DNA of 64,000 nucleotides, taken from Natrialba magadii ATCC 43099 (GTDB taxonomy: Archaea > Halobacteriota > Halobacteria > Halobacteriales > Natrialbaceae). The position numbers and the translations under genes were made by a program. The DNA lies in contig NC_013922.1 in the NCBI RefSeq assembly GCF_000025625.1, positions 2,666,001 through 2,730,000 of the forward strand, given 5' to 3'. The notes beneath the pieces are model-generated. The model had not been told where the DNA came from. It worked only from the letters and a program-made list of their open reading frames with translations, and searched no databases. This document shows positions 1 to 64,000 of this stretch, piece by piece (the stretch's first letter is position 1; the number at the start of each line of letters is the position of its first letter).

Positions 1-676
1 CGAGTACCTCCTCGAGTGTGACCTCGCTATCTTGCTTCCAGACGTCGTAGTCGGTGATGCCTGCGATGGTCGCGTAGCTCAGTTCGGCCTCGCGGGCGAG
101 TTTGGCCTCCGGAATCGTCGTCATGCCGACGACATCCCAGCCCTGGTCGCGGTAAAACTCGCTCTCGGCGCGCGTCGAGTACTGTGGGCCCTCGATGCAG
201 ACGTAGGTGCCGCCCTGTTCGGTTTTTGTTTCCGCGTCGGTCGCCGCCTCAGCCGCAGACGCGAGGTGGTCGACCATTGCGGGACAGTACGGTTCGGCAA
301 AGCCCATGTGGACGACGATGCCATCACCGAAGAACGTCGGAGAGCGGTGTTTCGTCCGGTCGAACGTCTGGTCCGGAACGACGAGCGTCTGTGGCGGCAG
401 GTCCTCGCGCAGACTCCCGACCGCGTTCGTCGAGATGACGCGATCGACGCCGACAGACTTGAGCGCGTAGATGTTCGCGCGGTACTGTGCATCCGTCGGC
501 GTGTGCTGGTGGTCCTCGCCGTGGCGCGGCAAGAATGCGACCTCGTTGCCGGCGAGTTCGCCGAGCGTTACGTCTTCGCTCGGCTCGCCGTAGGGAGTCG
601 AGACCGATTCGGTGCGGGTGTTCTCGAGTGGCAGTGCCTCGTAGATGCCGCTGCCGCCGATGACGCCGATAGTCAT
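1..676 (-). CDS. mtnP: S-methyl-5'-thioadenosine phosphorylase (partial, C-terminus outside window)
   Basis: Phosphorolysis of methylthioadenosine to adenine and methylthioribose-1-phosphate, in cytosolic purine and methionine salvage. About 225 residues are visible, starting at the ATG whose complement is at 674-676. The N-terminal GVIGGSGIYE (residues 4-13) and RHGEDHQHTP (51-60) are the phosphate and substrate loops of the MTAP/PNP family. GMTTIPEAKLAREAELSY and TDYDVW near the cut end match the MTAP side of the family better than guanosine-type PNP. The last third of the protein lies beyond base 1. The assignment of substrate rests on motif likeness; the family is secure. Confidence 0.93.
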   Translation of the reverse strand, partial: MTIGVIGGSGIYEALPLENTRTESVSTPYGEPSEDVTLGELAGNEVAFLPRHGEDHQHTPTDAQYRANIYALKSVGVDRVISTNAVGSLREDLPPQTLVVPDQTFDRTKHRSPTFFGDGIVVHMGFAEPYCPAMVDHLASAAEAATDAETKTEQGGTYVCIEGPQYSTRAESEFYRDQGWDVVGMTTIPEAKLAREAELSYATIAGITDYDVWKQDSEVTLEEVL

Positions 677-809
677 GCTGGCACGTGGTTGGCGAATCAC
701 TGTAAACGGCCCGGGTTTTCCGGACGGATTCCGTGCGTGTGCGCGAGTCAGTGCAGTACGATACCACATCTCCCAAGTGGTCAAGTACGATGAACGACTG
801 TGATCTGGT

Positions 810-2387
810 ATGTCTTCCAGCGAGAACTCGGATAACGGCTCTCTCACTGAGGGGGAGTTGGTTGGTCCGATGTTCAAGCTGGCCTGGCCGCTCGTCGTCA
901 TCCAGTTGCTGCAGGTCGCCTACAACGTGGGCGACACGATCTGGCTCGGTGCACTCTCAGGCGACGCGGTCGGTGCGGTGAGCCTCGCGTTCCCGCTGTT
1001 ATTCCTCCTGATCGCAGTCGGCAGCGGCTTCACGACGGCCGGTGCGATCTTGATCGCCCAGCACACAGGTGCAGAAAGTGGCAAAGGCGGTTTGATCGCC
1101 GGCCAGACGCTCTCGTTCATCTCGCTTGTCGCCATCGGACTCGGAATCCTCGGCTACTTCCTCACCGTCCCGATGCTCGAGGCGCTGCCCGCGGATCCAC
1201 AGACCGACGAGGCGATCATCCCGCTCGCGGCGGACTACCTCCAGATCTTCTTCCTGGGGCTGCCGTTCGTGTTCGGCTTCTTCGTCTTTGTCGCGCTCAT
1301 GCGCGGCTACGGCAACACGCGCGCACCGATGCGAGTGATGTTCATCAGCGTCATCATCAACCTCGCTATCGACCCACTGCTCATCTTCGGCGTCGGACCG
1401 CTGCCCCGTCTCGAAGTCGCCGGTGCCGCCGTCGCAACCGTCATCTCCCGCGGCGTCGCGACAGCGATCGGCTTCTACCTGCTGTACTACACCGACGTCG
1501 GCCCCGAAATTGAGGCCGCCCATATTCGGCCCCGACTCGAGTACGTCCGAGAAATCACGCGCCTCGGTGTGCCGACGGCGCTGGAGCAGTCGATGACGGC
1601 GATGGCGCTGGTCGCGATGACGGCGATCGTCGTGACGTTCCCGCCGGAGGTCGTCGCGGCGTACGGCCTCGGGAACCGGCTGGTCTCGCTGGCGTTCCTG
1701 CCGGCGCTCGGAATGGGACAAGCAACTGACTCGATTGTCGGCCAGAATTTGGGCGCGGGGATGGCAGATCGGGCAGAGCGAGCCGTCGGCATAGCTGCGG
1801 GTGTGGTCGGCTCGATCATGTTCGTCTCGGCACTGGTTGCGTTTCTGTTCCCGGAGCCGTTCGTTTCGGTGTTCCTGCTGGCGGAGGAAGAGGGACGCGC
1901 GACGATTATCGACTACGGGGTGACCTACCTGCAGTTTTCGGCGGTCGCGTTCGTTTTCATGGGTGTTATGCAGGTCGTACAGGGTGCGTTCCGCGGTGCA
2001 GGGAACACGAAGACAGCGCTCGCGTTTGCTGTCTTCGGCCTGTGGCTCGTTCGCGTCCCTGTGACGTACTATCTGGCGTTCGTCGCCGGCTGGGGGCCGA
2101 CCGGGATCTGGGCGGGCGTCGTCACCGGCGATATCGTGGGCGCTATCGCGGCGACCGCGTGGTTCACCCGCGGGACCTGGAAGGAGTCGATCGTCGACGA
2201 TTCGGATGAAGACACAGGCGACGATTCGGGGAAAGACAACGGCGACGACCCGGATGATGATGATGATGATGACGGGAACGACGACGTGGACGAAGGAATG
2301 GACGTGGAGAAGAGTGAAGACACGGACGCTCCAGAGCCGCCAGTAGCGGACGGGAACGAGGGCAAGCGTGAGCCGACGCTCGACTGA
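810..2387 (+). CDS. MATE family multidrug/cation exporter
   Basis: A 525-residue membrane transporter of the MATE (NorM/DinF) family, expected to export drugs or other organic cations by Na+ or H+ antiport. The N-terminus reads LVGPMFKLAWPLVVIQLLQ, typical of MATE helix 1, and roughly 12 hydrophobic segments follow up to about residue 450, with the two-fold repeat visible (GYGNTRAPM in the first half, GAGNTKTAL in the second). The last 65 or so residues are an unusual cytoplasmic tail, almost all Asp, Glu, Gly and Ser, with a run of seven aspartates. The substrate cannot be told from sequence. It stands alone, divergent from the mtnP gene. Confidence 0.93.
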   Translation: MSSSENSDNGSLTEGELVGPMFKLAWPLVVIQLLQVAYNVGDTIWLGALSGDAVGAVSLAFPLLFLLIAVGSGFTTAGAILIAQHTGAESGKGGLIAGQTLSFISLVAIGLGILGYFLTVPMLEALPADPQTDEAIIPLAADYLQIFFLGLPFVFGFFVFVALMRGYGNTRAPMRVMFISVIINLAIDPLLIFGVGPLPRLEVAGAAVATVISRGVATAIGFYLLYYTDVGPEIEAAHIRPRLEYVREITRLGVPTALEQSMTAMALVAMTAIVVTFPPEVVAAYGLGNRLVSLAFLPALGMGQATDSIVGQNLGAGMADRAERAVGIAAGVVGSIMFVSALVAFLFPEPFVSVFLLAEEEGRATIIDYGVTYLQFSAVAFVFMGVMQVVQGAFRGAGNTKTALAFAVFGLWLVRVPVTYYLAFVAGWGPTGIWAGVVTGDIVGAIAATAWFTRGTWKESIVDDSDEDTGDDSGKDNGDDPDDDDDDDGNDDVDEGMDVEKSEDTDAPEPPVADGNEGKREPTLD

Positions 2388-2449
2388 CGTTCTCGACTGA
2401 TGGGGTGTAAAAGTAGCGCCACTACCGTTCGCTACGCGCCGACTATTCG

Positions 2450-3160
2450 TTACTCTGAGTCAGTCTCTGCACACAGCGCCCACTTCCCGGGTTCGGTCAT
2501 TTCGATTACGTCGCGTCGCTCCATCTCCGAGAGCACCTCGGTCACGCGGTTGGGCTGGGCAATCTCCATCTCGATGCGTTCGATGCCGTGGAACTCCGCG
2601 AGGTAGTGGCGGATCTCGTCCGCCGAGAACGACTCCTGCTCGGCCTGCTCCATCGCACCCGAGATCAGGTCGATCATATCTTCGATGAAGTTCCAGGGGT
2701 AGACGATCCAGGTCCACTCCTCGAGTCGCTCGCCGACGTAGTCGGGGTCGAACTCGCTCGTGCCGAGTAGTTGCAGGGTCGCCGTACGGACTTCGCCGGC
2801 GTTTCGTTCTTCGACGTACTCGTGAGCGCGCTTGATCGAGCCACCGGTGTCTGCGATGTCGTCGATAATCAGCACGTCCTTGCCCTCGACGCTGCCTTCC
2901 GGCATCGGGTAGCGGACGGTCGGCTCGCCGGTCTTCTCGGCGGTGCCGACGTAGTGTTCCATCTTCAGGCTCGTCAGGTCGTTCAGCCCCAGGAAGTCAC
3001 AGAGACATCGGCCCGCGAACCAGCCACCGCGTGCGAGGGCGACGATGACGTCTGGTTCGAACTCGTCGTGACGAACCTCGTCGCTGACGTCGCGACACAG
3101 GCTGTAGATGTATTCCCAGTTCGTTATCGTACAGTCGAAATCGTCCGGTAGATCGGACAT
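2450..3160 (-). CDS. Phosphoribosyltransferase family protein
   Basis: A 236-residue type I phosphoribosyltransferase. The PRPP-binding signature DVLIIDDIADTGGS is at residues 95-108, with ALARGGWFAG upstream as the pyrophosphate loop. The reading frame extends further upstream from a GTG, but the ATG giving MSDLPDDFDCTI is chosen because the extra 39 residues look non-coding. The C-terminal half carries a helical extension ending in a helix-turn-helix-like stretch (ITRVTEVLSEMERRD type), unlike simple HPRT. It may act on a purine base such as xanthine or guanine, or be a regulator; the substrate is not identifiable from this sequence. It is divergent from thiC with 151 bp between the starts. 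Confidence 0.85.
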   Translation of the reverse strand: MSDLPDDFDCTITNWEYIYSLCRDVSDEVRHDEFEPDVIVALARGGWFAGRCLCDFLGLNDLTSLKMEHYVGTAEKTGEPTVRYPMPEGSVEGKDVLIIDDIADTGGSIKRAHEYVEERNAGEVRTATLQLLGTSEFDPDYVGERLEEWTWIVYPWNFIEDMIDLISGAMEQAEQESFSADEIRHYLAEFHGIERIEMEIAQPNRVTEVLSEMERRDVIEMTEPGKWALCAETDSE

Positions 3161-3280
3161 CTGGTGGCCACCTGGGTGAACAGAACGGGGCAATCCCCAT
3201 AAGTGGGCTGAAATGCGGCCCGTGACGAACGGGGCGAGACCCCACGTCCCGAACACCGGGGCATCGATCGGTGCCACGAA

Positions 3281-3309
3281 TTTATAATCTAGTAATACAA
3301 CCTAGTTAT
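3281..3309 (+). promoter_or_regulatory. thiC promoter with overlapping inverted repeat
   Basis: A TATA-like TTTATAATC at 3281-3289 lies about 27 nt before the thiC ATG at 3312, which predicts a leaderless transcript. Overlapping it are two half sites, ATAATCTAG (3284-3292) and CTAGTTAT (3302-3309), that are inverted copies of each other apart from one extra base. A site covering TATA box and transcription start is placed for repression, for example by a thiamine-responsive regulator; the regulator itself is inferred, not seen. Confidence 0.55.
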
Positions 3310-3311
3310 CC

Positions 3312-4823
3312 ATGGGTCGAACCCAGCTAGCTGCTGCCCAAAACGGAACCGTAACCACAGAGATGGAACGCGTCGCCACTCGCGAGAACCGCGACTCCGA
3401 GTTCGTCCGCCAGCAAGTTGCTGACGGACAGGCCGTGATCCCGGCCAACCGGCATCACGACGCACTCGATCCGATGATCATCGGCCGCGAGTTCGCCACG
3501 AAGGTCAACGCAAACATCGGGAACAGCGAGACGACAAGCGACCGCGAGACTGAACTCGAGAAGCTCCACACAGCAGTTCACTACGGCGCGGATACGGTGA
3601 TGGATCTCAGTACGGGAACGGACTTAGACGAGATTCGCGAGATGCACATTGAGCACTCTCCGGTGCCGATCGGAACAGTGCCGCTGTACGAGGCCGTCAA
3701 ACGAGCCGAGAGTCCAGGGGACATCACGACAGACCTGCTGCTGGAGGTCATCGAAAAACAGGCCGAGCAGGGCGTCGACTACATGACGATCCACGCCGGA
3801 ATTCTGGCGGAACACCTCCCGTTGACCGAGGGCCGAACCACGGGAATCGTCTCCCGCGGTGGCTCGATCATGGCGAAGTGGATGGAGGAGAACGGCGAAC
3901 AGAACCCGCTCTTTCAGGTCTACGACGAAATCTGCGAGATCTTCGCCGAGCACGACGTGACGTTCAGTCTCGGAGACAGCCTCCGCCCAGGATCGCTCGC
4001 AGACGCGTGTGACGAAGCACAGTACGCCGAACTCGACACACTGGGCGAACTGACTCGCCGCGCCTGGGAGAAGGACGTGCAGGTGATGGTCGAAGGGCCG
4101 GGCCACATCCCGATGCACAAAGTTGCGGAGAACGTCGAGCGCCAGCAGGAAGTCTGCGACGGCGCGCCGTTCTACGTCCTCGGGCCGCTGGTGACTGACA
4201 TCGCGCCCGGCTACGACCACATCACGAGCGCGATTGGTGCGGCGATGGCGGCACAGGCCGGTGCGGCGATGCTCTGTTACGTGACGCCAAAGGAGCACCT
4301 CGGATTGCCGGACGAGGAGGACGTTCGCGATGGGCTGGCAGCCTACCGGATCGCCGCCCACGCGGGCGACATCGGGAACGAACGACCCGGCGCACGCGAC
4401 TGGGACGACGCCCTTTCGGAGGCGCGATACGCGTTCGACTGGCGCGAGCAGTTCCGCCTCGCGCTGGACCCCGACCGGGCACGCGACTCCCACGATCAGA
4501 CGCTCCCCGAGGATAACTACAAGGAGGCGCGCTTCTGCTCCATGTGTGGCGTCGAGTTCTGCTCGATGCGGATCGATCAAGACGCGCGAGCGGCCGGCGA
4601 GATGGCGGCCCTCGAGACGGACACGAAAACGGACCTCGACGCATCACCGGCCGCCGCCGTCAATCTCCCACCAGTCGGCACCCACGAGGGTGCGGCGTCG
4701 GAACTGTTCGGCGCGGGCAGTGACGACGGACCAGCCGATGGTGTCGAGAAAGGCAACGGAATCGATGAAACCGAGGCGGAACTCGAGTTGACTACAGAGA
4801 CTGGAGCAGAGAGCGACGGCTGA
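3312..4823 (+). CDS. thiC: Phosphomethylpyrimidine synthase ThiC
   Basis: Radical-SAM enzyme converting aminoimidazole ribotide into HMP phosphate for thiamine biosynthesis. The 503-residue sequence keeps the core ([58 protein letters not shown]) and the C-terminal iron-sulfur motif CSMCGVEFC with cysteines at 409, 412 and 417. Beyond that lies an acidic tail of about 75 residues that is not needed for the fold. The start at 3312 is supported by the TATA box 27 nt upstream. It stands alone; no other thi gene is in the window, so control probably acts at its own promoter. Confidence 0.97.
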
Positions 4824-4941
4824 TGGCACGCAACCGATAACCACCCCGTCGTTGACACTCGATACAACTCGAGACACGTCCTTCGTACACGTGGTCGGAC
4901 GAGAGTGAAACAATGAATACCCCCGCGTGAAACGTCACCCT

Positions 4942-5850
4942 ATGAGCACGACGACCACGCGAATTCTCCAGGTCGACGCCTTCACCGATGACCCGTGCAC
5001 CGGCAACCCGGCCGGCGTCGTCCCCGACGCCGACAACCTCTCGGAGAGCCAGATGCAGGCCATCGCCGACGAGATGGCCGTAAGCGAAACCGCCTTTCTG
5101 CAGGCGAGCGACGAGGCCGACTACCGCGTCCAGTACTTCACACCGACACAGGAGGTCGACCTCTGTGGCCACGCAACGATCGGCTCGTTCGCTCATCTCC
5201 ACGAGGAGGGGCTGGAGCCTGGCACCACCACACTCGAGACGAACGTCGGCGTTCTCGACATCGATGTCAGCGACGACGGCACGGTCTGGATGACGCAGAA
5301 CACCCCGCAGGTCCGTGAGGTCGACCTCTCCTACGCCCGCGCCGCCGAGGTTCTCGGCGTCGAGCAGGCCGCACTCGAGGGCGCGCGCGACGACATTCCC
5401 CTCGCGGTGTCCTCGACGGGACTGCCGTTCCTCGTCGTTCCGATCACGTATCTCTCGGATCTCGGCGACGCAGCGCCTGATATGGCTGCCGTCGAGGAAC
5501 TCACCGACGAGTTCGACGCGGCCGGCGTCTATCTGTTTACATTCGACGCGCTCGACCGAGAGTCGACGCTGCACGGACGAATGTTCGCGCCTGGTGCTGG
5601 CATTCCTGAGGACCCCGTCACCGGCACCGCGAGCGGCGCAGTCGCGGCCTACCTCGACCACTTCGGGGCGTTCGACGACGACCTGCCTGAGGAACTCCGA
5701 CTCGAGCAGGGCCACTACGTCGACCGGCCTGGCTACGTGCGGGTGCAACTCGAGGGGAGCACGGTTCGCGTCGGTGGGCGCGGGGTGACCACACTCGATG
5801 GCTCGATCGTGATCCCCAAGGACGACGAGGACGAGATTCTCGAAGCTTAA
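4942..5850 (+). CDS. PhzF family isomerase/epimerase-like protein
   Basis: A 302-residue PhzF/diaminopimelate epimerase-fold protein. Both halves are present: TGNPAGVV followed by SETAFL with the family's catalytic glutamate at E49, VDLCGHATIGS, and in the second half EDPVTGTASGAVAAYL. The ATG at 4942 is chosen over an in-frame GTG at 4927 because it begins the conserved strand (RILQVDAFTDDP). PhzF itself isomerises dihydro-hydroxyanthranilate in phenazine synthesis, but no phenazine genes are present, so the real substrate is unknown. It is the last high-GC gene before the AT-rich island. Confidence 0.88.
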   Translation: MSTTTTRILQVDAFTDDPCTGNPAGVVPDADNLSESQMQAIADEMAVSETAFLQASDEADYRVQYFTPTQEVDLCGHATIGSFAHLHEEGLEPGTTTLETNVGVLDIDVSDDGTVWMTQNTPQVREVDLSYARAAEVLGVEQAALEGARDDIPLAVSSTGLPFLVVPITYLSDLGDAAPDMAAVEELTDEFDAAGVYLFTFDALDRESTLHGRMFAPGAGIPEDPVTGTASGAVAAYLDHFGAFDDDLPEELRLEQGHYVDRPGYVRVQLEGSTVRVGGRGVTTLDGSIVIPKDDEDEILEA

Positions 5851-6205
5851 TTGATCCATTTCCCATGCTGTTATATATGGGTATGGGGGCGAAAGCATCA
5901 CCTGAATAACAATACATAAGACTCCCCATTATTTAATATATAGTGATGTATTCTGCCTTTATTCATATACAATACACTTTAGGAACAATTAAGTTACATC
6001 ACCATGTATAACCGCCTATGGTTATGAAGGATAAGTTACCGTCCTCAATCCACAACGAAACGAGCATTGATAAAATGAATAAGAGAGCATTCATGTCTAC
6101 TCTTGTAGCAGCAGGTTTTTCTGTCGGGTCTGCCATATCGCTCTCTTCAGATAGCGTTGCAGCAGCTGAGAGAGATGAAGTACCAATTGTAGTCGGACAC
6201 CGAAC

Positions 6206-7264
6206 TATAGTAAAAGTTAGAAATAATTGCTCACTTTTGGTATAGAGATTTGGTCAAGAGCTGTATCAATCGCCGTTGTAAGATCGTCGAGTGACTCAAA
6301 GAAACGGTTGCTGAGAGCGGCTTGGAGTTGTCTCCAGCACTCCTCGACAGGATTGAGCTCTGGCGAGTACGCCGGTAACGTGACGAAGTCGAGGTCGTCA
6401 CGGGCCGCCAGGTCCGTGACGGCCGACGCCTGGAAATACGGCGCTCCATCCAGTACGATGAGCAGATCATCTTCAAATTCTTCACATAATGCAAGAATGA
6501 AATGTTTGGCGTGTTCGGCGGTTACGTACTCTTCGAATCGAGCGAAAAAGCGATCACCGTCTTCGGTGATCGCGCCCAGTAGGCACGTCCAGTCGCGTTG
6601 GCCGGATAATTTGACGGCCGGCCGCGTGCCGCGAGGAAACCACGCGGCACGCGGCTCGACTTGCACGGATTTTTTGGTTTGATCGATACAGACTACTGTG
6701 GCGTCCATCTCCCGCCGCTTTTTTTGAACTCTTCGCGGAAGGTTTCTTGCTCGTCAGCATCAGATTCGGCGGCTGTACGGCGTGGTTTTTGATAGCTCAA
6801 TCCCGCTTCTTTGAGCAACCGCCGGCAGCTCGGGATCGAATACTCGACATCGTACGTCTCGTCAAGATATTGCTGGACGAGCGCCGGCGTCCACGCCGGC
6901 GCGTCGATCCCGACTTCCTTGGGAGGTTCGTGAACGGTTTGTTCGAATTCTTCCTGCTGTGTTTCTGAGAGCTTCCGGTTTCTTCCGGATCGGTGAGCAT
7001 CAGAAACGGCTTGCTCAAACGGTTCGTCCGTATCGAGTCGCATGAGCCAGCTGTAGATCGTTCTTCGACCGGTGTCGTGCCACTCTGCAAGTTCGGTCTG
7101 CGTAACGCCGTTTTTGTACGCGATCGCCGCTAGTAAGCGCTGTGTCGGCTTGTTATCCTCAACCCTGTCGAGAGCGTCTTGGAGTTCTTCGACGGAGATC
7201 TCGTCGAGATGGTCCATTGACTACAATAACAATATCTGGGCGGAAAATTCTAACGGTTACTATA
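6206..7264 (-). mobile_element. IS630-type insertion sequence with TA target duplication
   Basis: The element proper is 6208-7262 (1055 bp). Its ends are imperfect inverted repeats: TAGTAAAAGTTAGAA on the left and TAGTAACCGTTAGAA on the right (complement of 7248-7262), 13 of 15 identical. It is flanked by the dinucleotide TA at 6206-6207 and 7263-7264, the target duplication typical of the IS630/Tc1-mariner superfamily. The transposase lies on the minus strand and fills nearly the whole element. The intact ends and clean duplication suggest a recent insertion. Confidence 0.9.
6217..7217 (-). CDS. IS630 family transposase, split into two overlapping frames
   Basis: The first frame (6693-7217, 174 residues) carries the helix-turn-helix DNA-binding part (TQTELAEWHDTGRRTIYSWL). 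The second (6217-6708, 163 residues) carries the DDE catalytic domain: VVCIDQT with the first Asp, VLDGAPYFQA with the second, and SPELNPVEECWRQL with the Glu. The frames meet at a run of seven A on the coding strand (complement near 6718-6724). A slip of -1 there yields EFKKKRREMDATV, the sequence expected for a continuous IS630 transposase. Either programmed frameshifting or slippage makes the full protein, or one A has been lost and the copy is dead; sequence alone cannot decide. Confidence 0.88.
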
Positions 7265-8414
7265 GCGGAGATCCCAATCAAGACGTTGAAAGCATTGAAA
7301 AAATGGTGCCAGCACGATGGTATGATAATCTCACAAAAGCCAGAAATGTATATTACGATTTCCTTAACGGAGATAACATACACAACCATCAATTATCGGA
7401 TGACAATGTCAAAGGTGTTTGGGTTTCCGCAGGCACAATTGATGGACAAAAGCCGTTTATTGAGATTGAATCGACTAGTGATGAAACACTTCCCTTAGGA
7501 TATGTAGAGTCCAATGGAGTACCCATAAAAGTAACAAATCTAGAACCAAAAGAGAAAGCAGAGGACTCAGATAAAGACCCAAATAAATCTGGTAGAACTG
7601 AGCCACAGTCCAATTATATCGGCGGAGGTGACCGCTGTGGGAACGGTGATGGATCCGCAGGTACACTAGCAACACCAGTATGGAAATCCGGAAACGCTTC
7701 GGACAGATACTTTCTAACATGTGAACATATCGGTGCCGAAATGTCCGATTTTGGTGATGAGTTATTTAGAACGGGCGGAGGGCTCTCAGAAGGGGATAAA
7801 CTGCACACTGGCGGCTCTTCCTTTTCATCGGAAATTGGAGAAGTGATTGACGCAAGTTGTTCTAATGACTTTGCAGTAGTTGATCCAGAAGATGGATACA
7901 CACCAGATTTCTCTATTAATGGTGAGTCAAGTCCTATTGTAGGAAGCATTTCCAAGGATGGCTTATCAGATATGGAGAGTAATGGAGAACAGGTGAAGAA
8001 ATCAGGACAAGTAACAGGAGTAACAAGTGGCGAAGTTAAGGCATACAATGGCACTGTTTTCCCATATCTAGGAACTTGTGGAACGAGACGTACTAACCAG
8101 TTAAGATGGGGTACAGAAGATGATTCCAAGGATGGTGATAGTGGTTCTCCAGTATATACTGATGAGTACACTTCTGCCGACGAGATCTTGATTGCGGGAG
8201 GACTTGATGGAGGTTGGCCGTCCTATGGCTATGTGGGGGACTATGCTTTTGGGACGGCAGCATATGTTCTTCATCAGGATTATGACTATAGATTCAGCGA
8301 CCCATCTTATCGACCACGGTCATAATACTGTTATTACAGAACTGACATATGGGATAGTCTTCTGGATGACTTGAGAACCGAAATAGTTAGTGACTTGTTC
8401 CTTACTGGGTGATT

Positions 8415-8668
8415 GGATGGCCTTCACCTAATCCGTAACTTGATCGTAGTTCTAGACAGTGTATCACACTACCAAGCGGCAACCGTCACGGACTTAGCGG
8501 CCCATAATGACCTGAGTTTGTCATGTTCCGAAGATATCAATATGAAGTAAATCCGATCGAAGAAGGCTGGAGACAACTTCAATAAGTACGTAGCAATCGG
8601 TTCCCCGACTCACTTCTTAACTCACAACAGCGATTGACTCTACTTTGATCAGTTCCGTATCAGAAACG
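8415..8668 (+). pseudogene. Decayed IS630 transposase, C-terminal remnant
   Basis: Frame-by-frame reading gives HLIRNLIVVLDSVSHYQAA, then TVTDLAAHNDLS, and after a frame change VNPIEEGWRQLQ, a stop, and SNRFPDSLL. These align in order with KHFILALCEEFEDDLLIVLDGAPYFQASAVTDLAARDDL, ELNPVEECWRQLQ and SNRFFESLDDL of the intact transposase in the neighbouring element. At least one frameshift and two stops are present, and no terminal repeats were found. It is on the opposite strand to the intact copy, so it is an older independent insertion, not a duplicate of it. It fills most of the gap 8326-8742. Confidence 0.75.
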
Positions 8669-8742
8669 GCGGGTCATTCCTAATGGCTGTTGCAATCTAT
8701 TGTATGGGAAGTATTAATACTTATTGAACATTTATATATGCT

Positions 8743-9378
8743 GTGATGGAGAAAGAACGAGTAGAAAAATATCGTACACTATTCCTAGGGTCTGATCCAA
8801 CAAATCTACAAACTGTGGTGATCTCTGGGATTACTTCATTTGTTGTTCTCGGAATCCTCTTTTCCCAATCAATCCAAAGAATGGGATTATCACAACAAGA
8901 AGCGTTTGATATGCCAATCATAGTTTATATAGCATTTGTTGTACTTATAGCAAGTTTAGTCGGACTACTTGTTGTATCCACTGGAGGAACTCGGCCTGTG
9001 ACGACGGGTCTTGCCGTAGGGTTTTTATCAGTCCTTGTCGTCTTTTCTACCCTCATTATATTAATTGAGATCGTTGAACTCGGTGCAGATGGTCTTGTTC
9101 TATTTGGTGTCTTCACACTGATAGGGACAAGTATTCTGGCAGCACATTCCAATAATGGATTGGCAATATGTTGGTACGTCGTTGCGATGCCGACTGCTGG
9201 TTTCCTGTCCCCAATTATAATCGGTGGAACCCCAATGGGTGACGGTGGGTCGGTACTCGGTGGGCTACTCGAGGGCATCGCGCTCGGCGTTTTGGTCGGG
9301 ATCGTCGTGGGTACCATCGGGTTCGCCCTTGAGAAATTGCTCACCAACATCGTCATCCGATGGGACAGAGGGGGTTGA
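8743..9378 (+). CDS. Integral membrane protein of unknown function
   Basis: A 211-residue protein with about six hydrophobic segments (around residues 23-41, 57-80, 86-110, 115-130, 138-160, 175-195) and a short charged N-terminus MMEKERVEKYRTLF. I do not recognise the family. A TATA-like ATTAATACTT about 27 nt upstream supports the start. The first 490 bases are AT-rich like the island, whereas the last 140 or so (from about 9236) suddenly show high-GC, C/G-ending codons as in the chromosome backbone. The reading frame is unbroken across the change. Confidence 0.7.
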   Translation: MMEKERVEKYRTLFLGSDPTNLQTVVISGITSFVVLGILFSQSIQRMGLSQQEAFDMPIIVYIAFVVLIASLVGLLVVSTGGTRPVTTGLAVGFLSVLVVFSTLIILIEIVELGADGLVLFGVFTLIGTSILAAHSNNGLAICWYVVAMPTAGFLSPIIIGGTPMGDGGSVLGGLLEGIALGVLVGIVVGTIGFALEKLLTNIVIRWDRGG

Positions 9379-9710
9379 GATAAATTCGAACGCTCTTCGG
9401 TAGTACTGCGGAACTGGCTCTAACAAGTGGATGGTCTACTCCGTTTTGCCGCAGTTCCGGCACTGCAGCCTGTAACTCAGGGATGAGAGCTGTTTGTTAA
9501 CACTCTATCCACCAGTCTACACAAGAGCGAATTCGAAAGTACCCTCATTATGGTTTTCTGAAACTAGTATCGTATCTAATAAGCAGCTAGGAGTCGGATG
9601 TAGTCGCGGCTTGCCAGCCATCATCAGATAAGTTCATTCAGTTCTGAGTAGCGAAACATGCCCCTGGTTCGCAACCTTCTTAATCGAATCCGGTGTCCAC
9701 ACGACTACAG
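9379..9710. other. Intergenic region before ppsA, with possible gene debris and TATA box
   Basis: No open gene is present. On the minus strand, 9386-9475 reads QCRNCGKTE, a stop, then TIHLLEPVPQYYRRAFEF, which looks like a broken short zinc-ribbon protein, but this is only suggestive. CTTAATCG at about 9678-9685 is placed to act as TATA box for a leaderless ppsA transcript starting at 9711. Confidence 0.4.
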
Positions 9711-12068
9711 ATGGCTGTACTCTGGCTGGACGAGATCAGCGCCGGCGACATCGAGAAAGTCGGCGGCAAAGGTGCCTCCCTTGGCGAACTTACCGGAGCC
9801 GGGCTCCCCGTCCCCCCAGGTTTCGTCGTGACCGCCGGAACCTACCGATCATTTATCGAATCGGCCGAGATCGACGAGGAACTCTTCGCCGCCGTCGACG
9901 TCGATGTCGAGGACTCGAGTGCGCTCGCGGCTGCGGCCGACCGCGCGCAGGAACTCATTCTCGAGACGCCGTTCCCCGACGAGTTGCGCGAGGAAATTCT
10001 GGAGTCCTATCGCGAGGTTGGGGACGGCGAGGCGTTCGTCGCCGTTCGCTCCTCCGCGACCGCCGAAGACCTTCCGGACGCGTCGTTCGCGGGCCAGCAG
10101 GAGACGTTCCTCAACGTGACCGAGGAGAACCTGCTCGAGCGCGTCCGTGAATGCTGGGCGTCTCTCTTTACGCAGCGTGCGATCTACTACCGACAGGAAC
10201 AGGGATTCGACCACTCGGCAGTCAACATCGCCGTCGTCGTCCAGCAGATGGTCGACGCCGAGAAGTCCGGTGTGATGTTTACCAGCCACCCCTCGACCGG
10301 CGATCCGACGATGATCATCGAGGCCGCCTGGGGACTCGGTGAAGCGGTGGTTTCCGGGGCAGTCTCGCCGGACAACTACGTCGTCGAACGCGAGGACCGC
10401 TCGGTCGACGTCACCGTCGCCGAGAAGAAGGTGATGCACGTCAAGGACGAAGAGACGGGCAAAACCGTCGAGCGCGAGGTGTCCCCAGACAAGCGGAACG
10501 CTCGCGTCGTCGACGACGACGAAATCGACCGCCTGCTCGACCTCGGCGAGCGCGTCGAGGACCACTACGATACCCCACAGGACGTCGAGTGGGCAATCGC
10601 TGGTGGCGAGGTGTACATGCTCCAGTCCCGTCCGATCACGACGATCGACGAGAGCGAGAGCGCACCCGATGCCGCGTCGGGCTCGGGTGCTGCCGGTATC
10701 GACGCGACACAGGGACTCACCGACGGCAGCGGCAGTGCTGCAGCTGCCGGGAGTAGCGACAACGGGCCCGATACCGGCTCCGACGACAGTTCCGGCGGCA
10801 TTCTCGTTGACGGCCTCGGCTCGAGTCCCGGCACTGTCAGCGGGGCCGCCCGAATTATCACGAAACTCGACGACCTCGACAAGGTCAGCGACGGCGACAT
10901 CATGGTCACCGAGATGACTATGCCCGACATGGTGCCGGCGATGAAACGTGCCGCCGGCATCGTCACCGACGAGGGTGGCATGACCAGCCACGCCGCCATC
11001 GTCTCGCGCGAACTCGGCGTCCCCGCCGTCGTCGGCACGACGAACGCGACGACCGTCCTGGAGGACGGCCGCGTCATCACGCTCGACGGCGACAAAGGCG
11101 CAATACTCGAGGGCCAGGAGGTCGACCCCGACGAGGAGACCGAACCCGTCGAGGAGGTCCGCCCGCAGTCGCCGGTCAAGCCGATGACCGCGACCGAGGT
11201 GAAGGTCAACGTCTCCATTCCCGAGGCCGCCGAACGCGCAGCCGCGACCGGTGCCGACGGCGTCGGCCTGCTGCGCATGGAGCACATGATCCTCTCGCTG
11301 AACCAGACGCCAGCCAAGTTCATCGAGGAAAACGGCGAGGACGCCTACATCACGGAACTCGTCGAGGGCATTCGCGGCGTCGCCGACGAGTTCTACCCGC
11401 GCCCCGTCCGAACGCGCACCCTCGATGCACCCACCGACGAGTTCCGGCAACTCGAGGGCGGCGCGGACGAACCCGACGAGCACAATCCGATGCTCGGCTA
11501 CCGTGGCATCCGGCGCTCGCTGGATCGTCCCGAGGTGTTCGCCCACGAACTCGAGGCGTTCCGTCGGCTCTACGAGATGGGCTACGACAACGTCGAGATC
11601 ATGCTCCCGCTGGTCAACGACGCCGAAGACGTTTACCAGGCCAAGCGCCTGATGGAAGAAGCCGGCATCGACCCCGAGAAACGCAAGTGGGGTGTGATGA
11701 TCGAGACGCCGGCCTCCGCGCTAGCGGTCGAGGAAATGGCCAATGCAGGGATCGACTTCGCCTCGTTCGGGACGAACGACCTCACCCAGTACACGCTTGC
11801 CGTGGATCGGAACAACGAGCACGTCGCAGATCGGTTCGACGAACTGCACCCCTCCGTGTTGCGACTGATCAGCGACGTGATCGAGACCTGTCGCGAGAAC
11901 GACGTAGACACGAGCATCTGTGGCCAGGCAGGCTCGAAGCCCGAGATGGCACAGTTCCTCGTCAACGAAGGCATTAGCTCGATTTCGGCGAACATCGACG
12001 CCGTGCGTGACGTCCAGCACGAGGTCAAGCGCGTCGAACAGAAGTTGTTGCTCGATTCGGTCCGCTAA
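9711..12068 (+). CDS. ppsA: Phosphoenolpyruvate synthase
   Basis: Makes PEP from pyruvate, ATP and water (giving AMP and phosphate), the entry to gluconeogenesis. The 785-residue protein has the usual order: N-terminal ATP-grasp-like nucleotide domain (VGGKGASLGEL, residues 15-25), the mobile swivelling domain with phosphorylated histidine H427 in GGMTSHAA, and a C-terminal PEP/pyruvate barrel (FGTNDLTQY, ICGQAGSKPEM with C737). Between the first two is a low-complexity Ser/Ala/Gly/Asp linker of about 55 residues (roughly 317-370). ATG 9711 is preferred to an in-frame start at 9693 because it begins the conserved strand and fits the TATA spacing. Confidence 0.96.
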   Translation: MAVLWLDEISAGDIEKVGGKGASLGELTGAGLPVPPGFVVTAGTYRSFIESAEIDEELFAAVDVDVEDSSALAAAADRAQELILETPFPDELREEILESYREVGDGEAFVAVRSSATAEDLPDASFAGQQETFLNVTEENLLERVRECWASLFTQRAIYYRQEQGFDHSAVNIAVVVQQMVDAEKSGVMFTSHPSTGDPTMIIEAAWGLGEAVVSGAVSPDNYVVEREDRSVDVTVAEKKVMHVKDEETGKTVEREVSPDKRNARVVDDDEIDRLLDLGERVEDHYDTPQDVEWAIAGGEVYMLQSRPITTIDESESAPDAASGSGAAGIDATQGLTDGSGSAAAAGSSDNGPDTGSDDSSGGILVDGLGSSPGTVSGAARIITKLDDLDKVSDGDIMVTEMTMPDMVPAMKRAAGIVTDEGGMTSHAAIVSRELGVPAVVGTTNATTVLEDGRVITLDGDKGAILEGQEVDPDEETEPVEEVRPQSPVKPMTATEVKVNVSIPEAAERAAATGADGVGLLRMEHMILSLNQTPAKFIEENGEDAYITELVEGIRGVADEFYPRPVRTRTLDAPTDEFRQLEGGADEPDEHNPMLGYRGIRRSLDRPEVFAHELEAFRRLYEMGYDNVEIMLPLVNDAEDVYQAKRLMEEAGIDPEKRKWGVMIETPASALAVEEMANAGIDFASFGTNDLTQYTLAVDRNNEHVADRFDELHPSVLRLISDVIETCRENDVDTSICGQAGSKPEMAQFLVNEGISSISANIDAVRDVQHEVKRVEQKLLLDSVR

Positions 12069-12170
12069 CAGCGCTCCGTCCGGTCACGTTTTCGACTCCG
12101 TTGAGGGCTCCTTTCACGCCGCCAGTCAGTAAACGCAACGACTAAACGCCGGACGGCCCACCGACGAGAT

Positions 12171-13268
12171 ATGCAACGCGAGCCCCAAGCGTTCGACCGG
12201 GTGCTCTCCTCGATGTGTACGACACCCCATCCGGTCGCACGCGAGGCGGCCGAACGATTTCTTGCGACGAACCCCGGCGATCCGGGAACCTACCCCACGA
12301 TTTCGGCCCTGGAGGACGAGGCCATCGAACTACTGGGAGAGGTGGCGGGGCTTGACGACCCTGCCGGCTACGTCGCAAGCGGCGGCACGGAGGCGAACAT
12401 CCAGGCCGTTCGAATCGCCCGCGAACGCGCCAGGTCGACGGCTGCGACAGCCGAGACGCCGACCGTCGTCATGCCCCAATCGGGCCACTTCAGCTTCCAG
12501 AAGGCAGCGAATGTGCTCGGCGTCGACCTCGAACTGGTCCCCACCGACGACGAGCACCGCGTCGATCTCGAGGCCGTCCGCGCCTGCGTCGACGAGACGA
12601 CGGCGATGGTCGTCGGCGTTGCCGGCACGACCGAGTACGGCCGCGTCGACCCGATTCCCGAACTCGCTGAGATCGCTCAGTCGGTCGACGCACTACTCCA
12701 CGTTGACGCCGCCTGGGGCGGGTTCGTCCTGCCCTTTACCGACCACGCATGGCACTTCGACCACGCACCCGTCGACACGATGGCGATCGACCCACACAAG
12801 ATGGGCCAGGCCGCGGTCCCCGCCGGCGGCTTGCTCGTCCGCGACGAGACGCTGCTCGACGAACTCGCCGTCGACACGCCGTACCTCGAGTCCACCTCGC
12901 AGGCGACGCTGACTGGAACCCGGTCCGGTGCCGGCGTCGCGAGCGCCGTCGCCGCGATGGAAGAACTGTGGCCCGACGGCTACCGCGACCAGTACGTCCG
13001 CTCGCAGAACAACGCCGAGTGGCTCGCCGCCGAACTGGCAACCCGGGGGTACGACGTCGTCGATCCCGAACTCCCGCTCGTCGCAGCCAACGTGCCAGAA
13101 GCCACGTTCGAGGCGCTTCGCGACGCTGGCTGGCGAATCTCCAGCACCGGCAGCGGCGAACTTCGAGTCGTCTGCATGCCCCACGTGACGCGGACACAAC
13201 TCGAGTCGTTCGTCGCTGCGCTCGATGCACTCGAGTCTGAGTCGGAGACGCCAACTGCGACGACGTAA
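12171..13268 (+). CDS. mfnA: PLP-dependent tyrosine/aspartate decarboxylase MfnA
   Basis: A 365-residue group II pyridoxal-phosphate decarboxylase. In haloarchaea the MfnA family is thought to decarboxylate aspartate to beta-alanine for coenzyme A; in methanogens it makes tyramine for methanofuran. Visible motifs are [16 protein letters not shown] (cofactor binding), HVDAAWGGF and the Schiff-base lysine K210 in [15 protein letters not shown]. Length matches the archaeal family. Haloarchaea lack methanofuran, so the aspartate role is the more likely, as inference. Confidence 0.93.
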
Positions 13269-13314
13269 TTCAATTTTCGATACTCGTTTATCACCGCCGC
13301 CGCGAGAGGTGTGT

Positions 13315-13689
13315 ATGGCGCTCGATCGGATCGATGGCGTTGCGCTCGTCGGCTTCGCACTGTTGGCCGTCGCATCGCTGACGCTGTCACTCGAGCAAAT
13401 CGCGGTCGCAGCCGCCTTCGGCGGGTTCGTCCTCTCGCTGTCGGTCTGGCGGCTCTATGGCGGGCGGCCCTGGGAGGCGCTCGGCTGGCTCGCCTGGGTC
13501 GGTGCGGCCGTCGCGCTCGTCGTCGATTTCGATCTGCTGACGTTTCTCGTCACCTTCGGTGGGTTTGGGTTGATGGGTGCTGGATTGCTGCTCGGGAGCC
13601 GACTCGATCTCTTTCCAGCAATCTGGGACGCGGAACCAGGCTCCGAATCTGACGATAGTGACGCTGTCGACAGTACGACGGATGAATGA
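13315..13689 (+). CDS. Small membrane protein, four predicted segments
   Basis: A 124-residue hydrophobic protein beginning MALDRIDGVALVGFALLAVAS at the ATG of 13315; the upstream in-frame extension is Arg-rich and not credible. Four membrane segments (about 7-25, 28-45, 56-72, 74-95) are followed by an acidic Ser/Asp tail that ends DAVDSTTDE. I do not recognise it; its function is unknown. It follows mfnA by 46 bp and could be co-transcribed. Confidence 0.75.
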   Translation: MALDRIDGVALVGFALLAVASLTLSLEQIAVAAAFGGFVLSLSVWRLYGGRPWEALGWLAWVGAAVALVVDFDLLTFLVTFGGFGLMGAGLLLGSRLDLFPAIWDAEPGSESDDSDAVDSTTDE

Positions 13690-14077
13690 GTGATGGTCGT
13701 GCAGGACCGCGATTTCTCAACCACCAACAGTTATAGACGCCGACCGTCTAGGGTTGCGTACAGATGACGACGCGCGCTGTCGTTCCGGTCTGTTCTCGCC
13801 CGATGCGAATGTAGCGACAGCGCCGTCACCGAGTAGAGCATCACGACCGCACCCGGTCATACGGGTTCTTCGTGGCGCGAAACTCGGTTCGATCGAGTGG
13901 ACCACTGCTCTGGTCACGGGGCACTGGTCACCGTTTACCGCTTTCCGCTTCCCAGTTGCTGCTCACCGCCGACTGGCGAGCAGACTCGTGAGCGAGCCCA
14001 CTGGCGAAGCGAGCAAACCGACCCAAATCCCATCCCAAACCGGCGGGTTTTACGCCCGCCACCGACAGAACACGCAT
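13690..14077. other. Intergenic region before metG
   Basis: A 388-bp stretch with no credible gene on either strand; open frames here have skewed, Arg-rich composition typical of shadows. Just before metG, GGCGGG and CCCGCC (14042-14060) form a hairpin-capable repeat around TTTTACG. The TTTTA inside it lies about 27 nt before the ATG, so it can equally be read as a TATA box for a leaderless metG transcript. Confidence 0.45.
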
Positions 14078-16231
14078 ATGAGCACGGATTCAACAACAAC
14101 TGACGACGCATTTCCGACGGATCGTCCCGCCGTCGTGACCTGCGGGTTGCCCTATGCCAACGGCGACCTGCACATCGGTCACCTGCGGGGGTACATCGGC
14201 GCAGACGCATTCTCGCGCGCACTCGAGACGCTCGGCCAGGAAACGGCCTACGTCTCCGGCTCGGACATGCACGGCACGCCCGTCGCCGTCAACGCCGAGG
14301 AGGAGGGCGTCTCGCCAGAGGAATTCGCGATGGAGTGGCACGAACAGTACGAAGAGACGTTCCCGAAGTTCAACGTCGACTTCGACAACTACGGCCACAC
14401 GCACGACGAGACGAACACCGAATTCACCCAGGAAATCGTTCGCACGCTGGACGACGAGGGGTACGTCTACGAGAAAGAGATTCAGGTCGCCTACGACCCC
14501 GACGCAGATCAGTATCTGCCCGACCGCTACGTCGAGGGGACCTGCCCCTACTGTGGCGAGAAGGCCCGCGGCGACGAGTGTGACGAGGGCTGCCAGCGCC
14601 ACCTGGAGCCAGGCGAGGTCGAGGACCCAACGAGTACGATCACCGGCAACGCAGCGGAGTACCGCGACCGAACCCACAAGTTCTTCGAGGTTTCCGAATT
14701 CGCCGACTACCTCACCGAGTTCCTGGACGGCCTCGAGGGTACCTCGAACGCGCGCAACCAGCCCCGGCAGTGGATCGAAGAGGGGCTGCAGGACTGGTGT
14801 CTCACCCGAGATATGGAGTGGGGGATCGACTATCCAAACGGAGATAGCGAGACCACGGAAGACATCGTCCTCTACGTCTGGGTCGACGCTCCCGTCGAGT
14901 ACATCGCCTCGACGAAGCAGTACGCAGACCGCGTCGGCACCGACGAGTACGACTGGGAGCGTGTCTGGAAAGACGATGGCGACATCGTCCACGTCATCGG
15001 CCGCGACATCATCCAGCACCACACCATCTTCTGGCCCGCGATGCTCGAGGGCGCAGGCTACAACAAGCCCCGTGCGGTCGCCGCAACGGGCTTCATCACG
15101 ATCAACGGCAAGGGGCTCTCCACCAGCCGGAATCGTGCGATCTGGGCAAAGGAGTACCTAGAGGAGGGCTTCCACCCCGACCTGCTTCGGTACTACCTAA
15201 CTACGACCGGCGGCCTCCAGCAGGACGTCGACTTCTCCTGGGACGCCTTCCAGGAGAAGGTCAACGGCGAGTTAGTGGGGACGGTCGGCAACTTCTGGTA
15301 CCGCTCACTCCTGTTCGCCTATCGCAACTACGAGGGGACGCCGGAGGCAGACGTCTCCGAAGAAGTCGCAGAGCGTATCAAGGGCGCTATCGGCCAAACC
15401 CGCGAGGCCGTCAACGACTACTCGCTGCGCGGCATCGGCCAGGCCGCAACCCAGCTCGCCCAGTTCGGCAACGAGTACATCCAGCGCAACGAACCCTGGA
15501 AGCTCACCGACGACGACCCCGAGCAGGCTGCACAGGTTATCCGTGACTGCGTTCAGATCGCCAAGGCCGTCGGCGTCCTCCTCGAACCAATCGCCCCCGA
15601 CAAAGCCCAGGCGCTCTGGGAGCAGTTAGGCGAGGACGGCGACGTGTCGGACGTTCATCTCGAGGACGCACTCGAGTCCCCGCCGCGAAACTTCGACGAG
15701 CCGGGTGAGCTCTTCGAAAAGATCGAAGACGACCGCGTCGCGGAGCTGAACGAGAAGTTGGAAGAGCGAGTTGCGGCGGCCGGCGATGATGACGAGAGCG
15801 ACGACAACGAGGAAACCGAAAGCGACGACACTGCGTCGGACGAATCGGCGGCTATGGCAGACGAAGATGAAGGCGAAGACGCAGCCACCGGCGACCTCGA
15901 GCCGCTCCTCGAGGAGCGTATCGGCTTCGAAGACTTCCAGGAACTCGACATCCGCGTCGGTCGGATCGAGTCGGCCGAGGGGATCGAGGGTGCGGACGAT
16001 CTCGCGAAGCTCGAGGTCGACATCGGGTTCGAGACGCGCCAGGTCGTCGCGGGCATCAAGCAGCTGCACGACCTCGACGAACTGCCGGGCGAGAAGTGCA
16101 TCCTGCTCGCAAACATGGAGCCCGCGGAGCTGTTCGGTGTCGAATCGAACGGCATGATCCTCGCGGCGGGCGACGAAGCGGATCTGCTGACGACCCACGA
16201 CGACGCTGTCGTGGGCGAGAAAGTGCAGTAA
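14078..16231 (+). CDS. metG: Methionyl-tRNA synthetase
   Basis: Charges tRNA(Met) with methionine in the cytosol. The 717-residue protein carries the class I signature LHIGHLRG (HIGH at residues 32-35), a zinc-binding insertion CPYCGEKARGDECDEGC, the KMSKS-equivalent KGLSTSRN (K345), and a separate C-terminal EMAP/Arc1p-like tRNA-binding domain (from about residue 605, IGFEDFQELDIRVGRI). An Asp/Glu-rich linker of about 60 residues joins catalytic and tRNA-binding parts. The frame is open upstream, but ATG 14078 begins the expected N-terminus and the extension is non-coding in character. Confidence 0.96.
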   Translation: MSTDSTTTDDAFPTDRPAVVTCGLPYANGDLHIGHLRGYIGADAFSRALETLGQETAYVSGSDMHGTPVAVNAEEEGVSPEEFAMEWHEQYEETFPKFNVDFDNYGHTHDETNTEFTQEIVRTLDDEGYVYEKEIQVAYDPDADQYLPDRYVEGTCPYCGEKARGDECDEGCQRHLEPGEVEDPTSTITGNAAEYRDRTHKFFEVSEFADYLTEFLDGLEGTSNARNQPRQWIEEGLQDWCLTRDMEWGIDYPNGDSETTEDIVLYVWVDAPVEYIASTKQYADRVGTDEYDWERVWKDDGDIVHVIGRDIIQHHTIFWPAMLEGAGYNKPRAVAATGFITINGKGLSTSRNRAIWAKEYLEEGFHPDLLRYYLTTTGGLQQDVDFSWDAFQEKVNGELVGTVGNFWYRSLLFAYRNYEGTPEADVSEEVAERIKGAIGQTREAVNDYSLRGIGQAATQLAQFGNEYIQRNEPWKLTDDDPEQAAQVIRDCVQIAKAVGVLLEPIAPDKAQALWEQLGEDGDVSDVHLEDALESPPRNFDEPGELFEKIEDDRVAELNEKLEERVAAAGDDDESDDNEETESDDTASDESAAMADEDEGEDAATGDLEPLLEERIGFEDFQELDIRVGRIESAEGIEGADDLAKLEVDIGFETRQVVAGIKQLHDLDELPGEKCILLANMEPAELFGVESNGMILAAGDEADLLTTHDDAVVGEKVQ

Positions 16232-16336
16232 CGCCGTCCCAAGTCAAGTCTCCCGGACGCGTCGATCCTGGCGCAAAACTCGATTTTCACGTCTTACTCG
16301 CGGCGTTTGTTTTGTCAATCTCGAGCAGGCGACAGC

Positions 16337-18673
16337 CTACAGCGGAATCGTGAGCAGGTTCCAGTACCCCAACAGCAGGCAGAACCCAGCCGTCGCGAGC
16401 ACGACGAGCGTGTAGTGGACCCGAGAGCGCAGCGTCCACCACGAGAGCCGCCAGGACTGGACGGCGTACCCTGCCGCGACGACCGTTCCGAGCGCGCCGA
16501 CCAGTGGTAACACGGCGAGCAGCTGGAAACTCGTCGGCGGGTTGCTGAACAGCGTATACGGCTGCAACAGGTAGAGCACGACAGTACCGACGAGGAAGCC
16601 GAACAGCGCCCCACTCGAGCCGCCGGCGACCCAGCGCGCCCACCCTGCGTTGTGAAGCGGTGTTGATGACTGCGAGGACTGGGTCCGTGTCTGCGGCTGG
16701 GACACCGACTTCGATTGTGACTCCTCGGCTACGGACGCACTCGAGTCCCCGTCTGACTCAGGACTGGCGCTGTCCGAATCTGTGGTACTTGAAGCCGCCG
16801 AACCGTCGATCTGCTGCGTCTCAGACGGCGATTCCGTGTCAGGCGCACCACTCGGTGCTGACGCAGCGGAATCGGTGTCGGCCTCGCCAGTAGTTGCGTC
16901 GGAAAGCTCGTTCTCACTCCCGCTATTGCCGCCACCGCCGCTCCCATCGCGACCACTACGGAACCGCCGCCAACCACGTGCCAGCGGCCAGCCAACGGCA
17001 CCCGAGAGCATTCCCAGCATCGTCGCGCCGGCGACTCCGCCGTGCAGCGAGAGTGACTCGTGCCACGACTGGCGTTCGAACGCCTGGAAATCGAGGAAGA
17101 GATATCGAACGTCACCATCTTGCTCGCCGAACGCAAGCTGCGTATCGCCCTCGACCGCCTCGAAGCGGAGCGGCTCGACCTCCACCCAGCGGTCGGGACC
17201 CCCACCGAAATCCGTGACGAGAAAGCCATCGTCGTCGACGCGGACATCGGCGCTGGCCGCTTGCACCGTCGACGGCAGCTTCCCCATCGTCGTTTCGACG
17301 ACCCGAACGCTGCGGTAGGTGCCCTCGAGTTCGCCGGCGCGAGCGGGTGGACCATCGGGTTCGCCTGGCGTCAGCTCGTCTTCGCCCTCTGCATCGGACA
17401 GAAACTCAGCAGCGAACCCTTCACGGAACTCGCCGCTTGCCACCGCCCCGCTGTCGGTGTTGTACGTGACGAAGACGCCGAGATCGGCCGCGGGAACCAG
17501 CCAGAGGTCGCTGTAGAACGAACCCGGAATGTGGCCGTTGTGCTCGAGTGTCCGGTGTGCCTGCGGGCCGATGGTACCCTCGATGAACCCGAAGGTGAAG
17601 CCGTCGAGCGCGTCGTGGTGGGTGAACCACTGTTCCTGGAGCTGGGACACGGCATCGGACTCGAGTACCCGACTATCGTCGGTGCCAAGAGAACCGTCCC
17701 CAAGCTGTGCGCGCATGAATTGCGCCATGTCGGTCGCCGACGCGCTCATCGAGCCAGCGGGGGCGAACTCGAGGAGCAGACCGGGCGCTTCCTGGGGCGA
17801 TCCAAGAAGCGCGCTGTATCCCGTGGCGGCGTTCTCGCTCGCCGCCTCGTCCGGGAACGGTTGTGCGAACGACGACTGGGTCATCGACAGCGGGTCGAAG
17901 ACGTTCTCCTGAGCGTACTGTCCGAAGGGTGTGCCGGCGATATCGGCGACGACCTGGGCGGCGAGTGCGGTTCCGTAGTTCGAGTAGGCGATCACCTCGC
18001 CGGGCGGGCGGACACGGGCCGGCTGTTCGTCTGAGAGCACTGTTGGCAAGTCTCGCATGTCGTCGGGATCGGTGACCCACGTTCCCTGAAACCGCTCTTC
18101 GAAGCCGGCCGTGTGCGTCGCGAGATGAGCCATCGTGATCGATTCGGTGTGTGTTTCAGGAATCGAGACGGACTCGAGGTACGTCGTTACGTCCTCGTGT
18201 GGATCAAGCTGTCCGTCCTCGATCAGTTGCATCGCAGCCGTCCAGACGATCGGTTTCGAGACGGATCCGATTCGGAACCGCGTGTCGGCGGCGTCGACGG
18301 GCTCCTCGGTGTCGGCGTCTGCCACGCCGTATCCTTTCGTGAGGATGGCCTCGTCGTCGTGGACGACGGCGACGGACGCGCCGACGATATCGTGTTCGTC
18401 GAGGGCCGTGTCCAGTGCGTTGTCGACGAACGACTCGACGGCGTCGGGATCCAGCTCTAGGTCGAGTTCGGCCGCGTCTTGCTGTGCGTGCAGTGTGGCG
18501 GTGGTCGGACCGCTTCGTCCGTTTCCGTTGTGCTCCGAGTGTTCACCCGGCTGAGACAGTTCGGATGTCGATGCGTCAGCACCGGCAAGCTCCGTGAGCG
18601 GCCCGGCGAGCGATGCCGTTCCGAGAAGCGCCGAGCCGGCGAGAAGCTGCCGGCGGGAGGGATCGGTCGACAT
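16337..18673 (-). CDS. Exported serine beta-lactamase-like hydrolase with membrane C-terminus
   Basis: A 778-residue class C beta-lactamase/penicillin-binding-fold protein. The N-terminus is a Tat signal (SRRQLLAGSALLG). The active-site motifs are all present: SVSK (S137, K140), YSN (Y230-N232) and HNGHIPG as the third motif. After an accessory beta domain comes a low-complexity Ser/Asp linker and a C-terminal region of about 100 residues with three membrane segments, so the enzyme is probably anchored outside the cell. Haloarchaea have no peptidoglycan; related proteins are esterases or D-peptidases, and the substrate is unknown. The start at 18673 is fixed by the Tat motif. Confidence 0.88.
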   Translation of the reverse strand: MSTDPSRRQLLAGSALLGTASLAGPLTELAGADASTSELSQPGEHSEHNGNGRSGPTTATLHAQQDAAELDLELDPDAVESFVDNALDTALDEHDIVGASVAVVHDDEAILTKGYGVADADTEEPVDAADTRFRIGSVSKPIVWTAAMQLIEDGQLDPHEDVTTYLESVSIPETHTESITMAHLATHTAGFEERFQGTWVTDPDDMRDLPTVLSDEQPARVRPPGEVIAYSNYGTALAAQVVADIAGTPFGQYAQENVFDPLSMTQSSFAQPFPDEAASENAATGYSALLGSPQEAPGLLLEFAPAGSMSASATDMAQFMRAQLGDGSLGTDDSRVLESDAVSQLQEQWFTHHDALDGFTFGFIEGTIGPQAHRTLEHNGHIPGSFYSDLWLVPAADLGVFVTYNTDSGAVASGEFREGFAAEFLSDAEGEDELTPGEPDGPPARAGELEGTYRSVRVVETTMGKLPSTVQAASADVRVDDDGFLVTDFGGGPDRWVEVEPLRFEAVEGDTQLAFGEQDGDVRYLFLDFQAFERQSWHESLSLHGGVAGATMLGMLSGAVGWPLARGWRRFRSGRDGSGGGGNSGSENELSDATTGEADTDSAASAPSGAPDTESPSETQQIDGSAASSTTDSDSASPESDGDSSASVAEESQSKSVSQPQTRTQSSQSSTPLHNAGWARWVAGGSSGALFGFLVGTVVLYLLQPYTLFSNPPTSFQLLAVLPLVGALGTVVAAGYAVQSWRLSWWTLRSRVHYTLVVLATAGFCLLLGYWNLLTIPL

Positions 18674-18715
18674 TACAGATAGGTGTCGATTCAAACGGGT
18701 ACAACATATGTGTTT

Positions 18716-18733
18716 GGAGTAATATTTTACTCC
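18716..18733. promoter_or_regulatory. Perfect palindrome upstream of the beta-lactamase-like gene
   Basis: GGAGTAA and TTACTCC are exact inverted copies separated by TATT, in an AT-rich patch 43-60 nt upstream of the 18673 start and within the divergent region facing the winged-helix regulator at 18861. The position suits an operator that overlaps or lies just upstream of the minus-strand TATA box. The adjacent regulator is a candidate to bind it; that is inference. Confidence 0.5.
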
Positions 18734-18860
18734 TGTCCGGCGAGTCGATGACGAGAGAGAGAGACAACGGAGAGGTGATGGACAGATGCCGAGCAGACGG
18801 CTAGACAACGGGCAGATACCAGACAGACGAACAGGAACTGACAGATGACTTCATAGGCGA

Positions 18861-19922
18861 ATGACAGGACCGAACACGACACCCGACGAAGCGACGCCAG
18901 AACGGCCCGCCGACCCGTTCAAACCGCTCGGCAACGAGACCCGACTCGAGATCCTCCGCGTGCTCTACGACCATCTGCAGTCGACCTCACGAGAGGCGAC
19001 GCTCTCGTACTCGACGCTCCGATCGGAAGTCGGTGTTACGGATAAGGGTAACTTCAACTATCACTTGCGACAGTTAGATGGGTTGTTCGTCGAGCGCGGG
19101 AGCGAGACTGAGCCTACGGCCAGTACCGGTTCTGGTACCGGGAGCGACACTGACACCGAGACCACCACCGACACAAATTCCAGTTCCAACAGCCATTCAC
19201 CCACCAGTACGGACTCCAGTCCCGACGGCTACCGACTCACGTTTGCCGGCTTCGAAATCGCCAAAGTGATCGACGTCGACGCCTGGCGATCACACGAACC
19301 GTGTGGGCCCGTCGTACTCGACGACCCGAGAGAGAACCCAGTCGATACCAGTGCGAACGAGACCGACGACGGGCCGACAGCACAGGACCCGCTGACGGCA
19401 ACCTACGAGGACAGCGTTGTCGAGATCCGACGTGGCGACGACCTCCTGTACGCTCACGCCGTCCGACCCACCGGCGCAGCGGCGCGAGGAATGGCAGTCG
19501 ACGAACTGCTCGACACCGCCTCGACGCTGTGGCGACACACCGTCGAACAGCTCCTCAAAAACATCTGTCCCTACTGCCACGCGCCCATCGAACGGGCACT
19601 CGAGTACACCCCAGACCGGCGCTGGGAACACGCGTTCAGTGCGAACTGTGACGAGTGTGGCTCCCTCGGCGGGTCACACGTCGGCATTGTCGCGATCACT
19701 CATCCGGAAGCGATTGCGTTCTGCTGGGACCACGGACTGGATCTCACGAGTACCCGTGTCTGGAGTCTTCCGTTCGTCGACGACGACGCGGTAACGGTTC
19801 TCAGTGACGAACCGCGTCGCGTGCGACTCGACATCACGTTCGAAACAGCGCGACTCGAACTGGTCGTTAGCGACGACGTTCGGATCGTCGACACCGAGCG
19901 GGTGTGTCGAGCCGAACGATAA
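18861..19922 (+). CDS. ArsR-type winged-helix transcriptional regulator
   Basis: A 353-residue haloarchaeal regulator. Residues about 15-80 form a winged helix opening with FKPLGNETRLEILRVLYDH and containing FNYHLRQLDGLFVE as recognition helix and wing. A Ser/Thr/Asp-rich linker is followed by a C-terminal domain with cysteine pairs CPYCHAPIE and CDECGSLGG that could bind zinc or sense a ligand. Many haloarchaea have several paralogues of this two-domain type; none is functionally known to me. It is divergent from the beta-lactamase-like gene, so control of that gene or itself is plausible. Confidence 0.85.
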   Translation: MTGPNTTPDEATPERPADPFKPLGNETRLEILRVLYDHLQSTSREATLSYSTLRSEVGVTDKGNFNYHLRQLDGLFVERGSETEPTASTGSGTGSDTDTETTTDTNSSSNSHSPTSTDSSPDGYRLTFAGFEIAKVIDVDAWRSHEPCGPVVLDDPRENPVDTSANETDDGPTAQDPLTATYEDSVVEIRRGDDLLYAHAVRPTGAAARGMAVDELLDTASTLWRHTVEQLLKNICPYCHAPIERALEYTPDRRWEHAFSANCDECGSLGGSHVGIVAITHPEAIAFCWDHGLDLTSTRVWSLPFVDDDAVTVLSDEPRRVRLDITFETARLELVVSDDVRIVDTERVCRAER

Positions 19923-19933
19923 CGCTCCAGCCG

Positions 19934-20221
19934 TCACACTTCGTCGACGAGTTGCGAGAAATTGTCAGTGTCGAGGAGTTCCATCGTCTGCGCCTGGAGG
20001 CCGTGCCGACGCAGCGTGAGCGCCGATTTGAACGCGGCCTCGCGGTCGCCAGCTTCGAACACGGCGAGAAAGTCGTGCTCGCCGAGGATCGCGTACGACT
20101 CCTGGAGGTCGGCGTTGTGCTGTTCGAACTCCGTGCGCACTTCGCCCCAGATCGACGCAAGTTCCTGTGCGTTCTGGACGTCACGGTCCGCAACGTCGAT
20201 CAGTGATGCGTACGTTGGCAT
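19934..20221 (-). CDS. GYD domain protein
   Basis: A 95-residue single-domain protein with a ferredoxin-like alpha/beta fold of the GYD family: MPTYASLIDV, then the YAILGEHDFLAVFEAGDREAAFK core, where GEHDF takes the place of the name-giving GxYD. ATG 20221 gives the compact domain; upstream residues in the open frame are not credible. The function of this family is unknown. It ends 11 bp from the convergent regulator gene and is divergent from pyk. Confidence 0.82.
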   Translation of the reverse strand: MPTYASLIDVADRDVQNAQELASIWGEVRTEFEQHNADLQESYAILGEHDFLAVFEAGDREAAFKSALTLRRHGLQAQTMELLDTDNFSQLVDEV

Positions 20222-20343
20222 GTCCCAGGACGAACCGGGCAAACGGAAAACAGTTGCCGTGGCAGACGACGGTCGCAGTAAAGGCAAACTCGGCTTTGAG
20301 TAAGTCACCTATCTTTTTGCCCGTGCTCGCGCTAGCGCAAGCC

Positions 20344-22110
20344 ATGAGAAACGCAAAGATCGTCTGTACGCTGGGTCCCGCCTCGAGCGATCAGCGGACG
20401 ATCCGCGACCTCGCCGACGCCGGGATGTCCGTCGCCCGGCTGAACGCGAGCCACGGTAGCCGCGCGGACCGAGCCGAACTCATCGACCGCGTCCGGACGG
20501 TCGACGAGCAACGCGAGAAGCCAGTCGCCGTCATGCTCGACATGCAGGGCCCCGAGATTCGCACCGCCCCGCTTCCTGACGGCGAAACGGTGACACTCGA
20601 GTCCGGCTCCGAAATCGAGTTCGTCGAGAGCGACCAGGTCTCGGCCGAACGGGTGGGGCTCTCGCTGCCGATCGACGCCGTCGAAGTGGGTGATCGTATT
20701 TTGCTCGACGACGGATTGATCGAGACGACAGTTCGCGAGCACGAGGACGAGGGCGACACGATACGGGCACACGTCGACACGGGCGGCGAACTCGGCGGCC
20801 GGAAGGGTGTGAACGTCCCCGGCGTCGATCTGGACCTCGATGTCGTCACCGAGTCCGACCGTCGGGACCTGGAACTGGCCGCCGAGAAGGAGGTCGACTT
20901 CGTCGCGGCGAGTTTCGTCCGTGACGCCGAAGACGTCTTCGAGGTTAGCGAGGTACTCGAGAGTTTCGGCGCGGAGATCCCGATCGTATCGAAGATCGAG
21001 CGCGCAGGTGCGGTAGACAACTTGGACGAGATCATCGACGCGTCGGACGGAATCATGGTTGCCCGCGGCGATCTGGGCGTCGAGTGTCCGATGGAGGACG
21101 TGCCGATGATCCAGAAGCGAATGATCCGGAAGTGTCGCGAGGCAGGCCTGCCGGTTATTACGGCGACGGAGATGCTGGACTCGATGGTTCACGCGCGCCG
21201 ACCGACGAGAGCGGAGGCCTCGGACGTGGCCAACGCCGTTCTCGACGGCACGGATGCGGTGATGCTCTCGGCGGAGACCGCCATCGGCGACCACCCTGTC
21301 GCCGTCGTCGACGCGATGGACAGTATCGTCCGCGAGGTCGAGAACTCTGGGGAGTACGACGAACTGTTAGAACAGCGCGTTCCCGCGGCCGGCGAGGCCC
21401 GAACGGACGCGCTGGCACGATCGGCTCGCTTCCTTGCACGCGACGTTGGCGCCGACGCAGTCGTCGCGGCAACCGAATCTGGCTACACGGCATTGAAGAC
21501 CGCGAAGTACCGGCCCGGTGTTCCGGTCGTCGCCTCGACGCCGAGCCACCGCGTTCGGCGGAAACTCGCCCTCTCGTGGGGCGTCACGCCGCTGTATGCC
21601 GAAATCTCCGATCAGGGGGCTGATACCGTCGTCGAGAAGGCAGTACAGGCAGCACTCGAGGCCGGGATCGCCGAGAGCGGTGCCACCGTCGTTGTTCTCT
21701 GTGGGATGATGACCGAACTCGAGGGTGCGAGCACGACGAACATGTTGAAGGTCCACGTCGCCGCGGAGGCACTGACGACGGGCCGTGTCGTCGTCGAGGG
21801 CCGAGCCACGGGACCGCTCGCCCGCGTCCCGGACGGCGACCTCACCGACGTGCCGGACGGTGCTATCATCGCTCTCCCAGCGGATTTCGACGAGGAGTTC
21901 ACGGGTGATTTGAACACGATTGGTGGCATCGTCAACGCCCAGCGTGGGATGACGGGGTACCCGGCACTGGTCGCCCGAGAGATCAACGTGCCGATGGTCA
22001 GTGGGGCAGATATTCCGGATGCTGCTTCCGGAACCGTCGTGACCGTCGACGCAGAGCGTGGCGTCGTCTACGAAGGTAACATCAGTGACCGGCGCAACCA
22101 GGACGAGTAA
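20344..22110 (+). CDS. pyk: Pyruvate kinase with C-terminal PEP-utiliser-like domain
   Basis: Converts PEP and ADP to pyruvate and ATP, opposing ppsA in the same window. The 588-residue protein starts MRNAKIVCTLGPASS and contains the barrel motifs (LNASHG, KIERAGAVDNLDEII, MVARGDLGVE, TATEMLDSM), the regulatory C domain, and an extra domain of about 100 residues resembling the swivelling PEP-utiliser domain. There the catalytic TSHAA is replaced by TGYPA, so the domain cannot be phosphorylated in the usual way and is probably allosteric or structural. ATG 20344 is clear from alignment of the N-terminus with the family. Confidence 0.96.
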   Translation: MRNAKIVCTLGPASSDQRTIRDLADAGMSVARLNASHGSRADRAELIDRVRTVDEQREKPVAVMLDMQGPEIRTAPLPDGETVTLESGSEIEFVESDQVSAERVGLSLPIDAVEVGDRILLDDGLIETTVREHEDEGDTIRAHVDTGGELGGRKGVNVPGVDLDLDVVTESDRRDLELAAEKEVDFVAASFVRDAEDVFEVSEVLESFGAEIPIVSKIERAGAVDNLDEIIDASDGIMVARGDLGVECPMEDVPMIQKRMIRKCREAGLPVITATEMLDSMVHARRPTRAEASDVANAVLDGTDAVMLSAETAIGDHPVAVVDAMDSIVREVENSGEYDELLEQRVPAAGEARTDALARSARFLARDVGADAVVAATESGYTALKTAKYRPGVPVVASTPSHRVRRKLALSWGVTPLYAEISDQGADTVVEKAVQAALEAGIAESGATVVVLCGMMTELEGASTTNMLKVHVAAEALTTGRVVVEGRATGPLARVPDGDLTDVPDGAIIALPADFDEEFTGDLNTIGGIVNAQRGMTGYPALVAREINVPMVSGADIPDAASGTVVTVDAERGVVYEGNISDRRNQDE

Positions 22111-22218
22111 GCGAGTCGGCGTACCCAGTACTTGCACCCAGTTGGGACAAAATACTCTCTCGGACCGGACGATCACCAGGACGGCGGGTTTTTGTCGCCG
22201 GCCTGTATACTCCTATGT

Positions 22219-22701
22219 ATGGCAGACGAGACGTCCGACGACGACCATCGCGACGACTGGGGGGCGTCGTGGGGGACGGATTCAGAATCTGGTTCACGGT
22301 CGGACTCGACCTCGAACTCGAACTCGAACTCGAACTCGGACCCGAAGCCGGACTCGGACTCGGACTCGGGCTCAAACCCAAACCTGAACTCGAACTCCAA
22401 TTCCAACTCGAATCCAGCAACTGCGCCTGAGCCACGCGCAGGCCCACCATCCGCATCGGATGACCGCACTGAGACTGATCGCATCTCTATCGATCTCTCA
22501 CGAGACACCGACCCCGACACGACTCGAGAAACAGCCCAGGACGACGATGAGGAGACCGACGAAGACGACCCCTATGCTCCCGAACCAAGTTCGGCACCGA
22601 TCGAAGCTGGTGACCCATCGCTCGAGAACGCACTCTTCGTCGCACTTGGCGCGCTCATCATGCTCTTCGTTCTTGTACGCGTCTTCTCGATTATGCTCTG
22701 A
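22219..22701 (+). CDS. Small haloarchaeal protein with low-complexity region and one membrane anchor
   Basis: A 160-residue protein. Residues 20-75 consist of Ser, Asn, Asp and Pro encoded by a hexanucleotide repeat (about 22305-22410). A conserved-looking part SLENALFVALGALIMLFVLVRVFSIML forms a single C-terminal membrane helix, so the acidic part faces the cytoplasm or outside. No function known. ATG 22219 begins MADETSDDDHRDDW, a common kind of start for these proteins. The repeat tract may vary in length between strains. Confidence 0.7.
   Translation: MADETSDDDHRDDWGASWGTDSESGSRSDSTSNSNSNSNSDPKPDSDSDSGSNPNLNSNSNSNSNPATAPEPRAGPPSASDDRTETDRISIDLSRDTDPDTTRETAQDDDEETDEDDPYAPEPSSAPIEAGDPSLENALFVALGALIMLFVLVRVFSIML
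22305..22410 (+). repeat. Hexanucleotide repeat tract (CTCGAA/GACTCG type)
   Basis: Runs of CTCGAA and GACTCG units lie head to tail, with point changes toward the 3' end. The tract lies in frame within the small anchored protein and encodes alternating Ser-Asn and Asp-Ser. Confidence 0.85.
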
Positions 22702-22781
22702 TCGGGACTGATTACAGACTCTCAGTTCTTGACCCCGAACAGCGCCTGACCCAGAACAGCGCCTGACCCAGAACTCGCCAC

Positions 22782-23256
22782 CTAGATCTCAGTCACCTCT
22801 TTCGCACGCTCCAGTCCGTTCGTTGCCTCGGTCTTCGTCTCCTCGAGTGGCCCCACAATCTCGTCGGGCAAGTCCATCCGATCCGCAAGCGCCAGTAGCG
22901 TCTCGAGTTTCGTGATCTCGAGGCGCTCGATCGTCCGGCCGAGTTCGGCCTCGACGAGGTCGCCGAGTGCCGGGTCCTGTATGTCCGCAATGAGGTCCTC
23001 GCGCTCGCTCGTGAGAGTATCGAGCACGTCACTCTCGACGACGCCCGGTTCGGCCTCGACCGCGTCGAACAGCGGTTCTATCCGGCCGATCTGTTCGGTC
23101 GTGGTCTCGCTGTGGGCCATGTAAAACGACTCGCGTTCCTCGTCAGTCGCAGCCTCGGCCAGTTCGGTCTGGAGGTCCTCGAGTTCGCGCTCGAGGTGGT
23201 AGATGGTAGAACTCGCGCAGTCGCTGGATGAACAGGTCTCGTTCGGTTTCGATCAT
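22782..23256 (-). pseudogene. DUF892 (YciE-like ferritin-fold) protein, frameshifted by a 7-bp duplication
   Basis: Starting at ATG 23256 the frame reads MIETERDLFIQRLREFYHL and then turns to nonsense. Another frame continues YHLERELEDLQTELAEAA through to the stop at 22782 (SFYMAHSETTTEQIGRIEPLF and onward), giving a four-helix protein of about 155 residues like DUF892, a family related to ferritins and linked to stress. The break is a near-perfect 7-bp tandem duplication, GTGGTAG (23196-23202) next to ATGGTAG (23203-23209). A 112-residue product from an internal ATG at 23120 is possible, but it would lack the first helix. A sequencing error cannot be excluded. Confidence 0.72.
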
Positions 23257-23391
23257 GTTGGTGTGGGCATTGCCGAGCCCCAAAGCGGTTCGGCCGTCGT
23301 GTGACGACCGGGTAGTAGGCCGTTGCAGTAGCCAACCAGTCAGAAATATGAATGTACTTATGCGGTACTGTCGATTATCCAAAACAATCAC

Positions 23392-24180
23392 ATGCGACAG
23401 CTTGCCGCCCTCCTGTTGGTTGCCTTGCTCGTGATGAGTGCCGGCTGTAGTGCGTTCGACTCATCGCCAGACGGTGATCGAGAGCCACTCAGTGTCGAGA
23501 ACGACGAACTCGTGCCGGGACTCACCGAAGACGGAATCAACGACACGACCGCCTTCGCGAACGCTCACTACGATGGACTCGAGTACAGCGAGTTCGAACG
23601 GACGGAACAGCGAGTAATTCACAACGAGTCGGGCGATGTCGTTTGCACGACGAATACGACACAGACGGTTACCGAGGAGGCGGCTCGTTACGTACTGCGG
23701 GTCGACCCGGATTCGCTTGCGGACCCTGAGCCGGATGCGGTGATGACACGCGAAACGTGGCGGGAAGACGGTGATCGGATGAGTATCAGCCGCGTCACCG
23801 ATGCTGCGGGTACTACTGAATTCCACGGTCAGAACATGGGAATGGAGTCGACGAGCCTTCCAGTGTCGTTATACGAACTCAGCGAAGTCGAGCACACGGT
23901 CAGCGTCGACGAGTCTGACAGTGGTACTGAACGGTACCGAATCGAAGGCGCGGGCAACATCACCCAACAGAGTGACCAGCACGTCGAGTTCGACCTTCTG
24001 GTCGACTCGTCAGGTCTGATTCAAACCTACGATATTACACACACGATGCGGGTCGACAACGAAGAACAAATCTGGGAGTACGTTGGCGAGTTTACTCGCA
24101 ACGACGACCTCGAACTTGAGGAACCCGACTGGGTCGAGGAGGGCTGGGCCGAACTCGAGTCCCAGTCGGCTGACGACTGA
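23392..24180 (+). CDS. Haloarchaeal lipoprotein of unknown function
   Basis: A 262-residue exported protein. The N-terminus MRQLAALLLVALLVMSAGC is a signal peptide with a lipobox ending in Cys, so it is probably lipid-anchored on the outside of the membrane. The mature part, which resembles common haloarchaeal lipoproteins with two similar beta-rich halves (TTNTTQTVTEEAARYVLRV; YRIEGAGNITQQSDQHVEF), has no recognisable catalytic motif. The family is widespread in haloarchaea and uncharacterised. Confidence 0.83.
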   Translation: MRQLAALLLVALLVMSAGCSAFDSSPDGDREPLSVENDELVPGLTEDGINDTTAFANAHYDGLEYSEFERTEQRVIHNESGDVVCTTNTTQTVTEEAARYVLRVDPDSLADPEPDAVMTRETWREDGDRMSISRVTDAAGTTEFHGQNMGMESTSLPVSLYELSEVEHTVSVDESDSGTERYRIEGAGNITQQSDQHVEFDLLVDSSGLIQTYDITHTMRVDNEEQIWEYVGEFTRNDDLELEEPDWVEEGWAELESQSADD

Positions 24181-24391
24181 TTAGCCGGCGAGGACGAGCA
24201 GCGCGAGCAAGAGCGCGAAGAAGCCGACCCAGATCAGCAGCGAGACTTTTGTGTACGACTACGGTTCGGGCTCGAACTGCTGGCCGCTTTCGACGCAGCC
24301 TTCGGAACGGCCTGTTTGAGAACCAGTAGTCAGCCCACAGTACCCCATCCCACAGCTACATACCATCACGACGATATGGCGCAGGTAGTCA

Positions 24392-25060
24392 ATGTACGTC
24401 GATCTTACCCACCCAATCGAGTCCGGAATGCCGGTCTTTCCAGACGACCCGTCAGTAGACGTGACCACAGCAGCGACAGTCGACGCGGACGGCTACCGCG
24501 TCACGGACCTCCACTGTGGCAGCCATACCGGGACACACATCGACGCACCGAGTCACACCGTCCCCGACGGCGCTGTCCTCGACTCGATGTCGATCGATCG
24601 ATTCGTCTTCGATGCTCGGGTCGTCGACTACACCGGTCTGGGCCCTCGGGAACCGATTACGACGGCTGACCTGCCTGAACCCGACACCGAGACCGACTGT
24701 AACCTCCTGCTCTGTCGAACCGACTGGGACGAGTACTGGGGGACCGACCGCTACTTCGACCATCCCTATCTGACACCGGAAGCCGCCGGCCACTGCCGTG
24801 AGGCCGGCTGGAACGTCGGACTCGACACGCTCAACCCCGATCCGACACCAACCGAGAACGCAACGGAATCGGAACCAGCCGGCTTTCAGGTCCACCAGAC
24901 ACTCCTTGGGAACGATCTGCTCATTATCGAAAACCTGACTAATCTCGAGCAACTCCCGACCAGCCAGCCCATCACACTCTATGCCTTCCCGCTCGCGCTC
25001 GCTGAGGCCGACGGCGCACCGATCCGGGCGGTTGCAGAAGCCGCATCGACCGCTGACTAA
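24392..25060 (+). CDS. Cyclase family protein (kynurenine formamidase-like metal hydrolase)
   Basis: A 222-residue member of the cyclase/KynB-like family of metal-dependent amide hydrolases. It begins MYVDLTHPIESGMPVFP and has the metal-binding signature HCGSHTGTHIDAPSH near residues 45-60, with further conserved residues in LLCRTDWDEYWG and LNPDPTPTEN. Substrate is unknown; arylformamides or other small amides or lactones are candidates. There are no tryptophan-degradation genes nearby to support a kynurenine role. Confidence 0.87.
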   Translation: MYVDLTHPIESGMPVFPDDPSVDVTTAATVDADGYRVTDLHCGSHTGTHIDAPSHTVPDGAVLDSMSIDRFVFDARVVDYTGLGPREPITTADLPEPDTETDCNLLLCRTDWDEYWGTDRYFDHPYLTPEAAGHCREAGWNVGLDTLNPDPTPTENATESEPAGFQVHQTLLGNDLLIIENLTNLEQLPTSQPITLYAFPLALAEADGAPIRAVAEAASTAD

Positions 25061-25098
25061 TGCAGGCTAATGCAGGCTAACACAGGCTCAACGGACCG

Positions 25099-25836
25099 CT
25101 ACTCGAGTGTTGCGTCGGTCACCCGAATCGACCCACGGCCCCCGTCTCTGTCCCACTCCGTCTCGTACTCGAGTGCAATCCGCTGGTCCATGTGCGGGCC
25201 GTCGACGACGAGCGTCTCGAACTCACCGCCTTCGCCGAGAATGTGGACGCCGTACTCCTCGTTGAGCGTCTCGAGTTCGGCCAGTGCGTCCTGGTCGAGC
25301 GTGCGGCCGAGCCAGGATTCATCTAACCCGTAGGCAGCTGTCTGGATGATTTTGATTTCGAAGCCGGCCTCGAGCATTTCGTCCGCCAGCGTTCGGGGAT
25401 GTTCCTGCCAGAGTGGCGCGAAGAGATCACAGCCGAGGCGGTCGCACATCGCTTCGATTCGGTTGGTCTGGAACTCGCTCTCGACGGCACCGGCCGTGAC
25501 GCCCGCGATGCCGCCGTCGAGGTCGGCGTCCAGTTCTTCGAGTGCCGCCTCGAGTGGCTCCAGTTCGGCATCGCCCTGTTCACCGGAGTCGGTCGCGCTG
25601 TCGGCGTCGAAATCAGCGGGGTCGACGTCGACGAGTTCGATGCCGGTGCTCTCGGCTGCGAGTGTGGCGAGGTCGGTTGCCGGAACGTGATACATGTAGG
25701 AGTCCTCGGACGGGTGGACGGTGACGAGTCGCTGGACGTCGAGGTCGGTCTCGAGGGCCTGATACAGTGCCCACGAGGAGTCCTTGCCACCGGAGAAGAG
25801 GCTCACCCACGCGCCCGTGCCGTCTGCATCGCTCAT
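25099..25836 (-). CDS. dph6: Diphthine--ammonia ligase (PP-loop ATP pyrophosphatase)
   Basis: Final step of diphthamide synthesis on elongation factor aEF2, amidation of diphthine with ammonia and ATP. The 245-residue protein has the PP-loop LFSGGKDSSWALYQAL at the N-terminus, and the family features YMYHVPATDL, MCDRLGCDLFAPLW and GEGGEFETLVVDGP in the C-terminal half. Length fits the archaeal Dph6 family. An insertion rich in Asp, Glu and Ala lies between the halves. Confidence 0.88.
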   Translation of the reverse strand: MSDADGTGAWVSLFSGGKDSSWALYQALETDLDVQRLVTVHPSEDSYMYHVPATDLATLAAESTGIELVDVDPADFDADSATDSGEQGDAELEPLEAALEELDADLDGGIAGVTAGAVESEFQTNRIEAMCDRLGCDLFAPLWQEHPRTLADEMLEAGFEIKIIQTAAYGLDESWLGRTLDQDALAELETLNEEYGVHILGEGGEFETLVVDGPHMDQRIALEYETEWDRDGGRGSIRVTDATLE

Positions 25837-25931
25837 GAAAGACGGTTGTGGTGGGAGAGTAAATGGGTACCGAGTCTCGAATGTCGAATCCAGGACTCGT
25901 CGTACTCGAGTAGCCAGGTGTTACGGAGTGG

Positions 25932-27569
<1,638 letters not shown>

Positions 27570-27992
27570 GATTGCTGTTGCATTCCGTATAACGATAAAA
27601 CCACTTACTCGCGACGCACTGTGACCGGTGAGAGTCGCCGCCGGCGCCGTTGCCATCCGATTCGCGACGACTGTGTAGAAACGTCGTGACGCAGAGTGCA
27701 ATGGTGTTGGTTGCACAATGGGTGGCGGCGCAATGGAACAACAGCGCGGTAACACAATAGCGCGGTGACACAGTGAGTGTCCCAGTGGGCAGACAACAGA
27801 CACGTATCTGATTGTCTATAGTAACAACTGCAACTAGTTACACACTTATCGCCGAGCAGGCTGGCGATCGGGTGTGCAGTGACTTGCAGTGGCTACTATA
27901 GCTTTCCAATCGCCCAGTCGTCAAATAGTCAAATAATCAAATTGTCGGATCGTCGAATCGTCAAATAGTCGAATCGCTGTGACTGACCTCGC
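27570..27992. other. Intergenic region between DUF373 gene and S49 peptidase gene
   Basis: A 423-bp gap without a credible gene. The part next to 27569 carries the TATA box of the DUF373 gene (27593-27600). The part next to 27992 carries an 8-bp tandem repeat. Frames in between are short and of shadow composition. Confidence 0.6.
27920..27975. repeat. Seven tandem 8-bp units, GTCAAATA type
   Basis: Units in order are GTCAAATA, GTCAAATA, ATCAAATT, GTCGGATC, GTCGAATC, GTCAAATA and GTCGAATC. All keep the 8-bp phase. The tract is AT-rich and non-coding, 18 bp downstream of the S49 peptidase stop. Confidence 0.8.
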
Positions 27993-28997
27993 TCAATTCC
28001 GCAGTCGAAGCCTGAATTCCCTGTCAGCGCCCAGCCCGGCAATACCAGCACCGAACGCATACGCGACCTGCTGGGCACCCGTCCCTAGACGCGCCATCAG
28101 CGGCCGCTGGGGCTCGAACTCCTCGATCACGACCTCGTCCGTCTCGAGTTGGTCCGTCAGCTCGTCCTCGAGATCTCGTCGCGTGCCGAGCTCGTCGACC
28201 AGCCCCAGCTCGTGGGCCTCTTCGCCGAGGTAGATCCGGGCTTCGGTGTCGCGGACGAACTCGGGATCCATGTCGCGTCCGTCACTGACCCGGTCAACGA
28301 ACGTCTCGTAGTAGTCGTCGATCAGCCCCTGGAGGTACGCACGCTCGTCCTCCTCGAGTTCTTTCAGTGGCGTCCCGGCGTCTTTGAACTCGCCAGCGGC
28401 AAAGCGCTCGTAGGAGAGGCCGACCTTCTCGGCGAGGTCGCTGGCGTTGACGCGCGAGCCGATGACGCCGATAGAGCCGACGATAGAGCCGTCACGAGCC
28501 CAGAGTGCGTCACAACCGCTCGCGATCCAGTAGCCGCCGCTCGCACAGACGTCGTTGGTGTAGGCGACAGTCGGCCCGTCGAAGCGTTCGGCGGCGAGCC
28601 GAATATCGTCGCTCGGAACGACCTCGCCACCCGGTGTGTTCAGTTTCAGAAGGAGCGCATCGACGTTCTCGTCCTCGTCAGCGCGGTCGATCTGCTCGAC
28701 GATGTCGTCGGCCGGCGTCGACTGTGGCCGCGAGGGAAGCGGGCCACCGCCACCGCCGTCACGGGTGATCGGCCCCTCGACGGCAACTTCGGCAACGTTG
28801 TAGCTCGCGAACATCGAACTCGCGATGCCACTGATAACCTTGATTCCGAGGAGGATCACGACGAGTGCGATAACGAGTCCGAACAGATCCGTCAACGAAT
28901 CGGGATAGAAGACGAATAACCCGACGCTCAGGATCGCTACTGCTATGATTCCGAGTACGACCACGGCGAGCTGTCCGATCTCTCGCGTCTCAACCAT
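27993..28997 (-). CDS. sppA: S49 family signal peptide peptidase-like protein
   Basis: A 334-residue membrane-bound Ser/Lys protease expected to degrade cleaved signal peptides or other membrane-inserted peptides. Two hydrophobic segments (about 10-30 and 38-60) anchor the N-terminus. The catalytic serine S153 sits in CASGGYW and the general-base lysine K205 in GEFKDAGTP, the arrangement of archaeal and Bacillus SppA; GSIGVIGSRVN lies between them. ATG 28997 (MVETREIG) is preferred over a GTG nine bases upstream. A second S49 peptidase lies at 50319-51305. Confidence 0.9.
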   Translation of the reverse strand: MVETREIGQLAVVVLGIIAVAILSVGLFVFYPDSLTDLFGLVIALVVILLGIKVISGIASSMFASYNVAEVAVEGPITRDGGGGGPLPSRPQSTPADDIVEQIDRADEDENVDALLLKLNTPGGEVVPSDDIRLAAERFDGPTVAYTNDVCASGGYWIASGCDALWARDGSIVGSIGVIGSRVNASDLAEKVGLSYERFAAGEFKDAGTPLKELEEDERAYLQGLIDDYYETFVDRVSDGRDMDPEFVRDTEARIYLGEEAHELGLVDELGTRRDLEDELTDQLETDEVVIEEFEPQRPLMARLGTGAQQVAYAFGAGIAGLGADREFRLRLRN

Positions 28998-29348
28998 CAC
29001 AGACACCTCTGTTCATGTCGGTATCTCTGAGTGCTGTCCTGTTAACCGTTGTCGTCGCGTCTGCTGTGAGAGGGGGGACAGGAGAGCGGTGACACATCCA
29101 CGCGACAATGGAACAGGACAGCACCGTGACAACGGAAAACGACAAAGAGAAAAAAACCGCAGCGTTCTCAGCCAGTGACTGTTACACCGATCGCGTCTCG
29201 GCGTGTCTGCCACCACAGCAGCCGCTGTCTCTCGTCAGTTCTTCTCGCCACCATGCCGTCGTCCAACTGGCGCCCGTACTGTCACCAGTAAGAGAAACAC
29301 GCTCAACAGTACGCCGAGCGTGGGACGAATCGAGCGCAGACGACGCGC
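28998..29348. other. Intergenic region upstream of the S49 peptidase gene
   Basis: A 351-bp gap between two minus-strand genes. Directly after the stop of the coiled-coil gene, minus-strand bases 29333-29250 read IRPTLGVLLSVFLLLVTV, a plausible membrane helix, then a stop, but there is no start codon ahead of it. I see no other coding signal; the rest should hold the peptidase promoter. Confidence 0.4.
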
Positions 29349-30230
29349 TTAGAGCAGTCCCGTCTTCTGGAGCTTCATCAGGTCCTCGGTATCGAGGGTT
29401 TCGCCCTCCTTGAACTTCTGATAGATCTCCTCGGCCTCTTCTTTGGCCTCCTCTTTCTTCTTGTCGCGTTCGGACTTGCGCTCTTGCTCTTCTTCCTTGT
29501 CGAGCTCGCGCAGGCGCTTCTGGACGCGGACGAAGTCCTCGTGGTGCTGGTCGGCTGCTTCCTGGGCCTCGACGAACTTCTCGTGCATCTCGTCGGCCTC
29601 GTCACGGATGTCGTCGGCCTCGCGGTAGGCCTCGATCATCTGATTGTGATGTTCCTGGGCCTTGTCCGCAAGCTCCGTCACCTTCTGGTGGTGCTGGGAT
29701 GCCTCGGAGCGAACCTCCTCAGCTTCCTCGACGAGTTCCTCGAGATCCTCGTTCTGCTCGAGCTTTCCCTTGCGCTCTTCGTACTCTTCGCGCTTGGACT
29801 CGATCTTCTCGATGAGTTCCTGCTCTTCCTCACTCGAGAGGACCTCGGTCTGCTGCTTGAACTCGAGTTGCTCGATTTCCTCTTCGAGCTCTTCGAGATC
29901 CTTGCCCTCGTCGAGCTCCATATCGGACTTGAGCTTGTCGACCTTGTCGAAAAGTTCGTTGGCGTCGGCGTTGAGCTCGTTGCGCTTGTCCTTGTGCTCC
30001 TGGACTTGCTCGTTGAGCTCGTCGCGCTGTTCGCGGTGTTCCTGGGCTTCGTCGACCTTCTCACGCGTCTTTGCGTTCAGGTCGTCGCGCTTGGATGCGC
30101 GCTCGGATGCCATCTGGTTCAGGTCGTTTCGCCGGTCTCGGAGCTGACCGGCCATCTTGATGAGCTGTCCTTTGGAGTTGTTTTCGAGGTCGTCGTCTGT
30201 CAGTTCGATGTTTTTCGATTCGTCTACCAT
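29349..30230 (-). CDS. Coiled-coil protein, haloarchaeal
   Basis: A 293-residue, highly charged protein that is almost entirely heptad repeats from about residue 25 to 260 (for example ELNEQVQEHKDKRNELNADA, VQKRLRELDKEEEQERKSER). There is no signal peptide or membrane segment. It resembles archaeal SMC-like or phosphoserine-phosphatase-annotated coiled coils, but no head or ATPase domain is present. Such proteins are conserved in haloarchaea and may organise other proteins; function is unknown. It is followed, 434 bp away and on the same strand, by nothing else, so it probably has its own promoter. Confidence 0.85.
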   Translation of the reverse strand: MVDESKNIELTDDDLENNSKGQLIKMAGQLRDRRNDLNQMASERASKRDDLNAKTREKVDEAQEHREQRDELNEQVQEHKDKRNELNADANELFDKVDKLKSDMELDEGKDLEELEEEIEQLEFKQQTEVLSSEEEQELIEKIESKREEYEERKGKLEQNEDLEELVEEAEEVRSEASQHHQKVTELADKAQEHHNQMIEAYREADDIRDEADEMHEKFVEAQEAADQHHEDFVRVQKRLRELDKEEEQERKSERDKKKEEAKEEAEEIYQKFKEGETLDTEDLMKLQKTGLL

Positions 30231-30664
30231 GTGTTATTCAAACCTCTGTGCCATACCCGCACCGGCCCGCGTTCGCGTCTGCGTCTGGTTTTGGTTCTGC
30301 ACCAACTGTACCAACTGCTGCGTTCGCGTTCGTGGTATACAGCGATCGCTCACAATCTGCGAAACCTCGGTGAATAAGATTTCCTGTCATCGATCGTCGA
30401 GCGATACGCGCCCCGGTGGCGTTCTGGTACCGGTATCTACTGGTGCCTGTAATTTAAATGTACCGGTCCACAACTCCGTGAAAACCGTTATCAGGGGCCG
30501 TGTTCCACCCGCTCGTTCACGATGGCGATTCTACCGGCGTATAAATATGTACGTCGCGTACCTATTCTGTCGGCCACGACTCGACTCAGCCGGTCTACTG
30601 TCACGATTTACCGGCGCAACCGCAGGATGGGTCGTGGGACAGAAATGACGGACAGCAGTCCGTC
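30231..30664. other. Intergenic region upstream of the coiled-coil gene, with TATA boxes and TACCGG repeats
   Basis: A 434-bp gap. ATTTAAAT at about 30452-30459 and TATAAATA at about 30540-30547 are possible TATA elements, usable on either strand. TACCGG occurs four times (about 30428, 30461, 30532 and 30611), twice as TACCGGT. No gene of any length is convincing here; a short transcript reading right from the 30540 TATA box cannot be excluded. Confidence 0.4.
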
Positions 30665-31747
30665 TTAGAAGAGATTCTCGAGTCGGTCGTCCGTAAACTG
30701 TTCGATGTGGTCGGGTTCCTCGGTGTCCTGTTCGCGCTGTGCCTCGCGCGCACGCTCCATGAACTCCTCGATGCGCTGTGAGCGCTCTGCCCCACCGAGG
30801 AGGACGAGGGCACCGAGTCGGTCGCTCTCGAGTGGGAAGTCTCCACCCCGTACCTGCATGCTCCCGGTTTCGTCCTCGAGCCAGCGCCGAGACTTTTCGA
30901 CACCCTTGCGCGGGATTTTCTCGGGATCGCCGGCGATGACGAGCAGCGCGGAATCGGCTGTCGTCGCATCCGGAAGGCTCGTCCCGGTCAAGAGTGCCTG
31001 TCGGGAGACGCTCATCGCCGTCCGGACGTTCTCGGCGCTGTCGTCGCTTGCAACCTCGCTCGCGTAGCCGAGGGTCGCAATGCCACCGCTTCGCAGCGTG
31101 TTGATGACTTCACTCGAGTCAACCACGCTCTCGCCGACGCCCTCGGTTGCTTCGCCGGAGGCGAACAGGAGGCCGACGCGGCGGGCGATTTTCTGGTTGA
31201 TCGTCTTGAACGCCCCCTCGACGCTCTCGCCCTGCTCGTGCCAGGCGTCGTTGTCGATGAGGAGGGTCGAATCTGCCTCGCGGGCGAGTGTCTTCAGCGA
31301 ACGGCCGGCGTTGGCCTGGTAGAGCGCGCCTTCGTTGCGTCCCGGGAGGACACCGAGGGCGTAGACGGGGACGTCGTACACTTGCTGGAGGTGATGGACA
31401 AGTACCGGTGCGCCACCGCTGCCGGTGCCGCCGCCGAGCCCGGCGACGACGAAGATCGCTTCGGCGCTCGAGGTCACGCGACCATCCAGAGCACCCAACA
31501 CCTGCTGAATGTCCGATTGCATGACCTCGGTTCCGAGTTCGTTGTCGCCACCGACCCCGTGGCCGTTGACGCGATCGGCACCGATTAGCTGTGTGTCGAC
31601 AACATCGAGGGACCGAAGGTCGGGTTTCGCGGAGTTGACCGCCAGCGCGCCACGGACTGCACCAAAGCCCATGTCCGCATCGAATCGAGCGAGTCGTTCC
31701 GTGACCTTCCCACCGGCCTGACCGACTCCGATCAGGGCTACTTTCAT
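30665..31747 (-). CDS. CetZ family tubulin-like GTPase
   Basis: A 360-residue archaeal tubulin/FtsZ-superfamily protein of the CetZ group, which controls cell shape and motility in haloarchaea. The N-terminus MKVALIGVGQAGGKVTERL is the nucleotide-binding strand and loop, and the G-box GLGGGTGSGG is at about 103-112. The T7 catalytic-loop region and C-terminal domain are present, and the end EQFTDDRLENLF is acidic. The frame is open 18 codons upstream, but ATG 31747 gives the canonical start. It lacks the RYTLP-like tail segments of CetZ1 and is best seen as a secondary CetZ. Confidence 0.92.
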   Translation of the reverse strand: MKVALIGVGQAGGKVTERLARFDADMGFGAVRGALAVNSAKPDLRSLDVVDTQLIGADRVNGHGVGGDNELGTEVMQSDIQQVLGALDGRVTSSAEAIFVVAGLGGGTGSGGAPVLVHHLQQVYDVPVYALGVLPGRNEGALYQANAGRSLKTLAREADSTLLIDNDAWHEQGESVEGAFKTINQKIARRVGLLFASGEATEGVGESVVDSSEVINTLRSGGIATLGYASEVASDDSAENVRTAMSVSRQALLTGTSLPDATTADSALLVIAGDPEKIPRKGVEKSRRWLEDETGSMQVRGGDFPLESDRLGALVLLGGAERSQRIEEFMERAREAQREQDTEEPDHIEQFTDDRLENLF

Positions 31748-31935
31748 ACCGCTATCCTGTGAGTGCAAGGTGTTGAACGTTCCGGTGTGCGTACCAGTCA
31801 CTCTCCTTTCAATGGTCCATTGACTGCCAGTCAGTCAGTCATCTCGTACCGTTCACCCAGCAGTCAGCCAGTTATCGCGCACCGGTGCCATTGCGGATGA
31901 TAACCCACTTGTGGCCGCCCGCTGTCACTCCCGAT

Positions 31936-32361
31936 ATGTTCTACGAACAGCGGATGGCCGTTCCCGACTCACCTGCAGACCTGCGAGCGGAGTATGCTGC
32001 CGACCTCGCCGGCGTCGTCGACCAGCACGGCGCGAGCACCATCGCCGACGACACCGAACTGGATGCAGCAACGCTCGAGGACCTCGATGCCGACACCGTC
32101 GCCGACCTCTCACTCGAGGAGGCGGCCCAGATTCAGTCCCAGGTAGACGGCGAACCGGACGCCGGGACGATCGTCGAAATCGCGTGTGAACACCTGCTGC
32201 TCGGGATGACGACGGCCGTGCTCGACGTGGACGCCGTCGAGAGCGAGCTGGCAATCGAGATGGACGCAAAGGAAATCCAGCAGAAGATCGAACGCCGCGC
32301 GCCAATGAGCTTCGAGGAGTACGTTCAGCTCCAGCACACGATCGTCGATAGCGCGCGATAA
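31936..32361 (+). CDS. Haloarchaeal conserved protein (DUF5791-like)
   Basis: A 141-residue acidic soluble protein starting MFYEQRMAVPDSPADLRAEY. It is helical, with IASTIADD-type repeats early on and IEMDAKEIQQKIERRAPMSF near the end. I believe it belongs to the haloarchaeal family DUF5791, but the match is from memory of its N-terminus. No catalytic motif is seen. It is divergent from the cetZ gene, sharing a 188-bp promoter region. Confidence 0.75.
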   Translation: MFYEQRMAVPDSPADLRAEYAADLAGVVDQHGASTIADDTELDAATLEDLDADTVADLSLEEAAQIQSQVDGEPDAGTIVEIACEHLLLGMTTAVLDVDAVESELAIEMDAKEIQQKIERRAPMSFEEYVQLQHTIVDSAR

Positions 32362-32481
32362 GCGGCAGCGTGCGCTCGGTGTCGAATCCAGACACCAAAC
32401 GCCAACCCGGCTTCGTCTCCGGAGACCATACTCAGCTTCGGCTCCGGTGCCGTTATTGCCTCACGCACGCGACCTGCAACT

Positions 32482-33390
32482 ATGACTATGCGAGTTGCAC
32501 TCCTCGGCTGTGGCTACGTCGGCCTCGAACTCGGCCGCCAGCTCAGCGCCAACGGACACCACCCGATCGGCATCCGCCGCTCGGACGACGGCATCGCCGC
32601 AATCGAAGCCGCCGGTTTCGACGCCGTCCAGGCCGACGTCACCGACCGCGACGACCTCCAGGCAGTTCCGGACGTCGACGCCATCGTCTTCGCCGCCAGC
32701 AGCGGCGGCCGTGGGGCCGACGCAGCGCGGGAAATCTACGTCGACGGCCTCCGAACCGCCATCGAAGCCTTCGGCGAGCGCGACTCGCCATCGAAGCCCG
32801 ACCGGCTCGTCTACACCTCCTCCACCGGCGTCCACGGCGACCACGACGGCGACTGGGTCGACTCCGAGACGCCGATCGAACCCACGACACCCAAAACCGA
32901 AGTGCTCGCCGAGGCAGAGCAGATTGCACTCGAGTACTCCGCCGAGTTCGGGATCGACGGCACGGTCGCGCGCTATGCCGGTCTCTACGGGCCGGACCGG
33001 TACCGGTTACAGCGCTATCTTGAGGGGCCGGTGACAGAGGGCTATCTCAACATGGTCCACCGCGACGACGCCGCGGGGGCAGTTCGGTTCCTCCTCGAGG
33101 AGGATCTCGGTCGCGGAGAGGTCGTGCAGATTGTCGACGACGAACCGGTCGAAAAGTGGGCTTTTGCGGACTGGCTAGCGGACGGGTGCGGGCGTGAGCA
33201 CCCACCGAAGCGGACGAAAGCGGAGCGACTTGCGGATGGCGACCTCTCGGAGCCGGCACAGCGACGTATTCTGACGAGTAAACGCTGTGCAAACGACCGG
33301 CTGCGCGAGTTGGGATACGAGTTTAGCTATCCGACGTTCCGTGAGGGATACCGGGCGGCGATTGAGTCGGTCTGTGACGGTGAGTCGTAG
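32482..33390 (+). CDS. NAD(P)-dependent epimerase/dehydratase-like SDR protein
   Basis: An extended short-chain dehydrogenase of 302 residues. The Rossmann motif ALLGCGYVGLELGRQL opens the protein, YTSSTGVHG lies at the active site region and ARYAGLYGPDR near the substrate pocket. The usual YxxxK is not obvious, as in the YeeZ-like branch of the family, so the reaction is unknown. A second ATG at 32488 could be the true start, leaving MRVALLGCGYVG. Confidence 0.85.
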   Translation: MTMRVALLGCGYVGLELGRQLSANGHHPIGIRRSDDGIAAIEAAGFDAVQADVTDRDDLQAVPDVDAIVFAASSGGRGADAAREIYVDGLRTAIEAFGERDSPSKPDRLVYTSSTGVHGDHDGDWVDSETPIEPTTPKTEVLAEAEQIALEYSAEFGIDGTVARYAGLYGPDRYRLQRYLEGPVTEGYLNMVHRDDAAGAVRFLLEEDLGRGEVVQIVDDEPVEKWAFADWLADGCGREHPPKRTKAERLADGDLSEPAQRRILTSKRCANDRLRELGYEFSYPTFREGYRAAIESVCDGES

Positions 33391-33420
33391 CGATCACGCC
33401 GATCACGCCGATCACGCCGA
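33391..33420. repeat. Three tandem 9-bp units CGATCACGC
   Basis: Exact copies at 33391-33399, 33400-33408 and 33409-33417, followed by a degenerate fourth (CGATTCGCG). They lie between the SDR stop and the convergent small membrane protein and run into the latter's last codons. Confidence 0.85.
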
Positions 33421-33639
33421 TTCGCGCTCTGGGTCGTGATCCCTGTCAATCTGGGTGAACACGTACCAGAATCCGATCAGGATGGCGAAGAACACCACGC
33501 CAATCCCGACTCGGAGTGCGATTTCTTCGAACCCGCTCATTTCGGCTTGCACCAGTGCAGCCGCCCAGCCACCGCCGACGATGGCGAAGCCGGTCGCAAC
33601 GATGATCATGATGAGGAGTCTATCGGTGGGAACGTTCAT
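33412..33639 (-). CDS. Small membrane protein, two segments
   Basis: A 75-residue protein starting MNVPTDRLLIMIIVATGFAIVGGGW at ATG 33639, with a second helix IALRVGIGVVFFAILIGFWYVFTQI and a charged C-terminus DRDHDPERESA. It is typical of tiny haloarchaeal membrane proteins of unknown function. The end of the gene overlaps the 9-bp repeat. Confidence 0.7.
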   Translation of the reverse strand: MNVPTDRLLIMIIVATGFAIVGGGWAAALVQAEMSGFEEIALRVGIGVVFFAILIGFWYVFTQIDRDHDPERESA

Positions 33640-33822
33640 CACGGTCAGTTCGACTCGAACGTGGGTAAATGACAAGCCTGAGTTCGCCACGGCCGGTCAA
33701 TGACAGCCATACCGCACTCAGTACCGCCGTGACGGGAGCACCTCACAGTGAATCAACACTCACAAATCGATGACCGTCACAAACGGGGGAAATTTCTTGG
33801 TTGTTGAATTTGAGTGTCCGGT

Positions 33823-35022
33823 ATGGACGTTCAGGACGCCTCGACGAAAATGGGGGCCGTCGAGGCGGCAACAGAGCGGCCGGTCGCAGCCATGGAAAGC
33901 GCCGTCGATTCGCTCGGAGCGCTCGATCCACTGGTCCTCTCGCTGTTGATTCTCGCACTCGTCGGTCTCGCACTTGGCAGCTGGTGGCTCGTCCGCTGGT
34001 TTCGCCGACCACCTGGCGTTCGACTCCAGCGCGTGCTCGCAGACTACGACGACGTGACGGTGTTGATGCACCCGAACCCAGACCCGGACGCGATGGCGTG
34101 TGCACTGGGCGTCTCCGCAATCGCACACGACGTGGGGACGGAGACGACGCTGCAGTATCCCGGCGAGATCCGCCACCAGGAGAACCGCGCCTTCCGAACC
34201 GTGCTCGGCCTCGACCTCGAGCAGATCGCCTCGAGTTCCGAACTCGCAAGCGACGCCGTCGTGCTGGTCGACCACAACACGGCGCGTGGCTTTACGGGTG
34301 CACAGACGGTCGAACCAGTCGCCGTCGTAGATCACCATCCCGGCAACGGTACGGGAACGAAGTTCACCGACGTGCGTACGGACTACGGCGCAGCCTCTAC
34401 GATCGTCGTCGAGTACCTCGAGGAACTCGGAGCCGTCTCCGAGGCAGACGACGAGGACGGACTCACGCTCGCGGCCGAACTGGCAACCGGACTGCTCTAC
34501 GGCATCCAGTCCGATACGGACCATCTGACCAACGGCTGCTCACGAGCCGAGTTCGACGCCTGCGCGTACCTCTTCTCGGAGATCGACGAGGACCTCCTGG
34601 AGCGAATCGCGAACCCGCAGGTCAGCGACGACGTGTTACAGATCAAGGCCACGGCGATCACCGAAAAGCGAATCGAGGGACCGTTCGCGATCTGCGATGT
34701 TGGGACGATATCGAACACCGACGCGATCCCGCAGGCTGCGGACGAGTTGATGCATCTGGAGGGCGTCACCGCTGTCGTCGTCTACGGCGAGAGCGACGGC
34801 ACGATCCACCTCTCGGGCCGGTCGCGCGACGACCGCGTCCACATGGGCGAAACGCTGCGCCACGCGGTGAACGACATCCCGATGGCGAACGCTGGCGGTC
34901 ACGCGCGAATGGGTGGCGGCCAGATCTCGGTCGATCATATGCGAGGGCTCGGTCCCTCCGACGGCGTCGACAAGGCCGAGTTCGAAGAACGGCTGTTTGC
35001 AGCGCTCTCCGGCGAACGGTAA
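33823..35022 (+). CDS. DHH family phosphoesterase with N-terminal membrane anchor
   Basis: A 399-residue protein. One membrane helix (LVLSLLILALVGLALGSWWLV) is followed by a DHH/DHHA1 catalytic module: HPNPDPDAMACALG, VLVDHNT, the signature VVDHHPG, and GGHARMGGGQI in the DHHA1 domain. The layout resembles NrnA-type oligoribonuclease or cyclic-dinucleotide phosphodiesterases. A role in degrading small RNAs or nucleotides at the membrane is likely, as inference. GTG 33814 is an alternative start. Confidence 0.87.
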   Translation: MDVQDASTKMGAVEAATERPVAAMESAVDSLGALDPLVLSLLILALVGLALGSWWLVRWFRRPPGVRLQRVLADYDDVTVLMHPNPDPDAMACALGVSAIAHDVGTETTLQYPGEIRHQENRAFRTVLGLDLEQIASSSELASDAVVLVDHNTARGFTGAQTVEPVAVVDHHPGNGTGTKFTDVRTDYGAASTIVVEYLEELGAVSEADDEDGLTLAAELATGLLYGIQSDTDHLTNGCSRAEFDACAYLFSEIDEDLLERIANPQVSDDVLQIKATAITEKRIEGPFAICDVGTISNTDAIPQAADELMHLEGVTAVVVYGESDGTIHLSGRSRDDRVHMGETLRHAVNDIPMANAGGHARMGGGQISVDHMRGLGPSDGVDKAEFEERLFAALSGER

Positions 35023-35085
35023 TCCGCCCGTTGTCACTCCCAAACTCACGACTCTCTGAACTGAACAGCACATGCGAACGCTCGC

Positions 35086-35113
35086 AATCAGTAACCAGTA
35101 ATCAGTAACCAGT
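35086..35113. repeat. Two tandem 14-bp units AATCAGTAACCAGT
   Basis: Two adjacent copies lie in the 235-bp gap between the DHH phosphoesterase and the small zinc-finger gene. Nothing else is recognised in that gap. Confidence 0.75.
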
Positions 35114-35257
35114 CCAAAAAGTAGTCCGGCAGAGCTCGCGCGGTCGCTCGCTGCAGGCCCGGCGACGGATGTGGTGGCCGTCAGCGGACGAAGCAAAGGG
35201 AGAGAGCGGGACTTCGGTCAGTAACGAGTGGAGCGGGAGGTGCGCCCCAATCCAGTC

Positions 35258-35428
35258 CTATCGGATCTCTTTCCACTCAGCAGCGCAGTCGGGGCAGATC
35301 CGAACCGTCTTGATCTGATCCGGATCGTTCTCGGTCTTCAGCGGCTTCTCGCACTCGTTGCAGACGAGTCGGTCGTAGGTGTCTTTGTCGAGTTCGCCCT
35401 CTCGAAGTGCCTTTCGGACAGATTTCAT
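35258..35428 (-). CDS. Small zinc-finger protein (HVO_0758-like)
   Basis: A 56-residue protein starting MKSVRKALREGELDKDTYDRLVCNEC, with two CPXCG-like pairs, CNEC and CPDC, 22 residues apart, ending AAEWKEIR. This is the layout of the haloarchaeal zinc-finger micro-proteins named after HVO_0758 of Haloferax volcanii. ATG 35428 is chosen because the pattern is complete from there. Role unknown; it may bind nucleic acid or protein. Confidence 0.85.
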   Translation of the reverse strand: MKSVRKALREGELDKDTYDRLVCNECEKPLKTENDPDQIKTVRICPDCAAEWKEIR

Positions 35429-35600
35429 GTTCACTGCTTTGGAAGGTCTAGATGAAAAAGACCGGGGCTTCGCCGTTGACATAATTGCCCTCTCAGGTGG
35501 GTATCGGGCTCGATATCTGTTGCGATAGAAACATGTTATGGGATACCACGACAGCCGATGAGCCGTGGCCATTTTACCGATCCGCCCGAACACTCTACCG

Positions 35601-36947
35601 ATGGAGTACGTCCAGGAGCGGATCGCGACGCTTCACGACTTCCGCGCCCTCCGCGGACACCACACGGAGACAGCGAGAGAAGGTGGAGGAGACAGAGACG
35701 AAGACGCAGACACCGATACCGCCACCACAAACGGCGAGGACGAGCACCAGCGCCCCGTCGCTGCCGCGCCCGACACCGCCACCCCCGCGCTCAATCTCGA
35801 CGCATATCTCCGCAAGACTGCCGTTATTGTCCCGATGGCCGGCCGCGAACACGAGAGTCCCGCCGCCGAGCGCGTGCTCACGGAACTCGAGTCCCTCTCG
35901 CCTGCGCCCGCCGCCGTCTTCGTTCCCGTTCGCACCGCTCCGGACCGAATCGATGCGTTTCGCGAGTGGCTCAGTGGCTTCTCGCTGCCGATCCGACTCC
36001 TCTGGTGCAACGCGCCCGGCGTCGAAGCACGACTGGCCGACGCCGGACTGCCCCACGGCCCGGAGACGGGGAAGGGGCGCGACGTCTGGCTCGCGCTCGG
36101 TCCGGCTGCCGAGGCGGCCGACTACGTTGTGGTTCACGATGCGGACGCGCGAAGCTACGAGGCCGACCACGTTCGCCGACTGCTGGCACCGCTTTCGATG
36201 GCGGACCAGAAGTTCGAATTCGTGAAAGGGTACTACGCGCGCATCGAGGATGAGCAGCTCTACGGCCGGCTGTTTCGGCTGTTCTACCAGCCGCTGTTGC
36301 GCGCGCTCGAAGCGGGTCCCGGTGGTGCAACTGGGAGCGACCACGAAACCGACCCCGGTGGTGCAACTGGGGCCGACCACGAAACTGGCACGGCCATCCT
36401 CTCGTACCTCACCGCCTTCCGCTACGCCCTGGCCGGCGAGTTCGCCATGACCGCCGCCCTCGCTCGCCGCATCCGCGCCCCGCAGTCGTGGGGCCTCGAG
36501 GTCGGCGTGCTCGGCGACGCCTTCGAGCACGCCGGCTTCGCGGGCAGCGCACAGGTCGACCTCGGTCACCACATCCACGACCACCGCGCCGTCGCCGGCG
36601 ACACCGGCCTCGAAGGCATGAGCCACGAAGTCGGCGCTACGCTCTTGACCGTCCTTGAGTCCGGCGGCGTCGAACCCCACTACGAGACGCTTCCCGAGCG
36701 CTACCTCGCGGCGGGCGACGAACTGATCGAGCAGTATCGCGCGGACGCAGCGTTCAACGGACTCGAGTACGAACGGGCGAGCGAGCGGGCGCAGTTGGAA
36801 CGCTACGCTGGTGCACTCTCCCCGCCAGATTCCGACCCCCGACTCCCCCGGTGGACGGCTGCACCGCTCTCGCCGGCGGCGGTACTCGAGGCCGCCCGAC
36901 CCTGGTTGGTTGATGGGGCTCGACCCGAACCGAACTCGAGTGACTGA
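35601..36947 (+). CDS. Glucosyl-3-phosphoglycerate synthase-like glycosyltransferase
   Basis: A 448-residue GT-A fold glycosyltransferase. Visible are RKTAVIVPMAGRE, the metal-binding DADARSY (DxD), GYYARIEDEQLYGRLFRLFYQPLL, and HHIHDHRAV, which match the GpgS/mannosylglycerate-type family (GT81) making compatible-solute precursors. Residues 20-70 are a low-complexity insert, and a second insert (about 240-264) consists of two 12-residue copies. The donor and acceptor are not proven by sequence. ATG 35601 is chosen; the 12 codons upstream are not conserved-looking. Confidence 0.78.
   Translation: MEYVQERIATLHDFRALRGHHTETAREGGGDRDEDADTDTATTNGEDEHQRPVAAAPDTATPALNLDAYLRKTAVIVPMAGREHESPAAERVLTELESLSPAPAAVFVPVRTAPDRIDAFREWLSGFSLPIRLLWCNAPGVEARLADAGLPHGPETGKGRDVWLALGPAAEAADYVVVHDADARSYEADHVRRLLAPLSMADQKFEFVKGYYARIEDEQLYGRLFRLFYQPLLRALEAGPGGATGSDHETDPGGATGADHETGTAILSYLTAFRYALAGEFAMTAALARRIRAPQSWGLEVGVLGDAFEHAGFAGSAQVDLGHHIHDHRAVAGDTGLEGMSHEVGATLLTVLESGGVEPHYETLPERYLAAGDELIEQYRADAAFNGLEYERASERAQLERYAGALSPPDSDPRLPRWTAAPLSPAAVLEAARPWLVDGARPEPNSSD
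36321..36392 (+). repeat. 36-bp tandem duplication inside the glycosyltransferase gene
   Basis: The second copy begins exactly 36 bp after the first (36321 and 36357) and differs at a few bases. It encodes GGATGSDHETDP followed by GGATGADHETGT, a loop insertion between two helices of the enzyme. Confidence 0.85.
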
Positions 36948-37027
36948 CTGTACACGGACGACTGACCGTACACAGACGGCTGACCGTACGCAGACGGCTG
37001 ATTGTACACAAACGATTGACCGCGGAC
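36946..37027. repeat. 18-bp tandem repeat (minisatellite), about 4.5 units
   Basis: Units are GACTGACCGTACACAGAC (36960-36977), GGCTGACCGTACGCAGAC (36978-36995) and GGCTGATTGTACACAAAC (36996-37013), with partial copies at both ends. The tract starts just after the glycosyltransferase stop and is non-coding. It is the most regular minisatellite in the window. Confidence 0.85.
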
Positions 37028-37110
37028 AACCGTCGCTCGTGTCAGCGCTCCACAGCCATCCAGGACGCCGGCTATCAATCTTTATCTGCGGACCACCCGT
37101 TACACCGCGT

Positions 37111-37584
37111 ATGAACGCGACCGCCGACGAACTGGCCGGTGTCGTCGAGCTCTTCGGCGGGCTGACGCGCGCGGAACTCGAGCGCGCCCTCTCGGAGGCC
37201 GCCTACCGCGCTGACGGACAGTCCGTCGACGAGGACGCACTCGAGACGGCGATCGAGGAGGCGCTCGCGGCGTTCGCGCTCGTCCGCTACGACGGGAGCG
37301 AGGCCGACGCACCGCTGCTCGTCGCCGGTCCGACGGCGTTCCCGACGGTGCCGAACCACGCCGAGGACGTTCCCCATATCCTCGACGTCGAACCGCGCCG
37401 TCTCGACCGCGAAGCCCTCGGCGAGACCGCACACGACCGGTTCGCGACGGCAGTCGATCGGGCTCTGACGAACGACGACGCCGATCGACTCGAGACGCTC
37501 CTCGACGTTAGCTACGACCTCGAGGCCTGGGCACCGCTCGACCTGGCAGCCGAACGCGACGACCTCTCGGAGGCACTCGAGTGA
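37111..37584 (+). CDS. Haloarchaeal conserved protein (DUF7109-like)
   Basis: A 157-residue acidic helical protein starting MNATADELAGVVELFGGLTRAELERAL, containing PLLVAGPTAFPTVPNHAEDVPHILDVEPRRLD. I believe it belongs to haloarchaeal family DUF7109. It has no membrane segment or catalytic motif. It lies one base before the NUDIX gene, so the two are very likely co-transcribed and translationally coupled. Confidence 0.78.
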   Translation: MNATADELAGVVELFGGLTRAELERALSEAAYRADGQSVDEDALETAIEEALAAFALVRYDGSEADAPLLVAGPTAFPTVPNHAEDVPHILDVEPRRLDREALGETAHDRFATAVDRALTNDDADRLETLLDVSYDLEAWAPLDLAAERDDLSEALE

Positions 37585-37585
37585 G

Positions 37586-38182
37586 ATGAGTCGGGTCCCC
37601 ACCTTCGACCTCGATCCGGTTGCGGCACACGAACCCACCGGGATCGATGACCAGCGGTTCGACGCCGCGGTGCTCGCGCCGGTCATCGACCGAGACGGCG
37701 AGGATCACCTGCTGTTTACCCGCCGTGCGGACCACCTCGGCGAGCACCCCGGACAGATGAGCTTTCCCGGCGGCGGTGCCGAATCGGTCGACGATACCAT
37801 TCTCGACACCGCGCTCCGGGAGGCCAACGAGGAGATCGGCCTCGATCCCGAGGAAGCGGAAATCGTCGGCCAACTCGACGACATCCGAACGATCAGCGAG
37901 TACGCGGTCACGCCGTTCGTCGCGCGCGTTCCCGACCGGACGTACGACCGACAGGCCAGCGAGGTCGCCGAAATCGTCGTTCTTCCGCTTTCCGGGCTGC
38001 TCGATCCCGAGAACTACGAGTACGAACGACGGGACCATCCGTACTACGGCGACATCGTCGTCCACTACTTCCATGTCGACGGCTCCACCGTCTGGGGCGC
38101 GACAGGTCGGATTCTCGTCCAGCTACTCGAGTTAGCGACCGAGTTTGAGGCTCCGGTTTCGGACGACCGCACGCGGAGGTAG
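37586..38182 (+). CDS. NUDIX hydrolase, CoA pyrophosphatase-like
   Basis: A 198-residue NUDIX protein with the box GGGAESVDDTILDTALREANEEIG around residues 62-85. The preceding HPGQMSFPGGG is the UPF0035 (CoA/acyl-CoA diphosphatase, NudL) signature. It should hydrolyse CoA or related nucleoside diphosphate derivatives to phosphopantetheine and 3',5'-ADP. ATG 37586 overlaps the end of the upstream gene closely (stop at 37582-37584). Confidence 0.88.
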   Translation: MSRVPTFDLDPVAAHEPTGIDDQRFDAAVLAPVIDRDGEDHLLFTRRADHLGEHPGQMSFPGGGAESVDDTILDTALREANEEIGLDPEEAEIVGQLDDIRTISEYAVTPFVARVPDRTYDRQASEVAEIVVLPLSGLLDPENYEYERRDHPYYGDIVVHYFHVDGSTVWGATGRILVQLLELATEFEAPVSDDRTRR

Positions 38183-38483
38183 GGATCCGTTACCGGCGGT
38201 ATCCGTGGCCGGCCACCGAAAGAACCGCAGGGAACGTCAGCTTTTTGCGCGCGCCGCTCGCAGCAGGTGTATGGTCGCACAGACGATGGATCGAGTTCCG
38301 CACGGGCACCAGTAGTTTCACCCACAGTAGCTCCCGCGACAGGAGCCCACGGAGCCGCCGTCGACCTGTTTCTGTTCAGTTGCACCGTTCACACGGAGCG
38401 TTCGCTTCGTCTCGAATCACCAGCAGTCAGACTCTCACAATCACACCCACCAGTATCGACACCTCTCTCCGAGGTGGTCGCCA
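38183..38483. other. Intergenic region, 301 bp, no gene seen
   Basis: Between the NUDIX gene and the following gene. Frames on both strands are Arg/Ser-rich shadows. It should hold the promoter of the gene at 38484, but I cannot place a convincing TATA box. Confidence 0.4.
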
Positions 38484-46780: not shown

Positions 46781-47920
46781 GTGACACAGACTTCGTACGA
46801 CGCAATCGTGATCGGCGTCGGAGGCATGGGCAGTGCAGCCGTCTACACCCTCGCGAAACGAGGTGTCGACGTTCTCGGGCTCGAACAATACGATATTCCG
46901 CACACGCGGGGCTCCTCGCACGGCGAAACGCGAATTTTCCGACTGACACAGCCGGAACACCCGTCGTACGTCCCGCTCGCCCAGCACGCACACAAGCGCT
47001 GGCGCGAACTCGAGGCCGAGTCCGGCACCGACCTGCTGACGACCACCGGTTCGGTCCACGCCGGCCCGAAAGATGGGGAGCTAGTGGCGGCTGCACTCGA
47101 GTCCGTCCGGGCGAACGAGGTTGACCACGAGCTGTTGACCAGCACGGAGCTGGGAGAGCGGTTTCCGGCCTTCGAGTTGCCGGAGGGTCATCGGGCGGTC
47201 TACCAGCCAGATGGCGGGTTTCTGTCCTGCGAGCGGGTGATTACGACGAACGTGAATCAGGCGCACGAACACGGCGGTGTCGTTCGCGCTCGCGAGCGCG
47301 TGCGAAGCTGGGAACCACGCGAGTCGGGTGTGACGGTGCGAACGGATCGGAACACGTACGAGGCGGACCACCTCGTGATCACGGCCGGGGCCTGGGCGGC
47401 AAACCAGCTCGACGTGCTGCAGAACCACCTCTCACCCCAGCGGCGGGTAATGATCTGGCTCCAGCCGGAGGAGCCAGCGAACTTCAGCCCGGACCGGTTC
47501 CCGGTGTTCAGCGTCGACGTGCCCGAGGGCAACTTCTACGGTTTCCCGACGGCCGAGCGGCCGGGGTTCAAGTTCGGCCGCAGCCCGGACGTAACGGAGG
47601 TCGTCGATCCGAACGACTGGCAAGACGAGCCAACGATACAGGACGAACACCTCTTGCGACAGCTCCCCGACGGCCACTTCGCGGGTGATGCGGGGAGTGA
47701 TCGAACGATGGGGATGGCGACCTGTCTCGTTACGACCTCGACCGACGGCCACTTCTATCTCGATACACACCCCGAGTATCCACACGTCTCGTTCGCCGCG
47801 GGATTCACTGGCCACGGCTTCAAATTCGTCAGCGCGATTGGTGACGTGCTGGCGGATTTCGTCACCGAGGGCGATACGGAGCTTCCGATCGACGTGCATC
47901 GGCTGGACGGCCGGGTCTGA
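46781..47920 (+). CDS. N-methyl amino acid oxidase (SolA/sarcosine oxidase type)
   Basis: A 379-residue monomeric sarcosine-oxidase-like flavoprotein: YDAIVIGVGGMGSAAVYTLAKRG binds FAD, and PHTRGSSHGETRIFRLTQ is the strongly conserved substrate/flavin-attachment region of SolA proteins. FAAGFTGHGFKFVSAIGDVLADF ends the fold. It should oxidise N-methyl amino acids with oxygen. GTG 46781 is taken as start; a TTG at 46754 is possible. Confidence 0.88.
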   Translation: MTQTSYDAIVIGVGGMGSAAVYTLAKRGVDVLGLEQYDIPHTRGSSHGETRIFRLTQPEHPSYVPLAQHAHKRWRELEAESGTDLLTTTGSVHAGPKDGELVAAALESVRANEVDHELLTSTELGERFPAFELPEGHRAVYQPDGGFLSCERVITTNVNQAHEHGGVVRARERVRSWEPRESGVTVRTDRNTYEADHLVITAGAWAANQLDVLQNHLSPQRRVMIWLQPEEPANFSPDRFPVFSVDVPEGNFYGFPTAERPGFKFGRSPDVTEVVDPNDWQDEPTIQDEHLLRQLPDGHFAGDAGSDRTMGMATCLVTTSTDGHFYLDTHPEYPHVSFAAGFTGHGFKFVSAIGDVLADFVTEGDTELPIDVHRLDGRV

Positions 47921-48060
47921 TACGTCGAGACGGAGCACGACACGAACAGAGCGCGAACAGAGCGCGAACACAAAACGAACACAAAACGAACACAGCACGA
48001 ACAGCGCCACCGCCAACCGAAGTGAAATCCTTTACCACCCGCCCACCCCATGTCGAAACG

Positions 48061-49230
48061 ATGATCCCCGGCGCGAGCGAGTACGGCGTCGAGCTGTCGA
48101 TCGATGAGCACGCAGTCGAGGACTTGCTGTCGGTCGAGCCCGACGACGTCGACTCGCCGTCCGAGCTCACGTTCGCGCGAAACGTCTTCGTCCCGCTGAC
48201 GACCGCGTGTCGGTACACCTGCACCTACTGCACCTACTTCGACGCACCTGGACAGGCCTCTCTGCTCTCACTCGAGGCGGTTCGAGACATCTGCGAGCGC
48301 GGCGCGGACGCCGGCTGCACGGAAGCCCTCTTTACCTTCGGCGACGACCCCGACGACCGCTACACCGAGATTCACGACCAGCTCGCAGAGTGGGGCTACG
48401 ACTCTATCCACGACTACCTGCGGGCCGCCTGCGAGGTTGCACTCGAGACGGGCCTGCTTCCACACGCCAATCCCGGCGACCAGACACGAGAGCAGATGGC
48501 CACCGTCGCCGATGTCAACGCCAGCATGGGCGTCATGCTCGAGACGACGGCCGAGGTCGACGCTCACGCGGGGCCGCGTCGGAAGGAGCCCGGCCAGCGC
48601 CTGCGCACACTCCAGAACGCGGGCGAGCTCGACGTGGCGTTCACGACCGGTATTCTCGTCGGCATCGGCGAGGACTGGCGCGACCGCGCGGAGAGCCTGC
48701 TCGCCATCCGCGACCTCCACGAGCGCTACGACCACATTCAGGAGGTGATCGTCCAGCCCGTGACGAACAACGAGCGCTGGACCGACGGCTCGCCCGATCT
48801 GGAAACGATGCGCCGCGTGACCGCGATGGCACGAGCCGCCCTCCCCGAGGAAGTCTCGGTACAGGTCCCACCGAACCTGACCGCCGCCGGCGACCTCGTC
48901 GACTGCGGCGTCGACGACCTCGGGGGCGTCTCACCGGTGACAGACGACCACATCAACCCGGACTACAGCTGGCCAGCGCTGCGGGAACTCGAGTCGATCG
49001 CGAGCGACGCGGGACTCCCACTTCGCGAGCGGCTGCCGGTCTACCAGCGATTCCTCGACGACGAACTGCGGACCGAGACGTTCGGCGGGACGCCCGCGGA
49101 GGACGGCGAGTGGATCTCGCCACGGATTCGGGCGGCGCTGACGGCAGACGACGCCGCCGGCGAGCGATATCGGGCGGTCCTCGATGGAACGGCGACGATC
49201 GATACGAAGGAGACGAACGTCTCACCGTAG
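48061..49230 (+). CDS. cofG: 7,8-didemethyl-8-hydroxy-5-deazariboflavin synthase subunit CofG
   Basis: Radical-SAM enzyme which, with CofH, builds the Fo chromophore of F420. The 389-residue protein has the iron-sulfur motif C50-RYT-C54-TY-C57 and the usual CofG sequence around it (FVPLTTACRYTCTYCTY), with EALFTFGDDPDDRY and GGVSPVTDDHINPDYSWP. ATG 48061 gives the conserved start. cofH lies 2.8 kb downstream on the other strand, not in the same operon. Confidence 0.95.
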   Translation: MIPGASEYGVELSIDEHAVEDLLSVEPDDVDSPSELTFARNVFVPLTTACRYTCTYCTYFDAPGQASLLSLEAVRDICERGADAGCTEALFTFGDDPDDRYTEIHDQLAEWGYDSIHDYLRAACEVALETGLLPHANPGDQTREQMATVADVNASMGVMLETTAEVDAHAGPRRKEPGQRLRTLQNAGELDVAFTTGILVGIGEDWRDRAESLLAIRDLHERYDHIQEVIVQPVTNNERWTDGSPDLETMRRVTAMARAALPEEVSVQVPPNLTAAGDLVDCGVDDLGGVSPVTDDHINPDYSWPALRELESIASDAGLPLRERLPVYQRFLDDELRTETFGGTPAEDGEWISPRIRAALTADDAAGERYRAVLDGTATIDTKETNVSP

Positions 49231-49278
49231 GTTGGGCTGAGACAGCGAGAAGCAAGTAAAAGAGAGAAAATCAGCGTC

Positions 49279-50322
49279 TCAGGGCTGACTCGTCGCCGCA
49301 CCGTCAGGATCGAACTCCCCCTGTTCTGGGGCGCTCACGTCATCCGCACCCTCGTCGGCATCATCGGGCGCACTCGGCGCTCCCGGCTCTTTCTGCCCGC
49401 CGACGAGGAACTCGAGTAGGTTCGCGATGAAGACCTCGTTGTCGGCGACGTTGTAGTTCTGACTCGACATGAAGCCGGTGTCGCCGACGGCGACCGTATT
49501 GTCGTGCTGGACGGCGACGGAGTAGACGCCGGCGTCGCGGCTCTCTGAGTGCTCGGCCGTTTCGCTCGTCTCGAGGAGCGATTGTCCCTCAGAGGCGACC
49601 TGTGTCGGGCCGTCGAGGACGACCTGGTCGACGCCGTCGGTGAGGTCGTTCTCGGCCGCTGGCGAGACATCGATCGTCCGGTAGTTGGTGCCAGGGCCGT
49701 CCATATCGTAGAGGTAGCCGGTGCCGTAGGCGATGCCGAGCGGTGAGGTCACGGCAGCGAACTCGCCCTGGCCGCCCGCGTCAGCCGCTGCACCACCGAG
49801 AAGGTCGTCGACGAGTGCACCGACACCGTCGCCGCCGGGACCGGCAGCGAACATGACGCGACCGCCCGCATCGGCGAAGTCAGCGACGGCCTCGGCTTCA
49901 CCGGTCGTGTACCGCTGTGTCGGCTCGGCGACGATGAAGGCGTCGGCCTCCTGCAGATCGGCGCGCAGGTCAGCCGGATCGTTCTCGGCGAACTCGTCTT
50001 CCAGTTCGTGGTACTGAACAGTGTGCCCAGCCGCTGTCAGCGCCGAGACGACGGGCTGGAGGTCGGCTTCAGAGATTCCGTTTCCGTGTGCAACGTCGAT
50101 GAGGATTGTCTGCGAGCCCGTCGAATCGAGCGCAATTTCGCCGCCGCGGTCGAGTTCGTCCACGTCGACCGCGTCGGGCTGGAAGTGCGCCTGATCGACG
50201 GTTGGCTTGGCCGTCTGGCCCTGATCCGTGACGAAGCCGGCCGCAGTAACCGCAGCGACCGAGAGGACGACGATGGTCACGAACAGCGCGAGTCGCGTTC
50301 GGTGGTCGTTGCCTGCGCTCAC
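49279..50322 (-). CDS. DUF4350 domain protein, membrane-anchored
   Basis: A 347-residue protein with an N-terminal signal anchor (LALFVTIVVLSVAAVTAAGFV), then a DUF4350 domain (TILIDVAHGNGISEADLQPVVSALTAAGHTV; DAFIVAEPTQRYTTGEAEAVADFADAGGRVMFAAGPG) resembling the GldG/glutamine-amidotransferase-like ABC-associated fold. It ends in a Gly/Asp-rich tail. Its start overlaps the stop of the upstream S49 peptidase gene by four bases (ATGA at 50319-50322), so the two form an operon. Function unknown. Confidence 0.85.
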   Translation of the reverse strand: MSAGNDHRTRLALFVTIVVLSVAAVTAAGFVTDQGQTAKPTVDQAHFQPDAVDVDELDRGGEIALDSTGSQTILIDVAHGNGISEADLQPVVSALTAAGHTVQYHELEDEFAENDPADLRADLQEADAFIVAEPTQRYTTGEAEAVADFADAGGRVMFAAGPGGDGVGALVDDLLGGAAADAGGQGEFAAVTSPLGIAYGTGYLYDMDGPGTNYRTIDVSPAAENDLTDGVDQVVLDGPTQVASEGQSLLETSETAEHSESRDAGVYSVAVQHDNTVAVGDTGFMSSQNYNVADNEVFIANLLEFLVGGQKEPGAPSAPDDADEGADDVSAPEQGEFDPDGAATSQP

Positions 50323-51305
50323 GGTGTCTCACCTCCCGCCGTCTCGGCCGACGCGTCCAGTGACGGCGTCTCCGCCGGCGCTGTAGTCGTATCGGCAATC
50401 ACGGATTCACCCTCGACGCTCCCCCAGAGTGCGAGAAACGCCGGTGTCGTCACGTCACCGTACTGGCCGAACGTCTGCGGGTGGACGTGTGGCTCTGAAC
50501 CCGCGTCGACCGACTCACCGCTCTCGAGTACGACTCCCGTTCCGAGCGCGGCCTCGCGTTCCATCCTGACGACCTCGTAGTCGTCGAGCCCGGCACGGTC
50601 TGCGGCCGCGCCGATTGCGACCTCGGTGTCACCGATTTCGTCTGCGAGTCCGTTCTCGACGGCCTCCGTTCCGATGTAGACCTTCGCGTACGAGAGTTCG
50701 CGCTCGGTGAGTTCGAGTTCGTCGCCGCGGTGCTCAAGTACAGAGCCGAGGAACGTCTGTTTCATCTGTTCGGTCTGGTCTTTGACCTGGTCAGCGGTCA
50801 TCGACCCCTTGTCCGGACCCGTCGTAACCTCGCCGTCCATCGGCGGCGAGTCGAGGTGTGTTGCACGAACACCGATGCTACCGACGGTCGAACTCGGACT
50901 GACGTACATCTCGTCCGTCGGTGCGCTCATGTAGTATGCACCAGAGGTGCCCATCGACTGGACACTCGTGACGACCGGCATCTCCGCGGCGGTTCGGTCG
51001 ACTGCAAGGTAGAGTTGCTCGCTCGCGGTCACACCGCCACCGGGGCTGTCGACGTCGAGAACGACGGCGTCGATGGACTCGTTCTCGCGGGCTTCTGCGA
51101 GGTCCGCCGTGATGTCGGCGGCGGATGCTTCGGTAATCGACTGGTCGACTTCGATAACGGCAACAGTGCCATCCGGACCGCTTGCGGCACCCCACGCGAC
51201 CGGTGCAAGCGCCGCACCAACGAGGAGGGCGACGACAACGACCGTCACGTATGACCGCGCGATCGCTCCGAGGCCATCACGAACGGCAGCGAGTATTCCT
51301 GTCAT
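50319..51305 (-). CDS. S49 family peptidase with N-terminal anchor
   Basis: A 328-residue membrane-bound Ser/Lys peptidase. One hydrophobic segment (residues about 17-40) is followed by the SppA core: VVLDVDSPGGGVTAS, serine S121 in GTSGAYYMS, GSIGVRATH, and lysine K166 in GPDKGSMT. It differs from the other S49 protein in having a single anchor and a C-terminal extension ending in a Thr/Glu-rich tail. It is coupled to the DUF4350 gene, which suggests a shared role at the membrane exterior. Confidence 0.88.
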   Translation of the reverse strand: MTGILAAVRDGLGAIARSYVTVVVVALLVGAALAPVAWGAASGPDGTVAVIEVDQSITEASAADITADLAEARENESIDAVVLDVDSPGGGVTASEQLYLAVDRTAAEMPVVTSVQSMGTSGAYYMSAPTDEMYVSPSSTVGSIGVRATHLDSPPMDGEVTTGPDKGSMTADQVKDQTEQMKQTFLGSVLEHRGDELELTERELSYAKVYIGTEAVENGLADEIGDTEVAIGAAADRAGLDDYEVVRMEREAALGTGVVLESGESVDAGSEPHVHPQTFGQYGDVTTPAFLALWGSVEGESVIADTTTAPAETPSLDASAETAGGETP

Positions 51306-51335
51306 TCCACTGTGGCTGACAGTCGGGACTACTGG

Positions 51336-51357
51336 TATAAAAATTCAGCTATAAATA
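51336..51357 (-). promoter_or_regulatory. Probable promoter of the S49-DUF4350 operon
   Basis: An AT-rich patch (TATAAAAATTC and CTATAAATAG on the plus strand, thus ATTTATAG on the coding strand) lies 31-52 nt upstream of ATG 51305. No other TATA-like sequence occurs nearby. Confidence 0.5.
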
Positions 51358-51585
51358 GGATAGAATTTTCACGAAGAGATGGCTCTATCCGACAGGGCGA
51401 AGCGAGCGACGCGCCACCACGGCGGGCGCCGCGTCCTGTTCCCATCGGACAGGCAAGACTGGGAAGCCGACTATAAAAGACCCCGACGGGTGTTTTCCAA
51501 CCCTGAAACTGCGTGCGCGACGATAGGTGAGTGCAACTGTTGCCGAACCAGGCGTATCGATGAGCGGTGTCGGACTAACTGGCCG

Positions 51586-51972
51586 TCAGCGAATCTGATA
51601 CCGGTCCGCCGGCTGGCGCTCGAGTACCGCTTCCTCGCGAAGCTTCACGATCCGCCCCGTCGGCTGGGGTTCGACGACCGCGCTCGCGTCGACGGACTCG
51701 AGTGTCCCCAGGAGTTGTGCACTCGGTGGTTGCTGGGCGGCACCACAGTCGTAGATTGTGAGGAGGCCACGGCTGTCGCTGTCACTGGTTTCGTCGCTAT
51801 CGCTGACACTGTCGCTATCGTTCTCGGCAACGACGGATGGCTCACTGCCAGCTCCCTGCTCACGCTCGTAGACGACAATATGGGCGTGCTGGGGGAGTCG
51901 CCAGGTGTCGTCGCCGTTGCCGTCACCGTCACCGTCACCGTCGCCGTCGTCGGTCGGAACGAGATGATTCAT
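51586..51972 (-). CDS. Conserved hypothetical protein with Gly-Asp repeat
   Basis: A 128-residue soluble protein starting MNHLVPTDDGDGDGDGDG, where the repeat is encoded by a GTCACC hexanucleotide tract. The remainder (TWRLPQHAHIVVYEREQGAG; LLTIYDCGAAQQPPSAQLLGTLES; VDASAVVEPQPTGRIVKLREEAVLERQ) has the look of a real, compact fold. I do not recognise it. ATG 51972 is preferred because upstream residues are not conserved-looking. It lies 76 bp downstream of cofH on the same strand. Confidence 0.6.
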   Translation of the reverse strand: MNHLVPTDDGDGDGDGDGNGDDTWRLPQHAHIVVYEREQGAGSEPSVVAENDSDSVSDSDETSDSDSRGLLTIYDCGAAQQPPSAQLLGTLESVDASAVVEPQPTGRIVKLREEAVLERQPADRYQIR

Positions 51973-52048
51973 ACTCGCCGAGACGGCGGACGGGATCAAA
52001 AAGCCATCCCGCACAGTTGTTCGGACGCCTCCGACAGCGCAGCGTCGC

Positions 52049-53428
52049 TCAGTCGTCCGCCGAAACACGGCGCTCATCGGTCGTGAGCAGCGGCGTTCCG
52101 TCTGCCTTCGGGCCGAGTTCGGGGCCGAGCGGTGGGTCCGCGTGCTCGGGATCGATCACGCGGCGCATCTCGTAATCCGTCGAGCGCTCGACCGGCACGC
52201 GGCCGATGGAGGAGATCATCTCGACGTACTCGCCGACTGAGCGGAACTCGCCGTAGCCGCCGCCGGCGCGTTTGGTGATTTCCTCGGAGAGAATTGTTCC
52301 CATGAAGTCGTCTGCACCGCAGTTGAGCATCTTCAACCCTTGTTCGTCGCCGTACTTGACCCAGGACGATTGGATGTGCTCCACGTTGTCCAGAAAGAGC
52401 CGCGAGACGGCGATCATCAGTTCATCCTCGTCGGTGCTTGCACCGCCGGTGACGACATCGTGTTCGAACAGCGGCGTGTTCTGGTGGACGAACGAGAGCG
52501 GGACGAACTCCGTAATCGCACCGTTGACGCGCTCTTGCAGGTCGCGGACGCGTTTGAGGTGCATCGCGCGGTGGGCCTCGTTCTCGACGTGGCCGTACAT
52601 GATCGTCGCCGTGAGCCCGAGGCCGACGTTTGCGGCGGCCGTCATCGCCTCGAGCCAGCCGTCTGTGGTGATCTTTCCCGGACAGATCACGTCTCGCACC
52701 TCGTCGACGAGAATTTCGGCGGCCGTGCCTGGAACCGTATCGAGACCAGCATCCTTGAGCCGGCTGTAGACCTCCTCGTAGGACCAATCCGTGCCGCGGC
52801 GGGCGTGGTAGCCTTCTTCGGGTGTCATCGAGTGGACGTGCACGCCGTCGACACTCATCGCCGAGAGCTGTTCGGCGTAGGTACCGGGAGCCGTCGCGTA
52901 GCGCTCTGGCGGCTTGTAGTTGACTTCCTTCGGGTTCGGGTGTGCGTCGAGAATCTCGAGGTGTTCCTCGTCGAGCGCGAACGCGGGGTGGAGCCCAGAG
53001 ACAGAGGTCACCTCGTAGATGCCGCGGTCGACGGCACCGGCGACGGCCTCGCGCGACTCTGCGGGCGTCTTCGTAAAGCCAGCCGTCTCGACGTCTGCAC
53101 CACGCTCGAACGTGTGTGCGGCGTCCTTGAAGTTACAGAACAGACAGCCCACGTTACAGGCCGTCGTCACGTTGTTGTTCAGGTTCGCGACGAAGGTGAC
53201 CTCCTCGCCGACAACCTCGGCCCGTCGCCTGTCGGCCGCCTCGAGTACCAACTCCTTTCGCGCCCGGTCGATCCCGTCGCTGTCCGACCCTGTGGTGAGC
53301 AACTCGATCGCGTCGTCGACGGTGAGTCGCTCGCCCGCACGTGCCTTCGCGAGCGCGTTCTCGAACGACTGGTCGGTTTCGGGAACGTGCTCGAACGCCA
53401 GATCCGCCTCGGTTACCGGACGCTCCAT
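52049..53428 (-). CDS. cofH: Fo synthase subunit CofH (5-amino-6-ribitylaminouracil--tyrosine 4-hydroxyphenyl transferase)
   Basis: Radical-SAM partner of CofG in F420 chromophore synthesis. The 459-residue protein has the iron-sulfur motif C91-NVG-C95-LF-C98 in VTTACNVGCLFCNF, and MTPEEGYHARRGTDWSYEEV, PGTAAEILVDEVRDVICPGKI, the usual CofH segments. There is a standard length plus a short C-terminal tail. It is separated from cofG by three unrelated genes. Confidence 0.95.
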   Translation of the reverse strand: MERPVTEADLAFEHVPETDQSFENALAKARAGERLTVDDAIELLTTGSDSDGIDRARKELVLEAADRRRAEVVGEEVTFVANLNNNVTTACNVGCLFCNFKDAAHTFERGADVETAGFTKTPAESREAVAGAVDRGIYEVTSVSGLHPAFALDEEHLEILDAHPNPKEVNYKPPERYATAPGTYAEQLSAMSVDGVHVHSMTPEEGYHARRGTDWSYEEVYSRLKDAGLDTVPGTAAEILVDEVRDVICPGKITTDGWLEAMTAAANVGLGLTATIMYGHVENEAHRAMHLKRVRDLQERVNGAITEFVPLSFVHQNTPLFEHDVVTGGASTDEDELMIAVSRLFLDNVEHIQSSWVKYGDEQGLKMLNCGADDFMGTILSEEITKRAGGGYGEFRSVGEYVEMISSIGRVPVERSTDYEMRRVIDPEHADPPLGPELGPKADGTPLLTTDERRVSADD

Positions 53429-53542
53429 CGGCGTATCAATGCCGGCACAGTGAGAAAAACGTGGTGGAACGCGGGGTATGTTGGCGGTACTGTGCTAGTT
53501 CTGTTTCACAAACTATTCAACGAACTGAACGGACAACGGCGT

Positions 53543-54766
53543 ATGGTCTCCCGCAGTCGACGGCGACTCCTGGGTGCGATTGGGACGGGCGCAGCACTCG
53601 CTGGTGGCGGCTACTGGCTCTCTCGCCGCCGCGGGGTGGACTGTCCGGACCAACTCGAGCCGACACACGAATACACCCAGTCAGAGTTCGGTATCTGGTC
53701 ACGACCAGTGCTCGACGACGGAACGGTTTTCGTCGGGGGTGGCGAGAGCCTAATCCGGATAGGTGGAACGCGACCGTTTCGTCTACTTGCACTCAATACC
53801 CGGGGCGAACCGGAGTGGGTGGCCAGACGCGACCTCGAAGGTGGGTTCGGCACGCCGTGCCCGACAGCCGATCGTGTCTTCGTCTCGACCGGCGCAAACA
53901 GGCTGTTCGCGTTCGACCGGGCCACCGGCCACTTGCAGTGGGAGTTCGACGCTGGAAACAACAGCACCGGCAGCATGGGGGTAATAACGCTCGTCCACGA
54001 CGAGACCGTTATTGCATCGGTGAACGAACCCAGCGAGGACCGTCTCGAGGACGACCGCTACGTCGTCGGCCTTTCAGCAACCGATGGCGAACTCCGGTGG
54101 TCGGTCGCGGTCGACGGCTCGATCTCGAACGGCTTCACCAGACAGGGCGACACTGTCATCGCTGTCACGGAGGACGGCAACGCACTCGGTATCGACCCTG
54201 AGACGGGAGCGGAGCAATGGCAGACTGAGCTGGAGGGGGCGCTCAGCTGGAACGCCAGCCCAGTCGTATTCTCCCAGACCGTCTGGGTACCCCGTGAGGA
54301 CGGCACAGTCATTGGTTTCGATCCAGAAACAGGACGGATCATCGAACGACTCTCCACTGGTCCGCCGGCAGTTGTCGACGCCGAGAAGCGTGACGGCGCG
54401 TTCGGTTCGGCGGTCTATGCCACCGATACCAAACTGCTCGTCGGCGACCTGGGTGGAACCGTCACCGCGTACGATGCTGACCAGTCTGAATCCTGGCGGT
54501 ACGAGGGTGACGCCCGGGTCGCAGCACTCGACGAGCGGGACACACGGATCGCCGTCGTAGACCAGCGCGGAGTCTATACTGAACTCGACCGGACAACGGG
54601 CGAGCAGTACCGATCGTTTCTGCTCGCCGACAACCGGGGAGACGACCAATGTGGTCGCTGGCCGTCCGATGAACGGTACAGAGGAATTGTCACAACGGGT
54701 CGGTCACTGTTCACCACCGGACGAGTGGTCGGAACGAACCGGTATCGAGTACCGGTGCACGAGTGA
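53543..54766 (+). CDS. PQQ-like beta-propeller protein, exported
   Basis: A 407-residue protein with a Tat signal (SRSRRRLLGAIGTGAALAGGGYW) followed by PQQ-repeat beta-propeller blades, visible as recurring patterns: LLALNTRGEPEWVARRDL, LFAFDRATGHLQWEFDAG, VVGLSATDGELRWSVAVDG, ALGIDPETGAEQWQTEL, VIGFDPETGRIIERL. No enzymatic residues are evident, so it is likely a surface binding or assembly protein similar to BamB-type propellers. ATG 53543 is set by the Tat motif. Confidence 0.88.
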   Translation: MVSRSRRRLLGAIGTGAALAGGGYWLSRRRGVDCPDQLEPTHEYTQSEFGIWSRPVLDDGTVFVGGGESLIRIGGTRPFRLLALNTRGEPEWVARRDLEGGFGTPCPTADRVFVSTGANRLFAFDRATGHLQWEFDAGNNSTGSMGVITLVHDETVIASVNEPSEDRLEDDRYVVGLSATDGELRWSVAVDGSISNGFTRQGDTVIAVTEDGNALGIDPETGAEQWQTELEGALSWNASPVVFSQTVWVPREDGTVIGFDPETGRIIERLSTGPPAVVDAEKRDGAFGSAVYATDTKLLVGDLGGTVTAYDADQSESWRYEGDARVAALDERDTRIAVVDQRGVYTELDRTTGEQYRSFLLADNRGDDQCGRWPSDERYRGIVTTGRSLFTTGRVVGTNRYRVPVHE

Positions 54767-54797
54767 GTCGAAACGACTGTGCCTGCAAGCGGCTGTC

Positions 54798-57392
54798 TTA
54801 CTCGTCGGTCCTTGCTGTCGGTGATCCCGCCGATTCGGCCAATTCGGTCGTCTCGTCGTACGAAACCATCTGCTCTGCCCCGGTCGTGTTCGAGCGACCG
54901 ACGTCAGCATCCACCTCGAAGACAGCCAGCGATCCGCGCAGTTCGTCGGCCATCTCGGTGAGCGACTGCGCACCCGCGGTGACCTCCGAGACGGTTGCTG
55001 CCTGCTCCTCGGCCGCGGCGGCGACGGTCTCTGTCTCGTCGCGTGTGTCCTCGCTGATCTCGGTCGCCTCGTCGACCATCGTCACGACGCGCTCGCTGGC
55101 GCGGGCCTGCTCGTCGGTCGCGTCGTTGATCGACTGAATGCTGTCGTTTGCCGTCTCGACCTGTTCGGTAATCTCGTCGATGGCTTCGATACCGTCCTCG
55201 ACGACAGCACTGCCCTCCTCGACGCGATTACGCATCCGTTCGATCTCCGTCACCGTCTCCTCGACGGACTGCTGGACGCTCGTAATCCGCTCGTCAACTT
55301 CCTGGGTCGCCTCGCCGGTCTCCTCCGCGAGGGACTTGACCTCGTCTGCGACGACCGCGAAGCCGTCGCCCTCGTTACCGGCCCCTGCGGCCTCGATGGA
55401 GGCGTTGAGTGCGAGTAAGTTCGTCTGGCCCGCGATGTCGTCGATCAGGTCGACGATCTCACTGATTTCGCCCATCTCGGCGTCGAGCTGTTCGACCTGC
55501 TCGGTGATCGCGTCGGCACGGCGCTCGAGTTCGGCCATCTCCGACTGGATCTCGTCGGTCGCCTCGCTCGCCTCCGTGGCGCTGTCTGCCGCCTGATTGG
55601 AGACGTGTGCGACGTCGTCGGCCGTCGAAGCGATTTCCTCGACCGTCGCCGAGAGCTCGTTCATCTCGCCGTAGACGTTCTGGAAGCGCTCGCTCTGGTC
55701 CGCTGCGGCCGTCGCGATCTCTTCAGAGGAGCGGCTGACCTCGCCGCTCGCACGTTCGATTTCCTCGACGCGCGTGGTTACGTCCGCGCTCACGTCGTCG
55801 ACCTCCTCGGCCAACTCCTGAATGTCGACGATCGTCCACTCGAGTTGGTCGAGCATCTCGTTGAACGAGGTTGCAATCTCTGCGAGCGCCTCGTTGTCCA
55901 CGTCCTCGTCGAGGCGCTCCGTGAAGTCGCCGTCCGCTGCTGCGGTCATAGTGTTCCCGAACTCGACTGCCTTCTGCTCGAGTCGGTCAGCCATCTCCTC
56001 GGCCTGGCGCTGGGCCTCGGCGGCCTCCTCCTTGGATGCCTCGGCTGCCGCGCGGGAGTCCTCGATGTCCTCGATGTACGTCTCCAGATCGTGGCGCATC
56101 GCCTCCAGCGACCGGCCCAGTTCACCGGGAACGTCCTTATCGAGTACCGAGTCATCGAACTCCTGCTCCGCGACAGCGGTCGACTGCGCGGCCGCGGTCT
56201 CGAGATACTGACGGATGCCCTCGAAGGCGTCGCGGACTCGTCCTACCTCGTCGATTCGACCGTCGTCAGTGATTGTAACGCTGGTATCGCCGTTCGACAG
56301 TGCCGTGGCTCGGTCTTCGAGGTCCTCGAGTGCGTTCGCAGTCGAGCGACCGATGGTCGCCCCGATGACGAGGAAGCCGCTCAACGCGATTGCGATCAGG
56401 ATGATCAGCGAGTTCGCGACGGTGTCGGCGACGTCGTAGGCTTCCGTCGCTGGTGCGTGTGTGACGAGCGCCCAGTCGGTGTTCGGAACCTGCGCGTAGC
56501 CGACGACTTCGTCGTACTCGTCGTCCTCGGTGACACCGGCTCGGTAGGTGGCGATCTCGGTCATGATGTGTTCGCCCTCGCCGTCACGGTACTCCGAGAA
56601 CATCGTCGACTCGTTCGGCGCGAGAACGACGTTCCCCTCGGGATCGATCGCCTGCGTGTAACCGCCGTCGACTGGCGTCGAGAAGTCGTTGGCGAGCACG
56701 GAGACATCTGCAGTGATCATCACGAGCCGTGTCGTGTCATCCTGAGCTGTGATGTGCTCGTCAGCCTGGGCTTCGTCCCCGTCCACAGCGGCGCTTGGCG
56801 CCTCGACCGGACTCAAGAAGGACACAACGGGGACGCCATCTTGCTCGTACGTGTCCGTGTAACTCGAGTCGAAGTCGCGCTCGACCAGCCGGTCGTAGTC
56901 GAGTTCGGTGATGGTGCTGCCGCCGCTGCGTCGTGTTTCGTGCACGTGGATCTCCATGTCCTGTGCCGAGAGATCGGTCCCAACGGCGCTCTCGTCCGTA
57001 CTCTGTTGAATCGTCTCGCCTTCGATGTAACTCACCGAGTGGACGTCGTCCGAGGCGAACTCGAGTTCGGACTCGAGTACGTCCGAAATCTCGTCGTCAT
57101 CACCGGCGATGATGGCTGGATAGCCAGAGAGCATGCGGGTCTGCTGTTCGTTCTGTTCGATCCAGGTGCTGACCGCCAGCGCCTGATCGTCAGCGGACTG
57201 GTCGATGTCCGACATGACGTCGCTCGTCATCTCGTCGGAGATGCCGGCGTGGAAGAAGACGGCAACGGCGACAGTCAAAAAGAAAACCGCAAGGACGACC
57301 ACGCTGAACTTCGCGATGTAGCTCCGGCGAATCCGATCGGGGAGCAAATTTCCAAGTGATTCTGAGAGGGTTTCCGTCCGCACTGATTTCAT
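54798..57392 (-). CDS. Halobacterial transducer (methyl-accepting chemotaxis protein)
   Basis: An 864-residue membrane chemoreceptor. The first membrane helix (SYIAKFSVVVLAVFFLTVAVAVFF) is followed by a large extracellular sensory region of about 270 residues (dCache-like), a second helix (LIILIAIALSGFLVIGATI), two HAMP stretches and a long coiled-coil signalling domain with the conserved hairpin tip around LLALNASIEAAGAGNEGDGFAVVADEVKSLA. It should relay an unidentified external signal to CheA. No che genes are in the window. Confidence 0.93.
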   Translation of the reverse strand: MKSVRTETLSESLGNLLPDRIRRSYIAKFSVVVLAVFFLTVAVAVFFHAGISDEMTSDVMSDIDQSADDQALAVSTWIEQNEQQTRMLSGYPAIIAGDDDEISDVLESELEFASDDVHSVSYIEGETIQQSTDESAVGTDLSAQDMEIHVHETRRSGGSTITELDYDRLVERDFDSSYTDTYEQDGVPVVSFLSPVEAPSAAVDGDEAQADEHITAQDDTTRLVMITADVSVLANDFSTPVDGGYTQAIDPEGNVVLAPNESTMFSEYRDGEGEHIMTEIATYRAGVTEDDEYDEVVGYAQVPNTDWALVTHAPATEAYDVADTVANSLIILIAIALSGFLVIGATIGRSTANALEDLEDRATALSNGDTSVTITDDGRIDEVGRVRDAFEGIRQYLETAAAQSTAVAEQEFDDSVLDKDVPGELGRSLEAMRHDLETYIEDIEDSRAAAEASKEEAAEAQRQAEEMADRLEQKAVEFGNTMTAAADGDFTERLDEDVDNEALAEIATSFNEMLDQLEWTIVDIQELAEEVDDVSADVTTRVEEIERASGEVSRSSEEIATAAADQSERFQNVYGEMNELSATVEEIASTADDVAHVSNQAADSATEASEATDEIQSEMAELERRADAITEQVEQLDAEMGEISEIVDLIDDIAGQTNLLALNASIEAAGAGNEGDGFAVVADEVKSLAEETGEATQEVDERITSVQQSVEETVTEIERMRNRVEEGSAVVEDGIEAIDEITEQVETANDSIQSINDATDEQARASERVVTMVDEATEISEDTRDETETVAAAAEEQAATVSEVTAGAQSLTEMADELRGSLAVFEVDADVGRSNTTGAEQMVSYDETTELAESAGSPTARTDE

Positions 57393-57594
57393 TTCCTGAA
57401 CGTGGCCGCTACCATGGAAAAGTGCTTGTGGCCCATCATGAGCAATACTAACACAGGACTATGACAGGAAGATGCAGACAAACCAACCGGTTCGTCGCTG
57501 GGCTGTCCGCCTCGCCACCCGATACTGAAACCTTCTTGACCCACGAACGCGGCATCTGAGATATGGACGACGGTGACCGGTCCCGTACCAGCGT

Positions 57595-57601
57595 GAGGTG
57601 G
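57595..57601 (+). promoter_or_regulatory. Shine-Dalgarno-like site deciding the purC start
   Basis: GAGGTGG lies 5 nt before GTG 57607. The in-frame GTG at 57598 is inside this site, so 57607 is the better start. It gives the expected N-terminus [10 protein letters not shown]. Confidence 0.55.
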
Positions 57602-57606
57602 CGAAC

Positions 57607-58626
57607 GTGACGAGCGTCAAGGAGTTCCAGATCGACGAGGAAGCGACCGAAACCGACCTCGGTCGCGGCCTGTTCGTCTTCACCGACGACTACTCCGTCT
57701 TCGACTGGGGGAAGATGCCCGACCAGATCTCCGAGAAGGGGGCGAGCCTCTGTACCATGGGCGCGTACAACTTCGAGCTACTCGAGTCCGAAGGCGTCGC
57801 GACCCACTACCGCGGCGTCATCGAGGGCGGCGAGGTCATTCGGCTCGCCGACGCCTCTCGCCCGCCCTGGCAGATGGCGATCGACCTCACGCAGGTTCCC
57901 GACCTACCAAACGAGGGTCGAGACTACGACTACGACCACTACCACGAGGCTGCCGGCCACAACTATCTGATTCCACTCGAGATCGTCTTCCGCAACGAGG
58001 TGCCGATCGGCTCGAGCCTTCGTAGTCGAACCGCGCCCGAGGACCACGGCCTCGACTTCGATAGCTGGCCGGAGGGGGCGGTCGACCTCGACGAGCCGAT
58101 TATCGAGTTCTCCACGAAGTACGAGGAGAGCGACCGGTATCTCACCCGAGAGGAGGCGGACGCGATCGCCGGCCGCGCTGACATCGATGCGCTCGCGGAT
58201 CTCGCCCGCGAGGTCAACCGGATCATTACCGAGCAGGCCGAGTCGGCTGGACTGACCCATCAGGACGGCAAGATCGAGTGTCTCTACTACGACGGTGAGA
58301 TCCGTGTCGCAGACGTCGTTGGCACCTTCGACGAGAATCGCTTCAGCTACGAAGGGACCCAGCTCTCGAAGGAGGTGCTGCGCCAGCACCACAAGCGAAC
58401 GCAGCCGGAGTGGGTGCAGGCGGTCAAGGCCGCGAAGGCCGAGGCGAAACAGGAGAACGTCGCGAACTGGAAGTCACTGTGCGATCGTGATCCACAGCCG
58501 CTCGACGAGGACGTGCTAACTACTGCCCGGAACATGTACTGTGCAGGGGCCAACGCCTACACTGGGCAGGAACTGTTCGATGCGCCGCCGCTCTCGTCGG
58601 CGATCGGCGCTGTCCAACGTCTGTAA
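57607..58626 (+). CDS. purC: Phosphoribosylaminoimidazole-succinocarboxamide synthase
   Basis: Purine biosynthesis: joins CAIR and aspartate with ATP to give SAICAR. The 339-residue protein has [19 protein letters not shown] near the start, [29 protein letters not shown] and TDYD-equivalent residues; GTFDENRF aligns with the substrate-binding loop. It is longer than bacterial PurC, as in haloarchaea. A GTG start at 57607 is supported by a Shine-Dalgarno-like site. Confidence 0.93.
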
Positions 58627-58778
58627 CGCGTCCCACGACCGAGACTGAACGCAGATGTGGCCGCACAGTTTTGTTGTGTGATGGCACGACACAGACTATA
58701 GCGCACCCGATCTTGCCGGTGGTCGATCGAGACAGTAATCCTCATATGCACCGAATAACGAACAGTTACTGAGCGCAA

Positions 58779-58982
58779 ATGACGTTTTCCACGAGCGTCG
58801 CATCAAGTATCGCCCCGTTCGACCCAACGTACGGTATTACAGTCGTTGCGAGCGTAATGCTCGTCGTCTTCGTCGTCGCAATGGTGTTTATTGCACTCGC
58901 CCCGGTCGTTTCCGGCGACTCGTCGGAAACCGCCCCACACGGCGGGCCGGCTCTCGAGACGAACACCAACGAAGCCGACTAA
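58779..58982 (+). CDS. Small single-helix membrane protein
   Basis: A 67-residue protein with one central helix (ITVVASVMLVVFVVAMVFIALAPVV) and a polar C-terminus ending LETNTNEAD. ATG 58779 is the only good start. Similar tiny proteins are common in haloarchaea; function is unknown. Confidence 0.6.
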   Translation: MTFSTSVASSIAPFDPTYGITVVASVMLVVFVVAMVFIALAPVVSGDSSETAPHGGPALETNTNEAD

Positions 58983-59066
58983 TATCGCTGACGCCGACTC
59001 GGTTGTCTGCTCGCTGATTTTTCGGTCGGTCGCGGTTCCAGAGCCAAGACCGGTAGCGATGTGTTA

Positions 59067-60380
59067 TCAGCCGTCCAGATCGTACTGCTCACGCACCAGC
59101 GGTGCGAGCCCCTGTTCTTCGAGCCGCTCCATCGGAGCGAGCATATCGAGCTGGACGACGCCCGGCAACCGCCCAACCTGAACGCCGCCGGTGAACGTAC
59201 ACCGTCCGCGAACCTCACCCTCGGTCATGTCGAGCAGCGTGCCGGCCCGGTCGAACGCGTTCTCGGTCGCGTCGTTGATCGTCGCGCCGCTTCCGATGAC
59301 CTGGATCGGACCCATATCGTCCGTGAGGTCGACCCCGTGAGCGGCGGCCAGTTCGCGACCGGCTGCGAGTTCATCGTCGCTGTAGGGTTTGCTAATGAAC
59401 GGCAGATCCTCCTCGTTCGGCAGGAGGATCGGGCCGTCGATCTCGAGTCCCTTGATCACCTCGACATCCATCGTGACGGTGCCGCTCACGTCGGTCGTGT
59501 GCAAGGAGAGTTCGCCGTCACCCTGGTTCGCGTGCAGATCGCCGACGTAGACGCCCGCGCCGTCGACTTTCACGGGACAGATGAGCGTCGAGCCGGCGCG
59601 CACTTCGGAGATATCCATGTGACCGTCGGTCCGCTTCTCGAGTTCGGCCTCGCTCTCGAGTCCCCAGTCGTGATTGGCGCCGAGCAGGAACTGGCCGAAG
59701 TCGCCGGCGTTGTGCGAGTCAGGGAGTTCGACCGGTGGCGTGGTCCCCACGTTGCCGATAAACGGACGCAGGCGGCCGAGCGTGCCGGGCATCTCCGAGG
59801 GTTCGTACAGCAAGATCGGGTGCTGGCGCGAGTTCTCGGGGATGTCCATCATGTCGTCGGCATCTTTGGCGAGTTCGTGAGCGCCGCCCTCGTCCATGGT
59901 GACGCCGACGGTACGGTCCTCGTCGAAGACGACGGTGTAGCCGTACTCGAACCCGAACGCGGAGGCGTTCGCGCCGCACTCCGCACAGCGGATCGCGTCC
60001 TCACCGGTCCCTTCGACGACCGACTCGGGCCACTCAGTGCCACACTCGGGACAGCGGTGGTCGACGAACGGGTCGTCTCCGAACGCGCCCTCGCGCTCAC
60101 GCATCGTCCCCGTACTCGTCGCGAGACTGGTCACCTCGATGTCTCGGATGGTTAGTGCGACGGCGTCACCGACGGCTGCGTTCTCGACACGGATCGGTCG
60201 CGTGACTTCGTGTCCGCCGCGGAACTCGGGCGTGATCATCGGACCCCAGCACGCCGGCGGCGTGTACGTCTCGATCGTTCCGCCGTCGGCGACAGTGCCT
60301 GTCCACTCCTGGTCCGGCCCAACGAGACCGCGCGTGTACTGATCGACAGAAATTGTCTGCTTGATTTCGTGTTGTGACAT
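59067..60380 (-). CDS. Acetamidase/formamidase family protein
   Basis: A 437-residue metal-dependent amidase. It opens MSQHEIKQTISVDQYTRGLVGPDQ, contains PPACWGPMITPEFRGGHEV, and has VYVGDLHANQGDGELSLHTTDVSG with the conserved GD-H-Q-GDGE motif of formamidases. It should release ammonia from formamide or acetamide. ATG 60380 is chosen; 24 upstream codons are Cys/Val-rich and not credible. It is convergent with the small protein at 58779. Confidence 0.9.
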   Translation of the reverse strand: MSQHEIKQTISVDQYTRGLVGPDQEWTGTVADGGTIETYTPPACWGPMITPEFRGGHEVTRPIRVENAAVGDAVALTIRDIEVTSLATSTGTMREREGAFGDDPFVDHRCPECGTEWPESVVEGTGEDAIRCAECGANASAFGFEYGYTVVFDEDRTVGVTMDEGGAHELAKDADDMMDIPENSRQHPILLYEPSEMPGTLGRLRPFIGNVGTTPPVELPDSHNAGDFGQFLLGANHDWGLESEAELEKRTDGHMDISEVRAGSTLICPVKVDGAGVYVGDLHANQGDGELSLHTTDVSGTVTMDVEVIKGLEIDGPILLPNEEDLPFISKPYSDDELAAGRELAAAHGVDLTDDMGPIQVIGSGATINDATENAFDRAGTLLDMTEGEVRGRCTFTGGVQVGRLPGVVQLDMLAPMERLEEQGLAPLVREQYDLDG

Positions 60381-60563
60381 GCCATGACATAGTATGGGGC
60401 TGACGACGATAAAACGTACAGTAGCACACACGCAAACACAGACAAGTAGCACGCACAGTTGCGATTACGCCGTCAGACGGCCGATACCGACCGATCCAGA
60501 ACACACCTTGCATCCGAGTACCAAACTCAGACACTCGTGTCCCTGTCCCGTGAACACCCACAC

Positions 60564-60973
60564 GTGCAATCCGACGAGTTCTACGGCTACGTTCAAGAAC
60601 GCAGCCACCTCGACACCAGACGCGAACCGAAACCACAACCGCGGCCGTCCTCGACACCCTCCGAGAGACCTGGACTGGCGGGCAGGCCGAAGGTGTCGCC
60701 CGTTAGTTCCCGTCCAAACTCGCTGACCACCTGGCGGACACAGAGCACGACGGCGTGGGCAACGACCGAGACGATTCCATGAACCGCGTCGGCGAGCGCC
60801 TGCAAGAGAGCGAACTCGAGTCCGATGATGCAGCGCGCTGTACTGAGGCCGTGACGGATGCAATCGCGGCCTCGCTTACGATGGGCGAACGAGAGAACCT
60901 GATCGCACAGCTGGATTCAGAGCTCCAGTCGTTGTTCGAGGGTGTGGCTGTGGATCAGGACGAGCACGAGTAG
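60564..60973 (+). pseudogene. DUF2267 family protein, broken by a frameshift and a stop
   Basis: From GTG 60564 the frame reads MQSDEFYGYVQERSHLDTRRE. After a shift near 60625 it continues ETTTAAVLDTLRETWTGGQAEGVAR, then a TAG at about 60702 where CAG would be expected, then FPSKLADHLADTEHDGVGND and on to the stop at 60973 (CTEAVTDAIAASLTMGERENL). This is the two-repeat DUF2267 pattern. A 72-residue product from GTG 60755 is possible, covering the second repeat only. Both lesions point to a dying gene unless they are sequence errors. Confidence 0.72.
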
Positions 60974-61091
60974 TGACGTCCGCGAACACTGGCTGAGACG
61001 AGTGTATGAAGGTAACGCAACAGCACCAAGAGAACGCAACAGCACGCAACAGCACGACCGCGGGCGTCAACGCGGACGAATCAATCCAGAA

Positions 61092-61265
61092 CTACCGCCA
61101 CTGCTCGAGTTCGGCGGCGCTCGACGGTGTCGCCGAAAGCCACGCGTCGTCGCGAGCAATATCGGCGATGATGAACTGTACCTCGCCGTCGATCTCGTCG
61201 ACCGCGGCGACCACGTCGGGGTCAGTTCCCGTCTGCCGACCACGTGACTCCGTTCTGGGAGGCAT
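61092..61265 (-). CDS. 57-residue haloarchaeal protein (DUF7556-like)
   Basis: A short gene of 57 codons: MPPRTESRGRQTGTDPDVVA, then AVDEIDGEVQFIIADIARDD and AWLSATPSSAAELEQWR. The second part matches my memory of small haloarchaeal proteins around DUF7556, which end in a similar AWL...W pattern. It has no membrane segment. The frame on the opposite strand at 61006-61308 has shadow composition. Function unknown. Confidence 0.65.
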   Translation of the reverse strand: MPPRTESRGRQTGTDPDVVAAVDEIDGEVQFIIADIARDDAWLSATPSSAAELEQWR

Positions 61266-61465
61266 GTTTGCACATCATTCCCACGCAATGATGAACGTTT
61301 CGGATTAGAACCTATGGCTAGCAGTCCAGGAACTGTGAGTCGAAATAGCGAAACAATTGGGTATTAATTCACTCAGTTTCGAAACAGTTGCACCAGGTTC
61401 AGTGACACACGGTTCAACAGATCCATCCCGTTCACTGTTCGGACTCGAGTACGAGCCGTTGTGTA

Positions 61466-62416
61466 TTAGTGATCGTCTGCAACGACGCTTCCGATGCCGT
61501 CAACCGGCCGGTCGGGCGTCACCTCGTCGATTTCGGCGGGGAGGCCGAGCTGGTAGCCCGTGCCGTTTTCCCGAACCGTCGTCCGCCCGCGGTGGACCGA
61601 CACGTCGCCGTTGAGATGGAGTTTGACCGCCTCGAGGAGCGCGTCCGCCTCGAGTGGCTGGCCACGGCGTTTCATCTCGTCGACGTCGGCATCGTCCGGG
61701 ACGTCGAACGCACGCTGGGTGATGATCGGCCCCTGATCCAGGTCCGTGGTCACGTAATGGGCGGTGACGCCGGCGACGCGAACGCCCTCCTCGACGGCCT
61801 GTCGGTAGGCTTCTGCACCGGGGAACGCCGGCAGCAGCGACGGGTGGACGTTGATAATTCGGTCCTCGTAGCGGAAGACGACGTTCGGACTCAGGATGCG
61901 CATGTAGCGTGCGAGCACGATGAGGTCGGCGTCGTACTCCGCGAGGACCTCGAGCAGGCGCTCCTCGTTCTGTTGGCCCTTCTCGTCGCCGATATCGTGG
62001 AACGGGACGCCGTAGTGTTCGGCCAGCGGCTGGAGGTCGTCGTGGTTGCCGATGACGACCCCGATGTCGGCACCGAGTTCATCGTTTGCCCAGGACTCGA
62101 ACAGCGCCTCGAGACAATGGCTCTCCTTCGTTCCGAGGACGGCGATCTGCTGGGTCTCTCGGTCGGCAGGGAACCGAACCTGCACGTCGAGACCGAGGTC
62201 CTCGCCGAGTTCGTGCAGATCCTCGCGGAGCGTCTCCTCGGTACAGACCATCTCCGAGGTATCGACGGCGAGGTACATACGGAAGACGTCGTCGCGAACC
62301 GCCTGATCGAGGTCTTCGATGTTGATCCCGCGCTCGAACAGGAGGCTCGTCACACGGGCGACGAGCCCAGTGTCGTCGTCTCCAATCACCGTGATTTCGG
62401 TCACGTCTGTCGTCAT
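61466..62416 (-). CDS. purU: Formyltetrahydrofolate deformylase PurU
   Basis: Hydrolyses 10-formyl-THF to THF and formate, balancing one-carbon pools; formate can feed purine synthesis. The 316-residue protein has an N-terminal ACT domain (ITVIGDDDTGLVARVTSLLFERGINI, residues 8-33) and a formyltransferase domain with the catalytic set N189, H191 (IINVHPSLLPAFPG) and D225 (YVTTDLDQGPI). ATG 62416 is chosen; the upstream codons are a run of Asp-rich repeats (ATCAGC units on the other strand). Confidence 0.93.
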   Translation of the reverse strand: MTTDVTEITVIGDDDTGLVARVTSLLFERGINIEDLDQAVRDDVFRMYLAVDTSEMVCTEETLREDLHELGEDLGLDVQVRFPADRETQQIAVLGTKESHCLEALFESWANDELGADIGVVIGNHDDLQPLAEHYGVPFHDIGDEKGQQNEERLLEVLAEYDADLIVLARYMRILSPNVVFRYEDRIINVHPSLLPAFPGAEAYRQAVEEGVRVAGVTAHYVTTDLDQGPIITQRAFDVPDDADVDEMKRRGQPLEADALLEAVKLHLNGDVSVHRGRTTVRENGTGYQLGLPAEIDEVTPDRPVDGIGSVVADDH

Positions 62417-62491
62417 CGTGGCCACCTCCGCTCGAGCGTTCGTCGGGTCGTCAACATCAGCATCAGCATCAGTATCAGTACGCACCTCAGT

Positions 62492-62849
62492 CTATGGGTG
62501 GCTAAAAGTCCTGCTTTCCGCAGCGCCACTGCGAGTGATTCGATACCACCGCTGTCCGATCTTGCCTGTCCCCACCACAGTGCCATCTACGCCACTGCAA
62601 CCGCTTGCCACTGCAACCGCTCGTCGCCACAACGAACACTCGATCGTCCGCTCCTCGGCGAACAACTCGAGTTCGGCCGTCGCCTGACAGTTGGCCACGT
62701 ACTCGAGTGCCTGGTGGCGGAACTCGCCACGGAGGCTGTCGGTGCGGACGATGACGTCGAGGGTGGTTCGGTCGCCATTGGTGGCGAGTTCGTCGAGTGC
62801 GTCGTATCGGTGCGGGCGTAGCTACAGCGATCTGGTCAGCTATCGCCAC
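62492..62849 (-). pseudogene. Probable small gene split by a frameshift
   Basis: Starting at GTG 62849, which overlaps the stop of the upstream gene, one frame reads MAIADQIAVATPAPIR. Near 62800 the coding character moves to another frame reading YDALDELATNGDRTTLDVIV, then RTDSLRGEFRHQALEYVANC and on to the stop at 62492. No start codon exists for the second part except an internal GTG at 62698. A single inserted or lost base would join them into a protein of about 118 residues. I do not recognise the family. Confidence 0.45.
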
Positions 62850-63202
62850 TCCTCACGCGAGGCGAAGGCGTCACCGACAGCCCTGATCCAGGTGTCCCGG
62901 GCCGTGCTTGGATTGAATTCGGAGTAGATGGTGCAGACGGCTCGGCTGCGGTCAGTTTGGTCGATATACGCCCGATAACACGGAGAGATGTCGGTCTCCT
63001 CGTGTAGTTGTTCCTCGTGGCATTTCTCCTCGCGCAACTCGTCCCGCTGGGTGCCGTTCTCCCCACCTGTGCTCCCGTCGGCAGCGGACGGAGATCGCGC
63101 CGGTGACGAGGCCGGTGGCGACGACGATGACGGGGATGATGAGGGTGATGATGCTGTCGATGACTGTGCGTCGGCCTGACTATCTGTATCGTTATCTGTC
63201 AC
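62840..63202 (-). CDS. Haloarchaeal protein with C-terminal DUF7511-like domain
   Basis: A 120-residue protein. The first 45 residues are Ser/Pro/Asp low complexity. The rest, CYRAYIDQTDRSRAVCTIYS and EFNPSTARDTWIRAVGDAFA, ending SREEWR, has the pattern of the haloarchaeal DUF7511 domain as I recall it (CTIY...TxWI...). Two cysteines before the domain (KCHEEQLHEETDISPC) are unusual. It lies 30 bp downstream of the 81-residue gene on the same strand and is probably co-transcribed. Confidence 0.65.
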   Translation of the reverse strand: MTDNDTDSQADAQSSTASSPSSSPSSSSPPASSPARSPSAADGSTGGENGTQRDELREEKCHEEQLHEETDISPCYRAYIDQTDRSRAVCTIYSEFNPSTARDTWIRAVGDAFASREEWR

Positions 63203-63232
63203 TGAATTACCCCTCGTTCAGTTCGTGCGTGT

Positions 63233-63478
63233 TCACTCTGCAATGCCGATCTCTTCTGCGTCCCCGTCGGTGCTCGACACGGACTGTTCCTCGGCTCGGT
63301 CGTCTTGCTGTTCGTCTGCTGGAGCGTCGTCCAGGGACTCCTCGTCCTCCGCCAGCACCTCGAACGTCGGGAATCGGTCCTCGTACGTCGCGTCGTCGGC
63401 CAGTTTCTCGACCGTGAGCAGACACGCCTCGAGTTCCGCACGAACCGCCGGATCGAATCGTCCATTGGTTAACAACAT
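63233..63478 (-). CDS. Small acidic conserved hypothetical protein
   Basis: An 81-residue protein: MLLTNGRFDPAVRAELEACL, then LTVEKLADDATYEDRFPTFE and an acidic tail ending DGDAEEIGIAE. It has no membrane segment. An AT-rich patch just upstream (63490-63530, TTATTAATA-like) offers a TATA box, making this the first gene of a short minus-strand operon. I do not recognise it. Confidence 0.6.
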   Translation of the reverse strand: MLLTNGRFDPAVRAELEACLLTVEKLADDATYEDRFPTFEVLAEDEESLDDAPADEQQDDRAEEQSVSSTDGDAEEIGIAE

Positions 63479-63856
63479 AGCTCGACCCCTATTAGTAGTT
63501 ATTATCCATTACTCCAAAATTATTAATACTGTTGCAGATCGTCTAGATCGGTGACTACTGCCCTCACACGGCAGCCAGCCGAACCGGTTCGGCCGACGAG
63601 AGCGATAGGTAGTGACTAGGGACGTTCGTCCCGCGAACGGTGACGACGCTCCGAGTTCAACGCTGTTCGAGTAAGTCTTCCATGGAGAGGCAGCGAGACG
63701 ACGATAACGGCCGCAGGACCGACATTCGAACACTGGTCGCCGCGCCCTCCTCGCCCGACCCAGTTGCTGGTGTGTACTGCCAGGATACGACCGTGCACGG
63801 TCGAGATACGTCGCACATAACAATCGACCGACCCAGGATGTACGTTCGATGAAACG
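63479..63856. other. Intergenic region, 378 bp, before the right-edge lipoprotein
   Basis: The left part is the AT-rich promoter of the minus-strand operon. On the minus strand a 104-codon frame (63509-63823) contains FECRSCGR but lacks a second cysteine pair and has an Arg/Ser-rich shadow composition, so I do not call it. No other gene is seen. Confidence 0.45.
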
Positions 63857-64000
63857 ATGGACCGACGAACGTATCTCTCGACGAGCGCAGCGACTATTTT
63901 TGCCGGGTGTACGGAACTCAGTGGAGCGGACGAACCGGACGCCGACGACGATCGCAACGGCAGCGAATCGACCGACGGCGACGAATCGACCGACGGCGCT
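63857..64000 (+). CDS. Lipoprotein with Tat-type signal (partial)
   Basis: Forty-eight codons reach the window edge. The start MDRRTYLSTSAATIFAGCTE has twin arginines and a lipobox-like AGC, so it is probably exported by Tat and lipid-anchored. The following residues are an Asp/Glu/Ser linker with a repeated ESTDGD unit, typical of haloarchaeal surface lipoproteins. Its function lies beyond the window. Confidence 0.72.
   Translation, partial: MDRRTYLSTSAATIFAGCTELSGADEPDADDDRNGSESTDGDESTDGA

Follow-up and report, generated by a model that had tools for sequence, protein, structure and literature searches.

An S49 peptidase and a DUF4350 protein as a dedicated gene pair in Halobacteria: a candidate extracytoplasmic protease complex

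The locus and its two proteins

The window, that is the whole analysed stretch of 64,000 nucleotides from Natrialba magadii ATCC 43099, carries an S49 peptidase gene followed on the same strand by a gene for a DUF4350 protein (Table 1). Both open reading frames were recovered with the coordinates given by the sequence-only reading. Their stop/start overlap, described there as ATGA, was read as GTGA, and ATG starts of DUF4350 were seen in many relatives.

Table 1. Features of the S49-DUF4350 locus (positions are those of the window)
Feature	Position	Strand	Remark
S49 (SppA-like) membrane-anchored serine protease gene	50319..51305	(-)	328 aa, ATG start
DUF4350 protein gene	49279..50322	(-)	347 aa, GTG start
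GTGA stop/start overlap of the S49 and DUF4350 genes	50319..50322	(-)	4 bases
Shine-Dalgarno site GGAGGTGA for DUF4350, within the S49 coding sequence	50329..50336	(-)	
TATA-like box TTTTTATA	51336..51343	(-)	31-38 nt before S49 start
Second TATA-like box TATTTATA	51350-51357	(-)	before S49 start
cofG (FO synthase subunit)	48022..49230	(+)	convergent downstream neighbour; outside the system
cofH (FO synthase subunit)	52049..53428	(-)	743 bp upstream of the pair; outside the system

Archaeal TATA-like boxes were located in the window sequence 31-52 nt 5' of the S49 start, and in 79 relatives scanned for boxes of this kind none preceded DUF4350. The box TTTTTATA before S49 is likely the promoter of both genes. 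A tie to FO/F420 biosynthesis through the neighbouring cofC, cofG and cofH genes was considered and rejected on the grounds that in other lineages the pair is found in many different surroundings. Elsewhere in the window, positions 6001-10000 have a GC content of about 0.48 compared with 0.59-0.68 in the rest, possibly marking a mobile element or acquired segment, and two tubulin-family genes (CetZ-like, by eye) lie at 44445-45623 (+) and 30665-31801 (-), with MKLAMIGFGQAGGKI and MKVALIGVGQAGGKV near their starts.

For comparison, the window pair was combined with 80 further pairs fetched with their flanks, giving a set of 81. The S49 protein matched Pfam Peptidase_S49 (PF01343) with 63 bits (cut-off 24.9) and did not reach the cut-off of the SppA equivalog TIGR00706 (109 bits vs 155.45). 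It consists of an N-terminal transmembrane (TM) segment, a catalytic domain at about residues 46-248 and a disordered C-tail. The Ser121/Lys166 pair previously proposed for it was found at these positions, in MGTSGAYY and TTGPDKGS, and both residues are invariant in 81/81 proteins and also in the wider set. In the predicted structure (pLDDT 81.5), the best Foldseek neighbour was B. subtilis SppA (E about 1e-16), with Lys166 falling opposite the position of its catalytic Lys199, which is alanine in the solved chain. Within the C-tail, residues 290-295 form a conserved aromatic/aliphatic island, which by analogy may be an autoinhibitory or docking strand, because the C-terminus of B. subtilis SppA is described as bound in its own active site in structure entry 4kwb.

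The DUF4350 protein matched Pfam DUF4350 (PF14258) with 33.5 bits (cut-off 30.4), as did 69/80 relatives at E below 1e-3; ABC_transp_aux matched 69/80 of the DUF4350 proteins and the GIFT profile PF23355 matched 12/80. Its layout comprises an N-terminal TM segment, a flexible linker, a GIFT-fold domain at about residues 70-309 and an acidic C-tail. The model (pLDDT 85.8) was closest by Foldseek to the GIFT domain of IFT52 (5fms, 2e-10) and to Wbp1/OST48 (6c26_B, 1e-9), followed by class I glutamine amidotransferases. The protein is probably non-enzymatic because no catalytic-type residues are conserved in it, and no ligand site stands out because it has few invariant residues. GIFT domains are named after GldG and IFT52, and sugar binding by them is a proposal only (PMC7226087). 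The earlier description of DUF4350 as related to GldG holds for the shared GIFT fold and does not extend further: the GldG model TIGR03521 scored 18 bits against 390, the best Foldseek matches were IFT52 and OST48/Wbp1, and ABC transporter genes lie directly upstream of the pair in only 11/81 loci.

A single N-terminal hydrophobic segment preceded by basic residues was identified in each protein, and because of these basic residues both domains are predicted to lie outside the membrane. The membrane anchors proposed from the sequence were therefore recovered, and the exported location of the domains stands as a prediction. A second, canonical SppA-like S49 gene is present in the window at 27993-29006 (-); its product carries the dyad motifs CASGGYW and GEFKD and shares 28% identity with the paired S49 across 182 residues. 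The paired S49 also matched phrog_53, a phage head maturation protease family (E 2e-26). A phage origin was rejected: the match was read as the shared S49 fold, the protein has an N-terminal TM segment and its neighbours are non-phage, and a scan of viral contigs for close relatives returned none. A role as a defence system was likewise set aside, as PADLOC gave no match for either protein. SppA2 (HVO_1987) is one of the proteins enriched in vesicles of Haloferax (PMC10927574), but its orthology to the paired S49 could not be shown and a vesicle link was set aside.

Co-inheritance, translational coupling and range of the pair

The co-occurrence of the two genes was counted in 194 Halobacteria genomes with each protein used as query, S49 genes of this type being defined as matches with E below 1e-30. 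A total of 123 DUF4350 homologues were found, spread over 93/194 genomes, and 121 of them immediately follow an S49 gene on the same strand. Reciprocally, a DUF4350 gene lies directly downstream of 121/122 S49 genes of this type, so that adjacency of the pair elsewhere is the rule and not the rarity that would have spoken against a joint system. The remaining S49 genes, including that at 27993-29006 of the window, gave far weaker scores and no DUF4350 match as partner. Two or three pairs per genome are present in 29 genomes, and 12 of about 49 genomes of the window's own family have the pair. DUF4350 homologues also occur on four haloarchaeal plasmids, and on at least one of these an S49 gene is annotated next to the homologue. 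Since about half of the searched haloarchaeal genomes are without the pair, its task is dispensable; the patchy occurrence, the multiple copies per genome and the presence on plasmids suggest an accessory role, for example in antimicrobial-peptide resistance or surface-protein remodelling.

The 81 loci were further compared for their surroundings (INDEPENDENCE from synteny): they represent many different neighbourhoods in which only S49 and DUF4350 remain together, and because the neighbourhoods differ this widely, the adjacency of the pair is not frozen synteny. The cofH/cofG flanks were observed in relatives of the window's genome. Other recurrent neighbours are an ABC ATPase with an ABC-2 permease directly upstream on the same strand (11/81 loci, often about 76 bp before S49), SBDS (5 loci, often with a proteasome-like gene), a peroxiredoxin (6 loci) and a lipoprotein-like gene (7 loci, overlapping S49 by 4 nt in three). 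Function by neighbour association was rejected, as each of these neighbours is confined to a few related loci. The small lipoprotein-like gene, which has no Pfam match, lies directly upstream of S49 in L078, L079 and L086 (also L100, L101, L105 and L112) and is possibly a third component in one lineage.

Fidelity between the partners was analysed by a mirror-tree comparison, in which S49 distances and DUF4350 distances were correlated with r = 0.86. When partners were swapped among paralogous pairs within genomes, the mean r was 0.66 and 0/1000 permutations reached 0.86. At the level of these distances the result shows faithful partnering rather than contact, because linked genes share history.

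The start of DUF4350 overlaps the stop of S49 by 4, 8, 10, 11 or 14 nt in 77/81 pairs. Among the four exceptions, the overlap is 20 nt in one, the genes of two more lie 1 nt apart, and the S49 gene of the last is split between two frames; in this pair (L131, G037) the split gene stands beside an intact DUF4350 gene, which would be explained by a sequencing error or by decay of the pair. Shine-Dalgarno sites were scored as a strict 5-mer located 4-14 nt before the DUF4350 start, with the expectation taken from in-phase windows of the same genes. Such a site is present inside the end of S49 in 74/80 pairs vs 2.8 expected. From the conserved overlap and the internal Shine-Dalgarno site, translation of DUF4350 is most likely coupled to that of S49 on one message, an arrangement that would fix the ratio of the subunits.

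A phylum-wide search also detected the pair in the same order in two families of the phylum outside the class (L147-L151). In a Methanonatronarchaeales MAG, S49 and DUF4350 are joined in one 574-aa protein consisting of one N-terminal TM segment, an S49 domain that keeps the Ser and Lys, a linker, and DUF4350 without a TM segment of its own. The single TM segment is N-terminal and none precedes DUF4350, which places S49 and DUF4350 on one and the same side of the membrane. This fusion provides the strongest evidence at the sequence level for physical association of S49 and DUF4350, which we strongly infer. Together with the adjacency, the overlap, the internal Shine-Dalgarno site and the paralogue-specific partnering, it bears out the proposal of the sequence-only reading that S49-DUF4350 is a dedicated two-gene system.

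Among bacteria, the pair was seen in one MAG, an Anaerolineales (Chloroflexota) genome in which S49 and a 965-aa DUF4350 protein are encoded 12 nt apart among bacterial-looking neighbours. The length of that protein (L157:4865-7762 (+)) is due to a long acidic C-terminal extension after the GIFT domain. Another DUF4350 partner (L146:4722-5993 (-)) carries a C-terminal plastocyanin/azurin-type copper domain (PF00127, E 7.5e-10), and a domain of this type on a DUF4350 relative is consistent with export.

Proposed function and alternative readings

We propose that S49 and DUF4350 form one extracytoplasmic protease complex, in which the GIFT subunit selects substrates or controls activity, and we give this reading a probability of roughly 0.6. 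S49 would be anchored in the cytoplasmic membrane as an SppA-like Ser/Lys protease, probably an oligomer, whose active site faces outwards. DUF4350, made from the same transcript by coupled translation, would be its obligate non-catalytic GIFT-fold subunit in the same membrane. Most likely it would either bind and present particular surface substrates, possibly glycosylated ones if the proposal of sugar binding by GIFT domains applies, or restrain the protease in the absence of a signal, in the way that SppI restrains SppA in Bacillus. A bolder version, which we consider possible yet doubtful, is an ancient two-subunit surface protease whose GIFT subunit reads the sugars of glycoproteins (e.g. 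S-layer or secreted proteins) and delivers them to the SppA-type Ser/Lys protease. If true, it would constitute a glycan-directed system for envelope quality control or remodelling in archaea and at least one bacterial lineage.

An alternative reading is a peptide-resistance pair, with the complex degrading antimicrobial peptides (in haloarchaea, halocins) at the membrane and DUF4350 acting as inhibitor or sensor. The SppA of B. subtilis, which acts in lantibiotic resistance, is restrained by a membrane protein encoded in its operon (PMC7568657), and the patchy spread (12 of about 49 family genomes), the plural copies in 29 genomes, the plasmid copies and the ABC-2 exporters upstream in 11 loci would all fit. 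DUF4350 is, however, unrelated to SppI, and the range of the pair extends beyond Halobacteria to other archaea and one bacterium; we regard this reading as unlikely. The same 11 loci, with their ABC ATPase and ABC-2 permease genes immediately before the pair, could suggest an ABC-2 exporter module in which DUF4350 serves as GldG does for GldA-GldF and the protease processes exported cargo, and the ABC_transp_aux match in 69/80 DUF4350 proteins and the GIFT fold agree with this. In 70/81 loci, however, no such transporter lies directly upstream and the neighbours are cofH/cofG, SBDS, peroxiredoxin, lipoprotein and other genes, which makes the exporter module quite improbable.

The SppA-type fold and the dyad of S49 would also be expected of a second signal-peptide peptidase that clears cleaved signal peptides, with DUF4350 as an accessory without specific meaning. 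There is little to recommend this reading, as a canonical SppA-like protein is already encoded at 27993-29006 of the window, the score of the paired protein is 109 against the 155 of the SppA equivalog, and housekeeping fails to explain the absence from half of the genomes and the near-absolute partnership. That DUF4350 is the substrate of the protease, cleaved off the membrane, and not its subunit is compatible with the same predicted compartment, the coupled synthesis and the flexible linker between TM segment and GIFT domain. Since the fusion puts both in one chain and strict one-to-one co-inheritance suits a subunit better, we consider the substrate reading very unlikely.

Turnover of surface proteins in archaea is poorly known and DUF4350 is without an assigned biochemical role. 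The near-obligate and naturally fused link between a GIFT domain and a protease would give DUF4350 a direct, testable function.

Comparison with known systems

A literature search that mostly covered papers outside subscription returned no description of DUF4350 with an S49 peptidase. Within the same scope, DUF4350 and archaea retrieved only a prediction of the MoxR/vWA type (PMC5898192) and an unrelated paper, and the S49/SppA passages retrieved from a review on haloarchaeal membrane proteases name no such partner. In that prediction, the DUF4350 proteins of arCOG01314 have a signal peptide and a C-terminal TM segment and are encoded with a COG0714 (MoxR-type) ATPase and a vWA protein. They resemble the paired protein in their DUF4350/GldG-like extracytoplasmic domain and membrane anchor, whereas the latter has an N-terminal TM segment only, an S49 protease as partner and no MoxR/vWA. 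A C-terminal hydrophobic segment of the arCOG01314 type is absent from it, and no recurrent MoxR/vWA cluster was seen among the neighbours listed for the 81 loci. At L155, in the same phylum, a gene of DUF4350-like character stands next to one for a MoxR-type ATPase (by eye) and was noted as distinct from the pair. The predicted GIFT fold is shared with GldG/ABC_transp_aux, IFT52 and OST48/Wbp1, but the pair has no gliding, ciliary or OST context.

Among membrane proteases of the ClpP/S49 class with a dedicated partner, the stomatin-specific protease of the NfeD (PH1510) type is similar in this arrangement, with a weak sequence match. PH1510-type proteases have stomatin as partner and carry an NfeD OB-fold domain; in contrast, neither stomatin nor such a domain was seen in the pair.

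The closest functional analogue is SppA-SppI (YteI-YteJ) of Bacillus subtilis, in which SppI associates with SppA in a complex and acts as its inhibitor, and SppA confers lantibiotic resistance (PMC7568657). Both systems consist of an S49 protease with an N-terminal TM segment and a membrane partner in one operon. They differ in that the paired S49 falls below the SppA equivalog cut-off and in that SppI is an unrelated membrane protein, whereas the partner described here matches the DUF4350/ABC_transp_aux/GIFT families only. S49 membrane proteases with partners are known; what is new here is the type of dedicated partner, which suggests that archaea have a second, independent solution to the partner control of S49 proteases represented by SppA-SppI in Bacillus.
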